From Variovorax sp. Root318D1 (GTDB taxonomy: Bacteria; Pseudomonadota; Gammaproteobacteria; Burkholderiales; Burkholderiaceae_C): DNA of 64,000 nucleotides. The notes beneath the pieces were generated by a model. It was not told the origin of the DNA and did not search any database. It saw only the letters and a list, made by a program, of their open reading frames with translations. Shown piece by piece: positions 1 through 64,000 of the stretch (within the stretch, counting starts at the first letter, position 1; each line of letters begins with the position of its first letter). A program made the position numbers and the translations under genes. The stretch covers positions 269,562-333,561 of the forward strand of contig NZ_LMCQ01000024.1 in NCBI RefSeq assembly GCF_001424835.1, in the 5' to 3' direction.

Positions 1-8769: not shown

Positions 8770-9044
8770 GAAGCCTTGGCACCCTGCGCGAAAAGTGTGC
8801 GCAAAATGCCGAAAAAATGATTGAAAACGGGCGTGGGCCGGCCAGAACGGCGCGGCGGACGCGCTATTCGCTTCAACAAGAACGAAGGCAGTGGTGGCAA
8901 TCATGGGCGCCCGGTCTGGCGCTCCAACACACTGTGAAGCCGGCTTGAAAAAAGAGGCCTGAAAAATCCAAGGGACGGTACAGGTCAGCCGGCGGAGTGA
9001 CGAAAAGTGCTTCGTCGTGGTATCGAAACGAACCCGACATTATA
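8770..9044 (-). promoter_or_regulatory. Promoter with perfect -10 and long untranslated leader upstream of the small ORF-infA block
   Basis: The minus strand carries a perfect TATAAT at 9044-9039 with no strong -35 box. Transcription from there gives a leader of about 260 nt before the ATG at 8769, with no convincing gene inside. The 390 bp between 8770 and 9157 is otherwise empty. A long leader ahead of infA and an RNA helicase recalls cold-shock mRNA leaders, but this is inference only. Confidence 0.5.
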
Positions 9045-9156
9045 GCGCGCGGGGCATGACAGTTGCTTGTCTTAAATACAACGCACCTGTGAATTAGGCA
9101 CCGGCACCCGCCACACGGTGTCTGGTGCTACTAAAGATATAGCTCGAGCGCGCGGC

Positions 9157-10212
9157 TCAGCCGAGGCCGAGCATCCGCTTGTTCGCGGCCACGTCGACAC
9201 CGCCCGCCGCAAAATCGTCGAACGCCCGCTCGGCCACGCGAATGATGTGGTCGGCAATGAAGGCCGCGCCTTCGCGGGCGCCATCTTCCGGGTGCTTGAT
9301 GCAGCACTCCCACTCGAGCACCGCCCAGCCCGGAAAGTCGTACTGCGCCATCTTCGAGAAGATGGCCTTGAAGTTCACCTGCCCGTCGCCCAGTGAACGA
9401 AAGCGCCCCGCCCGGTTGATCCAGCTCTGGAAGCCGCCGTACACGCCCTGCTTGCCGGTCGGGTTGAACTCGGCGTCCTTCACGTGAAAGATCTTGATGC
9501 GCTCATGGTAGTGGTCGATGTACGCCAGGTAGTCGAGCTGCTGCAACATGAAGTGGCTCGGGTCGTACAAAAGGCAGGCGCGCGGATGGTTGCCCACGCG
9601 CTCCAGGAACATCTCGTAGCTGACGCCGTCGTGCAGGTCTTCGCCGGGGTGGATCTCGTAGCCCACGTCCACGCCCGCCGCATCGAAGGCATCGAGGATG
9701 GGCCGCCAGCGGCGCGCCAGTTCGTCGAAGGCTTCCTCGATGAGCCCCGGCGGCCGCGGCGGCCACGAATAGAGATACGGCCAAGCCAATGCGCCCGAAA
9801 AAGTCGCATGCGCCGTGAGCCCAAGGTTGGCCGAGGCCTTGGCCGCCAAGTGGAGCTGCTCCACGGCCCACTGCTGGCGCCGCACCGGATCGCCGCGCAC
9901 CTCGGGCGCCGCAAAGCCGTCGAAGCCTGCGTCGTACGCCGGGTGCACCGCGACCAGCTGGCCTTGCAGGTGTGTCGACAGCTCGGTGATCTGGATGCCG
10001 TGCGCGGCGAGCGTGCCCTTGACCTCGTCGCAATAGGTCTTGCTCTCGGCGGCCTTTTTGAGGTCGAACAGGCGCGCGTCCCAGCTTGGGATCTGCACGC
10101 CCTTGTAGCCCAGGCCGGCGGCCCAGCCGGCAATGGCATCGAGCGAGTTGAACGGCGCTTCGTCCCCGGCAAACTGCGCGAGAAAAATGGCCGGGCCCTT
10201 GATCGTCTTCAT
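9157..10212 (-). CDS. Sugar phosphate isomerase/epimerase (xylose isomerase-like TIM barrel)
   Basis: A 351-residue AP-endonuclease-2-type TIM barrel protein. Typical metal-site strands are visible: ITELSTHLQGQ, VDVGYEIHPGED, LLYDPSHFMLQQLD, IKIFHVKDAEF, and WAVLEWECC near the end. These carry the Glu/Asp/His ligands of the family. The true substrate is unknown; relatives isomerise or epimerise sugars, inositols or hydroxypyruvate. The ATG at 10212 precedes MKTIKGPAIFLAQF, the family's start. It is divergent from the glutamine-amidotransferase gene at 10298, with 85 bp between them. Confidence 0.82.
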   Translation of the reverse strand: MKTIKGPAIFLAQFAGDEAPFNSLDAIAGWAAGLGYKGVQIPSWDARLFDLKKAAESKTYCDEVKGTLAAHGIQITELSTHLQGQLVAVHPAYDAGFDGFAAPEVRGDPVRRQQWAVEQLHLAAKASANLGLTAHATFSGALAWPYLYSWPPRPPGLIEEAFDELARRWRPILDAFDAAGVDVGYEIHPGEDLHDGVSYEMFLERVGNHPRACLLYDPSHFMLQQLDYLAYIDHYHERIKIFHVKDAEFNPTGKQGVYGGFQSWINRAGRFRSLGDGQVNFKAIFSKMAQYDFPGWAVLEWECCIKHPEDGAREGAAFIADHIIRVAERAFDDFAAGGVDVAANKRMLGLG

Positions 10213-10297
10213 GGCTTGTCTTCCTTCTTGGTCGTAGCGGCGTTGAAAGCATACTTGGCGTGTCGTCCGACCCCGTGCGAGAGGCCAAAGCGCCAAA

Positions 10298-11227
10298 ATG
10301 GACTTTCCTTTTCGCACAGCACGTCCTGCCAGTCCCGAGATGCCGCAACCCGTTTCCGCCCGGCTGAAGATCGGCCTGTCTGCCTGCTTTTCCCATGCGG
10401 ATCCGGCGCGCTCGCTGTTCACCAACAAGACGCTGCAGTATGTCGAACAGTCCATCGCTCACTGGCTCATGTCGGCTGGTGCCATGGTGGTGATGGTGCC
10501 CTGCCCCACGGGCGAAACCGCGCGGGGTGACACCAAGCTCTCGCACTACGCCGAATGGCTCGACGGCGTCGTGATGCACGGCGGCGCCGACGTCTGGCCC
10601 GGCAGCTACGGCGAGGAGCCACTCAAGGATGCCTGGGTCGGCGACCGCATTCGCGACCTGTACGACCTGGCGCTGGTCGAAGCCTTCGAGCAGGCCGGCA
10701 AGCCGATCTTCGGCGTCTGCCGCGGGCTGCAGCTCATCAACGTCGCGTTTGGCGGCACGCTGTACCAGGACATCGAGGCGCAGCACGACCATCCCGAAAC
10801 CATCCGGCACCGCGATCCGGTGACCTACGACCAGAATTTTCACCAGATCGAGATCGTCCAAGGCACGCGCCTGGCCAAGCTCTATCCAGAGGTGAAGACC
10901 GCAAAGGTCAACAGCATTCACCATCAGGGCGTGAAAGATCTGGCACCCGGTTTCGAGGTCGAGGCCTGGAGCCTGCCCGACCGCGTGCCCGAGGCCATCC
11001 GCCGCCGCACCGACAAGGGCCGCAGCTACATCTCTGCCACGCAGTGGCACCCTGAATTCCACAAATACGGCAGCACCGAGACCGTGGACGACACGCCCAT
11101 CCTGCACGACTTTCTCTGGGCCTGCGCCACCGCGAGGGTCGCGCCCCGGACCTCGCTCGATACCGGATCAGGCCGCATCCGCGACCGCGCGGCGCGCGTG
11201 CTGCGCCAGGCGCTGCTGCGGCGCTGA
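10298..11227 (+). CDS. Class I glutamine amidotransferase-like hydrolase (gamma-glutamyl-GABA hydrolase PuuD type)
   Basis: A 309-residue peptidase C26-type protein. The nucleophile is in FGVCRGLQLINVAFGG (near residue 140), the oxyanion region is MHGGADVWP, and the catalytic histidine and glutamate are in ATQWHPEFH. This family cleaves gamma-glutamyl bonds, for example gamma-glutamyl-GABA in putrescine breakdown. No other putrescine gene is near, so the substrate is open. An internal ATG at 10340 (MPQPVSARLKIG) fits the family start about as well as 10298. Confidence 0.82.
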   Translation: MDFPFRTARPASPEMPQPVSARLKIGLSACFSHADPARSLFTNKTLQYVEQSIAHWLMSAGAMVVMVPCPTGETARGDTKLSHYAEWLDGVVMHGGADVWPGSYGEEPLKDAWVGDRIRDLYDLALVEAFEQAGKPIFGVCRGLQLINVAFGGTLYQDIEAQHDHPETIRHRDPVTYDQNFHQIEIVQGTRLAKLYPEVKTAKVNSIHHQGVKDLAPGFEVEAWSLPDRVPEAIRRRTDKGRSYISATQWHPEFHKYGSTETVDDTPILHDFLWACATARVAPRTSLDTGSGRIRDRAARVLRQALLRR

Positions 11228-11239
11228 CGCACCGACTGG

Positions 11240-11425
11240 CTAGCGCCGGTCGGAACGGTTCGTGCTGCCGCTGACGCCGGCATCGATGGTGCCGAACACC
11301 GTCACACCGCTGCTGCGCGGCGACGAGGTGCTGCCGTCAGCGTTGCCCGCCGACCCCGTACCGGCGCAGCCCGCCGCCAGGGCGCCCATCGCGATGGCAA
11401 GAACGGCGGCAATGAATGGCTTCAC
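11240..11425 (-). CDS. Small lipoprotein, 61 residues
   Basis: A 61-residue protein with a type II signal peptide: MKPFIAAVLAIAMGALAAGC, where LAAGC is the lipobox and Cys20 the lipidated residue. The mature part is only about 41 residues, rich in glycine and serine, with GVTVFGTIDAGVSG in the middle. The GTG start at 11425 is supported by AGGAG seven bases upstream. The sequence GVTVFGTIDAGV resembles short porin-like starts, but this is too little for a call. It is convergent with the hydrolase gene. Confidence 0.65.
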   Translation of the reverse strand: MKPFIAAVLAIAMGALAAGCAGTGSAGNADGSTSSPRSSGVTVFGTIDAGVSGSTNRSDRR

Positions 11426-11495
11426 GGAAAACTCCTGGCAATGGTGAGACTGCGCCCACTATAGGCCGGTGCGTTTCCCGGCCCGTAGCACGAAG

Positions 11496-14450
11496 TTACG
11501 GCGCCGACAGGTGCTTGCCCACGATGCCCGCGAGTTCGAACATCGTCACCTGGTCCTTGCCGAACACCGGCTTGAGCTTGGCGTCGGCATTGATCGCGCG
11601 CTTGTTGGTTGCGTCCTGCAGGCCGTTGGCCTTGATGTAGTCCCACAGCTTCTTGATGACCTCGGTGCGCGCCACCGGTTCGGCGCCGATGACCGCGGCC
11701 AGCGAGTCGCTCGGCTTCAGGCCGGCGCCGGGCTTGCGCGGCGCGGCGGCCTTCTTCGCGGCCGGTGCTTTCTTGGCGGCGGGGGTTTTCTTCGCAGCCA
11801 CCTTCTTGGCTGCCGCAGTCTTGCCGGCAGCCGGCGCTTTGCCGAAGGTCTTGCGCGGCGGGAACTTGCTGCCGCCTTCACGCGGTGCGAACTCGAAAGT
11901 CACCTTGCCCTCTTCGGCATTCCAGGTCAGGAAGGCCTTGAAGGCGCGGCGCGTGCGCATGCTCACGAACTTGTCGAGCAGGTCGGTCTTGCCGGTGGCG
12001 AGCAGCTTTTCCATCTGCGCGCGCTCCACCGGCTGCTGCAGGATGATCTTGCCGGTCTTGAAGGTACAGCTCGGCGTCGGCTGCGCGTTGGTGGGCACCG
12101 ACTTTTCGCAGACATAGTTGCTGCCGTGCTCGAACACCGGCGCACCGCAGATGGGGCATGGGCCCACCGTGTCCTGCTCGCTGAAGTCGACGATCTCGCC
12201 GGTATCGGCGTTCTTGTCGTCGCCGAAGTCGAACTCCAGCTTCCAGTTCTTTGATTCTTCCTCGTCGTACTTGAGGATGATCTCGGCGGTGAAGGGCCAG
12301 CCCGCCTTGGAGCGGAAGCCTTCCAGCGGGCCGATGTGCTTGTCGCGCAAGAGCGCCTCGGCCTCGGCCACCTCGAAGGTGCGCCCGGCCGGTGACTTGC
12401 CGAACGAGAAGCCGCAGGCATCCTCGCCCGTGCCGCTCTTGCCCACGCAGCCGTAGCGGCGGTAGTTCTCCTTCACCACGCCGCCGCAGTTGGGGCATGG
12501 CGTCGCGAGCGTGGCGTAGTCGCCCGGCACGGTGTCGCGGTCGTATTCCTTCGCCTTCTTGACGATGTGCTCCGTCATTTCGGCAATCTCGCGCATGAAG
12601 GCGTCGCGGCTCAGCGCGCCCTTCTCCATCTGCGCGAGCTTGTATTCCCACTCGCCCGTGAGTTCGGCTTTGGAGAGTTCTTCCACGCCCAGGCCGCGCA
12701 GCAGCGTCATGAGCTGGAAGGCTTTGGCGGTGGGAATCAGCTCGCGGCCTTCGCGCAGCATGTATTTTTCGGTGATCAGGCCTTCGATGGTGGCGGCGCG
12801 CGTGGCTGGCGTGCCAAGGCCCTTCTCCTGCATGGCCTCGCGCAGTTCGTCGTCGTCGATAGTCTTGCCGGCGCCTTCCATGGCGCCGAGCAGCGTGGCT
12901 TCCGAATAGCGTGCCGGCGGTCGGGTCTTCAGCGCCTTCAGGTCGGCCGATTCGGTCTTCACCGTTTCGCCCGGTTTCACCACCACCAGGTTCTTGCCGT
13001 CCTTCTCGTCGTCGTCGTTGATGGCTTCCTTGCCCCAGATGGCCAGCCAGCCCGGCTTGACCAGCACCTTGCCGTCGCTGCGGAACGGGTACTTCTTGCC
13101 ACCGGCTTCCACCGTGCTGATGCGGGTGGTGACCTGGAATTCGGCGCTCGGAAAGAACACCGACATGAAGCGGCGCACCACGAAGTCGTAGAGCTTCTGC
13201 TCGGCCTCCGAAAGGCCGCTCGGCGCCTGCAGCGTTGGGATGATGGCGAAGTGGTCCGACACCTTGGCGTTGTCGAAGATGCGCTTGTTCGGCTTCACAT
13301 AGCTGCCGTCGACCGCCTGCTGCGCAAAAGGCGCGAGATGCTTCATGCCGCTGTCGGCAAGCATCTTCATGGTGTCCTTGACCACCGGCAGGTAGTCCTC
13401 GGGCAGCGCGCGCGAGTCGGTACGCGGGTAGGTCAGCGCCTTGTGGCGCTCGTACAGGCTCTGCGCCAGCGCCAGCGTGGTCTTGGCCGAGAAGCCGAAG
13501 CGGCCATTGGCCTCGCGCTGCAGCGACGTCAGGTCGAACAGCATCGGGGAGGCCTGGGTGGTGGGCTTGCTTTCCTCGGTGACGGTGGCGGGCTTGCCGC
13601 GCGCCGCATCGGCGATCTCGCGCGCTTCGCGCTCGCTCCACACGCGATCGGCGCGAATTTCCGGGTCGGCCACGCCGTCGGGGCCCGGCGGCGGCTTCTT
13701 GAAGTTGGCGTCGAACCACTTGCCCGGGTACTGTCCGGCCTCGGCCTGGAACGCGCCGTGGATTTCCCAGTAGTCGCGGCTCACGAACTTGCGGATCTTT
13801 TCCTCGCGCTCGACCACCACCGAGAGCGTGGGCGTCTGCACCCGGCCCACGGTCGTCAAAAAGAAGCCGCCATCGCGCGAATTGAACGCCGTCATGGCGC
13901 GCGTGCCGTTGATGCCCACCAGCCAGTCGGCCTCGGAGCGCGAGCGCGCGGCGTCGGCCAGGCCCTGCATCTGCTTTTCGGTGCGCAGCGCGTCGAAGCC
14001 GTCGCGAATGGCCTGCGGCGTCATCGACTGCAGCCACAGGCGCTTCACCGGCTTGTTCAGGCCGGTCTTGCCGCCGGCGTACTGCTCGATCAAGCGGAAG
14101 ATCAGTTCGCCCTCGCGGCCCGCGTCGCAGGCGTTGATGAGTTGCGTCACGTCCTTGCGCTTGGCCTGCTTGACCACGGCGTTCAGGCGCGTCTTTGTCT
14201 TGTCGACCGGCTTGAGGTCGAAGTGCGGCGGAATCACCGGCAGGTTCGCGAAGCTCCACTTGCCCCGCTTGACGTCGAACTCCTCGGGCGCCTGGATCTC
14301 GACCAGGTGACCGACAGCGCTGGTCACAACGTAGCTTTCGTTCTCGAAATGCTCGTCATGTTTGTCGAACTTGCCGGCCACCGGCGTGAGCGCACGGACG
14401 ATGTCCTGTGCCACCGACGGCTTTTCTGCAATTACCAAAGTCTTTGTCAT
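11496..14450 (-). CDS. topB: DNA topoisomerase III with histone H1-like linker and C-terminal SWIB domain
   Basis: A 984-residue type IA topoisomerase. The TOPRIM domain has Glu9 (LVIAEKPS) and DAGREGELI (109-117); GRVQTPTL is at 203-210; the catalytic tyrosine is Tyr341 in TYPRTDSRALP. Behind the core are degenerate zinc-binding segments (CPNCGG, CPICGAPVF). Residues about 867-910 (bases 11721-11852) are a lysine/alanine/proline repeat of histone H1 type, and residues about 911-984 (11499-11720) form a SWIB/MDM2-like domain (VIKKLWDYIKANGLQD). E. coli TopB is about 650 residues, so 330 extra residues are present. The enzyme decatenates DNA and resolves replication intermediates. It is divergent from the SET gene. 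Confidence 0.92.
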   Translation of the reverse strand: MTKTLVIAEKPSVAQDIVRALTPVAGKFDKHDEHFENESYVVTSAVGHLVEIQAPEEFDVKRGKWSFANLPVIPPHFDLKPVDKTKTRLNAVVKQAKRKDVTQLINACDAGREGELIFRLIEQYAGGKTGLNKPVKRLWLQSMTPQAIRDGFDALRTEKQMQGLADAARSRSEADWLVGINGTRAMTAFNSRDGGFFLTTVGRVQTPTLSVVVEREEKIRKFVSRDYWEIHGAFQAEAGQYPGKWFDANFKKPPPGPDGVADPEIRADRVWSEREAREIADAARGKPATVTEESKPTTQASPMLFDLTSLQREANGRFGFSAKTTLALAQSLYERHKALTYPRTDSRALPEDYLPVVKDTMKMLADSGMKHLAPFAQQAVDGSYVKPNKRIFDNAKVSDHFAIIPTLQAPSGLSEAEQKLYDFVVRRFMSVFFPSAEFQVTTRISTVEAGGKKYPFRSDGKVLVKPGWLAIWGKEAINDDDEKDGKNLVVVKPGETVKTESADLKALKTRPPARYSEATLLGAMEGAGKTIDDDELREAMQEKGLGTPATRAATIEGLITEKYMLREGRELIPTAKAFQLMTLLRGLGVEELSKAELTGEWEYKLAQMEKGALSRDAFMREIAEMTEHIVKKAKEYDRDTVPGDYATLATPCPNCGGVVKENYRRYGCVGKSGTGEDACGFSFGKSPAGRTFEVAEAEALLRDKHIGPLEGFRSKAGWPFTAEIILKYDEEESKNWKLEFDFGDDKNADTGEIVDFSEQDTVGPCPICGAPVFEHGSNYVCEKSVPTNAQPTPSCTFKTGKIILQQPVERAQMEKLLATGKTDLLDKFVSMRTRRAFKAFLTWNAEEGKVTFEFAPREGGSKFPPRKTFGKAPAAGKTAAAKKVAAKKTPAAKKAPAAKKAAAPRKPGAGLKPSDSLAAVIGAEPVARTEVIKKLWDYIKANGLQDATNKRAINADAKLKPVFGKDQVTMFELAGIVGKHLSAP

Positions 14451-14479
14451 CTAAGGGCTCTCTATACTCTGCGGCTTCC

Positions 14480-14516
14480 CGCGTGTGCGCACGCGCACAC
14501 GCGCATGTGTGCATAT
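14480..14516. other. 37-bp perfect alternating purine-pyrimidine tract with 10-bp inverted repeat (Z-DNA/cruciform-prone)
   Basis: Every step from 14480 to 14516 alternates pyrimidine and purine, mostly GC and GT/CA steps. Within it 14481-14490 and 14493-14502 form a 10-bp perfect inverted repeat with a 2-base spacer. It lies in the 87-bp gap between divergent topB and the SET gene. A TATACT at 14463-14468 could be a -10 box for the SET gene, which would put the tract in its leader; no good -35 was found. Confidence 0.75.
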
Positions 14517-14537
14517 TCAACCTAACAGACTTCGGCG

Positions 14538-15179
14538 ATGCCTTCCAAATCCCCACAATTTGCCGGCCGCCGCATTCAGATGCGGCGATCGGATGTCCAC
14601 GGCAACGGCGTTTTCGCCGTGGACGACTTGGCCGAAGGCGAGACGCTGATCGAATACAAGGGCGAAGTCATCAACTGGAAAGAGGCGCTGCGCCGCCACC
14701 CGCACGATCCCGCTCAGCCGAATCACACCTTCTACTTCCACATCGACGACGGGCGCGTGATTGACGGCAACGTGAACGGCAACGCGGCCCGCTGGATCAA
14801 TCATTCCTGCGAGCCGAACTGCGAGGCCGACGAGGTCAATGGGCGCGTTTATATCAAGGCGCTGCGCAACATCGCTGCAGGAGAAGAGCTCAATTACGAC
14901 TACGGGCTGATCATCGACGAGCCCTACACGCCGAAGCTGCTGGCCGAGTTTCCCTGCTGGTGCGGCTCAGAGAGTTGCCGTGGCACCTTGCTGACGCCCA
15001 AGGACGAAGACGAAGAAAAGAAAAAGAAGAAAAAGGCCAAGAAGAAGGCCGAAAAGAAAAAGGCCGAGAAAAAGGAGGCCAAGAAGGCGGACAAGGAAGC
15101 CGAGAAGAAGGCCGACAAGAAGACTGAAAAGAAGGCGGAAAAAAAGAAGTCCAAGAAGGACGAGGCCGGCAAGGGCTGA
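14538..15179 (+). CDS. SET-domain protein-lysine methyltransferase with lysine-rich tail
   Basis: A 213-residue protein. Residues about 8-128 form a SET domain: RRSDVHGNGVFA at the start, NHSCEPNC (88-95) for cofactor and substrate binding, and GEELNYDYG (115-123) with the catalytic tyrosine. A post-SET cysteine cluster follows (Cys140, Cys142, Cys147). Residues 153-213 are a charged tail made almost only of Lys, Glu, Ala and Asp. It would transfer methyl groups from S-adenosylmethionine to lysine side chains; the target is unknown. It is divergent from a topoisomerase with an H1-like tail and is followed by birA after 2 bp. SET proteins in bacteria are often thought to derive from eukaryotes. 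Confidence 0.88.
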   Translation: MPSKSPQFAGRRIQMRRSDVHGNGVFAVDDLAEGETLIEYKGEVINWKEALRRHPHDPAQPNHTFYFHIDDGRVIDGNVNGNAARWINHSCEPNCEADEVNGRVYIKALRNIAAGEELNYDYGLIIDEPYTPKLLAEFPCWCGSESCRGTLLTPKDEDEEKKKKKKAKKKAEKKKAEKKEAKKADKEAEKKADKKTEKKAEKKKSKKDEAGKG

Positions 15180-15181
15180 GC

Positions 15182-16006
15182 ATGGGCACCACGGCCGCCT
15201 GGTTCGAAGACCGCATTGCCGCCGCTGTCGCGCCGCTGCTGCCCGGCTTCACGGTCGAGGCCGTGGCCGAGATCGATTCGACCAACACCGAGCTGATGCG
15301 CCGCGCGCGCGCCGGCCGCATCGAACCTGTGCTGCTGGTGGCCGAGCGCCAGACCGCCGGGCGCGGCCGACTCGGCCGGCCCTGGCAAAGCGCGCAGCAA
15401 AGCGAAGACAGCGCCGCTTCCCTCACCTTCTCTCTGGGCCTGCCGCTCGCGCCGCGCGACTGGTCGGGCCTGTCGCTGGCCGTGGGCGTCAGCGTGGCGG
15501 AAAGCCTCGACCCCTCGGGCGATGCAAAGGTCATGCTCAAGTGGCCGAACGACCTGTGGGTGGACGACCGCAAGCTGGCCGGCATCCTGATCGAAACCGC
15601 CATGCCGCACGCCGCGCGCTCCGAGGGGCCGCTTGCAGAGCCGCGCTACCTGGTGATCGGCATCGGCATCAACATCGGCCCGCGCGACGCAGAGGGCATG
15701 CGCACTCCGCCCGCGTGGCTGCGCCAATGGCGCCCGGACGCCACCGCGCCCGAGGTGCTAGCCCAGCTGGCGGCGCCGCTGGTGCGAAGCGTTCAGAGTT
15801 TCGAGGCCGAGGGCTTCGTGTCCTTTGCCGAGCGCTTTGCCGCGCGCGATGCGCTGCGCGGGCGCGAGGTCCAGCTCAGCGACGGCAGCGTCGGCCTGTG
15901 CGAGGGCGTGGCCTGGGGCGGCGAGCTGCAGGTGCGCACCGCCGCCGGCCTGCAGCTGGTCTCGAGCGATGAAGTCAGCGTGCGCCCGCGCGGCATGGCC
16001 TTTTGA
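15182..16006 (+). CDS. birA: Biotin--[acetyl-CoA-carboxylase] ligase
   Basis: A 274-residue ligase. Visible motifs are EIDSTNTELM near the start, the biotinyl-AMP loop QTAGRGRLGRPW (56-67), and KWPNDLWVDDRKLAGILIE. A C-terminal SH3-like cap ends the protein. It lacks the N-terminal winged helix of E. coli BirA, so it is a group I enzyme that joins biotin to carboxylases without acting as a repressor. The start at 15182 is 2 bp after the SET gene stop, so the two are co-transcribed. Confidence 0.93.
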   Translation: MGTTAAWFEDRIAAAVAPLLPGFTVEAVAEIDSTNTELMRRARAGRIEPVLLVAERQTAGRGRLGRPWQSAQQSEDSAASLTFSLGLPLAPRDWSGLSLAVGVSVAESLDPSGDAKVMLKWPNDLWVDDRKLAGILIETAMPHAARSEGPLAEPRYLVIGIGINIGPRDAEGMRTPPAWLRQWRPDATAPEVLAQLAAPLVRSVQSFEAEGFVSFAERFAARDALRGREVQLSDGSVGLCEGVAWGGELQVRTAAGLQLVSSDEVSVRPRGMAF

Positions 16007-16013
16007 GATCCAC

Positions 16014-16211
16014 ATGAAGTTGCGCCTCGTGCTGGTGGTTCTGCTTTTGGCCAATGCCGGCTACTGGCTGTGGTCGCGCGGCGATCTGGCGGGCTTCGGA
16101 TTGGCGCCCGCGATCCTCGGCGAGCGCGAACCGCAGCGCCTTGCGCGCCAGGTTCATCCCGACTGGCTTCAGATCCGCAAGGAAGGCAAGGGCAGCAGCG
16201 CTGCTCCCTGA
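16014..16211 (+). CDS. Small membrane-anchored protein downstream of birA, 65 residues
   Basis: A 65-residue protein with one N-terminal hydrophobic helix (MKLRLVLVVLLLANAGYWLW, residues 1-20), followed by a short periplasmic tail containing EPQRLARQVHPDWLQI. The N-terminal part resembles the start of SPOR-domain proteins of Burkholderiales (single helix, then an EPQRLxxQ segment) but the SPOR domain is absent. It begins 7 bp after birA and would be co-transcribed. Function unknown. Confidence 0.65.
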   Translation: MKLRLVLVVLLLANAGYWLWSRGDLAGFGLAPAILGEREPQRLARQVHPDWLQIRKEGKGSSAAP

Positions 16212-16230
16212 CCGGCGCGCGCGTCGCGGC

Positions 16231-17676
16231 TCAGGGCGCGGCTTCTTCGTCGGCAAAGCGCACCGTGAAGCGGGCGCCCGGCGGTTGCCGCCCCGGATGC
16301 GCGTCTTCGAGCTTGACCTGCGCGTGGTGCTGGTTGGCAATCTCGCGCACGATCGGCAGGCCCAGCCCCGAGCCGTCGGCCTCGTTGCCCAGCACGCGGT
16401 AAAAGGGCTCGAACACCAGCTCCCGATCGGATTCCGCGATGCCCGGGCCGTTGTCCTCCACCTGCAGCAGCACCACGTGGCCGAACGGATCGGCCAGCAG
16501 GCGCGCGGTGATCACGCCCGGCCGCTCGGGGGTCGATGGCGTGTAGTTGATGGCGTTGTCGACCAGGTTGCGCACCAGCTCCTTCAGCAAGGTCGGGTTG
16601 CCTTCGAGCACCACGCCGGGCGCGCCCGCCTCGGCGCCGTCGTAGCCCAGGTCGATGCGTTTCTCGATGGCGCGCGGCACGGCTTCGCGCACCACTTCAA
16701 TGGTGAGCCGGGCCAGGTCGCAGGGCTGGCGGCCGGTGCCCGCACCGGTGCTTTCGGCTCGGGCGAGCGAGAGCAGCTGGTTGACCGTGTGGGTGGCGCG
16801 CACGCTGGCGCGGCCGATCTGCTTGAGCGACTGCTTGAGCTCGTCGGCGTTGGCGCCCTCGCGCTGCGCCAGGTCGGCTTGCATGCGCAGGCCCGCGAGC
16901 GGCGTCTTGAGCTGGTGCGCGGCGTCGGCCAGGAAGCGCTTTTGGGTATGGATCGAATCGTTGAGCTTGTCGAGCAACTCGTTGACCGAAGACACCAGCG
17001 GCACCACTTCGAGTGGCACCGACGATTCGTCGAGCGGGCTCAGGTCGCCCGGTCGGCGTTCGCGGATGCGGGCCTCCACCACCGACAGCGGTTTGATGCC
17101 GCGGACCAGCGCCAGCCAGATCAGCAGCACCGCGAGCGGCAGGATCGCGAATTGCGGGAGCAGCACGCCCTTGATGATCTCGGTGGCCAGAACCGACTGC
17201 TTCTCGCGCGTCTCGGCCACCTGCAGCAGGGCCGAGGCCGAGTCGTCGTCGCCGTCGGCCAGCCAGAGCGAGGCCACGCGAACCGGCTTGCCGCGCATTT
17301 CGCCATTGCGCAGCGTGACCACGCCCGTGACCGGCGGCTCATCGGTATTGGGGTGCGGCACGTCGGATTCGCCGCTGAGGAGCTTGCCGTGGCTGTCGAG
17401 CAGCTGGTAGTAGACGCGATCGGCCCCGTCGGCCCGCAAGATCTCGCGTGCCGGCTGCGGCAGCACGAACTGCGTCTGCCCCTGCTGCACGGTGACGAGC
17501 CGCGCCAGCGTATGCACGTTGTATTCGAGCGCGCGGTCGAACGGCGCGTTGGCAATGCCCTGCGCCACCAGCCACGTGACACCGATGCTCACCGGCACCA
17601 GCAGCAGCAGTGGCGTGAGCATCCAGTCGAGGATCTCGCCGAACAGGGAGCGCTGCGCGCGCTGAAACAGTTTCAA
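16231..17676 (-). CDS. Sensor histidine kinase, TctE/QseC-like
   Basis: A 481-residue membrane kinase. Transmembrane helices are at about 18-40 and 172-193, flanking a periplasmic domain of about 130 residues. Then come a HAMP-like linker, the dimerisation helix with phospho-acceptor His254 (DAAHQLKTPLAGLRMQ), and the ATPase domain with NAINYTP (N box), VEDNGPGI (G1) and GSGLGLPIV (G2). The periplasmic domain fits the 2CSK-N type found in TctE-like kinases that sense tricarboxylates, but the ligand is not known. It is 41 bp downstream of its response regulator gene. Confidence 0.9.
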   Translation of the reverse strand: MKLFQRAQRSLFGEILDWMLTPLLLLVPVSIGVTWLVAQGIANAPFDRALEYNVHTLARLVTVQQGQTQFVLPQPAREILRADGADRVYYQLLDSHGKLLSGESDVPHPNTDEPPVTGVVTLRNGEMRGKPVRVASLWLADGDDDSASALLQVAETREKQSVLATEIIKGVLLPQFAILPLAVLLIWLALVRGIKPLSVVEARIRERRPGDLSPLDESSVPLEVVPLVSSVNELLDKLNDSIHTQKRFLADAAHQLKTPLAGLRMQADLAQREGANADELKQSLKQIGRASVRATHTVNQLLSLARAESTGAGTGRQPCDLARLTIEVVREAVPRAIEKRIDLGYDGAEAGAPGVVLEGNPTLLKELVRNLVDNAINYTPSTPERPGVITARLLADPFGHVVLLQVEDNGPGIAESDRELVFEPFYRVLGNEADGSGLGLPIVREIANQHHAQVKLEDAHPGRQPPGARFTVRFADEEAAP

Positions 17677-17717
17677 GGCTTACGGCCTCCAAAGCCGCCG
17701 GGCATGCCTGAGTGTCA

Positions 17718-18389
17718 TTACTGGATTTTTTCGAGGCAGTAGCCGAGGCCGCGAACCGTGGCGATGCGCACCGGCCCTTTCTCGATCTTCTTGCGCAGGC
17801 GGTGGATGTACACCTCGATCGCGTTCTGGCTCACTTCCTCGCCCCATTCGCACAGGCGCTCCACCAGCTGGTCCTTGCTGACCAGGCGACCGGCGCGCTG
17901 CAGCAGCACCTCGAGCAGGCCGAGTTCGCGCGCCGAGAGCTCGACCATCTTGCCGTCGATGGTGGCCACGCGCCCGGCCTGGTCGTACACAAGCGGGCCG
18001 TGCCGGATGGTGTTGCTGGTGGCGCCCATGCCGCGCCGCGTGAGCGCACGCACGCGCGCTTCGAGCTCCTGCAGGCTGAAGGGCTTGGCCATGTAGTCGT
18101 CGGCGCCATGGTCCAGGCCCTTGACCCGTTCCTCCACGCTGTCAGCCGCAGTGAGCACTAGCACGGGCAGCTGCGAGCCGCGCGCGCGCAGCCGCTTCAA
18201 GATTTCGATGCCATGGAGGTTGGGCAGGCCGAGGTCGAGAATCAGCAGGTCGAACTCGCTGTGCGTCATCAGGGCGGCGTCGGCCTGCGAGCCGTTCGCC
18301 ACATGATCGACCGCCGCGCCCGAAGTGCGCAGGCTGCGCAGCAGGGCATCGGCCAGCACCTGGTCGTCTTCGGCAATCAGAATCCGCAT
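17718..18389 (-). CDS. OmpR/PhoB-type response regulator
   Basis: A 223-residue regulator. The receiver domain has the acidic pair Asp8-Asp9, phospho-acceptor Asp52 (LLILDLGLPN) and the conserved lysine in YMAKPFSLQELEARVRAL. The C-terminal winged helix has ELSARELGLLEVLL and SQNAIEVYIHRLRKKIEKG. The frame extends upstream to 18434, but MRILIAEDD at 18389 is the family's start. It pairs with the kinase immediately downstream. No target promoter could be identified. Confidence 0.92.
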   Translation of the reverse strand: MRILIAEDDQVLADALLRSLRTSGAAVDHVANGSQADAALMTHSEFDLLILDLGLPNLHGIEILKRLRARGSQLPVLVLTAADSVEERVKGLDHGADDYMAKPFSLQELEARVRALTRRGMGATSNTIRHGPLVYDQAGRVATIDGKMVELSARELGLLEVLLQRAGRLVSKDQLVERLCEWGEEVSQNAIEVYIHRLRKKIEKGPVRIATVRGLGYCLEKIQ

Positions 18390-18455
18390 GAGCCACCTCC
18401 GGCCGGTTCGGCGCCTCGCTGGCGCCGCGTTCACATATGTCTCTCTCAGCCGAGT

Positions 18456-18941
18456 CTAGCCCTCGGCGTACGCTTCCAGGCCGATGGTTACCACGGTGGC
18501 AACGTCGTTGCCCACGCTGGCGCGGAATTCTCGCTCGGCCTGCGTCACCGCGCCGCGAAAGGCATCGAGCCACGCGAGTCCGTCGGCGGTGAAAAGCACG
18601 CGCCGCGCGCGCGCGTCGAGCGGGTCGGGCCCGCGCGTGACCAGACCCCAGGCCTCGCACTGGTCCACCAGCGCGCCCATGGCCTGCTTGGTCATGCCGG
18701 CGCGTTCAGCCATCTCGGTCAGGCGCGAACCCTCGCGCGCCAAGTGCCGCGTGATGTGGATGTGCGCGGCGCTCACCTGCGCGCGGGCGGCCAGGTTCGA
18801 CAGCGCCAGCGGCACGTCCACGTCGTGTGCCATGAGTTCGAGCACGCGCTCATCGAAGCGGCGCATCGCATGGCCCAGCAGGCGGCCCAGATGGGTTTGC
18901 CGCCAGGCGTCGGGATCGGTTGGAAAAGCGGTTTCGACCAT
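18456..18941 (-). CDS. MarR-family transcriptional regulator
   Basis: A 161-residue regulator with the MarR layout: helical N-terminus, winged helix around residues 60-120 (REGSRLTEMAERAGMTKQAM is the helix-turn-helix, then the DPLDARARRVLF wing), and a C-terminal dimer helix. The ATG at 18941 (MVETAFP) was preferred over an upstream in-frame start at 18992 that lies in promoter-like sequence. It is divergent from recA with 146 bp between the start codons. Ligand and targets are unknown. Confidence 0.82.
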   Translation of the reverse strand: MVETAFPTDPDAWRQTHLGRLLGHAMRRFDERVLELMAHDVDVPLALSNLAARAQVSAAHIHITRHLAREGSRLTEMAERAGMTKQAMGALVDQCEAWGLVTRGPDPLDARARRVLFTADGLAWLDAFRGAVTQAEREFRASVGNDVATVVTIGLEAYAEG

Positions 18942-19006
18942 CCGCCAAATAGTAAAGCAAACTGACCAAAAAATGGGTTTACCCATACCCATCAGCCCCT
19001 ACACTA

Positions 19007-19022
19007 CTGTTCAAGCATCCAG
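19007..19022 (+). promoter_or_regulatory. Possible LexA (SOS) box upstream of recA
   Basis: CTGT-N8-CCAG sits 66 bp before the recA start. It differs from the common CTGT-N8-ACAG pattern at one base, and its centre is not the usual AT-rich run, so it is a weak candidate. Confidence 0.4.
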
Positions 19023-19087
19023 CCTGTGATTAAAAGCAGACGGATGGCAGTCACACACAAACCGTTGATTTTCAAGGAGATTTCCAC

Positions 19088-20203
<1,116 letters not shown>

Positions 20204-20251
20204 GCAAGCACAGCGCGGCCTCCTCCAGGGCCGCGCAAGCGATCACCCGGC

Positions 20252-20725
20252 ATGGCTTTCGGTGCCCCCTCCCTCAAAGGCCGCGCATTGCGGCTCCTGA
20301 GCCAGCGCGAACATTCGCGCGCGGAGCTGGAGCGCAAGCTGGCCCGGCACGAAGAAGAACCCGGCACGCTGGCGCGCGCGCTCGACGAGCTGGTCGCGAA
20401 GGACTTCATCAGCGAGCCGCGTGTGGTGGCTTCGGTGCTGAACCAGCGCGCCGCCCGCTCGGGCGCCTTGCGGGTGCGGCAGGAGCTGCAGGCCAAAGGC
20501 ATCGCGCCGGACGCCATTGCAGAGGCCGTGGCCAGCCTGCAAGATACCGAAGTGGCGCGCGCCACGGCTCTCTGGCGCCGCCGGTTCGACGCACCGCCCG
20601 CCGATGCCAAAGAGCGCGCCAAACAGATGCGCTTTCTGCTGGCACGCGGCTTTTCGGGCGCGGTGGTGGCCAAGGTACTCAGGAGCGATTTCGATGGCGA
20701 CGACAACAACGAATCAGGCGAATGA
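20252..20725 (+). CDS. recX: Regulatory protein RecX
   Basis: A 157-residue protein with RecX three-helix repeats: RALRLLSQREHSRAELERKL, the LDELVAKDFISEPRVV segment, and RFLLARGFSGAVVAKVL near the end. RecX binds the RecA filament and limits its activity. It is normally co-transcribed with recA, as the 48-bp spacing implies. Its 3' end overlaps the next gene by 32 bp. Confidence 0.93.
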   Translation: MAFGAPSLKGRALRLLSQREHSRAELERKLARHEEEPGTLARALDELVAKDFISEPRVVASVLNQRAARSGALRVRQELQAKGIAPDAIAEAVASLQDTEVARATALWRRRFDAPPADAKERAKQMRFLLARGFSGAVVAKVLRSDFDGDDNNESGE

Positions 20726-21134
20726 AGGTGCCGCAGTGCAGTCCCGCGTCGTCACGCAGCGCGTGGCCTGCGACTGGCGCCATGCCTATGCGCTGGCTTC
20801 CGACCCGGCGCGGCTGCCCGATTGGGCCAGCGGCCTGGCCAAGAGCGCATTGGTCCCGCATGGCGATCACTGGGTGGCCACGACACCGGACGGCGAAGCC
20901 CGCCTGCGCTTCGCACCCCCCAACGATTTCGGCGTGCTCGACCATTGGGTGGCGCCCGAAGGCGTGCCCGAAATTTATATGCCGTTCCGCGTGATCGGCG
21001 TCGCACCCGGCGTCTGCGAGCTGCAGTTCACGCTGCTGCGCCAGCCGCACATGGACGATGCGGCTTTCGAGCGCGATGTCGGATGGATCGCGCGCGACTT
21101 GCAGTCGCTGCGTCGCCTGCTCGAAGCCGGCTGA
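20694..21134 (+). CDS. SRPBCC-like (polyketide cyclase fold) protein, 146 residues
   Basis: A 146-residue protein beginning MATTTTNQANEG. The pattern is that of a START/SRPBCC helix-grip protein: QRVACDWRHAYALASDPARLPDWASGL, then strands such as HWVATTPDGEARLRF and VCELQFTLLRQ, and a long C-terminal helix. The ATG at 20694 lies inside recX in another frame and has AGGAG eight bases upstream, so translation is probably coupled. A hydrophobic ligand is possible but unproven. Confidence 0.7.
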   Translation: MATTTTNQANEGAAVQSRVVTQRVACDWRHAYALASDPARLPDWASGLAKSALVPHGDHWVATTPDGEARLRFAPPNDFGVLDHWVAPEGVPEIYMPFRVIGVAPGVCELQFTLLRQPHMDDAAFERDVGWIARDLQSLRRLLEAG

Positions 21135-21260
21135 ATCGCCGGCCACATTGCTGCGCGCCGCCAATCGACGCCGTGCTGTGGATTCACCCCGATGGCATGA
21201 TCGGCGCCAGCCGGTCCCGTGCGAGGACCGCCTTCAAAAAACTTCGGAGGGGGAAATCCC

Positions 21261-21989
21261 ATGTCTTCAGGACCAACTGGCCAGCCGTCGCTCGTGCGCA
21301 CGGGCGCCAAGGCCGGGGCCGCGTTCGTCGGCTCTGTCATCAAGGGCGGCCTGCTCGCGCTGATCCTCGGCGGCGGCGCTTTCTTCTATTACGTGGGCCA
21401 GCTGCAGGGCCCCGGCAACACGGCGGCGCGCGCGGGCGGTGCCGGCGCGGTACTCGCGCTGATCACGTCGCCGCCGCTGCTGGTCGCGGTGCTGCTGCTT
21501 CTTTTCGTTGTCGTCTACGCGATGCTGGGTGTGCAACAAGGCCGAGCCAAGGCGATGCAGCACCTGGTGGCCGCGCGCGGCGAGGCCGTGTCCGAGCGCC
21601 TGGCCGGCGCGATCGCGGGCCGCATCGAATCGATGCCGCGCACCCATGGCACGCTGCAGCGTGCGGCCGACTGGCTGTCGGTCGATGCCTTGAGTAAGCA
21701 GCTTGCGCCGGTGCTGGGCGAAGGCAAGGCCGTGCGCTCGGTGGTTGGCTTTGTGCTCAACCGGTTGCCGATGAGCGACATGCTGGCCGAATGGCAAGAG
21801 GGCCGCGCAGCGCATGGAGAACCGGTGACAGCGGAGGGTGCGGCGCAAGACCCGGCCTTGCGCGCGCTGCTCACGCGCCGCATCAACGAGACCTTGCAGG
21901 AGATGTCGACGCCATCACGCAAGCCGCTCTACATTGCGCTGGGCGCGCACGCGGTCCTGCTGGGCGTGGGCCTCTGGCTCGTCAACTGA
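21261..21989 (+). CDS. Hypothetical membrane protein, 242 residues
   Basis: A 242-residue protein with three hydrophobic stretches: about 20-43 (GGLLALILGGGAFFYYV), about 58-85 (SPPLLVAVLLLLFVVVYAML), and the C-terminus (ALGAHAVLLGVGLWLVN). Between the second and third is a soluble helical domain of about 125 residues. No family was recognised. The ATG at 21261 is preceded by GGAGGGGG. It is convergent with argC, 31 bp away. Confidence 0.65.
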   Translation: MSSGPTGQPSLVRTGAKAGAAFVGSVIKGGLLALILGGGAFFYYVGQLQGPGNTAARAGGAGAVLALITSPPLLVAVLLLLFVVVYAMLGVQQGRAKAMQHLVAARGEAVSERLAGAIAGRIESMPRTHGTLQRAADWLSVDALSKQLAPVLGEGKAVRSVVGFVLNRLPMSDMLAEWQEGRAAHGEPVTAEGAAQDPALRALLTRRINETLQEMSTPSRKPLYIALGAHAVLLGVGLWLVN

Positions 21990-22020
21990 ACCGAGGCGAA
22001 TTGCAGACGATGGCTGGCGC

Positions 22021-22944
22021 TCAGAGCGCCAGCATCAGCTTCAGGTTCTGCACCGCGGCGCCGCTCGCGCCCTTGCCGAGGTTGTCCAGGCGCGCGATCA
22101 CCACCGCGTGGCGGTGGTCTTCGTTCGGGAACACGCGGATCTCGAGCTGGTTGGTGTCGTTGAGCGCCAGCGCATCGAGCTTGCCATCGTCGGTGGGCGG
22201 CAGCACCTTGACGAACTTCTCGGGCGTGTTGCTCTTGGCGTAGTGCGCGGCCAGGGCGTCGTGCAGGTCGCCCGACTTCGGCTTGCCGGGAAGCAAATCG
22301 AGGTGCAGCGGCAGCTGCACGAGCATGCCCTGCTTGAAGTTGCCCACCGAAGGAACGAAGACCGGCCGGCGCGTCAGGCCGGTGTACTTCATGATTTCGG
22401 GGATGTGCTTGTGCTTGAGGCCGAGCGCGTAGGTTTCGAAAAGCGGCGCCTTGCCGCTTTCGTAGTCCTCGATCATGGCCCGGCCGCCACCCGAATAGCC
22501 GCTGACCGAAGGCAGCGAGATCGGGAAGTCGGCGGGCAGCAGGCCGGCATCAACCAGCGGCCGCACGATGGCGATGGCGCCGGTCGCGTAGCAGCCGGGG
22601 TTGCCGACGCGGTCGGCCTTGGCCACGGCCTGCCAATGGCCCTCTGCCAGTTCAGGGAAGCCGAACACCCAGCCGGGCGACACGCGGTGCGCGGTGGAGG
22701 CGTCGATGATCTTGGGCTTCTTGCCTTGCAACTGGTCGATCAGCGCCACCGATTCGCGGGCCGCGTCGTCGTGCAGGCACAGCACCACCAGGTCGACGCC
22801 GGCCATGAGCTCGCGCTTGGCGTTCGCGTCTTTTCGCAGCTCAGGGGCAATGCTCACGAGTTCGATCTGCGGCATCGTCTGGAGCCGTTCGCGAATCTGC
22901 AGGCCGGTGGTACCGGCTTCGCCGTCGATGAAAACCTTGGCCAT
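22021..22944 (-). CDS. argC: N-acetyl-gamma-glutamyl-phosphate reductase, short (type 2) form
   Basis: A 307-residue enzyme. The NADP-binding N-terminus is [17 protein letters not shown], and the active-site cysteine is Cys118 in [10 protein letters not shown]. The length and the IDGEAGTTG start match the type 2 ArgC group rather than the about 340-residue type 1. It catalyses the third step of arginine biosynthesis. It stands alone here and is divergent from sucC. Confidence 0.93.
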
Positions 22945-23150
22945 ATCGGAGTATGCGTAGTGTGGCTAGAAGAAAGTACGTATTGACCGCAAGGTCACGT
23001 CGAGTATTGGTGCGCCGCACCATGATACAGTCCGCGGTTGTTCGCCGCCCCCAGCCGTCAGGCTGCCGTCGCCCGCGAACAACAGAGCCAAAGACGCCTC
23101 AGACCCCAGATCTCCCGTTCTCAACTTCCTCCTTCCGAGAGACATCCCTC

Positions 23151-24317
<1,167 letters not shown>

Positions 24318-24327
24318 GGAAAAAGTC

Positions 24328-25221
<894 letters not shown>

Positions 25222-25260
25222 AACACCGCAGATCTCCTCTCTGCGCACCACGCAAAAAGT

Positions 25261-25294
25261 AAAAAGCGCCCGCAAACTCTGCGGGCGCTTTTTT
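25261..25294 (+). terminator. Rho-independent terminator of sucCD
   Basis: A stem formed by 25265-25274 and 25280-25289 (AGCGCCCGCA with TGCGGGCGCT) around a 5-base loop, flanked by A5 and T6 runs. It may work in both directions. Confidence 0.9.
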
Positions 25295-25320
25295 CACAAC
25301 AACACAGTGGAAAAAGAGGC

Positions 25321-26007
25321 ATGGAATCCCTTCAAAGCGCCGATTTCTGGATCGGCCTGATCAAGATTGTCTGGATCAACATCATTCTTTCGGGTGACAA
25401 CGCCGTGGTGATTGCCATGGCCGCCCGTTCGCTGCCGCCTGCGCAGCAGCAAAAAGCCGTTCTGCTCGGCTCGGGCGCAGCCGTGGTGCTGCGCATTGTG
25501 CTCACCATCGTCGCGGCCAAGCTGCTCGCGCTGCCTTACCTGCAGATCCTCGGGGGCCTGCTGCTGCTGTGGATCGGCCTGCAGTTGCTGCGCGAAGAAG
25601 AAGAGGATGGCGGCGAGGCCAAGGAATACGGCACCCTGCTGGCGGCCGTGCGCACCATCCTGCTGGCCGACCTGGTCATGAGCCTGGACAACGTGATTGC
25701 AGTGGCCGCCGCCGCGCAGGGCAGCATGGTGCTGCTGGTGCTCGGCCTGGCCATCAGCATTCCGCTGGTGATTTTTGGCAGTACGCTCATGATCAAGCTC
25801 ATGGAACGTTTCCCGATCATCGTCATGCTGGGCGCCGCCCTGATCGGCTGGGTCGGCGGCGAAACCATCGTGAGCGACGTATCGCTGAAGGACGTGCTGG
25901 CTGCCGACCCGTGGCTGCAATATTCGGCGGCCGCTGCCGGCGCCTTGTTCGTGGTGGCCGCGGGCCGGTTTCTGCAACGGCGTGCGCACGCCGGCGCGGG
26001 GCACTGA
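25321..26007 (+). CDS. TerC/YjbE-family integral membrane protein (no riboswitch)
   Basis: A 228-residue protein with about seven membrane helices. The two acidic TerC motifs are present: NIILSGDNAVVIAMAA near residue 24-40 and DLVMSLDNVIAVAAA near 118-132. Family members export Mn(II) or serve metal insertion at the Sec machinery. A second paralogue at 44747 carries a manganese riboswitch; the upstream region here holds only the sucCD terminator and a short gap, so control differs. It precedes the phosphatase gene by 26 bp. Confidence 0.85.
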   Translation: MESLQSADFWIGLIKIVWINIILSGDNAVVIAMAARSLPPAQQQKAVLLGSGAAVVLRIVLTIVAAKLLALPYLQILGGLLLLWIGLQLLREEEEDGGEAKEYGTLLAAVRTILLADLVMSLDNVIAVAAAAQGSMVLLVLGLAISIPLVIFGSTLMIKLMERFPIIVMLGAALIGWVGGETIVSDVSLKDVLAADPWLQYSAAAAGALFVVAAGRFLQRRAHAGAGH

Positions 26008-26033
26008 CGGCGCGCCCGCCCCCTTCTCAAAAT

Positions 26034-26843
26034 ATGGCGAGCGTCGGCGCGTCCCTCTTTTCCAACCGGCCCTCGCTGGGTTGGGAGTTTGCCGCCCTGA
26101 CGGACGTCGGGCGTGTCCGGGCTCACAACGAGGACGACCTCAAGATCGATCCGGCGCTCGGCCTCGCCGTGCTGGCTGACGGCATGGGAGGCTACAAGGG
26201 CGGCGAGGTGGCCAGTGCCATGGCTGTAACGCTGGTGCAGTCCAGCTTCGCCCGCTGGTACGCACAGGCCGGGCCGCAGGCGCCCGCCCGCGTGATCCGC
26301 CGCGCATTGCAAGCGGCCACCGACGAGGCGAATGCGGCCATCTTCGAGGCCGGCATGACCAACCCCGAGGTGCTGGGCATGGGAACGACCCTGGTCCTTG
26401 CAGCCTTCCGCCCGCAGCGCGTGGTGGTTGGCCACATCGGCGATTCGCGCTGCTACCGGCTTCGCAACAACAAGCTCGAGCAGCTCACGCGCGACCATTC
26501 GCTGCGGCAGCAGCAGCTCGACGCCGGCGCCATCACCGCCGAAGAAGCGCTGAACTCGCCCCACCGCAACCTGGTGACGCGGGCGGTGGGCGTGGAATCC
26601 CAGGTCGTGCTCGAAATGCATGAGCACACCGCGAGGCCGGACGACCTTTACATGCTGTGCTCCGACGGGCTCAGCGAGATGATCACGGATGCGCAGCTTT
26701 TCACGCTGTTGGGTCACGACATCGGACTTAAGCAGAAAGCTTCACTTTTGGTTGCAATTGCAAACGACAATGGCGGCCGAGATAACATTTCAGTGGTTCT
26801 GGCAAAAGCGCGCGTCAACGAAGACACGCCTGGCGCCGCCTAG
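26034..26843 (+). CDS. PP2C-family serine/threonine protein phosphatase
   Basis: A 269-residue phosphatase. Metal-binding motifs are visible: VRAHNEDD (about 28-35), LADGMGGYKGGE with Asp49, GHIGDSRCYRL, LCSDGLSEM, and GGRDNISVVL at the end. It is a soluble bacterial Stp/PrpC-like enzyme that removes phosphate from serine and threonine. It is followed by an FHA protein, a phosphothreonine reader, so the pair form part of a Ser/Thr phosphorylation circuit; no kinase gene is in the window. Confidence 0.9.
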   Translation: MASVGASLFSNRPSLGWEFAALTDVGRVRAHNEDDLKIDPALGLAVLADGMGGYKGGEVASAMAVTLVQSSFARWYAQAGPQAPARVIRRALQAATDEANAAIFEAGMTNPEVLGMGTTLVLAAFRPQRVVVGHIGDSRCYRLRNNKLEQLTRDHSLRQQQLDAGAITAEEALNSPHRNLVTRAVGVESQVVLEMHEHTARPDDLYMLCSDGLSEMITDAQLFTLLGHDIGLKQKASLLVAIANDNGGRDNISVVLAKARVNEDTPGAA

Positions 26844-26912
26844 TCGCAGGCCCTGGCGACACCTGTCGTCCCGCTTGCGGTCAATCAAATTCTGCTATTC
26901 GGGGTATCGGCA

Positions 26913-27566
26913 ATGCCGAAAATGATCATTTCGATCGATGGTGCTGTCATCGGGCAACTGGCGCTCGCCAAAGACCGGACAACGCTGGGCCGACGCGCCT
27001 ACAACGACATCGTGATCGACAATCTCGCCGTCAGCGGCGAGCATGCCGTGGTGCACATGCGCGATGGCCAAGTCGAAATTGAAGACCTCAACAGCACCAA
27101 CGGCACCTACGTCAATGCCCTCGTCGTCCAGAAGCAGGTGCTCAAGGACAACGACATCGTCGAACTGGGCGGCTGCCGCATCAAGTTCCGCGCCGACAGC
27201 CACCTGGCGGTGGGCGGCGGCACGGCGCACACCGACGCGCCCGGCGACTTCGCGGACTCCATCCCCTTGTCTTCAGCGCCCACCGAAGCCGGCGCGCTGG
27301 TCGAGCTTGGCGTGCCGGTGCTGCGCGTTCTTGCCGGCGTCAACAAGGGCGAGGACGTGCCGCTGCAAAAGGTGGTCACCACCATCGGCAAGCCCGGTGT
27401 TGCCGTGGCCGTGGTCACGCGCCGTCGGCAAGGTTACGTGGCCGCCAGCGTCATGGGCGGTGTCACGCTCAACGGCACCCCGCTGGGCACCGAAGCCGTG
27501 GGGTTGCAGGAGCGCGACGTGCTGGAACTCGGCGGCGCCACGCGCATGCAGTTCATGCGGGTCTGA
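26913..27566 (+). CDS. FHA-domain protein
   Basis: A 217-residue protein. Residues about 20-95 form an FHA domain: TTLGRRAYNDIVIDN with the phosphate-contact arginine, SGEHAVV, and LNSTNGTYVN. The C-terminal half (about 125-217) is a second beta-rich fold that resembles a degenerate FHA (VVTTIGKPGVAVAVVTRR, MGGVTLNGTPLG). It would read phosphothreonine peptides. It lies between the PP2C and cyclase genes. Confidence 0.88.
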   Translation: MPKMIISIDGAVIGQLALAKDRTTLGRRAYNDIVIDNLAVSGEHAVVHMRDGQVEIEDLNSTNGTYVNALVVQKQVLKDNDIVELGGCRIKFRADSHLAVGGGTAHTDAPGDFADSIPLSSAPTEAGALVELGVPVLRVLAGVNKGEDVPLQKVVTTIGKPGVAVAVVTRRRQGYVAASVMGGVTLNGTPLGTEAVGLQERDVLELGGATRMQFMRV

Positions 27567-27575
27567 CTCTTTCCG

Positions 27576-27607
27576 CTTCTTCTTTTTCTCTTTTCTTTCT
27601 TCTTTCC
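27576..27607 (+). other. 32-nt uninterrupted polypyrimidine tract ahead of the cyclase gene
   Basis: A pure C/T run in the coding strand, 28 bases before the cyclase ATG, in a strongly GC-rich neighbourhood. No Shine-Dalgarno sequence is obvious before that ATG, so the tract could serve ribosomal protein S1 binding; it could also form triplex DNA. Confidence 0.6.
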
Positions 27608-27635
27608 ACAGCGCGGCCCGCGTGCGTGCGACGCC

Positions 27636-29900
27636 ATGAAAGCGCTGAGTCGGCACTGGCCGCGCATTGCCATCACCCTGCTCCCGGTCTTGCTGGCGCT
27701 TGCGCACGCCACCGGCATTTGGCGCGTGGGCGTCATCGATCACCTCGACCACCTGATCTACGACGCCCGGCTGCGTGCCACCATGCCGCGCACGCTCGAC
27801 CCGCGCGTGGTGATCGTCGACGTGGACGATGCCAGCCTGGCGCGGCAAGGCCAGTGGCCCTGGGGGCGCGACAAGCTGGCCCGGCTCACCGAGGAGCTCA
27901 CCGGGCGCCAGCAGGTGGCCGTGCTGGGTTTCGACGTGATGTTCATCGAGCCCGACCGGAGTTCCGGGCTCGACAAGCTGCGCCAGATTGCGAGCGGACC
28001 GCTGCGCGACATGCCCGGCCTTTCCGCGAACATCGAGCGGCTCGCGCCCGCGCTCGACAACGACGCCACCTTTGCCCGCGCGCTCGAAGGCCGCCGCGTG
28101 GCGCTCGGCTACTACTTCACGCGCACTGAAAACCCGAGCGCCAAGGGCCAGCTGCCTGCCGCTCCGCTGCTGCAGCCCGAGGCCTTTCCGCCGGGCCACG
28201 GCTACGCCACGTCCTGGAACGGCTTTGGCGCCAACCTCCCCGTGCTGGCCGCGGCTGCGCCCAACTCCGGGTTCGTCAACACACTGGTCACGTCGACAGG
28301 CGACGGCGTGATTCGCGCCGCGCCCCTTGTTGCGCGCTATGAGGGCGATGCGGCGTGGACCGGTTACTACGAATCGCTCGGCCTTGCCGTCTACCGGCTC
28401 GCCAGCGGCATGCCCCCCGTGCTGCCGGCCTTTGCCTCCGATGGCGCCGCGCCTCGGCTCCAATCCTTGCTGGTGGGCGGCTTGCGCATCCCTGTCGACC
28501 AGACCGTCAGCATGCAGGTGCCGTTTCGCGGCCCGGGCGGCGCCAACGGCGGTTCGTTCCGCTACGTGGCCGCTGCCGACGTGCTCGAAGGCCGGCTCGC
28601 GCCCGGCGAGCTGAAAGACAAGATCGTGCTCGTCGGCGCCACAGCGCCCGGCCTGCAAGACCTGCGCGCCACGCCTCTGGGCGCCGGTTTCCCCGGCGTG
28701 GAGGTGCACGCCAACATCGTGTCGGCCATGCTCGACCATCGCCTGCTCTCGGTGCCCGACTACGCGGCCGGCTACGAAGTCTTGAGCGTGCTGGCTGCGG
28801 GCCTCGTGCTGGCGCTGGGCCTCTCGTTGCTGCCGGCCACGCGCGCCGTGCTGCTCGGCATTGCCACCGTGGCGGCGCTCGTCGGTGCCAACGCCTGGCT
28901 CTACCAGGGCCACGGCGTCGTGCTGCCACTGGCCGGCTCGCTGGCCATGGCGGCACTCGCCTTCATGCTCAACATGGGCTGGGGCTATTTCATCGAGTCC
29001 CGCGAGCGGCGCGGGCTGGTGCGGCTCTTCGGCACCTACGTGCCGCCCCAGCTGGTCGATGAAATGCTCATGGACCCCGGCCGCTACAACATGCACGCAG
29101 AGAGCAAGCAGATGACCGTCATGTTCTGCGACATGCGCGGCTTTACCAAGCTGTCGGAGAAGATGGCGCCCGCCGAGCTCCAGGCCTTCTTGAACACCCT
29201 GTTCAGCCGGCTCACCAACGTCATCAGCGAGCACCGCGGCACCGTCGACAAATACATGGGCGACTGCGTCATGGCCTTCTGGGGCGCACCCGTCGACACC
29301 CCCGACCACGCCACCCTGGCCGTGCGCGCCGCGCTCGAAATGGCACACACCGTGCGCGACATCAACCAGGCCCAGCGCGTCGCCGGGCGGCCCGAAATAA
29401 GCGTGGGCATCGGCATCAACAGCGGCGTCATGTGCGTGGGCGATATGGGCTCGGTGGCACGGCGCAGCTATACCGTGGTTGGCGATGCGGTCAACCTCGC
29501 GTCGCGTCTCGAGGGCCTCAGCGCACACTACGGTGTGGAGATCGTCGCCAGCGGCGCCACCCGCGACCTTGCGCCCGGCTGCCTCTGGCAGGAGCTCGAC
29601 AGCGTGCTCGTCAAGGGCAAGGCCCAGGCCGTTGCCGTGCACACGCCCCTGGCTGCGGACACCGAACGTGCCCACGGTCCCGCGGCCCAAGAAAAATCCG
29701 AACACTTGCAGCGCTGGGCGCAAGTGCTCGATGCCTATCGGCGCCAGGACTGGGCAATGGGCCGGAGCCTGCTGGACCCATTGCTTGCCGCAGATGCCAA
29801 AAAAGTCCTTTACCAGCTCTACGCCCAGCGATTAGCCTCGATGGCGTTGCGCCCACTGGACCCCGAATGGGACGGCGCAACCCGGTTCGAAACCAAATGA
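27636..29900 (+). CDS. CHASE2-domain class III adenylate/guanylate cyclase
   Basis: A 754-residue sensor enzyme. An N-terminal helix (about 9-28) is followed by an extracytoplasmic CHASE2 domain (about 35-355; LDHLIYDARLRATMP, VVIVDVDDASLARQGQWPW, FPGVEVHANIVSAML). Three membrane helices (about 375-445) lead to a class III cyclase domain with metal-binding Asp499 (MFCDMRGFT) and Asp543 (KYMGDCVMAFWG), and SVGIGINSGVMCVGDMG further on. It makes cAMP or cGMP from a nucleoside triphosphate in response to an external cue. Its stop overlaps a possible ATG of the phosphodiesterase gene. Confidence 0.9.
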   Translation: MKALSRHWPRIAITLLPVLLALAHATGIWRVGVIDHLDHLIYDARLRATMPRTLDPRVVIVDVDDASLARQGQWPWGRDKLARLTEELTGRQQVAVLGFDVMFIEPDRSSGLDKLRQIASGPLRDMPGLSANIERLAPALDNDATFARALEGRRVALGYYFTRTENPSAKGQLPAAPLLQPEAFPPGHGYATSWNGFGANLPVLAAAAPNSGFVNTLVTSTGDGVIRAAPLVARYEGDAAWTGYYESLGLAVYRLASGMPPVLPAFASDGAAPRLQSLLVGGLRIPVDQTVSMQVPFRGPGGANGGSFRYVAAADVLEGRLAPGELKDKIVLVGATAPGLQDLRATPLGAGFPGVEVHANIVSAMLDHRLLSVPDYAAGYEVLSVLAAGLVLALGLSLLPATRAVLLGIATVAALVGANAWLYQGHGVVLPLAGSLAMAALAFMLNMGWGYFIESRERRGLVRLFGTYVPPQLVDEMLMDPGRYNMHAESKQMTVMFCDMRGFTKLSEKMAPAELQAFLNTLFSRLTNVISEHRGTVDKYMGDCVMAFWGAPVDTPDHATLAVRAALEMAHTVRDINQAQRVAGRPEISVGIGINSGVMCVGDMGSVARRSYTVVGDAVNLASRLEGLSAHYGVEIVASGATRDLAPGCLWQELDSVLVKGKAQAVAVHTPLAADTERAHGPAAQEKSEHLQRWAQVLDAYRRQDWAMGRSLLDPLLAADAKKVLYQLYAQRLASMALRPLDPEWDGATRFETK

Positions 29901-29929
29901 CGACAGCCAAAAACGGGGGGACTTTCACA

Positions 29930-30733
29930 ATGCAGGTTCGCGTGCTGGGCTGCTCGGGTGCCATTGCCAAAGACTGCCGCACCACCTCGTTCCTCGTCGA
30001 CACCGACCTGCTCGTCGATGCGGGCACCGGCGTGGGCGACCTCACGCTCGACGAAATGGCAGGCATCGACGACGTGGTGCTCACCCACTGCCACCTCGAC
30101 CACATTGCCGCCCTCCCCCTCATGCTCGACGCCGTCGGCGGCCGCCGCACCCGCCCGCTGCGCGTGCACGCCCTCTGCGAAACCATCGAGGCGTTGCGCG
30201 CCCATGTGTTCAACAACGTCATCTGGCCCGATTTCGAGAGCATTCCCAGCGCCGAAGCCCCCTTCGTAAGCTTTCACGACATCACCGTCGGCCAGACCCT
30301 GCAACTGGGCAGCGCCGTCCCCAAGCGCATCGAAGTATTGCCCGCCGTGCACACCGTGCCCGCCTGCGGCTTTGCCGTGAGCCGCGCCGAGGGCGGCGCC
30401 CACTGGGTTTTTTCAGGCGATACCGAACGCAACGCACCCTTCTGGGACCGCGTCAACGCCCTCGACGTGGCCATGCTCGTCATTGAAACTGCCTTTAGCG
30501 ACCGCGAACAGGCCCTGGCAGACCGCAGCCTGCACCTGTCGCCCAAGGTGCTCGCAGATGAGCTGGCGCGCATCGTGCCCGGCAGGCACTACCCGATCTA
30601 CATTACCCACACTAAGCCTGCCGAAACCGAAGAGATCATGAGTCAGATCGACGCGCTCGTTGGGCATCAGGTGGCAGGGTTGGCGCAGCGGGATATCCGG
30701 TGGCTTAAGGCGGACGGGGTATTGACTTTTTGA
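29930..30733 (+). CDS. Class II 3',5'-cyclic-nucleotide phosphodiesterase (metallo-beta-lactamase fold)
   Basis: A 267-residue protein starting MQVRVLGCSGAIAKD. The metal-binding signature THCHLDHIAALPL (HCHLDH at 53-58) matches the class II phosphodiesterase pattern, and FSGDTERNAPFW supplies a later ligand. The ATG at 29930 has a G-rich ribosome-binding site at 29915-29920; an in-frame ATG at 29897 overlaps the cyclase stop and would add 11 residues. It would hydrolyse the product of the upstream cyclase. A general metallo-hydrolase role is the alternative. Confidence 0.78.
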   Translation: MQVRVLGCSGAIAKDCRTTSFLVDTDLLVDAGTGVGDLTLDEMAGIDDVVLTHCHLDHIAALPLMLDAVGGRRTRPLRVHALCETIEALRAHVFNNVIWPDFESIPSAEAPFVSFHDITVGQTLQLGSAVPKRIEVLPAVHTVPACGFAVSRAEGGAHWVFSGDTERNAPFWDRVNALDVAMLVIETAFSDREQALADRSLHLSPKVLADELARIVPGRHYPIYITHTKPAETEEIMSQIDALVGHQVAGLAQRDIRWLKADGVLTF

Positions 30734-30753
30734 GTCCGGGCAGATGCCGGGAA

Positions 30754-30804
30754 TGACAAATTTGTCACGTTCTGTAGCATCTATCCGCAGAATGTGTCAC
30801 GTGA
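30754..30804. promoter_or_regulatory. Two palindromes containing TGTCA, candidate PilR-type enhancer sites upstream of pilA
   Basis: TGACAAATTTGTCA (30754-30767) is a perfect 14-bp palindrome and TCACGTGA (30797-30804) a perfect 8-bp one; TGTCAC occurs in both places. They lie about 60-110 bp upstream of the sigma-54 promoter, the usual position for an enhancer-binding activator. Confidence 0.45.
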
Positions 30805-30863
30805 TGTAAGTAAAACGACAACAAAAGTATTCATTTTTCCGCCAGAACGGCCTCCCAAAAGGG

Positions 30864-30878
30864 TGGCACAGATGGTGC
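30864..30878 (+). promoter_or_regulatory. Sigma-54 (RpoN) promoter of pilA
   Basis: TGGCACA-GATG-GTGC places GG and GC exactly 12 bases apart, as in the -24/-12 consensus TGGCACG-N4-TTGC; the only weak base is G for T in the -12 part. The predicted start near 30890 leaves about 50 nt before the pilA ATG. pilA is sigma-54-dependent in several other bacteria. Confidence 0.7.
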
Positions 30879-30940
30879 GGAAGGTACCTCGCTCCGGGCT
30901 TGGTTCCCGGGCTCTACCAACCAACCTGGAGTTTCTTTAA

Positions 30941-31480
30941 ATGAACCGTCGTTTGATTGCACGTAACGTGCAAAAGGGTTTCACCCTTATCGAATTGATG
31001 ATCGTCGTGGCGATCATTGGTATCTTGGCTGCAGTCGCTCTGCCGGCTTACAAGGACTACACCATCAAGGCTCGCATGGCTGAAGTGGTTCTGGCCGCAT
31101 CGCAGTGCCGCACGACCATCAGCGAGACGGTTCAAAGCATGAGCCCGAGCACGACACTCAGCGCCGCGAACTCCTTCGGGTGCGATGCGGCCGACAACCC
31201 CACCAAGATGGTCGCCTCGATCACGACGGACGCCGCAACCGGTGCGATCACCGTCGTTCCGCATGCGACCAATTTGGGACAGGCAACAGCCTTCGTTCCC
31301 GCGGACGACAAGATTATCCTTACCCCCCTTCGCAATACCGCTGCAGCCGGCGCTGCCCCCACTCCAGTTGCCTATGCTCTGGGAACGGCGACCACCGGCG
31401 GCCAAGGCACCCAAGTCTATGAGTGGAAGTGCACCTCGACCGGCGCTGCCCAGAAGTACGCACCGGGTTCGTGCCGCTAA
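30941..31480 (+). CDS. pilA: Major type IV pilin PilA
   Basis: A 179-residue type IVa prepilin. The leader [13 protein letters not shown] is cut after Gly13, leaving Phe at +1 and Glu at +5 ([20 protein letters not shown]). Four cysteines (56, 81, 164, 178) suggest two disulfides, one closing the C-terminal D-region ([15 protein letters not shown]). PilA is the main pilus subunit for twitching, adhesion and DNA uptake. A sigma-54 promoter lies upstream and a terminator follows, so it is a single-gene unit. Confidence 0.93.
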
Positions 31481-31511
31481 ATCCAGCGTTGCTTCACAAA
31501 GCCTGCTTGAG

Positions 31512-31536
31512 AAAGGCCGCCTTCGGGCGGCTTTTT
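31512..31536 (+). terminator. Rho-independent terminator of pilA
   Basis: Stem GCCGCC/GGCGGC (31516-31521 with 31526-31531), TTCG loop, then TTTTT. Confidence 0.85.
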
Positions 31537-32068
31537 CGTTTCAGCGACCCGTCCTGATCTGGGTTGGAAATCCGGCGTCAATTCCCCGTTACAGCGGTAG
31601 CGCTGAGCTGGTACTGAAACAGGGAAGATTGCGTTCATGGACAGTCCAAAGAGGAGGGGAACGAATGCCAATCGGTTCGGCCGCATCTGTTGGTTCGATT
31701 CGGGCAAGCCGCCGGCGCATAAATCAATGACAAGACCTTTCGGCAAGAAAAATCCCGTCCTTTTGATCAGCGCTCGGCCGCGAAATCGCCCTCTGACATA
31801 ACCAGAGCAATGCTCGTAAAGGCCAGGGGCGAACGGAGAGCAGTGAACTAGGGAGGTAGTTACTGCCGTCGAAGTCGATCGATGGCGTGCTTTCGCCGGC
31901 CCCGCGAGTGAGCCTCGGGTCATGGGGCCCTACACAGCTTGCTTGATGGCAGGCTGTGGGTGTACTGGGGACCAATGTGTCTGATTGGGCAAGTGCCGGC
32001 ACCTATCTGGGACCGCGGCAGTAGTTCTGCCCGCTGCTGACATAGGTGGGTAGCCTTCGACGACTGAA
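31537..32068. other. 530-bp gene-poor gap between pilA and fimT
   Basis: No supported gene. Only short minus-strand frames exist (31477-31923 and 31724-32002), and their translations show no domain and no codon pattern like the neighbours. The stretch looks lower in GC than the flanks. It may be an eroded gene or mobile-element remnant, but no terminal repeats or transposase motifs were recognised. Confidence 0.5.
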
Positions 32069-32644
32069 CTATTCTTCGGCAGTCACCGTGCACGTGCTGT
32101 CTGTTGCAGGCTTACAAGCTCGAGCACGCCCGGACTTAGCGATGACGACGCGCCGGGTCTGCTCGGTGTTCGCGGTATCGCTAAGATCGTTGCGCGCGAT
32201 GGTAATCGTGAGGGCGCCGAAGCCAGCCGTTTTGGTTTTTGCGTACCCAGAGGCGTCGAACATGATGTAGGCCGGAGTTTCGCTCGCAGTGCCATGCCCT
32301 GTAGCGCTGAAATAACTCGACAATGCAGGCTGCTGGACCACCGTGGTGTCACCCGTATTAAGTCCGCCGCTCCGGTCTTGGTCCACGAACACTGTCCAGC
32401 CCGTACTCCAATCGATGCCGGTGGCTGGTACCACCATCGCGTTCATGCCGCGTTTCATTGCCTCGCCTCGCGCTGCATTGACGGCTGCAACAAATGAATT
32501 GGTTGCCGAAGTCAGCTCGGAGTTTCTCTGAAAGCTCACGAAACTCGGCACGGCCACAACGAGCAGAACTGCCGCGATGGCGACGGTGACCATCAACTCG
32601 ATCAATGTGAAACCGGAACGCCGGCTCGAAGTAGAGTTTTTCAT
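32069..32644 (-). CDS. fimT: Minor pilin FimT/GspH-type
   Basis: A 191-residue prepilin-like protein. The leader [11 protein letters not shown] precedes [20 protein letters not shown] with Glu at +5. The GspH-type domain shows [19 protein letters not shown] and [13 protein letters not shown]. It would help prime pilus assembly. Its ATG overlaps the pilE stop (ATGA), and it is the last gene of the minor pilin operon. Confidence 0.85.
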
Positions 32645-33105
32645 GGCCAGCAAAGCTTCGCGTTTGAGGGATTGCGGCTGCAGCTTTTGACGCCCGTGCT
32701 GGTCATGCTGAGCACGCCCACCACAGAATCAGTTCGGACAGGGGTGGCGTCTACGCGAACACAATCTCGCAATGACACGCCAACGGCGCATTCCGTTGCC
32801 GAAAGTCGGTACGAGGGGGTGGCTGCGTTGTCGCCGCTGAACACCTTGAACGTCGTTGCAGCGGCAGCGGGGGTTGTGACCCCGTTTAAATTGCTGAACT
32901 CCAGATACGTGCCTCGCTGCGTCATGTAGCGTTCCTGCTGTTGCATCAACTCCAGCAGTGCGGTCCTGGCTTCTGCGCGGCGCCCTTTCAGAAGCGAGTC
33001 TTGGTAGGCCGGATAAGCGATTGATGCAAGGATGCCGACGATCGCGACCACGATCATCAGCTCGATGAGGGTGAAGCCTCTTTGGATAAGTGGCCTGTTC
33101 TTCAT
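32641..33105 (-). CDS. pilE: Minor type IV pilin PilE
   Basis: A 154-residue prepilin: leader [10 protein letters not shown], then [20 protein letters not shown] with Glu at +5, and the PilE-like segment [22 protein letters not shown]. The C-terminal cysteines (in [16 protein letters not shown]) would form the closing disulfide. It overlaps both neighbours by ATGA, so translation is coupled through the operon. Confidence 0.88.
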
Positions 33106-36100
33106 GGTGCGTTCTTCAAGTCTTGATAGTTATTGATCTGCCGCCAGCTCAGGCGGCCAGCGACGATCGTCTTGGTCGTCTTGTCGCCCGAGCCGGTGGC
33201 GGTGTCGATGCCGCCGGAGCCTTGCTTCACCACCTGGCTCGTGATGGTCCGGGTGCGACGGCCGGTGCTGTTGCTGACGGTTTCGACTGAGTTCGCAAGC
33301 TCGATCACCAGCGGCTGGCCAAGAATGCCCACGGTGGACACTCGGAAATCCCCGTCACCGGAGTCGACGTCCAGGCGATATTCGTTGCCGCTGCCACCGC
33401 TCACGCCGCAGCTATTGGCGCCGCTGGTTGAGCCAGGTATGAGGCTGCCGAAAATCAGGGTTTCGCCATTCAGCAGCGCGTTGCTGATCTGCTTCTCGCC
33501 GCTGGTCGAATAGTCGAAGTACCAGCCGGAGCGCTGGGTTGCGTCGACGTCGGACATCGCGCGGCCCCACACAAAAGGTGCAATCGCCACGGTCCTCGCA
33601 GTTGCATCGACAGTCCCTGGCTGCAGTCGGCCGCGCCCGCTGATCACGCTCGCTCCGGCAGGGCTGGCGTCCGGCGTCGTCGAGCCGTTGTCGTGCACTG
33701 CGTAGAAGGAGTTCTGGAGGGTCGATGAGCGGTCGTCGGCTTCCAGGTACTTGCCGGTTCCAAATGCCACATAGGTGCTGTTGCCGCGCTGGCCGGCAAT
33801 CAGGGCTGGTGCCATGGAAATCGGCTGAACCTTGTCGGCGCTGGTCTTGGCAATGAAAAGTGGATAGGGAACGGGGTTTTCGGCTGTGCCCTTGTTGAAG
33901 GCCGAAAGCTTGCCGATGTTCCAGTTGGAGGTACCAAACGCGCGGAAGTCGAGCTTCCACACATTGCCGTGCAGATCGCCGGCAAACACTTGGGTGACTT
34001 CGCGCTGCGGGCCCGGAACGGCAGAGAAATTGATCAGGCCGGGCGCCACGGTCTGCGCCAGCGTCGCGTCGACGGGCAGCGACACCTTGTAATAGTTGGA
34101 CCCGAGCGTCCAGGCCGTGCCTGCGGGCTTGGCCAGGTCGAGCAGGAACAGGGCAGGGCGCCCGGTCGAGCTGAACAAGCCGGCGCTGTCTCGCACGTAG
34201 TTGTTGACGCCACTGGCAACCAAGGCAAACCACTTGTAGGTGGCCGTTGCGCCGGCCGCGCTGGTGCGCATTTTCAGGATCTGAGGCTTGCCCACGACAA
34301 AGCCCAGGTCGGCGTCGTCTGCGTTGGTGAACTCCCACATCACCTTCGATGCGTCGAACGCGGCCGGATCGGTCACGTCGAGCGCAAAGACGCCGCGCCC
34401 GCCTGCACCGGTGCCCGAAACGAGCACCGTTCTCCAGTCTGCCTTGGTGCCGGCCGTACCCACTTCGGCTTCAGCCACTGCCGGCGAGGCATCGACGTAG
34501 CTCTGGTGGTCCGACACATACGTGGTGGAAGTGAGCGCCGACAGCTTTGGCCCCAGCCAACTCGGGATGTAGCCAAACAGTTCGTCGCCGGTCCCGGCGT
34601 TGAAGGCATGCAGCATGCCGTCGTTGGCACCTACGAACACGGCGGGCGTGCGGTTCAGGTTGTCCGTACGAAAGCCTGTGTAGCTCGCCGAACTGATGGT
34701 CGTGGGTGGCGCGCCGGAATACGCAACCCCGGAGTTGATGATGTCGCCAAGAAGCTTGTTGTTGCGACGACGGAAGGTGGTGCCGTCGTTGGCAGTACTG
34801 CCGCGCAAATAGTTCAAGCGGTTTTCGCCTTGTGTGTCGGCCGCGGCGGCAGGTGACGGCTTGTTGAGATGGGCTTTCAGGACATCCGATATGGCCGCCC
34901 AGGTAAATGCCGTGGCGGTAGGGGACGACGTTGCGCCGGAGTTGCCCACCACGATGTTCCGCGACGTTGCCGGGGCGGTGAGCGCCGCAAGGCGGTCGCT
35001 CGCGCTCCAGGCGGCCGTCGAACTGATCGAGACGTTGTTGTTCCTGTCCACGCTGATGTTGAACGCCTGCAGGTCCCCGGACCAGTTGGAAGTATCGAAA
35101 GAACCTTGGTAGATCTGGTTGCCCGCGGTGAGCTTTTGCGACGCTATGGCGCTGCCGGCAATGCTTCGCGCGGTGGTCGATGCCCGGCTGAAGATGCTGT
35201 CGAAGGCACTCAGTACGCCGCGCGCGCTGCTTTGCAGGTAGTAAGTTCCGGCCTCGCCAGGGTTCTCCGGGTCTTGCCACACGTCGTTGTCGGCAGTTCC
35301 GTCTTCCTTCAGGAAGGGGTTGCCGTAGGTGTTGAATGGCTTGCTGCCGAGGTTGCCGCTGTCTGACTCGAAGCCGCCGTATTTGGCGGCCGTGAAGAAC
35401 TGGTTGCGGGTGCGCCGGGTGGCGACATTGTTCTGGTCGCCATACTCGTTGACGTCGAAGATGAACGTCTTGACGCGCAGGCCCGGGCGTTGTTTGGCAG
35501 TCTCGCCGGTCCAACCGGTGCCCCGAATGTCGTGTGTGTGAGCCCAGTACGAGTAGCCGATGATGGCGTCTCCCTTGGGATTGGTGTTCGCCGCGTTGGG
35601 ATTGCCAGTCTTACGCCCGGTGCCCGCACCGTCGACGTAGTCCCGCACCAATCCTTTTTCGAAGTTCTGGACAACCCCGGTCCACCCGCCGAGGTCGGGA
35701 ATGTTGCCTGCGGCGTTGCCGGTGGGAAAGCGGCTCCCGTCATGCGTATTGACGTCGCCGATGACCACGATGTTGTTCTTCAGACAGGCGTAGTTGCCGG
35801 TGTTGGAGCGTCCGCCGCCAAAGGGGTCGAGGTTGGTCCAGTCGGTGTAGACGGGGAAGCCGTCTTTCAACGCATCGGTGATGCCGCTGATGGCGTCCGG
35901 GCTCGGCGACAAGCCTTGCATGTACCGCAAGGACTCGTAGTAAAGCTCGCTCACCGGGTCGTACTTCTTGTATTTGCCCGGAGTGCCGGTGCGGCCGAAT
36001 TTGTTGAGGTAGTTCACAACACCGCTGATGCCCATCGTGTTGGAGTCCGGGTTGGCCTTGAACACACCGGTGGTGGCGTCCCACTCGGCATTGGCATTGC

Positions 36101-37499
36101 CTCCGGACGGCGTGCTGTCCTGGCCGTTGATGTCGAAGGTCTTCGCACCCACGTATTTCATGGGCGCGCGCAGCACGCCGCCATAGCGGCCACCGTCGTA
36201 ACTGGCCGTCTGTTCGAGCAAATATCCGAAGGCCGCGAGCCGCAACTGGTCGCTGTATTTCTGCACCACACCGCCTGGCTTGAAATTGCCGCTTGGGTAT
36301 TTGGTACAGAAGGGGTAGTCGCGGTTGTCGAGCAGATTGCCGGCGCTGTCCTTTTGGCAAACCTGCACGCGGGCGTAGAAGAAGCCATCTCCGCCACCGG
36401 TGGTCGGAGGCGTCCATGAGCCGGTGTAGGGTCGCGTGTAACACGCCTTGGCCGTGTTCTTGATTGGGTCGCCGAACACGCCGTTGGTGCATGCCGTACT
36501 GATGTTGACGGGAGCCACCTTCCATTTGCCAGCTGCGCCGTACCAAACCTCACTAATGCTTGTGAAACTGCAAGTCCCGCCCTCGCCGGCGCAACGTGTG
36601 GCGTCGGTCGGCAGATCTTTTCCGTTGCCGATGGGCCCGATGGCGGGCCCCGAAGGCACGGTGCCTAGCGCGTAGCTGCTCGTGTCGCCGCAACCGCCGC
36701 CTCTCGTCGTACCAAAGTACATGCGGTTCAGGGTGTTGCCTACCCAGATGTCGTTGCTGCCCGCGGCCGAGGCCATGGCGGCCGGAACGGCGCCCCAGAA
36801 CGCCTTCCCGCTCGAACCGCCGCTGCGCAGGAGCTGTTTGGCCGGGAAGTTGGTGCTGTTCCACATGCACACGGGGTCGCCGTTCGGGATGACCGCGCGT
36901 TGAAGAATGGTCAGGTCGGTCGTGTCGATGTAGCGGTCGCCACCCGACAGGGCCAGCCGAAGCATGTCGATGGCCGAGTTGCCGGCCCAGTTCAGGAAGT
37001 TGCCGCTGAATGCATTGGGATATGCGTCTGCGCAAGTGCGGCTGGTGGCCGGCCCCACACGATCGAAGCGCTTGTAGTCGGCAGCCGTGAAGCCGGTTGC
37101 GGGCGTCTCGGTGGGGGCGTTGTTGTAGGAGTAGCAAGCCTCCGCGTCGTAGTAGCCAAGGTACTCGGTCGTATTGCTGTAGGTGTTGTCGTCGGCGCCG
37201 CCCGGCGTGTATTGCGCACCCACGGTCGGGTACTCGACAGACAGTGCGAGCGCAAGCGTCGGCTTGTCACCGGACGTGGTGGCGTAGAGAGGGTCGCTCG
37301 AAAGGCTGATGGCCTTGAACGCCGGCGCAGAGGTCTGGCTGTTGACCACGAAAGATATCGCGAGTGCCGCAAGGGGCAGGGCGAACCACGCGACCGAGCG
37401 CTGGCGGGCCGACCACAGCCGCGGACGGGTTGCGAGCTCCCATGTGCGCGCAACTTGCGAAGCGAACGTGCGGCGAGGAGATTCTTGGTGTTTGTTCAT
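33102..37499 (-). CDS. pilY1: PilY1-type pilus tip adhesin/assembly protein
   Basis: A 1465-residue secreted protein. An N-terminal hydrophobic segment (about 36-53) with a long basic front serves as the signal. The middle has [15 protein letters not shown] and VWQDPENPG, and the C-terminal third is the PilC/PilY1 beta-propeller ([35 protein letters not shown]). Possible calcium sites are DRNNN and DVDSGDGD. The length is near that of other PilY1 proteins. It sits at the pilus tip with the minor pilins and serves adhesion and surface sensing. An upstream start at 37565 would run into pilX, so the ATG at 37499 was taken. Confidence 0.9.
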
Positions 37500-37512
37500 G
37501 TGCACTGCCGCC

Positions 37513-38136
37513 TCAATCGCGGTAAAGGATTTGCGCAACGGCCTGGATGTCGTCACGCGGACCAAAGCCCATTGCCGTCACCCGGTAGACGTAGGTGGGC
37601 GGTTTGTCGAAAGTCTTGTCGCGGTTCAGCGGATCGGAGATCGGCTCGACGATGTAGCGCGGCACCTTGGCAGGTTGAACACCCGTTTGGCCTGCGGCAA
37701 AGGTGCGGCCGGTGAACAGGCCGAACGGGACGGTTTTTGCGCCGGTCGCGTCGCTGGTGAAGTCCACCACCAGCCAGGCCGGCTTGCCGCTTTCCACCAG
37801 CGCGCACAGGCCCTTGCTGTTGTCGGAGGAGCCGCATCCGGCAACGAAGTCGTTGGTGTTGTGCATGTCGGTGAAGAGCACCTTGCGGCTGGCCGTACCT
37901 GGACCGTGGATGTCGAACTCCGCATCCATGAGGGCCGCTTCGGCCGCTTGCCACGCGAGCTGCATGTCGCGGTCGTTTCGCGAACCCCGCTCGGCCATCA
38001 TGGCAATCTGTGCGCCACCGACGCCCAGGATCGAGACGATGATCAGGATCAGCATCACGACGATGAGCGATGCGCCGCGCTCCTGTCCGCGCAATGCGAA
38101 AGGAGAGGTCGAGTAGCTGTGGGCGGGATGTGTCAT
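37513..38136 (-). CDS. pilX: Pilus assembly protein PilX
   Basis: A 207-residue protein. The prepilin-like segment is RGQERGASLIVVMLILIIVSILG, split here as a basic front and a hydrophobic helix that lacks the usual Glu at +5, as in known PilX proteins. The soluble part has QLAWQAAEAALMDAEFDI, a hallmark of PilX. The ATG overlaps the pilW stop. It belongs to the tip complex with PilV, PilW and PilY1. Confidence 0.85.
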   Translation of the reverse strand: MTHPAHSYSTSPFALRGQERGASLIVVMLILIIVSILGVGGAQIAMMAERGSRNDRDMQLAWQAAEAALMDAEFDIHGPGTASRKVLFTDMHNTNDFVAGCGSSDNSKGLCALVESGKPAWLVVDFTSDATGAKTVPFGLFTGRTFAAGQTGVQPAKVPRYIVEPISDPLNRDKTFDKPPTYVYRVTAMGFGPRDDIQAVAQILYRD

Positions 38137-39164
38137 AGGCCCTGGTCGTTGCGCAGGTGGATGGTGAAAGAGACGGTCTGGCGCAGCCGCCCGTCCGGCG
38201 TGGGTTGGAACGAGGTGCCCATGTCGTTCGAGTTGGCAAATGCAGTCCCCGCTTCGCCCGTCGCAGAGCCCTTGGCTGCGCCAAAGGGCCAGAAGGTTTG
38301 CGCAGCCATGTCCTGGCTGGACCCAGGCGCACTGCGAAGCACCATGCCAATGCGGATGCTCCGCACGCGGCGCCAATTGGCCTTGGTGTTATTGGCGGAA
38401 CCAGCCACCGTCATCTGGTCGGCCCGCAGGTAGCTGTCGGGCACGTCCGGCACAGCTGTTGGCGCGGCTGGGGCGGCATTGGCCGTGACGCCGTCCACGC
38501 CGTAGAGCACCTGGAAATTTTCCACGCCTTGAATCACCGGCACGGTGGTCCAGGGCGCTGCGCCGGTGCTGGAATACGTGCACATCAGGGCCGGCTCTCC
38601 CTGGCTGATCGCCACATGGAAGATGCTGACGATGCGGCGGTCGTAGGCCTGGGCGACTTGGGACGGGTCCGCGTCCTTGGGATTCGGGACACTTGCCACA
38701 GTGTTGCCCGCGCAATCGATCATGGTCTGATCGGCGACTGCGGCCTTCGTGCTGTCCTCCGAGTTGGAGTAGAGCTGCGAAGCCTGATAGCGCAGGATGA
38801 GGATGTCGCTTCCGTAGCCCACCACGCTGGCTGTGCGCGCGGTCGATGCAGTGGTGGGGTTGGTTGCGTCCAGCAAAGCGTTGTTGAAGCCCCCGAGGTT
38901 CGCTTCGCGCGTGGCATCTTCCGAGGCCAGCCCGGCCGCAATGAAAACATCGCGGTAGCCCGTCTGCGCGCCGACGCGCTGGATCAGGTCGGCTGCAAAA
39001 CGGCCGCTGTCGCGCAACTGCGAAGCGGCGTCCACGGTGTTGAAACCACGGCGTGCGACAGTGAGGGCGGCAACGGCAGCCAGGACGATCACCAGGCCGA
39101 TAACCATTGCCACCAGCAGCTCGATCAGCGTCAAGCCACGCATGCGCTGTTGCGAGCGGCGCAT
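38133..39164 (-). CDS. pilW: Minor pilin PilW
   Basis: A 343-residue prepilin-like protein. The leader MRRSQQRMRG precedes LTLIELLVAMVIGLVIVLAA with Glu at +5. Later segments fit PilW: DSGRFAADLIQRVGAQTGY and IQGVENFQVLYGVD. It overlaps pilV and pilX by ATGA at both ends. It is a large minor pilin at the pilus tip. Confidence 0.88.
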   Translation of the reverse strand: MRRSQQRMRGLTLIELLVAMVIGLVIVLAAVAALTVARRGFNTVDAASQLRDSGRFAADLIQRVGAQTGYRDVFIAAGLASEDATREANLGGFNNALLDATNPTTASTARTASVVGYGSDILILRYQASQLYSNSEDSTKAAVADQTMIDCAGNTVASVPNPKDADPSQVAQAYDRRIVSIFHVAISQGEPALMCTYSSTGAAPWTTVPVIQGVENFQVLYGVDGVTANAAPAAPTAVPDVPDSYLRADQMTVAGSANNTKANWRRVRSIRIGMVLRSAPGSSQDMAAQTFWPFGAAKGSATGEAGTAFANSNDMGTSFQPTPDGRLRQTVSFTIHLRNDQGL

Positions 39165-39748
39165 CACAGCGTGCTCCCAGCGGTCACGGGCAGCACTACG
39201 GAAGGCGCGCTGGCCTGGTCGAGGGCTGTGTCGCCTCGGCGCGTGCTCGCGCGCGTCCAGCCGATCTTGACCACCACGACGTCGGTCGTTGCACCGCTGG
39301 TGCAGGTCCATGTCGGAAGGCCTGTCGTCCCATAGGGGGCCGAGTCGTGGCAGATGCTGACGCGGGCGCCAGGAAGCTCGGCATCGACACGGGCCAGCCA
39401 TTCCGTCAATTCCGCCTGAGCCGTGGCTTCTGCGGTCGCGCAAGTCGACCCCACCGTCAAGCAGTAGCTCGGCGTTTCCGGAGCCAGCGGACTCGAAAAT
39501 TCGCCGATGTACGGATTGCCGGTGCCAAGAAGCGCGATCGCCTTGTTGCCCCGCATCATTTCGGCAAATTCGCGCGCAAGAACCGTCGCGGCGGATTGCA
39601 GCCGGGCGTCGCGGTTTGCTTGGAGCGAGGCCGCCTGCAGGCCTACCATTCCAAGCAAACCGAAGGACAACACCACGATGGCGATCAGCACTTCGATGAG
39701 GCTGAAGCCGGTGTGGCGCGCGCGGCGAGTAACAAGGAGCGTTTTCAT
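39164..39748 (-). CDS. pilV: Minor pilin PilV
   Basis: A 194-residue prepilin-like protein, the first gene of the minor pilin operon. The leader MKTLLVTRRARHTG precedes FSLIEVLIAIVVLSFGLLG with Glu at +5. The following segment QAASLQANRDARLQSAATVLA is typical of PilV. AAGGAG lies a few bases before the ATG. No clear promoter was found in the 127 bp up to the divergent glycosyltransferase gene. Confidence 0.88.
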   Translation of the reverse strand: MKTLLVTRRARHTGFSLIEVLIAIVVLSFGLLGMVGLQAASLQANRDARLQSAATVLAREFAEMMRGNKAIALLGTGNPYIGEFSSPLAPETPSYCLTVGSTCATAEATAQAELTEWLARVDAELPGARVSICHDSAPYGTTGLPTWTCTSGATTDVVVVKIGWTRASTRRGDTALDQASAPSVVLPVTAGSTL

Positions 39749-39875
39749 CGGCACAATACTTTGCAAACGTGTCTAAATGTGACCGTTGGATGGTAAGTTT
39801 TGCTTGGCCATCCGGGCCTACCGCTCGTCTCTCACCCGCAGCCATTCGTCGGCCCGCGGTCGGCACAATCGACGC

Positions 39876-41618
39876 ATGACGTCCCGTACAGCGCCCCTCG
39901 AGGCGGCCGTCCTTCCATCGAAAACCATTGGCGCGGTGCGCGCCGGGCTGGTGGCGTTCCCTTTCCTCTGTCCGCTCGTTGCAGGCCCCTCGGTCCAGGC
40001 CTGGCAGCTGTTCGCCACCTGGGTGTGCGTTGCGGCGCTGCTTCTGGCCATCCCACCGGGCGCGCCGGCACGGGTGGTCTGGGCTTGGCTGGCGGCGGGA
40101 ATGGCGGCGATCGTGCTTTCTTCTTTCTTCTCGGCCTCGCACGCCGCAGCCGCTGCTTCGTGGCTGCCGGCCGTGGTGGTGCTGGGCGCGATGGGGGCTG
40201 CGGCGTGCGTGGGAGCCGGCATGGCACGCGGCGGGCCTTCGGCTTCGGCGGCGCTGGGTGTGGGCATCCTGGTGGCCGGGCTGGTCAGTGCGGTGCTGGG
40301 CCTGCTCCAGTACTACGGGCTGGCCGAGCCGCTGGTGCCTTGGACCACCACGCCGGCGCTGGGGCAGGCCTACGGAAACTTGCGCCAGCGCAACCAGTTC
40401 GCCACGCTGATCAGCATGGCGCTGGTGGCGGCGCTATGGATTCACGCCACGCAGCCGTCGGTGCGCGTGCGGCGCTGGCTGGTGGCGGCGGCCTTGCTGT
40501 TGCTGGTGGCCGCGGCGGCGTCCACCTCGCGCACGGGCTTGCTTCAGTTGCTGTCTATCGTGGGCGTGTCTGCATTGATTGCGTGGCGCGAGCGCCGCGG
40601 CGTGGCCGAAAGCGCGCCGGGCGATGTTCGCTTCAGCCTGCCGCCGCCGTGGCTGCTGCTGGCGATGATTCCCATCTATTTCGCGATCGCGTGGTTGCTG
40701 CCGCAACTTGCGGCGGGCGAGGTCGAAGGCATGATGCGGCGCCTGCAGGAGGGCGCACCGGGCGACCACACGCGGCTCATCCTGTGGCGCAACGTGCTGA
40801 CGCTGATTGCGCAGCACCCGCTCGCGGGGTGGGGCTGGGGCGAGCTGAGCTTCGCGCACTACAGCACGCTGTACGACGGGCCGCGGTTTCCCGAGATCCT
40901 GGACAACGCGCACAACCTGCCGCTGCACCTTGCCGTGGAACTGGGCATACCGGTGTCGGTGCTGATCTGCGGCGGTTTCGCCTGGATGGTGCTGGCCGCA
41001 AGGCCCTGGTGGGAGCGCGACCCGGCGCGGCTCATGGCGTGGGGCGTGCTGGGCGCGATCGTGCTGCACAGCCTGCTCGAATATCCGCTCTGGTATGGGC
41101 CCTTCCAGCTGGCGTTCGGGCTTTGCCTGGGAATGCTGTGGCCAGCCAGGCGCCAGGAGTCATCGTCGCTGCGTCAACGCGGCAAGGGCCGATGGGGCGA
41201 GGCGCCCATCTTGCCTCTGGCTGCTGCGGGCGTGCTGATGGGGGCGGTCGGCTATGCCACCTGGGACTACATCCGCATCAGCCAGGTCTACCTGACGCGC
41301 GATGAGCGCTTGCCGTCCTATGAAGAAAACACGCTGACCAAGGCCAAGTCATCGTGGCTTTTCGCCAGGCAAGTGGGTTTTGCGGAACTGACGCTCACGG
41401 CGGTGACCCCCGCCAACGCGGCAGCACTGCATTCGCTGGCCGAGCGCACGCTGCATTTTTCGCCCGAGCCGCGCGTGATCGTCAAGCTGATCGAGAGCGC
41501 CGAACTGATGGGGCAGCGCCAGGAAGCCCGAGACCAGGCGGAGCGCTTCCGCATTGCCTTTCCGGAGGCCTACGAGCGCTGGCTGAACGGCCAGTCCGTC
41601 GAAGCCGACATGCCTTAG
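39876..41618 (+). CDS. PglL/Wzy_C-type O-oligosaccharyltransferase, probable pilin glycosylase
   Basis: A 580-residue protein with about twelve membrane helices. The PglL-type motifs are visible: YGNLRQRNQFAT (near residue 169), HNLPLHLAVELGIPV with the catalytic-site histidine region, and LLEYPLWYGPFQLAFG. The last 140 residues are a soluble tail (helical repeats, RQEARDQAERFR). O-antigen ligases share the fold, but these motifs and the location next to pilin genes favour transfer of a lipid-linked glycan to pilin in the periplasm. It is divergent from pilV. Confidence 0.8.
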   Translation: MTSRTAPLEAAVLPSKTIGAVRAGLVAFPFLCPLVAGPSVQAWQLFATWVCVAALLLAIPPGAPARVVWAWLAAGMAAIVLSSFFSASHAAAAASWLPAVVVLGAMGAAACVGAGMARGGPSASAALGVGILVAGLVSAVLGLLQYYGLAEPLVPWTTTPALGQAYGNLRQRNQFATLISMALVAALWIHATQPSVRVRRWLVAAALLLLVAAAASTSRTGLLQLLSIVGVSALIAWRERRGVAESAPGDVRFSLPPPWLLLAMIPIYFAIAWLLPQLAAGEVEGMMRRLQEGAPGDHTRLILWRNVLTLIAQHPLAGWGWGELSFAHYSTLYDGPRFPEILDNAHNLPLHLAVELGIPVSVLICGGFAWMVLAARPWWERDPARLMAWGVLGAIVLHSLLEYPLWYGPFQLAFGLCLGMLWPARRQESSSLRQRGKGRWGEAPILPLAAAGVLMGAVGYATWDYIRISQVYLTRDERLPSYEENTLTKAKSSWLFARQVGFAELTLTAVTPANAAALHSLAERTLHFSPEPRVIVKLIESAELMGQRQEARDQAERFRIAFPEAYERWLNGQSVEADMP

Positions 41619-41635
41619 CCTGGCTTCGCCTTGCT

Positions 41636-42118
41636 TCAGCCCGCCACGTAGCTCCCGGACTTGCCGCCGTGCTTCTCCAGCACGTGCACGTCGGTGATCC
41701 GCATCCCGCGGTCCACGGCCTTGCACATGTCGTAGATGGTGAGCAGGGCCACCTGAACGGCGGTCAGGGCTTCCATCTCGACGCCGGTGGGTCCCACGGT
41801 CTCGACCGTCGCGGTGCAGACCACTTGCGGCGCATTGCCTTCTTCGGCCAGCGCAAAGGCCAGTGCCACGCGCGTGAGGGCCAGCGGGTGGCACAGCGGT
41901 ATGAGGTCGCTGGTTTTCTTGGCCGCCTGGATGCCCGCGATGCGGGCGATGCCGAGCACGTCGCCCTTCTTTGCGGTTCCGGATTCGATCAGGGCCAGCG
42001 TCGCAGGCTGCATCTCGATGCGGCCGGTGGCCACGGCCACGCGGTGGGTGGCGGGCTTGGCCGCAACGTCGACCATGTGGGCCTGGCCCTGCGCGTCAAA
42101 ATGGGTGAGGGAACTCAT
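41636..42118 (-). CDS. moaC: Cyclic pyranopterin monophosphate synthase MoaC
   Basis: A 160-residue protein starting [18 protein letters not shown]. MoaC signatures are [37 protein letters not shown] (in part), and the C-terminal GGKSG loop. It carries out the second half of the first molybdenum-cofactor step. The frame runs open upstream to 43654 but only as a shadow of the protease gene. It is convergent with the glycosyltransferase gene, 17 bp away. Confidence 0.94.
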
Positions 42119-42172
42119 GTGTGAACGATCGGTGTGTGGATGCATCATACGAGCCCGAGCCATGGACGAGGA

Positions 42173-43738
42173 ATGCCGCGCTTGACTCTTTCTGCCCCTA
42201 AAAAAAGTTCTGCCATGCCCGCGTTGCGGGCCCTGTGCGCTACGGTTCTCATAGCGTCCCAGATCTTGCTGCCGGTGCCCGCCCGCGCACAGTTGCAGGC
42301 ATTGCCGGGCCTGGGCGACGGCGGCGAAATGACCGCCAGCGCCGAGCGCAACCTGGGCGACCAGATTGCGCGCGAGCTCTATCGCGACACAGACTACATC
42401 GACGACCCCGTCATTGCCGCCTATGTGCAGGAGATCTGGCAGCGCCTCTTGGCCGCCGCTCGCCAGCGTGGCGAACTCACGCCCGAACTGGACGAGCGCT
42501 TTGCCTGGACCGTCCTGCTCGGGCGAGACCGCAACGTCAACGCCTTTGCTCTGCCGGGCGGCTATCTGGGCCTGAACATGGGCCTGATAGCTACTGTGGG
42601 CAGCCGCGACGAACTGGCAACGGTGCTCGGCCACGAGCTGTCGCACGTCACGCAGCGCCACATCTCGCGCATCATGAGCCGGCAGGGCAAGCAGATGCCG
42701 TGGATGCTGGCCGGCCTGATCCTCGGCATGATCGCGGCCAGCAAGAGCCGCAACGCCGATGCCGGCCAAGCCGTGATCATGGGCAGCCAGGCGCTCTTCA
42801 TGCAGAACCAGCTGAGCTTCTCGCGCGACATGGAGCGCGAGGCCGACCGCGTCGGCTTCGGCGTGATGACGCAGGCCGGCTTTGCGCCGCAGGGCGCGGC
42901 CGCCATGTTCGAAAAGCTGCAGTACGCCTCGCGCCTCAACGACAACGGCTCCTACCCCTATCTGCGCAGCCATCCGCTCACGTCCGAGCGCATTTCCGAC
43001 ATGCAGGGCCGGTTCCAGTTCCGTTTCGACGCGGCACCACCCATGCCGCTGGCCATGGACCACGCCATGATTGCGGCGCGTGCGCGCGTGCTCACGCGGC
43101 CGGGGGTCGATGTGCTGCGGCTCTGGGTCGATGCGGCTTCCAGCGGCGAGTTTGCCAGGAGCAGCCCGGCGCAGCAGGCCGGCACGCTTTACGCGGCGGC
43201 GCTGTCGGCCAAGGATCTGCGCGATTTCAAGGCGGCGCGCGCAATGGCCGAACGGCTGACGGCGCGCACCGCGGAAGATCCATCGGCCGCCAGGCTTGCG
43301 CGCTGGCTCAATGCCGAGATCGAACTTGCGGGCGGCGGCGCTGCCAAGGCCGCCGCCTTGCTCGATGTGAAGTCCAAGGAACGGCCCGAGATGCTGCTGG
43401 CCGCCGACGCGGCCGTGGCCACGCGGCAACCCGCGCCAATGGTGCCGGTGCTGCGCGACTGGGTCGCCACCCATCCGCGCGACGCCACCGCCTGGCGGGC
43501 GCTGGCCAACTTGTATGGCGCGCAGAACGACACGCTGCGCGCAGTGCGTGCCGACGCCGAAGCGAACGTGGCCATCCTCGACTACCCCGCTGCGCGGGAC
43601 CGGTTCAAGGCCGCGCAGGAACTGATGCGCAAGCCGGGCGCGCCCATCGACCACTACGAGGCGTCGATCATCGACACCCGCGCGCGCGACGTCGAGGTAT
43701 TGGTGAAGCGGCAGGCCGAAGAGCCGCCGCTCAGGTAG
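42173..43738 (+). CDS. M48-family periplasmic metalloprotease with TPR-like C-terminus (BepA/YfgC type)
   Basis: A 521-residue protein. A signal peptide ends near PARA-QLQ (residue about 40). The zinc site is HELSH (154-158) with a third ligand in [12 protein letters not shown], and an [13 protein letters not shown] segment follows. The C-terminal 230 residues are helical repeats. BepA proteins assist outer-membrane protein assembly and degrade misfolded ones. An ATG at 42215 would give a shorter signal peptide and is also plausible. It is divergent from moaC. Confidence 0.85.
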
Positions 43739-43762
43739 AAAAAAGAAAGGACGCGCGGCCGT

Positions 43763-44116
43763 TCAGGCCTTGGAAAGAAGCCCGCCCAGCGCGGCTTCGA
43801 TCACCAAACCCAGCAGCGAATAGATCAGCGAGCCGATCAGCGCGGCCACGAAGCCGCTGACCTGAAAGCCCGCGAGCAGGCCCGATGCGGCCCAGAACAG
43901 CAGCGCGTTGATCACGAACAGGAACAGCCCCAGCGTGACGATGGTGACCGGCAGCGTGAGCACCACCAGCACCGGCCTGACGACCATGTTGAGCAAGCCG
44001 ATGACCGCTGCGGCAATCAGCGCGGAGCCGAAGCTGTTGACCTGGACACCGTTGTAGAGATAGGCCACCGCCAGCAGCGCGACGGCGCTGAGCAGCCATT
44101 TGAGGATGATGCGCAT
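43763..44116 (-). CDS. Phage holin family 4-like small membrane protein, 117 residues
   Basis: A 117-residue, almost entirely hydrophobic protein with four predicted helices (7-22, 30-48, 52-75, 85-112). It matches the mycobacteriophage holin 4 superfamily pattern (LLNMVVRPVLVVLTLPVTIVTLG). Despite the name, chromosomal members are not phage lysis genes and no phage gene is near. It is convergent with the protease gene, 24 bp away. Function unknown. Confidence 0.78.
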   Translation of the reverse strand: MRIILKWLLSAVALLAVAYLYNGVQVNSFGSALIAAAVIGLLNMVVRPVLVVLTLPVTIVTLGLFLFVINALLFWAASGLLAGFQVSGFVAALIGSLIYSLLGLVIEAALGGLLSKA

Positions 44117-44143
44117 GCGCCGCAGGATACCCCACCGGCCCGC

Positions 44144-44184
44144 CAAAAAGACGAGAGCCCCGGCGCGTTGCCGCACCGGGGCTC
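44144..44184 (-). terminator. Rho-independent terminator downstream of the 154-residue protein
   Basis: Stem GAGCCCCGG/CCGGGGCTC (44155-44163 with 44176-44184), followed on the minus strand by CTTTTT. It ends the leftward gene that stops at 44203. Confidence 0.75.
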
Positions 44185-44202
44185 GTCGTGAAGCGGGATG
44201 TG

Positions 44203-44667
44203 TTATTCGGCCAGTTCGTTCGCGAGCACCAGCAGCGCGCCCATGCCCATCACGGCGCCAGGAAAGGCCCAGCCCGATTGACGCGGGGGGGTCTGGTCCA
44301 GCGAGACCGGTTCCAGGTCGACACCGATCTTGGGGCGGCGGGCATCGACCACGTGGGTGGCCGCATGCTCTCGCTTCAGCTGCTGCGTGAGATCGGCCAG
44401 CGGGCCCTTGGCAAGCACCGGCGTCACCTGTCCGCCATTGCGTTCGAGCACCGGCAGCAGCTGCGCCTGGACCTTGCTGAACCACTTGGCGCGCCAGTTC
44501 TCTCGCGCGCTGTGGCTCACCCATTTGCTGATGCGGTGAGTCATGCGCGGTGCGCAGGCCACGAGCACCCAATGGCGCGCCACGACGCTGTTGGCGTCGG
44601 GCGTCAGTTCGGCGAACTGCTCGCAGGCATAGCCGGCGTCGTCGACATAGAGAATGATCGTTTCCAC
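44203..44667 (-). CDS. Hypothetical protein with C-terminal membrane helix, 154 residues
   Basis: A 154-residue protein beginning METIILYVDDAGYACEQFAEL. Residues 1-115 look like an alpha/beta fold with HWVLVACAPRMTHRISKWVS and HAATHVVDARRPKIG; the end (SGWAFPGAVMGMGALLVLANEL) is a membrane helix. The layout recalls universal-stress-like folds, but no family was fixed. The GTG at 44667 has AAGGAG seven bases upstream. A terminator follows. Confidence 0.65.
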   Translation of the reverse strand: METIILYVDDAGYACEQFAELTPDANSVVARHWVLVACAPRMTHRISKWVSHSARENWRAKWFSKVQAQLLPVLERNGGQVTPVLAKGPLADLTQQLKREHAATHVVDARRPKIGVDLEPVSLDQTPPRQSGWAFPGAVMGMGALLVLANELAE

Positions 44668-44746
44668 GGTGCGCTCCTTCAGGTAGCTAGAGTGGCAGAG
44701 ACTGGCCGATAGGGGAAGGGCATTTTTTGCCGGCGCTTGCCGGCGT

Positions 44747-45493
44747 TCAGCTCGACGTGACGGCCTCGGCGGGCTTTTGGCGCGCCTGGCGCACTGCCAC
44801 CCACTTGCCGATGACCAGCACCAGCAGCGCACCGGCGATGCCGGCTGCATACCTGACCATGTCGGACTGCGGCACCTTCGGCACCCATGTCCAGGCGGCG
44901 GTGTTCGACAGCGCGGGATCGGACACAGCCATCGTGCCGGCGATCCAGCCCAGCAGCATGCCGCCGAGCGTGATGATGATCGGGAAACGGTCCATCAGCT
45001 TGATGACCAGCTGGCTGCCCCAGACGATGATCGGGATGCTCACCAGCAGGCCGAAGATCACCAGCGGCATTTGGTGGGCCTGGCCGGCGCCCTGAGCGGC
45101 ACCTGCAATGGCGATCACGTTGTCCACGCTCATCACCAGGTCGGCCACGATCACGGTCTTGACGGCGGCCCACAGCTTGTCGCTGCTCTGGATGTTGCCG
45201 TGCGCGTCGTCATGGTCGGGCGCCAGCAGCTTGATGCCGATCCACACCAGCAGTGCGGCCCCCACCAGCTTGAGGAACGGAATGGCCAGGAGCGTGAGCG
45301 CGAAGAAGATCAGCACGACACGCAACACGATGGCGCCGGCCGTGCCCCACAGGATGCCCTTGGTGCGTTGCGCAGGCGGAAGCTTGCGGCAGGCCAGGGC
45401 AATGACGACGGCGTTGTCTCCGCCGAGCAGGATGTCGATCATGATGATCTGACCGACCGCGACCCAGAATTCCGGGGTCATGAACTGTTCCAT
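44747..45493 (-). CDS. TerC-family membrane protein, probable manganese exporter
   Basis: A 248-residue protein with about seven membrane helices. TerC acidic motifs are IMIDILLGGDNAVVIALACRK (split around Asp26) and DLVMSVDNVIAIAGA. A yybP-ykoY riboswitch in its leader, which responds to Mn(II), strongly implies Mn(II) efflux, as for riboswitch-linked Alx/TerC proteins elsewhere. AGAGGAA precedes the ATG. A hairpin at 45522-45538 lies just ahead of the ribosome-binding site. The paralogue at 25321 has no riboswitch. Confidence 0.9.
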   Translation of the reverse strand: MEQFMTPEFWVAVGQIIMIDILLGGDNAVVIALACRKLPPAQRTKGILWGTAGAIVLRVVLIFFALTLLAIPFLKLVGAALLVWIGIKLLAPDHDDAHGNIQSSDKLWAAVKTVIVADLVMSVDNVIAIAGAAQGAGQAHQMPLVIFGLLVSIPIIVWGSQLVIKLMDRFPIIITLGGMLLGWIAGTMAVSDPALSNTAAWTWVPKVPQSDMVRYAAGIAGALLVLVIGKWVAVRQARQKPAEAVTSS

Positions 45494-45662
45494 AGGTTCC
45501 TCTTGTCTTCGCGCGGCCCGTCCATCCTGGCTGGATGGCAGCAGTCCGGCGCATGCGTTGCATTTCGATCCATCCCGTGCAGGAATGTCGAAGCGATGGC
45601 GAAGACCGGGCGAATGACCGGGGATTCTGGAACGCTTCGACCAAACCTGCGCAGGTTCAAAT

Positions 45663-45790
45663 CGAAGGTCTTGCTCGACAGCGCGTACCCAAGGGGCACG
45701 TGTTGCCCGACAGGCCGGAAGTGTTGTGCTTCGTATTGACGACCAGTCGATTCCCGCCGTTGTGCGGCAGTTGGGAGCTACTCCCCTTCG
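45663..45790 (-). ncRNA. yybP-ykoY manganese riboswitch
   Basis: The minus-strand leader shows the family's conserved blocks in order: AAGGGGAGTAGCTCCC at 45788-45773, GGTCGTCAATACG near 45744-45732, CCGGCCTGTCGGGC near 45717-45704, and GAGCAAGACC at the end. Helix P1 closes perfectly (CGAAGG at 45790-45785 with CCTTCG at 45668-45663). Two further hairpins follow (45644-45657; 45587-45595 with 45633-45641) and may be the expression platform. It controls the terC-family gene 170 bp downstream. Confidence 0.88.
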
Positions 45791-45798
45791 TGGGGCGA

Positions 45799-45828
45799 AT
45801 TAGAGCATCCTGGCCGGTGTTCTGGCAA
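45799..45828 (-). promoter_or_regulatory. Sigma-70 promoter of the riboswitch-terC unit
   Basis: TTGCCA (45828-45823) and TCTAAT (45804-45799) with an 18-bp spacer, each one base off consensus. Transcription would start near 45792, just before the aptamer. Confidence 0.75.
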
Positions 45829-45974
45829 CCTGAAATTTCCGGTCCGCCAAAAGCAATGCCTTGAAAAGCTGGGTGAAACAAGGCACGAGGCTATGAATTT
45901 TGTAGCGCATATAACCTTCGACGGTCGCGGGGCATTGCCGGACTATGATCGCCGCTCGCTGTTTTGCACTCTTC

Positions 45975-46439
45975 ATGGCCGCCATTCACATCATCGACAT
46001 CGAGGCCGCCATCAACCATTGGCGCGAGAAGAGTCCCTCGCCCGACGGTGTCACCTTGGCGCCACAACTTCGCGCGCTCGCCGAGGTCTACGCGCTCATG
46101 GTGTTCCACCACGAAGACGAGGTCGACGAGTTCGGTTTTCCGTCTGATGCCTGGGCGGCCTGGCTCGATTGGTACCACAGCACGCCCGACACCCCCTGCA
46201 TCGCGATCTGTTCCACCAGCCAGGGGGACGACGAGTGCAAGGGTTGCGGCCGCACCTTCGACGAAGTGCAGCATTGGCCCGCCATGTCGCCGGTCGAAAA
46301 GCGCGTGACCTGGCGCCGCATCACCATGGAAGACACGGCCTGGCGCTTCAACAAGTACGCCGAGCGCGCCCGCGAGGCCGAGCCGGCGCAATGGCCTGAC
46401 GACCCGGCCGAGCCCCTCGGGCCCGACGACACGCCCTGA
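45975..46439 (+). CDS. DUF3717 and DUF1289 domain protein, 154 residues
   Basis: A 154-residue protein. Residues 1-70 fit DUF3717 (IHIIDIEAAINHWREKSPS), and residues about 82-128 fit DUF1289, with the cysteine set PCIAICSTSQGDDECKGCGR that likely binds zinc or iron. The C-terminus is acidic and proline-rich. The function is unknown; the DUF1289 cysteine pattern suggests a metal site. The start at 45975 was taken over an upstream ATG at 45945. It is divergent from the riboswitch. Confidence 0.78.
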   Translation: MAAIHIIDIEAAINHWREKSPSPDGVTLAPQLRALAEVYALMVFHHEDEVDEFGFPSDAWAAWLDWYHSTPDTPCIAICSTSQGDDECKGCGRTFDEVQHWPAMSPVEKRVTWRRITMEDTAWRFNKYAERAREAEPAQWPDDPAEPLGPDDTP

Positions 46440-46448
46440 GGGGCCCAA

Positions 46449-46754
46449 ATGCGCCGCCTCGCCCAAGCACCGAACCTCGCGATCGCGACCCTGTGGGTGC
46501 ATGCGTTGCAAGAGGAGGGCGTCGAAGCGACGGTGCAGCGTGAATTTCTCGGCGCCGTGATGGGACAGCTACCGCCCGACCAATGCCTGCCTGAAATCTG
46601 GATCGACGACGAAGCGCAGTTCGAGCGCGCGCAGCAAGTGCTGTATGCGGCGCAGCACAGGCCTCAGCGCAACTGGCAATGCGTGTGCGGCGAGCGGATC
46701 GAGGGCGGCTTCGAGCAGTGCTGGCACTGCGGCGCGATGATGCCGGCCGCCTAG
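46449..46754 (+). CDS. DUF2007-type protein with C-terminal zinc ribbon, 101 residues
   Basis: A 101-residue protein starting MRRLAQAPNLAIATLWVHAL. The first 70 residues fit the ferredoxin-like DUF2007 fold (ALQEEGVEATVQREFLG, PEIWIDDEAQFERAQQVL). The end has a zinc ribbon with CVCGERIEGGFEQCWHCG. It follows the DUF1289 gene by 9 bp and ends 3 bp from convergent yaeQ. Role unknown. Confidence 0.78.
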   Translation: MRRLAQAPNLAIATLWVHALQEEGVEATVQREFLGAVMGQLPPDQCLPEIWIDDEAQFERAQQVLYAAQHRPQRNWQCVCGERIEGGFEQCWHCGAMMPAA

Positions 46755-46757
46755 AGG

Positions 46758-47318
46758 CTATTTCCAGCGCAGCAGTTCGACGTCGATGCTGTTTGCACCG
46801 TCGCCCAGCGTCAGCGTGTTTTCCTGGATGGTCGCCTGCAGCTGCATGCTGCGCTGCGCCAGCGCGGCCAGCGCCTGCGAGGCTTCCGTCGGCACGCGGT
46901 AGACCTGCAGGTTTTGCGGCCGCGTGAGCTTGTTCTCGATGCCGCGCCACCAGATCTCGGCCGCGTGGTTGAAGCAATAGACGATCACTTCGTCCGACTT
47001 GCCGCAGGCCTTGATGATGGGCTTGTCTTCCGGCTGGCCGACCTCGATCCACAGCTTGGTCTCGCCCGTGAAATCGCGCAGCCACACGTCGGGCTCGTCG
47101 ACGTTCGACAAGCCCGCGCCAAAGGCCAGCGTGCCGTCGCCCTGGCACACGTCCTGCAGCTTGTGCGCGTTGAGTGCAAGCGCGACGAGCCGGATCATCA
47201 TCCGCTCGTCGGTCTCGCTCGGGTGGCGCGCCAGGGTCAGCGCATGGTCGGCGTAGTAGCCGTGGTCGATGTCGGCCACCGCGAGGGCGGCCTTGAAGAT
47301 GGTGGATTTGAGGGCCAT
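46758..47318 (-). CDS. yaeQ: YaeQ family protein
   Basis: A 186-residue protein that matches YaeQ along its length: MALKSTIFKAALAVADID, YYADHALTLARHPSETDERMM, LWIEVGQPEDKPIIKACGKS. YaeQ has a fold related to PD-(D/E)xK nucleases, and an acidic-lysine set is present (DEPDVWL, WIEVGQPEDK). Its role is poorly known. It is convergent with the DUF2007 gene. Confidence 0.88.
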   Translation of the reverse strand: MALKSTIFKAALAVADIDHGYYADHALTLARHPSETDERMMIRLVALALNAHKLQDVCQGDGTLAFGAGLSNVDEPDVWLRDFTGETKLWIEVGQPEDKPIIKACGKSDEVIVYCFNHAAEIWWRGIENKLTRPQNLQVYRVPTEASQALAALAQRSMQLQATIQENTLTLGDGANSIDVELLRWK

Positions 47319-47352
47319 GGGTGCGCGAGTGTATGCGCCCCTACAGGCTTCG

Positions 47353-49527
47353 TCAGAACGTCACCGAAGCCTGCAGGTACACGGTGCGCGGCTGGCCCAC
47401 GTACTTGCCGCCGTTGTTGTCGACCGACCGGTTGTAGTAGCGCCGGTCGAACAGGTTCTTGACGCCGACGGCCAGCTTCAGGTTGCTCATCGAAGGGCCG
47501 AAGTCGTACGCGGCGCGCAGGTTCATGGTCGCGTAGCCCGGAATGTTGCCCAGGCGGCCGGTCGAATCCTCCAGCGTGATGTATTGCGCGCCGTCGTCGG
47601 GCGAGCCTGGCGAGCGCTGCTTCGATTGCGCGTACACGTCGGCGTTGAAGGTCCACGGCCCGCGCTCATAGCGCGCGCCGAGCGTCGCCACCTGTCGCGA
47701 GTAGAACGGCAGGTCGCGCCCCGCGAAAGCGCCGGCCTTGGAGGTGGCCTGCGTGTACGTGTAGGTTGCGGACACCGACACGCCCTTGAGCGAATCGCTC
47801 AGCGTGCCAAGGTCGTAGCGCAGCGCCGACTCCAGCCCGCGGTGCCGCGTGGCGCCCAGGTCGGTCCATTGGCCGACGTCGCCGGTGATGGAGCGCGCGA
47901 GCTGTAGTTCCTTGTCGAAGTTGATATTGAACAGCGTCAGCTCGCCGCTCCACGCCTCGCCCTTGTAATGCGTGCCGATTTCGTAGGTCTTGGCTTTCTC
48001 CGGATGCAAGCCCGTGGTCGACTGCGCGAGCTGGGCGTACTGCTGCGGGCCGAAAGACACGCCGGCATTCGCGAACACCGACCAGCGCTCGCTCATGCGG
48101 TAGAGCACCGACAGCGTCGGCAGCACCTCGTTGGAATCGATCTTCGGATAGTTCGCGCCGGTGACCCGGTTGTTGGCCAGCGTGAAGACGTCATTGTGCG
48201 AGCGGATGGATTCGTAGCGCACGCCGGGCGTGATGGTCCAGTTGCCGAAGTCGATCCGGTCGTCGATGTAGAACGCATGTGCGGTCGTGCCGCCTTTGCT
48301 CGACTGGTACGCAGGCTGCGCGAGCGTGAACGCATCGAATCCGGGGCGCGGCCGGTAGTAGGCGCTGCGCGTCGCCACTTCGGAAGCCTCTTCCTTGAGG
48401 TAGCGCGCGCCGACGCTGATCTCCTGCACCACGCTGCCCGAATCGATCAGGCGCGAGTAGCGGGGCTCGAAGGCGTAGGTCTTGTAGTTGCGCGGAGCGC
48501 TGGTCAGGCGCCGCCGGCCGGCATTGGCGCCCGTGCCTTCCTGCTCGAGGTAGCTGCTGCGGAACGAGTCGGTGTAGTAGCTCAGCAATTCGAACTTGTT
48601 CACGCCGTCGTTGTGCGTGTACTTGATCGAACCGTCGGTCCGGCGTCCGGAGAATTCGTCGAAAGGGCGGTCGGACTGGAACGGGTCCGCGGCAAACTGC
48701 GCCGTCGTCAGGCCGCCCGGCATGCGGCCCTTGCCTTCGAAGTGATGCAGCGAGACGGCGATGTCGTCGGTGTTCGAAATCCGGTAGGCGCCCTTCAGCA
48801 TCAGGTCGTCGATGCTGGTGTGGTCATTGCTCCGGCGAAAGCCGTCGCCGTGCGTGCCCGAATACAGCAGCGCGAGGCCGAGGCCGTTCTCGTTGGTGCC
48901 GCCCATGAAAAGGGTGGGTGTGGTCTTGATGCCGCCGCCGTGGCTGGCGCTTTCGACGCCCACGCCGACTTCGCCCGCGAACTGCTTCGGAATCGCCCGC
49001 GTCACGAAGTTGATGATGCCGCCCACGTTCTGCGGGCCGTAGCGCACCGAGCCCGCGCCGCGCACTACGTCGACCGCCTCCAGGCTGCCGAGCGACACAG
49101 GCGCGAGCGAGAGTTGCGGCTGGCCGTAGGGCGCATAGGCCAGCGGAACGCCGTCCAGCAGGATGGTCGAGCGCGGCGACAGGCGCGAAGTGAGGCCGCG
49201 CACGCCCACGTTGAGCGAGATGTCGCTGCCGCCCGTGCCGTTGCTCTCCTGCACCTGCACGCCGGGAACCTGGCGCAGCACGTCGCGCACGCTGCTCGAG
49301 CCGCTCTCCTGGATCTGCTTGCGCTCGATGATGCTGCGCGCGCCGGGGTGCTCGAGCACCTTGGTTTCACTGGGCGTGCCGAGCCAGTCGCCCGTGACGG
49401 TCACGGCTTCCAGCGACTTCGCACCAGACGTGGCATCGGCCGCCGGTTCGGCTTCGGCCGCAAAGCTCTGGAAACTGATGGGGAATAGCGCCATCACCAG
49501 GGCGGCGCACTTCTTCTGCTTGAACAC
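47353..49527 (-). CDS. TonB-dependent outer-membrane receptor (ferric siderophore/FecA-like)
   Basis: A 724-residue receptor. A signal peptide (1-23, SFAAEAE) is followed by a TonB box region (EAVTVTGDW), the plug domain (IIERKQIQESGSSSVRDVL, GPQNVGGIINFVT) and a beta-barrel that ends in VYLQASVTF with terminal phenylalanine. The plug and barrel resemble FecA-type iron receptors, but the ligand is not certain. The GTG start at 49527 has GAGGAG upstream. It lies 48 bp downstream of a PepSY membrane protein gene and is probably in one operon with it. Confidence 0.9.
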   Translation of the reverse strand: MFKQKKCAALVMALFPISFQSFAAEAEPAADATSGAKSLEAVTVTGDWLGTPSETKVLEHPGARSIIERKQIQESGSSSVRDVLRQVPGVQVQESNGTGGSDISLNVGVRGLTSRLSPRSTILLDGVPLAYAPYGQPQLSLAPVSLGSLEAVDVVRGAGSVRYGPQNVGGIINFVTRAIPKQFAGEVGVGVESASHGGGIKTTPTLFMGGTNENGLGLALLYSGTHGDGFRRSNDHTSIDDLMLKGAYRISNTDDIAVSLHHFEGKGRMPGGLTTAQFAADPFQSDRPFDEFSGRRTDGSIKYTHNDGVNKFELLSYYTDSFRSSYLEQEGTGANAGRRRLTSAPRNYKTYAFEPRYSRLIDSGSVVQEISVGARYLKEEASEVATRSAYYRPRPGFDAFTLAQPAYQSSKGGTTAHAFYIDDRIDFGNWTITPGVRYESIRSHNDVFTLANNRVTGANYPKIDSNEVLPTLSVLYRMSERWSVFANAGVSFGPQQYAQLAQSTTGLHPEKAKTYEIGTHYKGEAWSGELTLFNINFDKELQLARSITGDVGQWTDLGATRHRGLESALRYDLGTLSDSLKGVSVSATYTYTQATSKAGAFAGRDLPFYSRQVATLGARYERGPWTFNADVYAQSKQRSPGSPDDGAQYITLEDSTGRLGNIPGYATMNLRAAYDFGPSMSNLKLAVGVKNLFDRRYYNRSVDNNGGKYVGQPRTVYLQASVTF

Positions 49528-49575
49528 GGCTTCTCCTCGAATATCAATAAAAATCGACCGCAGCAGACGTCCCGT

Positions 49576-50712
49576 TCAGGAGGTCGTGCGGTTGCTGTTG
49601 TTGGAAAGCGCGGCGCCTCGGGCCGCGGCGGCTACGGCGCGGCGCCGCCACCAGAGCCAGATGCCGCTCAGCCCCAGGCCGGCCAGTGCCAGGCCAAGCA
49701 GCGCGACGACCGCCTGGAGCACCGGCCCGCCCAGCACGCCGGTGTGCAGCGGATAGATCACCACCACCGCGCCGTTGCCGGCGTCCAGGTCTTGCCATCG
49801 GCGCACCGCCAGCACCTCGCCGGTCAGCGGATGCAGCCACGCCGAGCTGATGCCGTTCGGATGCGGATCGTCGGCAAGCCGGAAGCGCACCCGGATCGGG
49901 CGGTTCGGCTTGGAAGGCACCTGCACATAGCCGATCGGCTGGCCCGGGAACACGTTCTGCGCGCGGGCGACCAGTTCGTCGAGCGACAGCCGGGGGCCTG
50001 CGGCCGTGCCCTTGGGAACCGTGGGCGGCTTGACCGGCTCCTGGCCCATGGCGGCCGAAATGAAGTTGCCGAGCGGCCGCCATGCCATGTAGGCGCCCGT
50101 GAAGATCGACACCGCAATCAGCAGTCCAAGCACGGCGCCGCCGGTGCGGTGCAGGTCGAACAGCCCCCGCAGCAGGCCGCGGTCGAGCGCAATGCGAAGT
50201 GAAGGCGGCCAGCGCGTGGGCCACCAGAGCACCACGCCGGTGATCAGCATCAACAGATAGGCCAGCGCGACGAAGGCGAGGATGCCCTTGCCGGTATCTT
50301 CCAGCAGCAGGCTGCTGTGCAGTTCGAAGAGCAGGTTGTAGGCGCCTTCGTGCGACCCGCGCCGGCCTTGCTCGGCGCCGGTGGCGGGATCGAGATAGAG
50401 CGTGCCGTCCCAGGGCCCGCGCACATACACCCAGAGCGTCTCGCCGGAGTCGCGCGGTGGTCGCAGCGTGAAGTTGGTGTCGGGCCCGAACTCGGTCAGG
50501 ATGCGCTGGCGCAGCGGCTCGAGCGGCAGCACGGGCGCCGCAACGGCCGTGTTTCGGGCCACGAAGAGCTCGGGATGCGCATAGCGGTCGATCGGCGACG
50601 CGACCACAAGCACCGCGCCAAGCAGCGCCGTGAGGGCAAGTACCGGTCCGAGCGTGAGACCGATCCAGCGGTGAACCTTGAGCCAGAGGCGTCGGAGGGG
50701 GGCGCGCAGCAT
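49576..50712 (-). CDS. PepSY-associated membrane protein (iron-regulated, reductase-like)
   Basis: A 378-residue protein with four membrane helices (about 15-40, 140-165, 190-215, 330-355). Between them are PepSY-type segments: AAAAPVLPLEPLRQRIL-like and GPRLSLDELVARAQNVFPGQPIG. It fits the PepSY_TM family that sits with TonB-dependent receptors and may reduce ferric siderophores. ATG at 50712 was used; a TTG at 50718 is also in frame. It precedes the receptor gene on the same strand. Confidence 0.85.
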   Translation of the reverse strand: MLRAPLRRLWLKVHRWIGLTLGPVLALTALLGAVLVVASPIDRYAHPELFVARNTAVAAPVLPLEPLRQRILTEFGPDTNFTLRPPRDSGETLWVYVRGPWDGTLYLDPATGAEQGRRGSHEGAYNLLFELHSSLLLEDTGKGILAFVALAYLLMLITGVVLWWPTRWPPSLRIALDRGLLRGLFDLHRTGGAVLGLLIAVSIFTGAYMAWRPLGNFISAAMGQEPVKPPTVPKGTAAGPRLSLDELVARAQNVFPGQPIGYVQVPSKPNRPIRVRFRLADDPHPNGISSAWLHPLTGEVLAVRRWQDLDAGNGAVVVIYPLHTGVLGGPVLQAVVALLGLALAGLGLSGIWLWWRRRAVAAAARGAALSNNSNRTTS

Positions 50713-50846
50713 GAACAACAGGGACTTTGAAGCCCCGTCAGGTCGTTGGCTGGCGCACCGCGGGGCGGCGCGTTGGCTGGATAGGGGGCCGAGAAGCGAC
50801 GCAGGCAGACCGCCTTCAAGCGGCTGTTGCGTCGGTGCGGGAAGCC

Positions 50847-52235
<1,389 letters not shown>

Positions 52236-52345
52236 TTAGGCGGGCCGCGGCGACGTGCGTTCGCGACAGATCGAAGCCGCGCTTTTGGCGTTCCCCTAAA
52301 ATGAAGTTGAATAAACGTAAATCAAAGCCTAGGGAGAGAGCTTTC

Positions 52346-52957
52346 ATGAAACTGATCGGATCGGCCGCCAGCCCTTATGTGCGCAAGGTGCGCGTGGTGC
52401 TGGCCGAAAAGCGGCTCGACTACCAGTTCGTGATCGAAGATGTCTGGGCTGCCGACACCACCATTGCGCACTCCAACCCGCTCGGGAAGGTGCCCTGCCT
52501 CATCATGGAAGGCGGCGACGCGATGTTCGATTCGCGCGTCATCGTCGAATACCTCGACACCCTGTCGCCCGTGGGCAAGCTCATTCCGCAGCAGGGCCGC
52601 GAGCGTGCCGAAGTCAAGACATGGGAGGCATTGGCCGACGGCGTCATGGATGCCGGCGTGCTTTGGCGCCTGGAATCCACGTGGACCGGCCGCGGCGATG
52701 GCGAGCGCAGCGCGGCCTGGATCGAACGCCAGCGCGCCAAGGTCGAAGGCGGCATTGCCGCCATGGCCAAGGGACTGAGCGACAAGCCCTTTTGCAGCGG
52801 CATCCACCTTGGCCTGTCCGATATCGCCGTGGGCTGCGCGCTGGGCTGGGTGGGGTTTCGCTTCCCCGAGATCGACTGGCGCGGCCAGCACCCCAATCTG
52901 GCAAAGTTGTACGACAAGCTGCTGCTTCGGCCCAGCTTCATCGACACCCAACCATGA
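52346..52957 (+). CDS. Glutathione S-transferase family protein
   Basis: A 203-residue protein. The thioredoxin-like N-terminal domain starts MKLIGSAASPYVRKVRVVL, with NPLGKVPCLIMEGG (cis-proline) and DSRVIVEYLD for glutathione contact. The helical C-terminal domain contains LGLSDIAVGCALGWVGFRFP. Substrates are unknown. AGGGAGAGA lies before the ATG. A terminator follows the stop at once. Confidence 0.9.
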   Translation: MKLIGSAASPYVRKVRVVLAEKRLDYQFVIEDVWAADTTIAHSNPLGKVPCLIMEGGDAMFDSRVIVEYLDTLSPVGKLIPQQGRERAEVKTWEALADGVMDAGVLWRLESTWTGRGDGERSAAWIERQRAKVEGGIAAMAKGLSDKPFCSGIHLGLSDIAVGCALGWVGFRFPEIDWRGQHPNLAKLYDKLLLRPSFIDTQP

Positions 52958-52984
52958 AAAAAGGCGCCTCTGGCGCCTTTTTCG
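52955..52984 (+). terminator. Rho-independent terminator of the glutathione S-transferase gene
   Basis: Stem AAAGGCGCC/GGCGCCTTT around a 3-base TCT loop, flanked by A and T runs. Confidence 0.9.
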
Positions 52985-53241
52985 TTTCAGGGCGCCTGTG
53001 TTGCCGCGCCCCGTCCCTGAGGGAAATACAAAAATGCTGCGAGGCGCCCCGACGCGAAGGAGGGAGGGAGGGAGGAGGAGAAGAATCGCCTCGGGATTTC
53101 AACCAGACTAGACGCCCAGAAGACCTCGCAACATGAAACCGGAGGGCATTTGCTGCCCACGCTCGATATGAGCACAGTGTGCCAGCCCGGTTCCCACCCC
53201 AGTGGTAAACGTTTGTGACGACTCGTACGACCTCGGGGGCG

Positions 53242-53877
53242 TCAATGCGCGGCCAGCTGGCTTTCGATGACCTTCACGAAGGCCGCCTCGTCCGGCGCCG
53301 TCATGCTCGACCAGGCCTGCACCACCTTGCCGTCCCGCCCAATCAGGTATTTGTAGAAGTTCCACTTGGGCGTGGTTCCGGAGGCCAGGGCCAGCTGCTT
53401 GAACAGCGGATTGGCATTGGCGCCGCGCACCGACGTTTTGGCGAACATCGGAAACTTCACGCCGAAGGTGCTTTCGCAGAAATCTGCAATTTCCTTGTTG
53501 GAGCCCGATTCCTGCGAAAAATCGTTGGAGGGAAAGCCCAGCACCACCAGGCCGCGCGAGCGATATTTGCTGTCCAGCGCTTCCAGGCCCTTGTATTGCG
53601 GAGTAAAGCCGCAGAAGCTCGCGGTGTTCACCACCAGCACCACTTTTCCGGAGTACTGGCACAAATCTTGGGGTTTTTCGTCTTGCAACCGCGGGAAGGT
53701 ATGTTGCAAGGTGGCGGGGCAGGCAGTAGCAGCGCCGTCGGCAGGGGCGGCTGATGCCGCTGCGGAAGGGGCCGAAGGGGTCTGGGCACCCGCCGTCCCG
53801 AGGGCAAACAGGCATGCTGCCAGTGCGGCGGCCGGTGTGCAGCGCCTGAGCGCAGACAATCGGGAGGGGGTTCGCAT
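53242..53877 (-). CDS. Periplasmic glutathione peroxidase-like protein
   Basis: A 211-residue protein. A signal peptide (1-31, LGTAGAQ) is followed by an alanine/proline-rich linker and the peroxidase domain. The active-site cysteine is Cys89 in NTASFCGFTPQY; the triad is completed by the LGFPSNDFSQ segment and WNFYKYLIG. It would reduce peroxides at the expense of a thiol, more likely thioredoxin-like than glutathione in the periplasm. The signal peptide is unusual, since most family members are cytoplasmic. The 284 bp downstream hold the purine-rich run at 53059-53080 but no gene. Confidence 0.88.
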   Translation of the reverse strand: MRTPSRLSALRRCTPAAALAACLFALGTAGAQTPSAPSAAASAAPADGAATACPATLQHTFPRLQDEKPQDLCQYSGKVVLVVNTASFCGFTPQYKGLEALDSKYRSRGLVVLGFPSNDFSQESGSNKEIADFCESTFGVKFPMFAKTSVRGANANPLFKQLALASGTTPKWNFYKYLIGRDGKVVQAWSSMTAPDEAAFVKVIESQLAAH

Positions 53878-54006
53878 GGGGGCTCCTGATACAAAAAAGG
53901 GGGGTGTGAATCTGCGCTGCCAGGCAGCGCGAATTCGCATCATCGCGCGTCTGTCACCGGCGCGCCAAACGGGCCGATTAAAATCGGCGGCCTTAGAAAG
54001 ACTTTG

Positions 54007-54864
54007 ATGCTTTATCCGGAACTCTTCAGACAACTCGAATCTGTCCGCTGGGACATGGACAAGGACATTCCGTGGCAGTCGTTCGATGCTTCGCTACTGT
54101 CTGAAGAACAGGCGCAAACCATCAAGATGAACGCCATCACCGAGTGGGCGGCGCTGCCGGCCACCGAGATGTTCCTGCGCGACAACCGCCACGATAGCGA
54201 CTTTTCGGCATTCATGTCGATCTGGTTCTTCGAGGAGCAGAAGCACTCGCTGGTGCTGATGGAATACCTCAAGCGCTTCAGCCCCCAACATGCGCCCACC
54301 GAGCAGGAGCTGCACGAAGTGCGCTTCGATTTCGATCCGGCGCCGCCGCTCGAAACGCTCATGCTGCATTTCTGCGGCGAGATCCGACTCAACCACTGGT
54401 ACCGCCGCGCCGCCCAGTGGCACACCGAGCCGGTCATCAAGCACATCTACACCACGCTGAGCCAGGACGAGGCCCGCCACGGCGGTGCATACCTGCGCTA
54501 CATGAAGCGGGCCATGGAAAAGTTCGGCGACGAGGCCCGGGCCGCGTTCACCAAGGTCGGCGTGCTGATGGCCAGCGCGCGCCGCACCGCCCAGGCGCTG
54601 CACCCGACCAACCTGCACGTCAACAAGGCGCTGTTCCCGAACGACACCATCCAGAGCCGCATGCCCGACCCGGATTGGCTCGAGCACTGGCTCGACAAGC
54701 AGATCAAGTTCGATGCCGTCTGGGAAAGCAAGGTCGGCGAGCGCATCCTGCACAACCTGAGCCTCTTGATGGACCGCAGCTTCAAGACCGTGCAGGAGCT
54801 CAACCGCTACCGCAAGGAACTGGCCGCATCCATCGGCCCCAAGGCCGAATACCAGGGCGCGTAG
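54007..54864 (+). CDS. Ferritin-like di-iron protein (acyl-ACP desaturase-like)
   Basis: A 285-residue helical protein. Two di-iron motifs are seen: FFEEQKHSLVLMEYL (EExxH near residue 80) and LSQDEARHGGAYLRYM (DExRH near residue 158), with CGEIRLNHWYRRAA (GEI) supplying further acidic ligands. This layout fits the ferritin-like/acyl-ACP desaturase group. The substrate is unknown, so desaturase activity is not claimed. ATG at 54007 was chosen. It ends 81 bp before the ECF41 sigma gene. Confidence 0.75.
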   Translation: MLYPELFRQLESVRWDMDKDIPWQSFDASLLSEEQAQTIKMNAITEWAALPATEMFLRDNRHDSDFSAFMSIWFFEEQKHSLVLMEYLKRFSPQHAPTEQELHEVRFDFDPAPPLETLMLHFCGEIRLNHWYRRAAQWHTEPVIKHIYTTLSQDEARHGGAYLRYMKRAMEKFGDEARAAFTKVGVLMASARRTAQALHPTNLHVNKALFPNDTIQSRMPDPDWLEHWLDKQIKFDAVWESKVGERILHNLSLLMDRSFKTVQELNRYRKELAASIGPKAEYQGA

Positions 54865-54909
54865 CCGGCGGGTCGTCCCCGATAATTTCGGTCGGATTGC
54901 GGGCAAAGG

Positions 54910-54936
54910 TGTCACAAAGCCACACTGCCAGCCGTC
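54910..54936 (+). promoter_or_regulatory. ECF41-type promoter of the sigma factor gene
   Basis: TGTCACA (54910-54916), a 16-bp spacer, and CGTC (54933-54936). The start codon is only 9 bases beyond, so the leader is nearly absent. The same motif and spacer recur at 55839. Confidence 0.78.
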
Positions 54937-54945
54937 TAGCCGAAC

Positions 54946-55827
54946 ATGGACGACGCCACCCTCACTTTCGATAGCCACCGCCGACGCCTTCAGGGCATCG
55001 CCTACCGCATGCTCGGCTCCGTTGCGGAGGCCGAAGAAGTGGTGCAGGACGCCTGGCTGCGCTGGCACGAGGCCGACAAGGCCGGTTTCGACAGCGCCGA
55101 AGCCTGGCTGGTCACCGTCGTCACGCGCCTTTCGATCGATCGGCTGCGCGCCGCCAAGGTCCAGCGCGAGCACTACATCGGGGCCTGGATGCCCGAGCCC
55201 ACGCTGACCGAATCGCCCGATACGCCGGAAGAATCGCTGGAGCGCGCCGACAACATTTCCGTCGCATTCCTCGCCGTGCTCGAGCGCCTGGCGCCCGAGG
55301 CGCGTGCAGCCTTCCTGATGCGCGAGGTGTTCGACGCCGACTACGAGGAAGTGGCCCGTACCCTGGGCAAGAGCGAGGCGGCCTGCCGCCAGCTGGTGCA
55401 CCGCGCCAAGGCACAGGTGCTGGAGGCGCGCCCGCGCTATCAGGTGTCGCGCGAAACCCACCAGCGCCTGCTGCGCGCCTTCGCCGATGCGGCCGCGCGC
55501 GGCAGCCTGCATGACCTGAAGGCACTCATGGCGGAAGACGTCGAGCTCATCGGCGACGGCGGAGGCAAGGTGCAGAGCTTCAGCAAGGTGCTGCGCGGCA
55601 GCCAGCGGCTGGCGCAGCTCTACTTCGCGCTCTGGCGCCGCATGGGCGCGGCGGTGCGCATGGAGCTGGCGGAGATCAACGGCGAACCCGGGCTGCTTCG
55701 CTTTGTCGACGGCCAGCTCGAATCGGCGCAAACCTTCGAGATCGAGGGCGAGCGCATCGTGCGCATCCGCGCACAGCGCAATCCCGACAAGCTGGCGCGC
55801 ATCGCACAACATTTTTCTTCGAAATAA
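54946..55827 (+). CDS. ECF41-family RNA polymerase sigma factor
   Basis: A 293-residue sigma factor. Region 2 lies at about 10-75 (AYRMLGSVAEAEEVVQDAWLRW), region 4 at about 112-165 (LAPEARAAFLMREVFDADYEEVA), and a SnoaL-like domain at about 175-293. The linker motif YIGAWMPEPTL and the DGGGKV segment are typical of ECF41. In this group the C-terminal fusion replaces an anti-sigma factor. It drives its own promoter and the next gene, by shared motif. Confidence 0.93.
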   Translation: MDDATLTFDSHRRRLQGIAYRMLGSVAEAEEVVQDAWLRWHEADKAGFDSAEAWLVTVVTRLSIDRLRAAKVQREHYIGAWMPEPTLTESPDTPEESLERADNISVAFLAVLERLAPEARAAFLMREVFDADYEEVARTLGKSEAACRQLVHRAKAQVLEARPRYQVSRETHQRLLRAFADAAARGSLHDLKALMAEDVELIGDGGGKVQSFSKVLRGSQRLAQLYFALWRRMGAAVRMELAEINGEPGLLRFVDGQLESAQTFEIEGERIVRIRAQRNPDKLARIAQHFSSK

Positions 55828-55838
55828 TTCGCCCGGCG

Positions 55839-55865
55839 TGTCACAGGGCCCGGGGCCGGCTCGTC
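55839..55865 (+). promoter_or_regulatory. ECF41-type promoter of the carboxymuconolactone decarboxylase-family gene
   Basis: TGTCACA (55839-55845), a 16-bp spacer, and CGTC (55862-55865), the same as at 54910. It lies 54 bp before the target gene start and directly after the sigma factor stop. Confidence 0.8.
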
Positions 55866-55918
55866 TTCAACAGGTAGCAAGCAGATTTTTTCAATCTCAA
55901 CCACCTGGAGTACACGCC

Positions 55919-56398
55919 ATGAGCAACACGATCAGCAACACCATCGCCCCACGCCTCACCTGGTACAAGACCGCTCCGAAGGCCTTCCAGGCCATGATCG
56001 CCGTCAACGGCACCATCGAATCGAGCACGCTCGGCAAGGTGCTGATCGATCTCGTCTTTGCCCGCGTCTCGCAGATCAACGGCTGCGCCTACTGCCTCGA
56101 CATGCACGTGCGCGACCTGCGCCAGCAGGGCGAAGACTGGCAGCGTATCAACAGCCTGCCCACTTGGCGCGAAGTGAGCTTTTTCAACGAGCGCGAGCGT
56201 GCGGCGCTGGCCTGGGCTGAAACGCTGACGCGTCTCGCCGACCGTCACGACGCCCGCGACGCCGAGTTCGAGGCGCTCAAGGCGCATTTCAGCGAACTCG
56301 AAATCGTCGAACTTTCGATCGCCATCGCGCAGATCAACGCGTGGAATCGCATGGGCGTCGGCATGCGCTCGCAGGTGCTGGCCAAGCCGATGCCCTGA
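55919..56398 (+). CDS. Carboxymuconolactone decarboxylase/AhpD-family protein, ECF41 partner
   Basis: A 159-residue protein. The AhpD-type redox motif is QINGCAYCLDMH with Cys56, Cys59 and His63. The flanking helices (FQAMIAVNGTIE, LVFARVSQ) fit the family. Carboxymuconolactone decarboxylase-like proteins are the usual targets of ECF41 sigma factors. It probably acts as a peroxidase or thiol-redox enzyme; the substrate is unknown. An ECF41 promoter precedes it. Confidence 0.92.
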   Translation: MSNTISNTIAPRLTWYKTAPKAFQAMIAVNGTIESSTLGKVLIDLVFARVSQINGCAYCLDMHVRDLRQQGEDWQRINSLPTWREVSFFNERERAALAWAETLTRLADRHDARDAEFEALKAHFSELEIVELSIAIAQINAWNRMGVGMRSQVLAKPMP

Positions 56399-56422
56399 GG
56401 CCGGTGCGTCCGAGGCCGCGGT

Positions 56423-57574
56423 TTAGCGGCGTTCCACCACCATCGGCGCGATGCGCAGGCTCTCGCGCAGCTGAGCGACGGCTTCGCCGGCCGCCGAGCG
56501 CGAGGGAAAGGGCCCGGCCTGCAGGCGGTGCGTGCCGGCCTCGCTGAACACACGCAGCTGCGGCGCCAGCGCGGGGAGGCCGCGCGCGGCTTCGCTCAGC
56601 AGGTTCTGTGCGCCATCGCGCTCGCGGAACGCGCCGAGCTGCACCCAGAAGCCAGCCGTTGCGGCGGCGGAAGAGCTTGCAGCCGTTGAACGAGCCAAGG
56701 GCGCTGGCGCCGTGACGGGCGCCATTGGCGGCAGCTCGGCGACCTCCATCTGCCGGGGCGATGCGGCCTCCGGCGTCGGCGGCGCCGTTTGCGCCAGAGG
56801 CTCAGGCGCCGTCATCGGTGTCATCGTCGTCTGCGGTGCGATCGGCATCGTCGAAGCAGCCGGCGCGTCCATCGCCACCTGCGCCACCCATGCCGAGGGA
56901 ACGGGCACAGCCGCAGCCGCCGTTGTGCGCGGCGGTTGCACAGCCGGGGCCGCCGAGGCATACGCCGTCCCCGAATCCCGCCGCCACGCGCCGGTGCGTA
57001 AGTCCTCGTTCGTGATGCGTTCGATTTCCACCGGCGCCACGCCGCGCAGCAGGTCGAGCTTGAGTGCCGCCGTGTAGCTCAGGTCGATGATGCGTCCATC
57101 GACGAACGGCCCGCGGTCGTTCACCCGCACGACCACCTCGCGCCCGTTGGCGGGGTTGCGCACGCGCACATAGCTGGGCAGCGGCAACGTCTTGTGCGCG
57201 GCCGTCATGGCGTACATGTCGTAGGGCTCGCCGCTCGCGGTCGAGGCGCTGTGAAACTTGCGGCCGTACCACGAGGCAATGCCCGATTCGCGGAACGGCC
57301 GGTCGTCGGTGATCGGCTGATAGCCCCGGCCCAGCACCGTGTAGGGCTTGCTGGTGCCGCCGCTGTTGCGGATGGGTTCGACACGGGGCTCGGCATCGGG
57401 CACGCGGTCGAGGTCCGAGGGAATGTTGCTGCCGGGGCCGTCACGCCCGCCAAAACTGCCGCCAGCGCCGCCCCCGCTGCGCGGGCCGCTCGCGCAGCCG
57501 GCGAGAAGAACGGCGATAGCCACCGCGCAGGCGGCCAACGCCGAGGGCGCGTGGGTGCGGGCGCCGTCAGCCAA
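56423..57574 (-). CDS. rlpA: Septal ring lytic transglycosylase RlpA with SPOR domain
   Basis: A 383-residue lipoprotein. The signal peptide has the lipobox VLLAGC. A double-psi barrel follows (IASWYGRKFHSASTASGE, AMTAAHKTLPLPS with the catalytic histidine, VNDRGPFVDGRI with the aspartate). An alanine/proline-rich linker leads to a SPOR domain (GFWVQLGAFRERDGAQ, HRLQAGPFPSRSAAG) that targets denuded septal peptidoglycan. The likely start is TTG at 57574, with GGAAGG upstream, overlapping the glnE stop by 8 bp. The upstream frame inside glnE is a shadow. Confidence 0.85.
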   Translation of the reverse strand: MADGARTHAPSALAACAVAIAVLLAGCASGPRSGGGAGGSFGGRDGPGSNIPSDLDRVPDAEPRVEPIRNSGGTSKPYTVLGRGYQPITDDRPFRESGIASWYGRKFHSASTASGEPYDMYAMTAAHKTLPLPSYVRVRNPANGREVVVRVNDRGPFVDGRIIDLSYTAALKLDLLRGVAPVEIERITNEDLRTGAWRRDSGTAYASAAPAVQPPRTTAAAAVPVPSAWVAQVAMDAPAASTMPIAPQTTMTPMTAPEPLAQTAPPTPEAASPRQMEVAELPPMAPVTAPAPLARSTAASSSAAATAGFWVQLGAFRERDGAQNLLSEAARGLPALAPQLRVFSEAGTHRLQAGPFPSRSAAGEAVAQLRESLRIAPMVVERR

Positions 57575-60359
57575 ATACCGCCTTCCACAGCGCCAGCATG
57601 GCTTTGCGTTCATTGGCCAAGGCGGGCGGGGTGACCTGCGTCGGCTCTTCGTTGAGCCGCGCGCGATGCTGCACGCGGCGCAGTTCGCGGTACGCCGCGG
57701 CGGCATTGCGGCCCACGGCGGCCGGCAGCAGGCCGGCTTCTTCCGCGCGCACCAAGAGCGCGATGTTGCCCACGTTGGGAATGAGTTCCCGGTGCCCGGC
57801 CGACTCCGACAGAACCAGGAACTGCACCGCGAACTCCGCGTCCACCATGCCGCCAGGGCTGTGCTTCACGTCGAAGCGATCGGCCTTCACCGGCCGTGCG
57901 CCGCGCACCTTGTCGCGCATCGCGATGATCTCGGACCTCAGTGCCTTGTGGTCGCGCGGCGCCACGATGACGGCCTCCCGCACCTGGTCGAAGCGCGCGC
58001 CCAGTTCGGCGCTGCCGAGCACGAATCGCGCGCGCGTCATGGCCTGGTGCTCCCAGGTCCACGCCGTGTTGCTGCCGCGTCCGAGCTGGTAGCGCTCGTA
58101 GGCTTCGAAGGTGGTCGTCAGCAGGCCCGAGTTGCCGTTCGGCCGCAGGGCGGTGTCGATCTCGAACAGGTCGCCCTCGCGCGTCTTCACGGTGAGCCAG
58201 TTGATCAGCTTGCGCACATAGGCCGCGTAGACCTCGCCCGCGCGTTCGTCGTCGTCCTCGTAGACGAACACGATGTCCAGGTCGCTGCCGTAGCCCAGCT
58301 CTTTGCCGCCCAGCTTGCCGTAGCCGATGATCGCGAATTGCGGCACTTCGCGGTGGCGGTTGCGCACGTGCGGCCAGCACCAGCGGGCGGTCACGCGCAG
58401 CGTGGTGTCGGCCAGCGCGCTGAGGTCGTCGGCCACCTGTTCCACGGTGAGCCGGCCATCCACGTCGCGCGCCAGCGTGCGGAACACCTCGGCATGGTGG
58501 GCGTGGCGCAGCAGGTTGAGCAGGCGTTCCTCGTCGGCTTCGCCGGTGCGGCTGAGCGAGGCATGGCGCGCTTCGAGCTCGCGCTCGAACTCCGCCGCCA
58601 CGAAACGGCCCGACAGCATTTCATCGCTTGCGAGCTCGTCGATGACGCCGGGATGCTGCATCAGATAGCGCGCCGGCCACTTCGCGGCGCCCAGGAGCCG
58701 CAGCAGCCGCTCTTGAACGGCGGGCCGCTCGACCAGCAGCGCCACATAGCTCTCGCGCCGCAGCAGCGGCTCGATCCAGTCGGCCCAGCGCAACGCAGCG
58801 TCCACGTGGCGCGGCGTTTGTCCCGGGCCGTCGCCATCGGGTTCTTTCAGCCATTGGCCGGTGCGCTGCACCAGCTGGCGCAGCCGGGCGCGGGTTTCTT
58901 CGCGCAGCGCCAGCACGCGGGGCTGCTCGCACCAGTTGCCGATGCGCGCGGCAAAGGCGGGCGGCAGTTCTTCGAGCAGATCGACCAGGTCGGTGGGCGC
59001 GCCCGCCTTCTTGCCGCTGCATTTGCCATTGCAAGGCTTCACGCCGCCGAGCAGCTTGTCGAACTCCTGCGCCACGAGTTCGCGGTGCGTGTCGAGCTGC
59101 TCGAGAAAGGGGCAGCAGCCGGCATAGCCCATGGTCTGGGCGATCCAGCGCAAATCGTCGTCGGCCACCGGCAGCACATGGGTCTGCTGGTCGTCCAGGT
59201 ACTGGATGCGGTGCTCCACGCGGCGCAAAAATTCATAGGCCGCGGCCAGCGCATCGGCGGTTTCCTGCGGCATCAGTCCAGCACGCGCCACACGCTGCAA
59301 GGCGTCGAGCGTCGGCCGGGTGCGCAGTTCAGGAAACTGCCCGCCACGCACCACCTGCAGCAACTGCACTGTGAATTCGATTTCGCGGATGCCCCCGCGC
59401 GACAGCTTGACGTCGTTGGCGCGCTCGGGTCGGCCCGCGCTGCGCCGTGCCGACTGCTCGCGGATCTGCCGGTGCAGCGTGCGCAGCGAATCGAACACGC
59501 TGTAGTCGAGATAGCGGCGGAACACGAACGGCAGCACCGTGGCGCGCAGGCCTTGGGCGAGGCCTTCCGAAACGATGTCGCGCGGCGCGACCACCCGGCT
59601 CTTCATCCAGGCAAAGCGCTCCCACTCCCGGCCCTGCACCTGAAAATATTCGTCGAGGGCGTCGAGCGACACCACGCTCGGCCCCGAATTGCCGTTCGGC
59701 CGCAGCGCCAGGTCGACACGGAACACGAAGCCGTGCTCGGTGATGTCGCCCACCAGCGCATAAATGCGCTTCACGGCGCGCGAAAAATACTCCTGATTCG
59801 AGAGGCGGCCGCGGCCGTCGGCATCGCCACGGGTTTCGCCGTCCAGGTCGTACAGATAGATGAGGTCGATGTCGCTCGACACGTTGAGCTCGCGCGCGCC
59901 GAGCTTGCCCATGCCCACCACCCAGAGTTGCGCGCGCTGGCCTTCGGGACCGAGCGGTGCGCCGTGCGTGGCGTCGAGTTCCTGGCAGGCGTCGCGGCAG
60001 GCGATATCGAGCGCGAATTCCGCAAGCTCGGTCACGGCAGTGGTCACCACGGCCAGCGGCGCCTGGGCGTCGCAATCGAGGGTGACGAGCCGCTCCATCA
60101 CCAGCTGCCGCACAATCCGAAGCGCATCGCCGACGCCATCCCCGCGTTGGCGCAATGCCTCGTAGGCCTTTGACATCGACTCGCGCAGCGGCGCGCCAGG
60201 GGGAAGCAATGCAAGCTCCGCCGCATACCTGCGGCGCAGGCGCTGAACGAAGCGCGAGTAAGAAGAAAACGCGACCTCGATCGCGTCAGGTGGTGTGGCT
60301 GGCAACTGGTTCACACTGATATTGGTTTCCGTGGAACCCCTCTGAGTGCTGGCGGTCAT
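57567..60359 (-). CDS. glnE: Glutamine synthetase adenylyltransferase/deadenylyltransferase
   Basis: A 930-residue bifunctional enzyme. Two nucleotidyltransferase domains show GMGKLGARELNVSSDIDLIYLYD (near residue 165) and GYGKLGGKELGYGSDLDIVFVYE (near residue 690), separated by the central linker. It adds and removes AMP on glutamine synthetase in answer to PII signals. The length is close to that of E. coli GlnE (946). The ATG at 60359 is only 25 bp from the divergent YhdP start. The frame upstream to 60734 is a shadow. Confidence 0.95.
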   Translation of the reverse strand: MTASTQRGSTETNISVNQLPATPPDAIEVAFSSYSRFVQRLRRRYAAELALLPPGAPLRESMSKAYEALRQRGDGVGDALRIVRQLVMERLVTLDCDAQAPLAVVTTAVTELAEFALDIACRDACQELDATHGAPLGPEGQRAQLWVVGMGKLGARELNVSSDIDLIYLYDLDGETRGDADGRGRLSNQEYFSRAVKRIYALVGDITEHGFVFRVDLALRPNGNSGPSVVSLDALDEYFQVQGREWERFAWMKSRVVAPRDIVSEGLAQGLRATVLPFVFRRYLDYSVFDSLRTLHRQIREQSARRSAGRPERANDVKLSRGGIREIEFTVQLLQVVRGGQFPELRTRPTLDALQRVARAGLMPQETADALAAAYEFLRRVEHRIQYLDDQQTHVLPVADDDLRWIAQTMGYAGCCPFLEQLDTHRELVAQEFDKLLGGVKPCNGKCSGKKAGAPTDLVDLLEELPPAFAARIGNWCEQPRVLALREETRARLRQLVQRTGQWLKEPDGDGPGQTPRHVDAALRWADWIEPLLRRESYVALLVERPAVQERLLRLLGAAKWPARYLMQHPGVIDELASDEMLSGRFVAAEFERELEARHASLSRTGEADEERLLNLLRHAHHAEVFRTLARDVDGRLTVEQVADDLSALADTTLRVTARWCWPHVRNRHREVPQFAIIGYGKLGGKELGYGSDLDIVFVYEDDDERAGEVYAAYVRKLINWLTVKTREGDLFEIDTALRPNGNSGLLTTTFEAYERYQLGRGSNTAWTWEHQAMTRARFVLGSAELGARFDQVREAVIVAPRDHKALRSEIIAMRDKVRGARPVKADRFDVKHSPGGMVDAEFAVQFLVLSESAGHRELIPNVGNIALLVRAEEAGLLPAAVGRNAAAAYRELRRVQHRARLNEEPTQVTPPALANERKAMLALWKAVFG

Positions 60360-60384
60360 AATTCCTGACACAGCGCGATCCTCA

Positions 60385-63300
60385 ATGAACGACACGGCGT
60401 CTTCCCCTTCACGTCTGCTCAAGATCACCGCTGCGACGGCGCGCTGGCTGTTGGGTTTACTGATCGCTGCATGGCTTCTGCTGGCACTGTCAGTGGTTGT
60501 CCTACACGCATGGATTGTGCCGCGAATCGGCGAGTACCGTGGTGCGCTGGAGGCGCAAGCCAGCAAGACCATCGGGGTACCCGTGCGCATCGGGTCGATC
60601 ACCGCCCGATCGGATAGCCTGTTTCCGGTTTTCGAGCTGCGCGACGTGGTGCTGCACGATGCCCGTGATCGAGAAGCCCTGCGCCTCGTGCGGGTGGTGG
60701 CGAGCGTCTCGCCGCGTTCTTTGTGGCGCCTCAACTTCGAGCAGCTCTACATCGAGGGGCCAGAGGTCGACGTTCGCCGTGACGTGCTCGGCAAGCTGCA
60801 CGTGGCCGGCCTCCACATGGACACCGACACCACCGGAGAGACCCGTGCCGCCGACTGGTTTTTCGCCCAGCGCGAACTGGTCGTCGAAGGCGGCACCGTG
60901 CGCTGGACCGACGAGCAGCGCCAGGCCGAGCCCCTGCTGCTGACGAACGTGCGCTTCGTGGCGCGCAACACCGCCCGCCGACACAACCTTCGGCTCGACG
61001 CCACGCCGCCGGCCGGATGGGGCGAGCGCTTCACCCTGCGCGGCCAGTTCCGCCAGCCGCTGCTGTCGGTGCGCTCCGGCCGCTGGCAGACGTGGGACGG
61101 CCAGATCTACGCCGACTTGCCCTACATGGACGTCACGCGCCTTGGCCGCTACGTTTCCATCGACGCGCGCATCCGCGAAGGCAGCGGTGCGCTGCGCCTG
61201 TGGGCCGACATGAAGAAAGGGCAGATCGTGGGCGGCGCGGCGGACCTCGGCCTCAACCGCATCGATGCCTCGCTCGGCCGCGGCCTCCAGCCGCTGGTGA
61301 TGCGCTCGGTGACCGGCCGGCTCGCGGGCCAGCTGAACGAAGAAACCTTCGAGTTCTCGACCGCCGCGCTGCAGTTCGACACCGCCGACGGCATGCGCTG
61401 GCCCGGCGGCAACCTGTGGCTGCAGCACTCGCCCGCGCAGGGCCGCACGCCCGAGCACGGCGCATTGCGTGCCGACCGGCTCGACCTGGCGGCGCTGGCC
61501 CTGATTGCCGACCGCCTGCCGCTGGGCGATGCCACGCACCGCGTGCTCGATGCCTATGCGCCGCGCGGGCTGGTCGAGCGCATCGACATGAATTGGCAGG
61601 GGTCGCTGGGCGCGCCCGAGCGCTACCAGGCCAAGGGGCGGATCAGCGGCCTGCGTGTCGCCTCGCAGCCCGGGGCGCCGCAAACCGCCACAACCGCACC
61701 CGCTGCAGGCAACACCGCGGGCAGCACGGCCTCGGCCCCACAACGCCCGCATGCCGGCTCGCCCGGCGTGAGCGGCGCCACGGTCGAGTTCGAGGCCACC
61801 CACGCCGGCGGCACCGCGGCACTGACCATGGCCAAGGGCACGCTCGAATTTCCGGGCGTGTTCGAAGAGCCGGTGATTCCGATCGACCGGCTCGCCGCCC
61901 AGCTCCAGTGGAAGCTCGACAAGGGCAACGCGCAGCTCCAGGTCTCCAAGCTGCGCTTCGCCAACACCGACGCCGAGGGCGAGGCCGAAGCCAGCTGGCG
62001 CACCAGCGACCCTGCGGTATCGTCCGGGCGCGCGCGCTACCCCGGCGTGCTCGACCTGCAGGGCAAGCTGACGCGCGCCGACGGCACGCGCGTGTTTCGC
62101 TACCTGCCGCTTGAAATTCCCCAGCACACGCGCGACTACGTGCGCAATGCGGTCACCAAGGGCACGGCCAGCAGTGTCGATTTCCGCGTGCGCGGCGACC
62201 TGCACGACATGCCCTTCATGGACCCCAGGAAGGGCGAGTTCCGCATCGTGGCCAAGGTGGCCGACGTGAACTACGCCTACGTTCCGCCCACGTCGGCCAT
62301 TGCCGCGTCGACCGCGTCGAAGGCTGCGGCCTCGGCAACGCGCGCCGGCACGCCCGTGCCGGTCTGGCCGGCGCTCACGGGGCTCTCGGGCGAACTGGTG
62401 TTCGAGCGCGCGGGCATGCTGGTGCGCAATGCGCGCGGGCGGCTGGTCGGTGCATCCGGCATCGAGGTGACCAAGGCGGAAGCCCAGATTGCCGACATGT
62501 CGCACCACGCCTCGCTGCTGCGCGTCGATGCACAGGCCAAGGGGCCGCTTGGCGAACTGCTGCGCGTGGGCGCCCCGCTGGCCGGCGAGACCGGCGAGCT
62601 GCTGTCCCGCGCACGCGCCACCGGCGTGGCCGACTACCGCCTGCACCTCGAACTGCCGCTCGCCGCGATGGACGCGGCCAAGGTCCAGGCCAGCATTGTG
62701 CTGTCCGACAACGAACTGCAGTTCGTGCCCGAAGCGCCGTCGTTCACGCAGGCCAAGGGCACGGTCAGCTTCACCGAAACAGGTTTTTCGCTGGCCGGCG
62801 TCCAGGCCAGGCTGCTGGGCGGCGACATCCGCCTCGAGGGCCGCGGCCGCTTCGCCGGTGCCAACCGCGAAGTGGCGCTGAAGGCGCAAGGCACCGCCAC
62901 GGCCGAGGGCCTGCGCAGTGCGCGCGAGGCCGAGTGGCTCACCCGGATCGCGGCCAAGGCCAGCGGCAGCACGCCCTACGCGGCCTCCTTCTCGATGCGC
63001 GACGGCGCACCCGAGTTTTCTCTCACCAGCACGCTGCAGGGCCTGGCCTTGCAGTTGCCAGCGCCCTTGGTGAAGACGGCCGACGAGCAGATGCCGCTGC
63101 GCATCGAGAAGAAGGTGTTGCAGCGCGAAACCCGCGCGGGTGTTGCCGTTGCGGTGCAGGACCAGCTGTCGCTGGAGCTCGGCCGCATTGGCGCGGTTCA
63201 GTATGTGCGCGACATTTCGGGCGCCGATGCGCGGGTGCTGCGCGGAAGCGTCGCCATCGGCCTTGCCGCGGGCGAAACCGCCAGCGTGCCAGATAGAGGC

Positions 63301-64000
63301 GTGACGGCCAACGTCAACATCGCCAAGCTCGACATGCCCGCATGGCAAGCCCTGGTGGGCGACACCGGCACGGGCGCTGGTGCGGCCGAGGCGCCGGGCG
63401 GCGGCGAACGGCCCGAGGACGCGGCCATGAGCTACGTGCCCACGCGCATCGCGGTGCGCGCGCAGCAGCTCGGCATTGCGGGCCGGACGCTGCACAACGT
63501 GGTGCTCGGCGGCACGCGCGAAGGTACGCTCTGGCGCGCCAACATCGACGCCACAGAACTCAGCGGCTATGCCGAGTACCGCCACGCGCAGGCCGGCCGG
63601 CTCTATGCGCGGCTCGCGCGGCTCAAGATTGCGCCGGCCGAGGCCACGCAGGTCGAAGCGCTGCTCGACGAGGAGCCGGGCACGCTGCCCGCGCTCGATA
63701 TCGTCGTCGATGATTTCGAGCTGCTGGGCAAGCGCCTGGGCCGCGCCGAGATCGACGCCGTCAACCGCGGCGGCGCGGGCCGCGAATGGCTGCTCAACAA
63801 ACTGAGCTTCACCATGCCCGAGGCGAACTTCACGGCCAAGGGCACCTGGGCCGCGAGCTCGGTCACCACGCCCGGGCGTTCCGAGCGGCGCCGCACGGCC
63901 ATGACCTTCACGCTCGACATCGCGGACGCCGGCAACCTGCTCACGCGCTTCGGCATGCCCGGGGTGCTGCGGCGCGGCAGCGGGCGGCTCGAGGGCGACG
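60385..64000 (+). CDS. YhdP/AsmA-like family protein (TIGR02099), 3' end outside window
   Basis: The frame runs open from the ATG at 60385 to the window end, giving 1205 residues without a stop. One membrane helix lies at about 20-45 (ARWLLGLLIAAWLLLALSVV). The rest is a long beta-rich repeat protein with an AsmA-like pattern: LEAQASKTIGVPVRIGSI, GRISGLRVASQPG, and many short strands. YhdP and its relatives form hydrophobic-groove bridges that carry phospholipid between inner and outer membranes. The gene begins 25 bp from divergent glnE. The C-terminal DUF part lies beyond the window. Confidence 0.85.
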   Translation, partial: MNDTASSPSRLLKITAATARWLLGLLIAAWLLLALSVVVLHAWIVPRIGEYRGALEAQASKTIGVPVRIGSITARSDSLFPVFELRDVVLHDARDREALRLVRVVASVSPRSLWRLNFEQLYIEGPEVDVRRDVLGKLHVAGLHMDTDTTGETRAADWFFAQRELVVEGGTVRWTDEQRQAEPLLLTNVRFVARNTARRHNLRLDATPPAGWGERFTLRGQFRQPLLSVRSGRWQTWDGQIYADLPYMDVTRLGRYVSIDARIREGSGALRLWADMKKGQIVGGAADLGLNRIDASLGRGLQPLVMRSVTGRLAGQLNEETFEFSTAALQFDTADGMRWPGGNLWLQHSPAQGRTPEHGALRADRLDLAALALIADRLPLGDATHRVLDAYAPRGLVERIDMNWQGSLGAPERYQAKGRISGLRVASQPGAPQTATTAPAAGNTAGSTASAPQRPHAGSPGVSGATVEFEATHAGGTAALTMAKGTLEFPGVFEEPVIPIDRLAAQLQWKLDKGNAQLQVSKLRFANTDAEGEAEASWRTSDPAVSSGRARYPGVLDLQGKLTRADGTRVFRYLPLEIPQHTRDYVRNAVTKGTASSVDFRVRGDLHDMPFMDPRKGEFRIVAKVADVNYAYVPPTSAIAASTASKAAASATRAGTPVPVWPALTGLSGELVFERAGMLVRNARGRLVGASGIEVTKAEAQIADMSHHASLLRVDAQAKGPLGELLRVGAPLAGETGELLSRARATGVADYRLHLELPLAAMDAAKVQASIVLSDNELQFVPEAPSFTQAKGTVSFTETGFSLAGVQARLLGGDIRLEGRGRFAGANREVALKAQGTATAEGLRSAREAEWLTRIAAKASGSTPYAASFSMRDGAPEFSLTSTLQGLALQLPAPLVKTADEQMPLRIEKKVLQRETRAGVAVAVQDQLSLELGRIGAVQYVRDISGADARVLRGSVAIGLAAGETASVPDRGVTANVNIAKLDMPAWQALVGDTGTGAGAAEAPGGGERPEDAAMSYVPTRIAVRAQQLGIAGRTLHNVVLGGTREGTLWRANIDATELSGYAEYRHAQAGRLYARLARLKIAPAEATQVEALLDEEPGTLPALDIVVDDFELLGKRLGRAEIDAVNRGGAGREWLLNKLSFTMPEANFTAKGTWAASSVTTPGRSERRRTAMTFTLDIADAGNLLTRFGMPGVLRRGSGRLEGD

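Follow-up and report, generated by a model that had tools for sequence, protein, structure and literature searches.

A Z-DNA-type alternating tract between divergent topB and SET genes of Variovorax and its relatives as a candidate supercoiling-driven switch

SET-domain proteins acting on the chromatin of their own cells have been described in prokaryotes, Go1-SET and cpnSET both being reported to modify endogenous chromatin proteins (PMC3980110). cpnSET is reported to methylate Hc1, a disputed activity, and Go1-SET to methylate MC1-alpha (review PMC3980110; PMC6426960). In Chlamydia, a SET protein (NUE/cpnSET) is encoded in the same genome as a type IA topoisomerase, CtTopA, fused to a C-terminal SWIB domain, and as a separate small SWIB protein (PMC12445093; PMC6426960). 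At the level of DNA structure, another study reports that Z-DNA at inserted sites was detected in bacterial genomic DNA, both in vitro and in vivo, and describes human c-myc promoter sequences in which a Z-prone run near the transcription start is predicted to flip at physiological superhelicity (PMC3024258).

Here, we analyze a locus of Variovorax sp. Root318D1 located in a 64,000-nucleotide stretch of DNA (the window), where a topoisomerase III gene faces a SET methyltransferase gene across a long alternating purine-pyrimidine tract, and we compare it with its counterparts throughout the family, a large one of environmental bacteria. The comparison refines the first reading of this DNA: pairing of the two genes extends across the family, comparative support for methylation of the TopB tail is slight, and selection appears to act on the alternation of the tract.

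The topB, SET and birA genes

The topB and SET genes are arranged head to head with start codons 87 bp apart (14451-14537). The features considered below are, in window coordinates:

11496 to 14450, minus strand: topB, DNA topoisomerase III of 984 amino acids with a K/A/P linker and a C-terminal SWIB domain (open reading frame list; Pfam Topoisom_bac, 356 bits; NCBIfam PRK14724, 2003 bits)
11508 to 11720, minus strand: SWIB/MDM2 domain of TopB, residues 911-981 (Pfam PF02201, 89.4 bits, E 1.3e-25, cut-off 25)
11721 to 11852, minus strand: TopB linker rich in lysine, alanine and proline, resembling H1 in composition only (translation; same tail type in relatives)
14463 to 14468, plus strand: TATACT, 11 nt upstream of the tract, a probable sigma70 -10 box for transcription of SET-birA (letters; family pattern)
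14480 to 14516, strandless: perfect alternating purine-pyrimidine (Z-DNA-type) tract of 37 bp in the topB/SET intergenic region (run search; family comparison)
14538 to 15179, plus strand: SET-domain lysine methyltransferase of 213 amino acids, whose lineage-specific tail, rich in lysine, starts at 14994 (Pfam PF00856, 82.3 bits, E 3.9e-23, residues 22-123)
15182 to 16006, plus strand: birA-type biotin ligase, 2 bp behind the SET stop (TIGR00121, 135.9 bits, cut-off 83.1)

Searches of the window for tRNA genes and Rfam families gave no match. In TopB, two Toprim_Crpt stretches were also matched by Pfam, and the NCBIfam model PRK14724 ('DNA topoisomerase III') aligns at 2003 bits (cut-off 1088) over positions 1-988 of 988. 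Since this match spans the full length, the SWIB-tailed TopB is an already named NCBI family. A preliminary description of this DNA had recognized a SWIB-like domain at the C-terminus of the topoisomerase, which is borne out by the PF02201 score, as well as a repeat of histone H1 type. In the latter case, the richness of the linker in lysine, alanine and proline is plain from its letters, AAKKVAAKKTPAAKKAPAAKKAA, but the likeness to H1 is one of composition only, as the histone H1-like HC2 model (PF07382) reaches 16.1 bits in Pfam, below its gathering score of 40. The chlamydial topoisomerase I/SWI fusion model PRK06319 scores 187.1 bits on TopB, below its curated cut-off of 868.

The divergent SET methyltransferase and its own lysine-rich tail, also noted earlier, were confirmed (Pfam SET, 82.3 bits): the 61 residues beyond the SET domain include 30 lysines, and a tail of this kind is present in 8 of 35 family SETs. 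The motifs HGxG, NH(S/A/G)C-x-(P/A)NC, YDY and post-SET CxCGx3C occur in all 49 family sequences, a set in which at least one genome is represented twice, and 34 of the 49 have the strict NHSC form. Tyrosine at the SET switch position is associated with low methylation states; its presence there in 49/49 sequences suggests that the family enzyme produces such states. The predicted structure (mean pLDDT 70) has MLL1 as its best match in the PDB (E 9.2e-14, probability 1.00), with TM values of about 0.67-0.72 among the top matches listed, and the protein is MLL1-like in both sequence and predicted fold. The LegAS4-type injected effector model NF043024 scores 41.2 bits on it, below the curated cut-off of 550. 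In a phylogeny of 77 SET sequences the deep forks were unresolved and the bootstrap did not settle, and no conclusion is drawn from it here. We consider that this SET protein is probably an active enzyme that methylates lysines of an endogenous bacterial protein; its substrate is most likely a lysine-rich DNA-binding protein, which need not be TopB.

The alternating tract and its promoter context

The 37-bp tract is the only run of at least 28 bp in the 5.75 Mb genome of the strain: all 5 + 5 matches to a 28-letter RY pattern, counted in this genome alone, fall inside it, and the opposite-phase control pattern gives 5 + 5 matches, exactly what a 37-bp run yields. Among 93 distinct topB-SET intervals, runs of at least 14, 18, 20 and 25 bp are found in 84, 76, 69 and 54, respectively, and 76 of the 93 exceed dinucleotide-shuffled versions of themselves at p 0.01. 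When all 102 loci are taken, some of which repeat a genome, 80 runs of at least 20 bp lie within 20.5 kb of intervals versus none in the 764 kb of these loci outside the intervals. Twenty other chromosomal stretches of the family (400 kb) likewise have none, the longest run being 19 bp; in total, 1.16 Mb of other family DNA is free of runs of that length. Counting the best run per genus (n=59), 51 genera reach at least 17 bp and 45 at least 20 bp; no run of at least 17 bp exists in 8 of the 59 genera and 14 of the 93 distinct intervals, including Thiomonas (L303) with 7. Runs in the intervals measure 6 to 56 bp and vary in position. CG/GC steps make up 50% of the runs and CA/AC/TG/GT steps 43%, mixed with one another and with some TA. 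The tract itself is a long alternating run rich in CG and CA/TG steps, as expected of a Z-DNA-forming sequence.

Of four SET-less genera with a readable interval, two retain a 17-21 bp tract, a third has 11 bp and the fourth none. The regions upstream of topB in other families (n=12) show no run above 12 bp, and the element is therefore not general to topoisomerase genes. A tie of the tract to topB alone was also considered and dropped: genome G318, taken as SET-less, carries the start of SET at its contig edge, and a -10 box faces SET-birA.

The substitution pattern distinguishes the tract from its surroundings. In 17 non-overlapping pairs of related sequences, 52 transitions and 3 transversions were counted in 471 tract sites, versus 296 transitions and 359 transversions in 2742 sites outside it (Fisher p 6e-14). 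Transversions are thus about 20-fold rarer in the tract than in the flanks while transitions proceed at the flank rate, and none of 2000 randomly drawn segments of the same length had a transversion rate as low. Odd-length indels are also strongly depleted, 15/16 gaps being of even length in the tract versus 22/74 outside (ordered pairs, each pair counted up to twice). Alternation is conserved in the family beyond the letters themselves, and it is on this alternation that selection appears to act; what selection maintains, we infer, is a capacity for the B-to-Z transition when the DNA is negatively supercoiled.

Of the 79 intervals with a run of at least 17 bp, 63 have a conserved -10-like hexamer facing SET, mostly TACAAT, whose end precedes the tract by 6-12 nt; 10 further matches lie farther out. 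Matches to a -35 element before the -10 box are poor, the best being 4/6 in one case, and a promoter scan of 14300-14700 returned nothing at the thresholds used. No topB promoter was recognized, so the bearing of the tract on topB is positional only.

On balance, we favor the view that topB and SET-birA constitute a divergent promoter unit built round the Z-DNA-type tract, which would act as a supercoiling-driven B-Z switch; both Z formation and regulation are deduced here from sequence. As local negative supercoiling rises, the tract would flip from B to Z and absorb several helical turns, and the left-handed block would then cover the very beginning of the SET-birA transcribed region and adjoin the start of topB. 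The output of topB and SET would thereby be tied to DNA supercoiling, and the tract may serve as a sensor of DNA twisting. A rough energy estimate for a 5 kb domain puts the flip at a sigma of about -0.04. The window also contains three 16-bp runs, and by this estimate a run of that length needs much the same sigma to flip; the long tract differs from these mainly in the turns absorbed. More tentatively, the locus could house a dedicated, naturally selected bacterial Z-DNA switch that reads negative supercoiling at the divergent promoter and feeds back on nucleoid-shaping enzymes. A site present in dozens of genera, single for its length in its own genome and losing transversions but not transitions, has the expected look of selection for handedness rather than letters, and its position beside a topoisomerase gene makes supercoiling feedback directly testable. 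To our knowledge, whether Z-DNA has a role in bacteria is still open and conserved candidates are scarce; among the titles and abstract openings searched, none reports an element of Z type beside a topoisomerase or SET gene of bacteria.

Alternative explanations for the locus

The preliminary description had made its case depend on the pairing of SET and SWIB-topB extending beyond close relatives. It does: topB and SET, with or without SWIB, are paired in 116 of the 117 genomes listed with both genes. This count includes Variovorax sp. Root318D1 itself, from a separate search, and excludes 34 genomes with SET but no TopB listed and another 32 for which TopB but no SET is listed. Two TopB entries exist for G246; the TopB on the contig of SET was kept and the SWIB-bearing fragment on another contig excluded. 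Such conservation could nevertheless reflect an inherited block, topB against SET-birA, whose order was kept by descent while SET and TopB are functionally uncoupled. We see this as a possibility of some substance, although one to be held with reserve. It accords with the presence of birA in 37 of 38 topB-SET loci, with the five SET-less loci where topB lies directly against birA, and with the other genes that neighbor SET outside the family; in the wider class, none of 27 loci, with flanks of at most 1.5 kb each, has SET next to topB or gyrB. Because birA is equally kept beside SET, gene order alone is no proof of SET-TopB coupling and was rejected as such. What common descent leaves unexplained is the tract, where alternation is kept while the flanks diverge. 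The two explanations are compatible and both can hold.

Long open frames of 1000-1300 amino acids run through some SET genes. On general grounds they were not accepted as fusions: an alternating run is free of stop codons in every frame, since TAA, TAG and TGA each require two adjacent purines, and topB is often overlain by long antisense frames, one of 652 amino acids being present in the window.

The tract might instead consist of arrayed sites bound by a regulator or nucleoid protein that recognizes purine-pyrimidine steps, Z-DNA being absent in the cell. We judge this unlikely: some 8-mers do exceed expectation, such as CACATGCG in 21 of 79 runs versus 6.1 expected, and the 6-mer GCGCAC occurs in 72 of 79 runs on either strand (raw count), but the most frequent 8-mer is present in at most 49 of 79 runs, run length and position vary as described above, and related species share words by descent. 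The frequency of GCGCAC is also what a binding site would give. A Z-DNA-binding protein would fit both readings, which are compatible.

In the circuit originally suggested, SET methylates lysines of the TopB tail, or of an H1-like tail, and thereby tunes DNA topology, the gene pair being kept for that reason. The conserved pairing, the active-enzyme motifs of SET and the precedents of cpnSET on Hc1 (disputed) and Go1-SET on MC1-alpha (PMC3980110; PMC6426960) speak for it. One hint comes from the family: in five SET-less loci from three genera the linkers of TopB contain 0-1 KK pairs and 13-20% lysine, and those of SET-bearing loci without SWIB have 1-8 KK pairs in 14 of 15 cases, 0 in the other, and 14-27% lysine, a raw count over 20 loci that ignores descent. 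We nonetheless regard the circuit as improbable. TopB tails are lysine-rich although SET is absent, as in L168, L171 and L172 of the same family and in many of the 61 order genomes without a SET of the Variovorax kind. Conversely, family f6 pairs SET, matched 115-204 bp from TopB, with a lysine-poor TopB whose tail has 1 lysine in 29-31 residues. Of 92 TopB tails read across the order, 2 open ones were dropped and 90 tested (29 with SET, 61 without, genomes with only a divergent SET paralogue being scored as SET-less). In the five families with both states, the presence of SET predicts neither lysine fraction (p 0.81) nor the number of KK pairs (p 0.26), and only lysine number is slightly higher with SET (p 0.045); co-evolution of SET and the TopB tail was accordingly set aside, no consistent link emerging across the order. 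The retention of birA beside SET, the different neighbors of SET outside the family, the restriction of SET's own lysine-rich tail to a minority of family members and the 39 of the 117 listed genomes in which the paired TopB stops short of the SWIB end also argue against it. No report on SWIB/TopB or SET/TopB in Burkholderiales was found among titles and abstract openings.

We also consider it improbable that alternation is an unselected by-product of dinucleotide slippage and transition bias: slippage would give mostly even gaps, such as the tract shows, and alternation survives transitions, but the roughly 20-fold scarcity of transversions at flank-rate transitions, the mixture of CG, CA, TG and TA steps instead of one repeat, and the lack of a second 28-bp run in the genome or of any 20-bp run in the other family DNA are at odds with it. 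An RNA-level role for the element, within the 5' leader of SET-birA mRNA, is very unlikely: the -10 box does put the tract near the transcript start, but palindromes in the runs are no longer than expected (9.2 versus 10.2 bp) and alternation is a property of double-stranded structure.

Comparison with known systems

Variovorax TopB shows no protein-level difference from the family PRK14724 / NF011313, whose model name is silent on SWIB, the SET neighbor and the tract. The chlamydial system likewise combines a type IA topoisomerase ending in a SWIB domain with a separate small SWIB protein and a SET protein in the genome; the fused enzyme is TopA in Chlamydia versus TopB here. In the Variovorax locus SET lies head to head with the topoisomerase gene, and a Z-type tract separates them. 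The Variovorax protein joins cpnSET, NUE, RomA/LegAS4, BtSET, BaSET and Go1-SET among prokaryotic SET-domain proteins; unlike these bacterial and archaeal examples, it is encoded by a conserved chromosomal gene adjoining topB. The candidate B-Z switch at the divergent promoter resembles the Z-DNA-forming sequences of the human c-myc promoter (PMC3024258) in placing a Z-prone run near a transcription start and in a flip predicted at physiological superhelicity. It differs from them in being bacterial, family-wide, single in its own genome and adjacent to a topoisomerase gene, and in carrying sequence evidence for selection on alternation.

Architecture and reach of the topB/SET-birA block

The genes encoding topoisomerase III and the SET methyltransferase stand head-to-head in the window and are separated by a short interval, the SET gene being followed on its own strand by a birA-type ligase gene.

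11496-14450, minus strand: topB, DNA topoisomerase III, an ORF of 984 aa with a type IA topoisomerase core and two C-terminal repeat stretches
11508-11720, minus strand: SWIB domain of TopB (Pfam, 89.4 bits)
11721-11852, minus strand: Lys/Ala/Pro-rich linker of TopB (composition)
14463-14468, plus strand: TATACT, a -10-like hexamer facing SET (window letters)
14480-14516, no strand assigned: perfect alternating purine-pyrimidine tract of 37 bp, within the 87-bp topB/SET interval
14538-15179, plus strand: SET methyltransferase gene (Pfam SET, 82 bits)
beginning 2 bp past the SET end, plus strand: birA-type ligase gene (ORF and NCBI model match)

ORF, Pfam and NCBI model matches bear out the preliminary description of a topoisomerase III carrying a K/A/P linker and a C-terminal SWIB domain beside a SET gene. 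This architecture is already modelled by NCBI (PRK14724; 2003 bits, model positions 1-988 covered). The likening of the linker to histone H1 holds for its Lys/Ala/Pro composition but not for the HC2 profile, which scores far under cut-off. Since loss of SWIB lowers, without abolishing, complementation of E. coli by chlamydial TopA (available text of PMC12445093), a contribution of this domain to TopB activity is plausible by analogy. The closest solved relatives of the SET protein are MLL-type methyltransferases (KMT2A, E 2.6e-27), and MLL1 also provides the top PDB matches of its predicted structure, which is of middling confidence (mean pLDDT 70). The SET tail (14994-15179; 61 aa, Lys/Glu/Ala) is lineage-specific. 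Its Lys-rich tail occurs in 8 of 35 SETs of the family, and the tails of relatives are of other Lys-rich, TAK-repeat or Arg-rich kinds, or almost absent. The same genome encodes a second, distant SET protein of 167 aa without a lysine tail (L002:1411-1914), whose gene adjoins a regulator, LysR-like by eye.

Within the window's family, which locus names lead us to regard as Comamonadaceae in the wide sense, SET was matched in 190 of 200 genomes and the TopB model in all 200 (over cut-off in 197). Both matches were listed for 117 genomes; in 116 of them SET is divergent from TopB and less than 1.2 kb away, the sole exception having the two on separate contigs. The pairing of SET with TopB is therefore conserved far beyond close relatives. 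The SWIB end of the model is reached in 78 of these genomes and not in the other 39. The same gene order is found at loci named Rubrivivax, Methylibium, Rhizobacter, Roseateles, Polaromonas and Aquabacterium. Across 200 genomes of the order Burkholderiales, a TopB reaching the SWIB end was seen, among the matches listed, in only six, all belonging to this family. birA is also present in 37 of 38 topB-SET loci of the family, and five SET-less loci have topB directly against birA. The conserved block is therefore topB versus SET-birA, and gene order alone cannot mark SET and topB as partners. SET is missing between topB and birA in some members with genomes of 2.5-2.8 Mb (L168-L172), where TopB linkers hold few KK pairs.

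SET keeps other company elsewhere in the order. In three genomes of another family, f6, it is convergent with topB (matches 115-204 bp apart), and in the two whose upstream side was read it lies downstream of dnaA-dnaN-gyrB. Two small genomes of family f31 carry it about 5 bp after gyrB. This gyrB-SET adjacency is a second link between SET and a topoisomerase gene. A SET gene of this kind lies about 5-37 bp behind gyrB within the dnaA-dnaN-gyrB cluster of some Burkholderiales (L179:2620-5611, L181:2852-5844, L183:3846-6782). At 55 of 160 loci (L153-L312), including ones named Burkholderia, Paraburkholderia, Caballeronia, Cupriavidus and Ralstonia, SET and a histidine kinase-response regulator pair are convergent; kinase and regulator are relatives of those at 16231-18434 near SET-birA in the window. 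The Burkholderia SET genes L251, L255, L268 and L271 are located in this conserved chromosomal neighbourhood. A B. thailandensis SET protein, which may or may not be of this kind, is classed as a host-directed effector in the available text of a review (PMC3980110).

An alternating tract at the divergent promoter region

An alternating purine-pyrimidine tract, depleted of transversions, occupies the divergent promoter region of topB and SET-birA in most of the family and is unique in the window's genome. There, a 28-letter purine/pyrimidine pattern finds it as sole site in 5.75 Mb, and the opposite-phase pattern gives no more matches than the 37-bp run accounts for. Intervals from TopB start to SET core start were collected from 102 loci (93 distinct sequences). 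Their longest alternating run has a median of 27 bp and a maximum of 56 bp, versus 7.8 and 9.4 in mononucleotide and dinucleotide shuffles, and 76 of the 93 reach p <=0.01 against their own dinucleotide shuffles. The run reaches 14 bp or more in 84 intervals, 18 bp or more in 76, 20 bp or more in 69 and 25 bp or more in 54. No run of at least 20 bp was found outside the interval in 764 kb of the same loci (some overlapping). Twenty control stretches, each of 20 kb and taken from other chromosomes within the family, gave 19 bp at most. With five additional genomes, the best run is at least 17 bp in 51 of 59 genera and at least 20 bp in 45. Fourteen of the 93 intervals have runs below 17 bp (L064, L069, L081, L085, L136, L137, L156, L167, L288, L289, L290, L294, L303, L306), L303, a Thiomonas, having 7 bp; genomes G275 and G365, judged on 300-base upstreams, also fall below 17 bp. 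Outside the family, runs stayed at 12 bp or less in 12 topB upstreams, and at 15 bp or less in 124 SET upstreams outside the pair set.

Substitutions were compared between related loci forming 17 non-overlapping pairs, the tract being defined from one member only. The tract shows 52 transitions and 3 transversions in 471 aligned sites, versus 296 and 359 in 2742 outside (p 6e-14). Transitions are as frequent as in random same-length segments (11.0% vs 10.6%), whereas transversions (0.64% vs 12.2%) lie under all 2000 draws. Gaps are of even length in 15/16 cases versus 22/74 outside (ordered pairs), or 7/8 versus 11/35 (unordered pairs). Scarce transversions and even gaps together form the pattern that selection would be expected to leave if alternation, rather than sequence, is what counts. 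Dinucleotide steps are mostly of Z-prone kinds (CG/GC 50%, CA/AC/TG/GT 43%), and palindromes within runs show no excess over expectation. Among 79 runs, the commonest 8-letter word recurs in 49, and GCGCAC, the commonest word of six letters, in 72.

On the SET-facing strand, 63 of 79 intervals have a hexamer matching at least 5/6 of TATAAT, most commonly TACAAT, whose end lies 6-12 nt short of the tract; the same search at positions further out gave 10 matches. The tract would thus begin close to where the SET-birA transcript is expected to start. Matches to a -35 element ahead of the hexamer are poor, and no topB promoter was recognised. SET-less members keep the TACAAT box in 7/7 readable intervals and the tract in 2/4 genera. 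It measures 17 bp in G264 and G356; in G220 (21 bp) and G331 (17 bp) it lies about 50-70 bp away from the box. The run is 11 bp in G234, and the tract is absent from G222 and G333.

SET and the lysine content of TopB tails

The preliminary description proposed that SET may methylate lysines on the TopB tail, its own tail or H1-like proteins, thereby tuning DNA topology. If SET acts on the TopB tail, the two should co-occur. Among 90 complete TopB tails of the order (29 with SET, 61 without), compared within five mixed families, SET presence is linked neither to Lys fraction (p 0.81) nor to KK pairs (p 0.26), and weakly to Lys number (p 0.045), the last in favour of the proposal. Against it, Lys-rich tails occur in genomes of the order lacking a SET of this kind, SET-less members of the window's family retain Lys-containing tails, and in f6 the TopB beside SET has 1 Lys in 29-31 residues. 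Coupling of SET and tail thus fails across the order, and a hint of it persists within the window's family: in five SET-less loci (three genera) the linker has 13-20% Lys and 0-1 KK pairs, versus 14-27% and 0-8 in 15 SET-bearing loci without SWIB, 14 of which hold at least one. Methylation of the TopB tail remains unlikely in our estimate, even with its probability raised because of this hint.

The window's genome also encodes, away from topB, a 150-aa protein composed of a PAKKAA-repeat tail and a SWIB domain (L003:1270-1722). It is a possible SET substrate, in our view as good a candidate as TopB.

Supercoiling and known Z-forming sequences

A transition to Z-DNA is predicted for alternating sequences of this type under physiological negative superhelicity, and sites inserted in bacterial DNA have been observed in the Z form (both from the available text of PMC3024258). 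By a rough estimate for a 5 kb domain, the window tract would flip near sigma -0.04, absorbing about 7 turns, and 16-bp runs at similar sigma, absorbing about 3. The tract would sense supercoiling and gate topB, SET-birA or both, in either direction.

SWIB-TopB and bacterial SET proteins are already known kinds. A literature search, mostly without subscription papers, found no report of a Z-type element that is conserved beside a topoisomerase or SET gene in bacteria. By its letters, the tract takes a place among known Z-forming promoter sequences as a candidate for the Z conformation.
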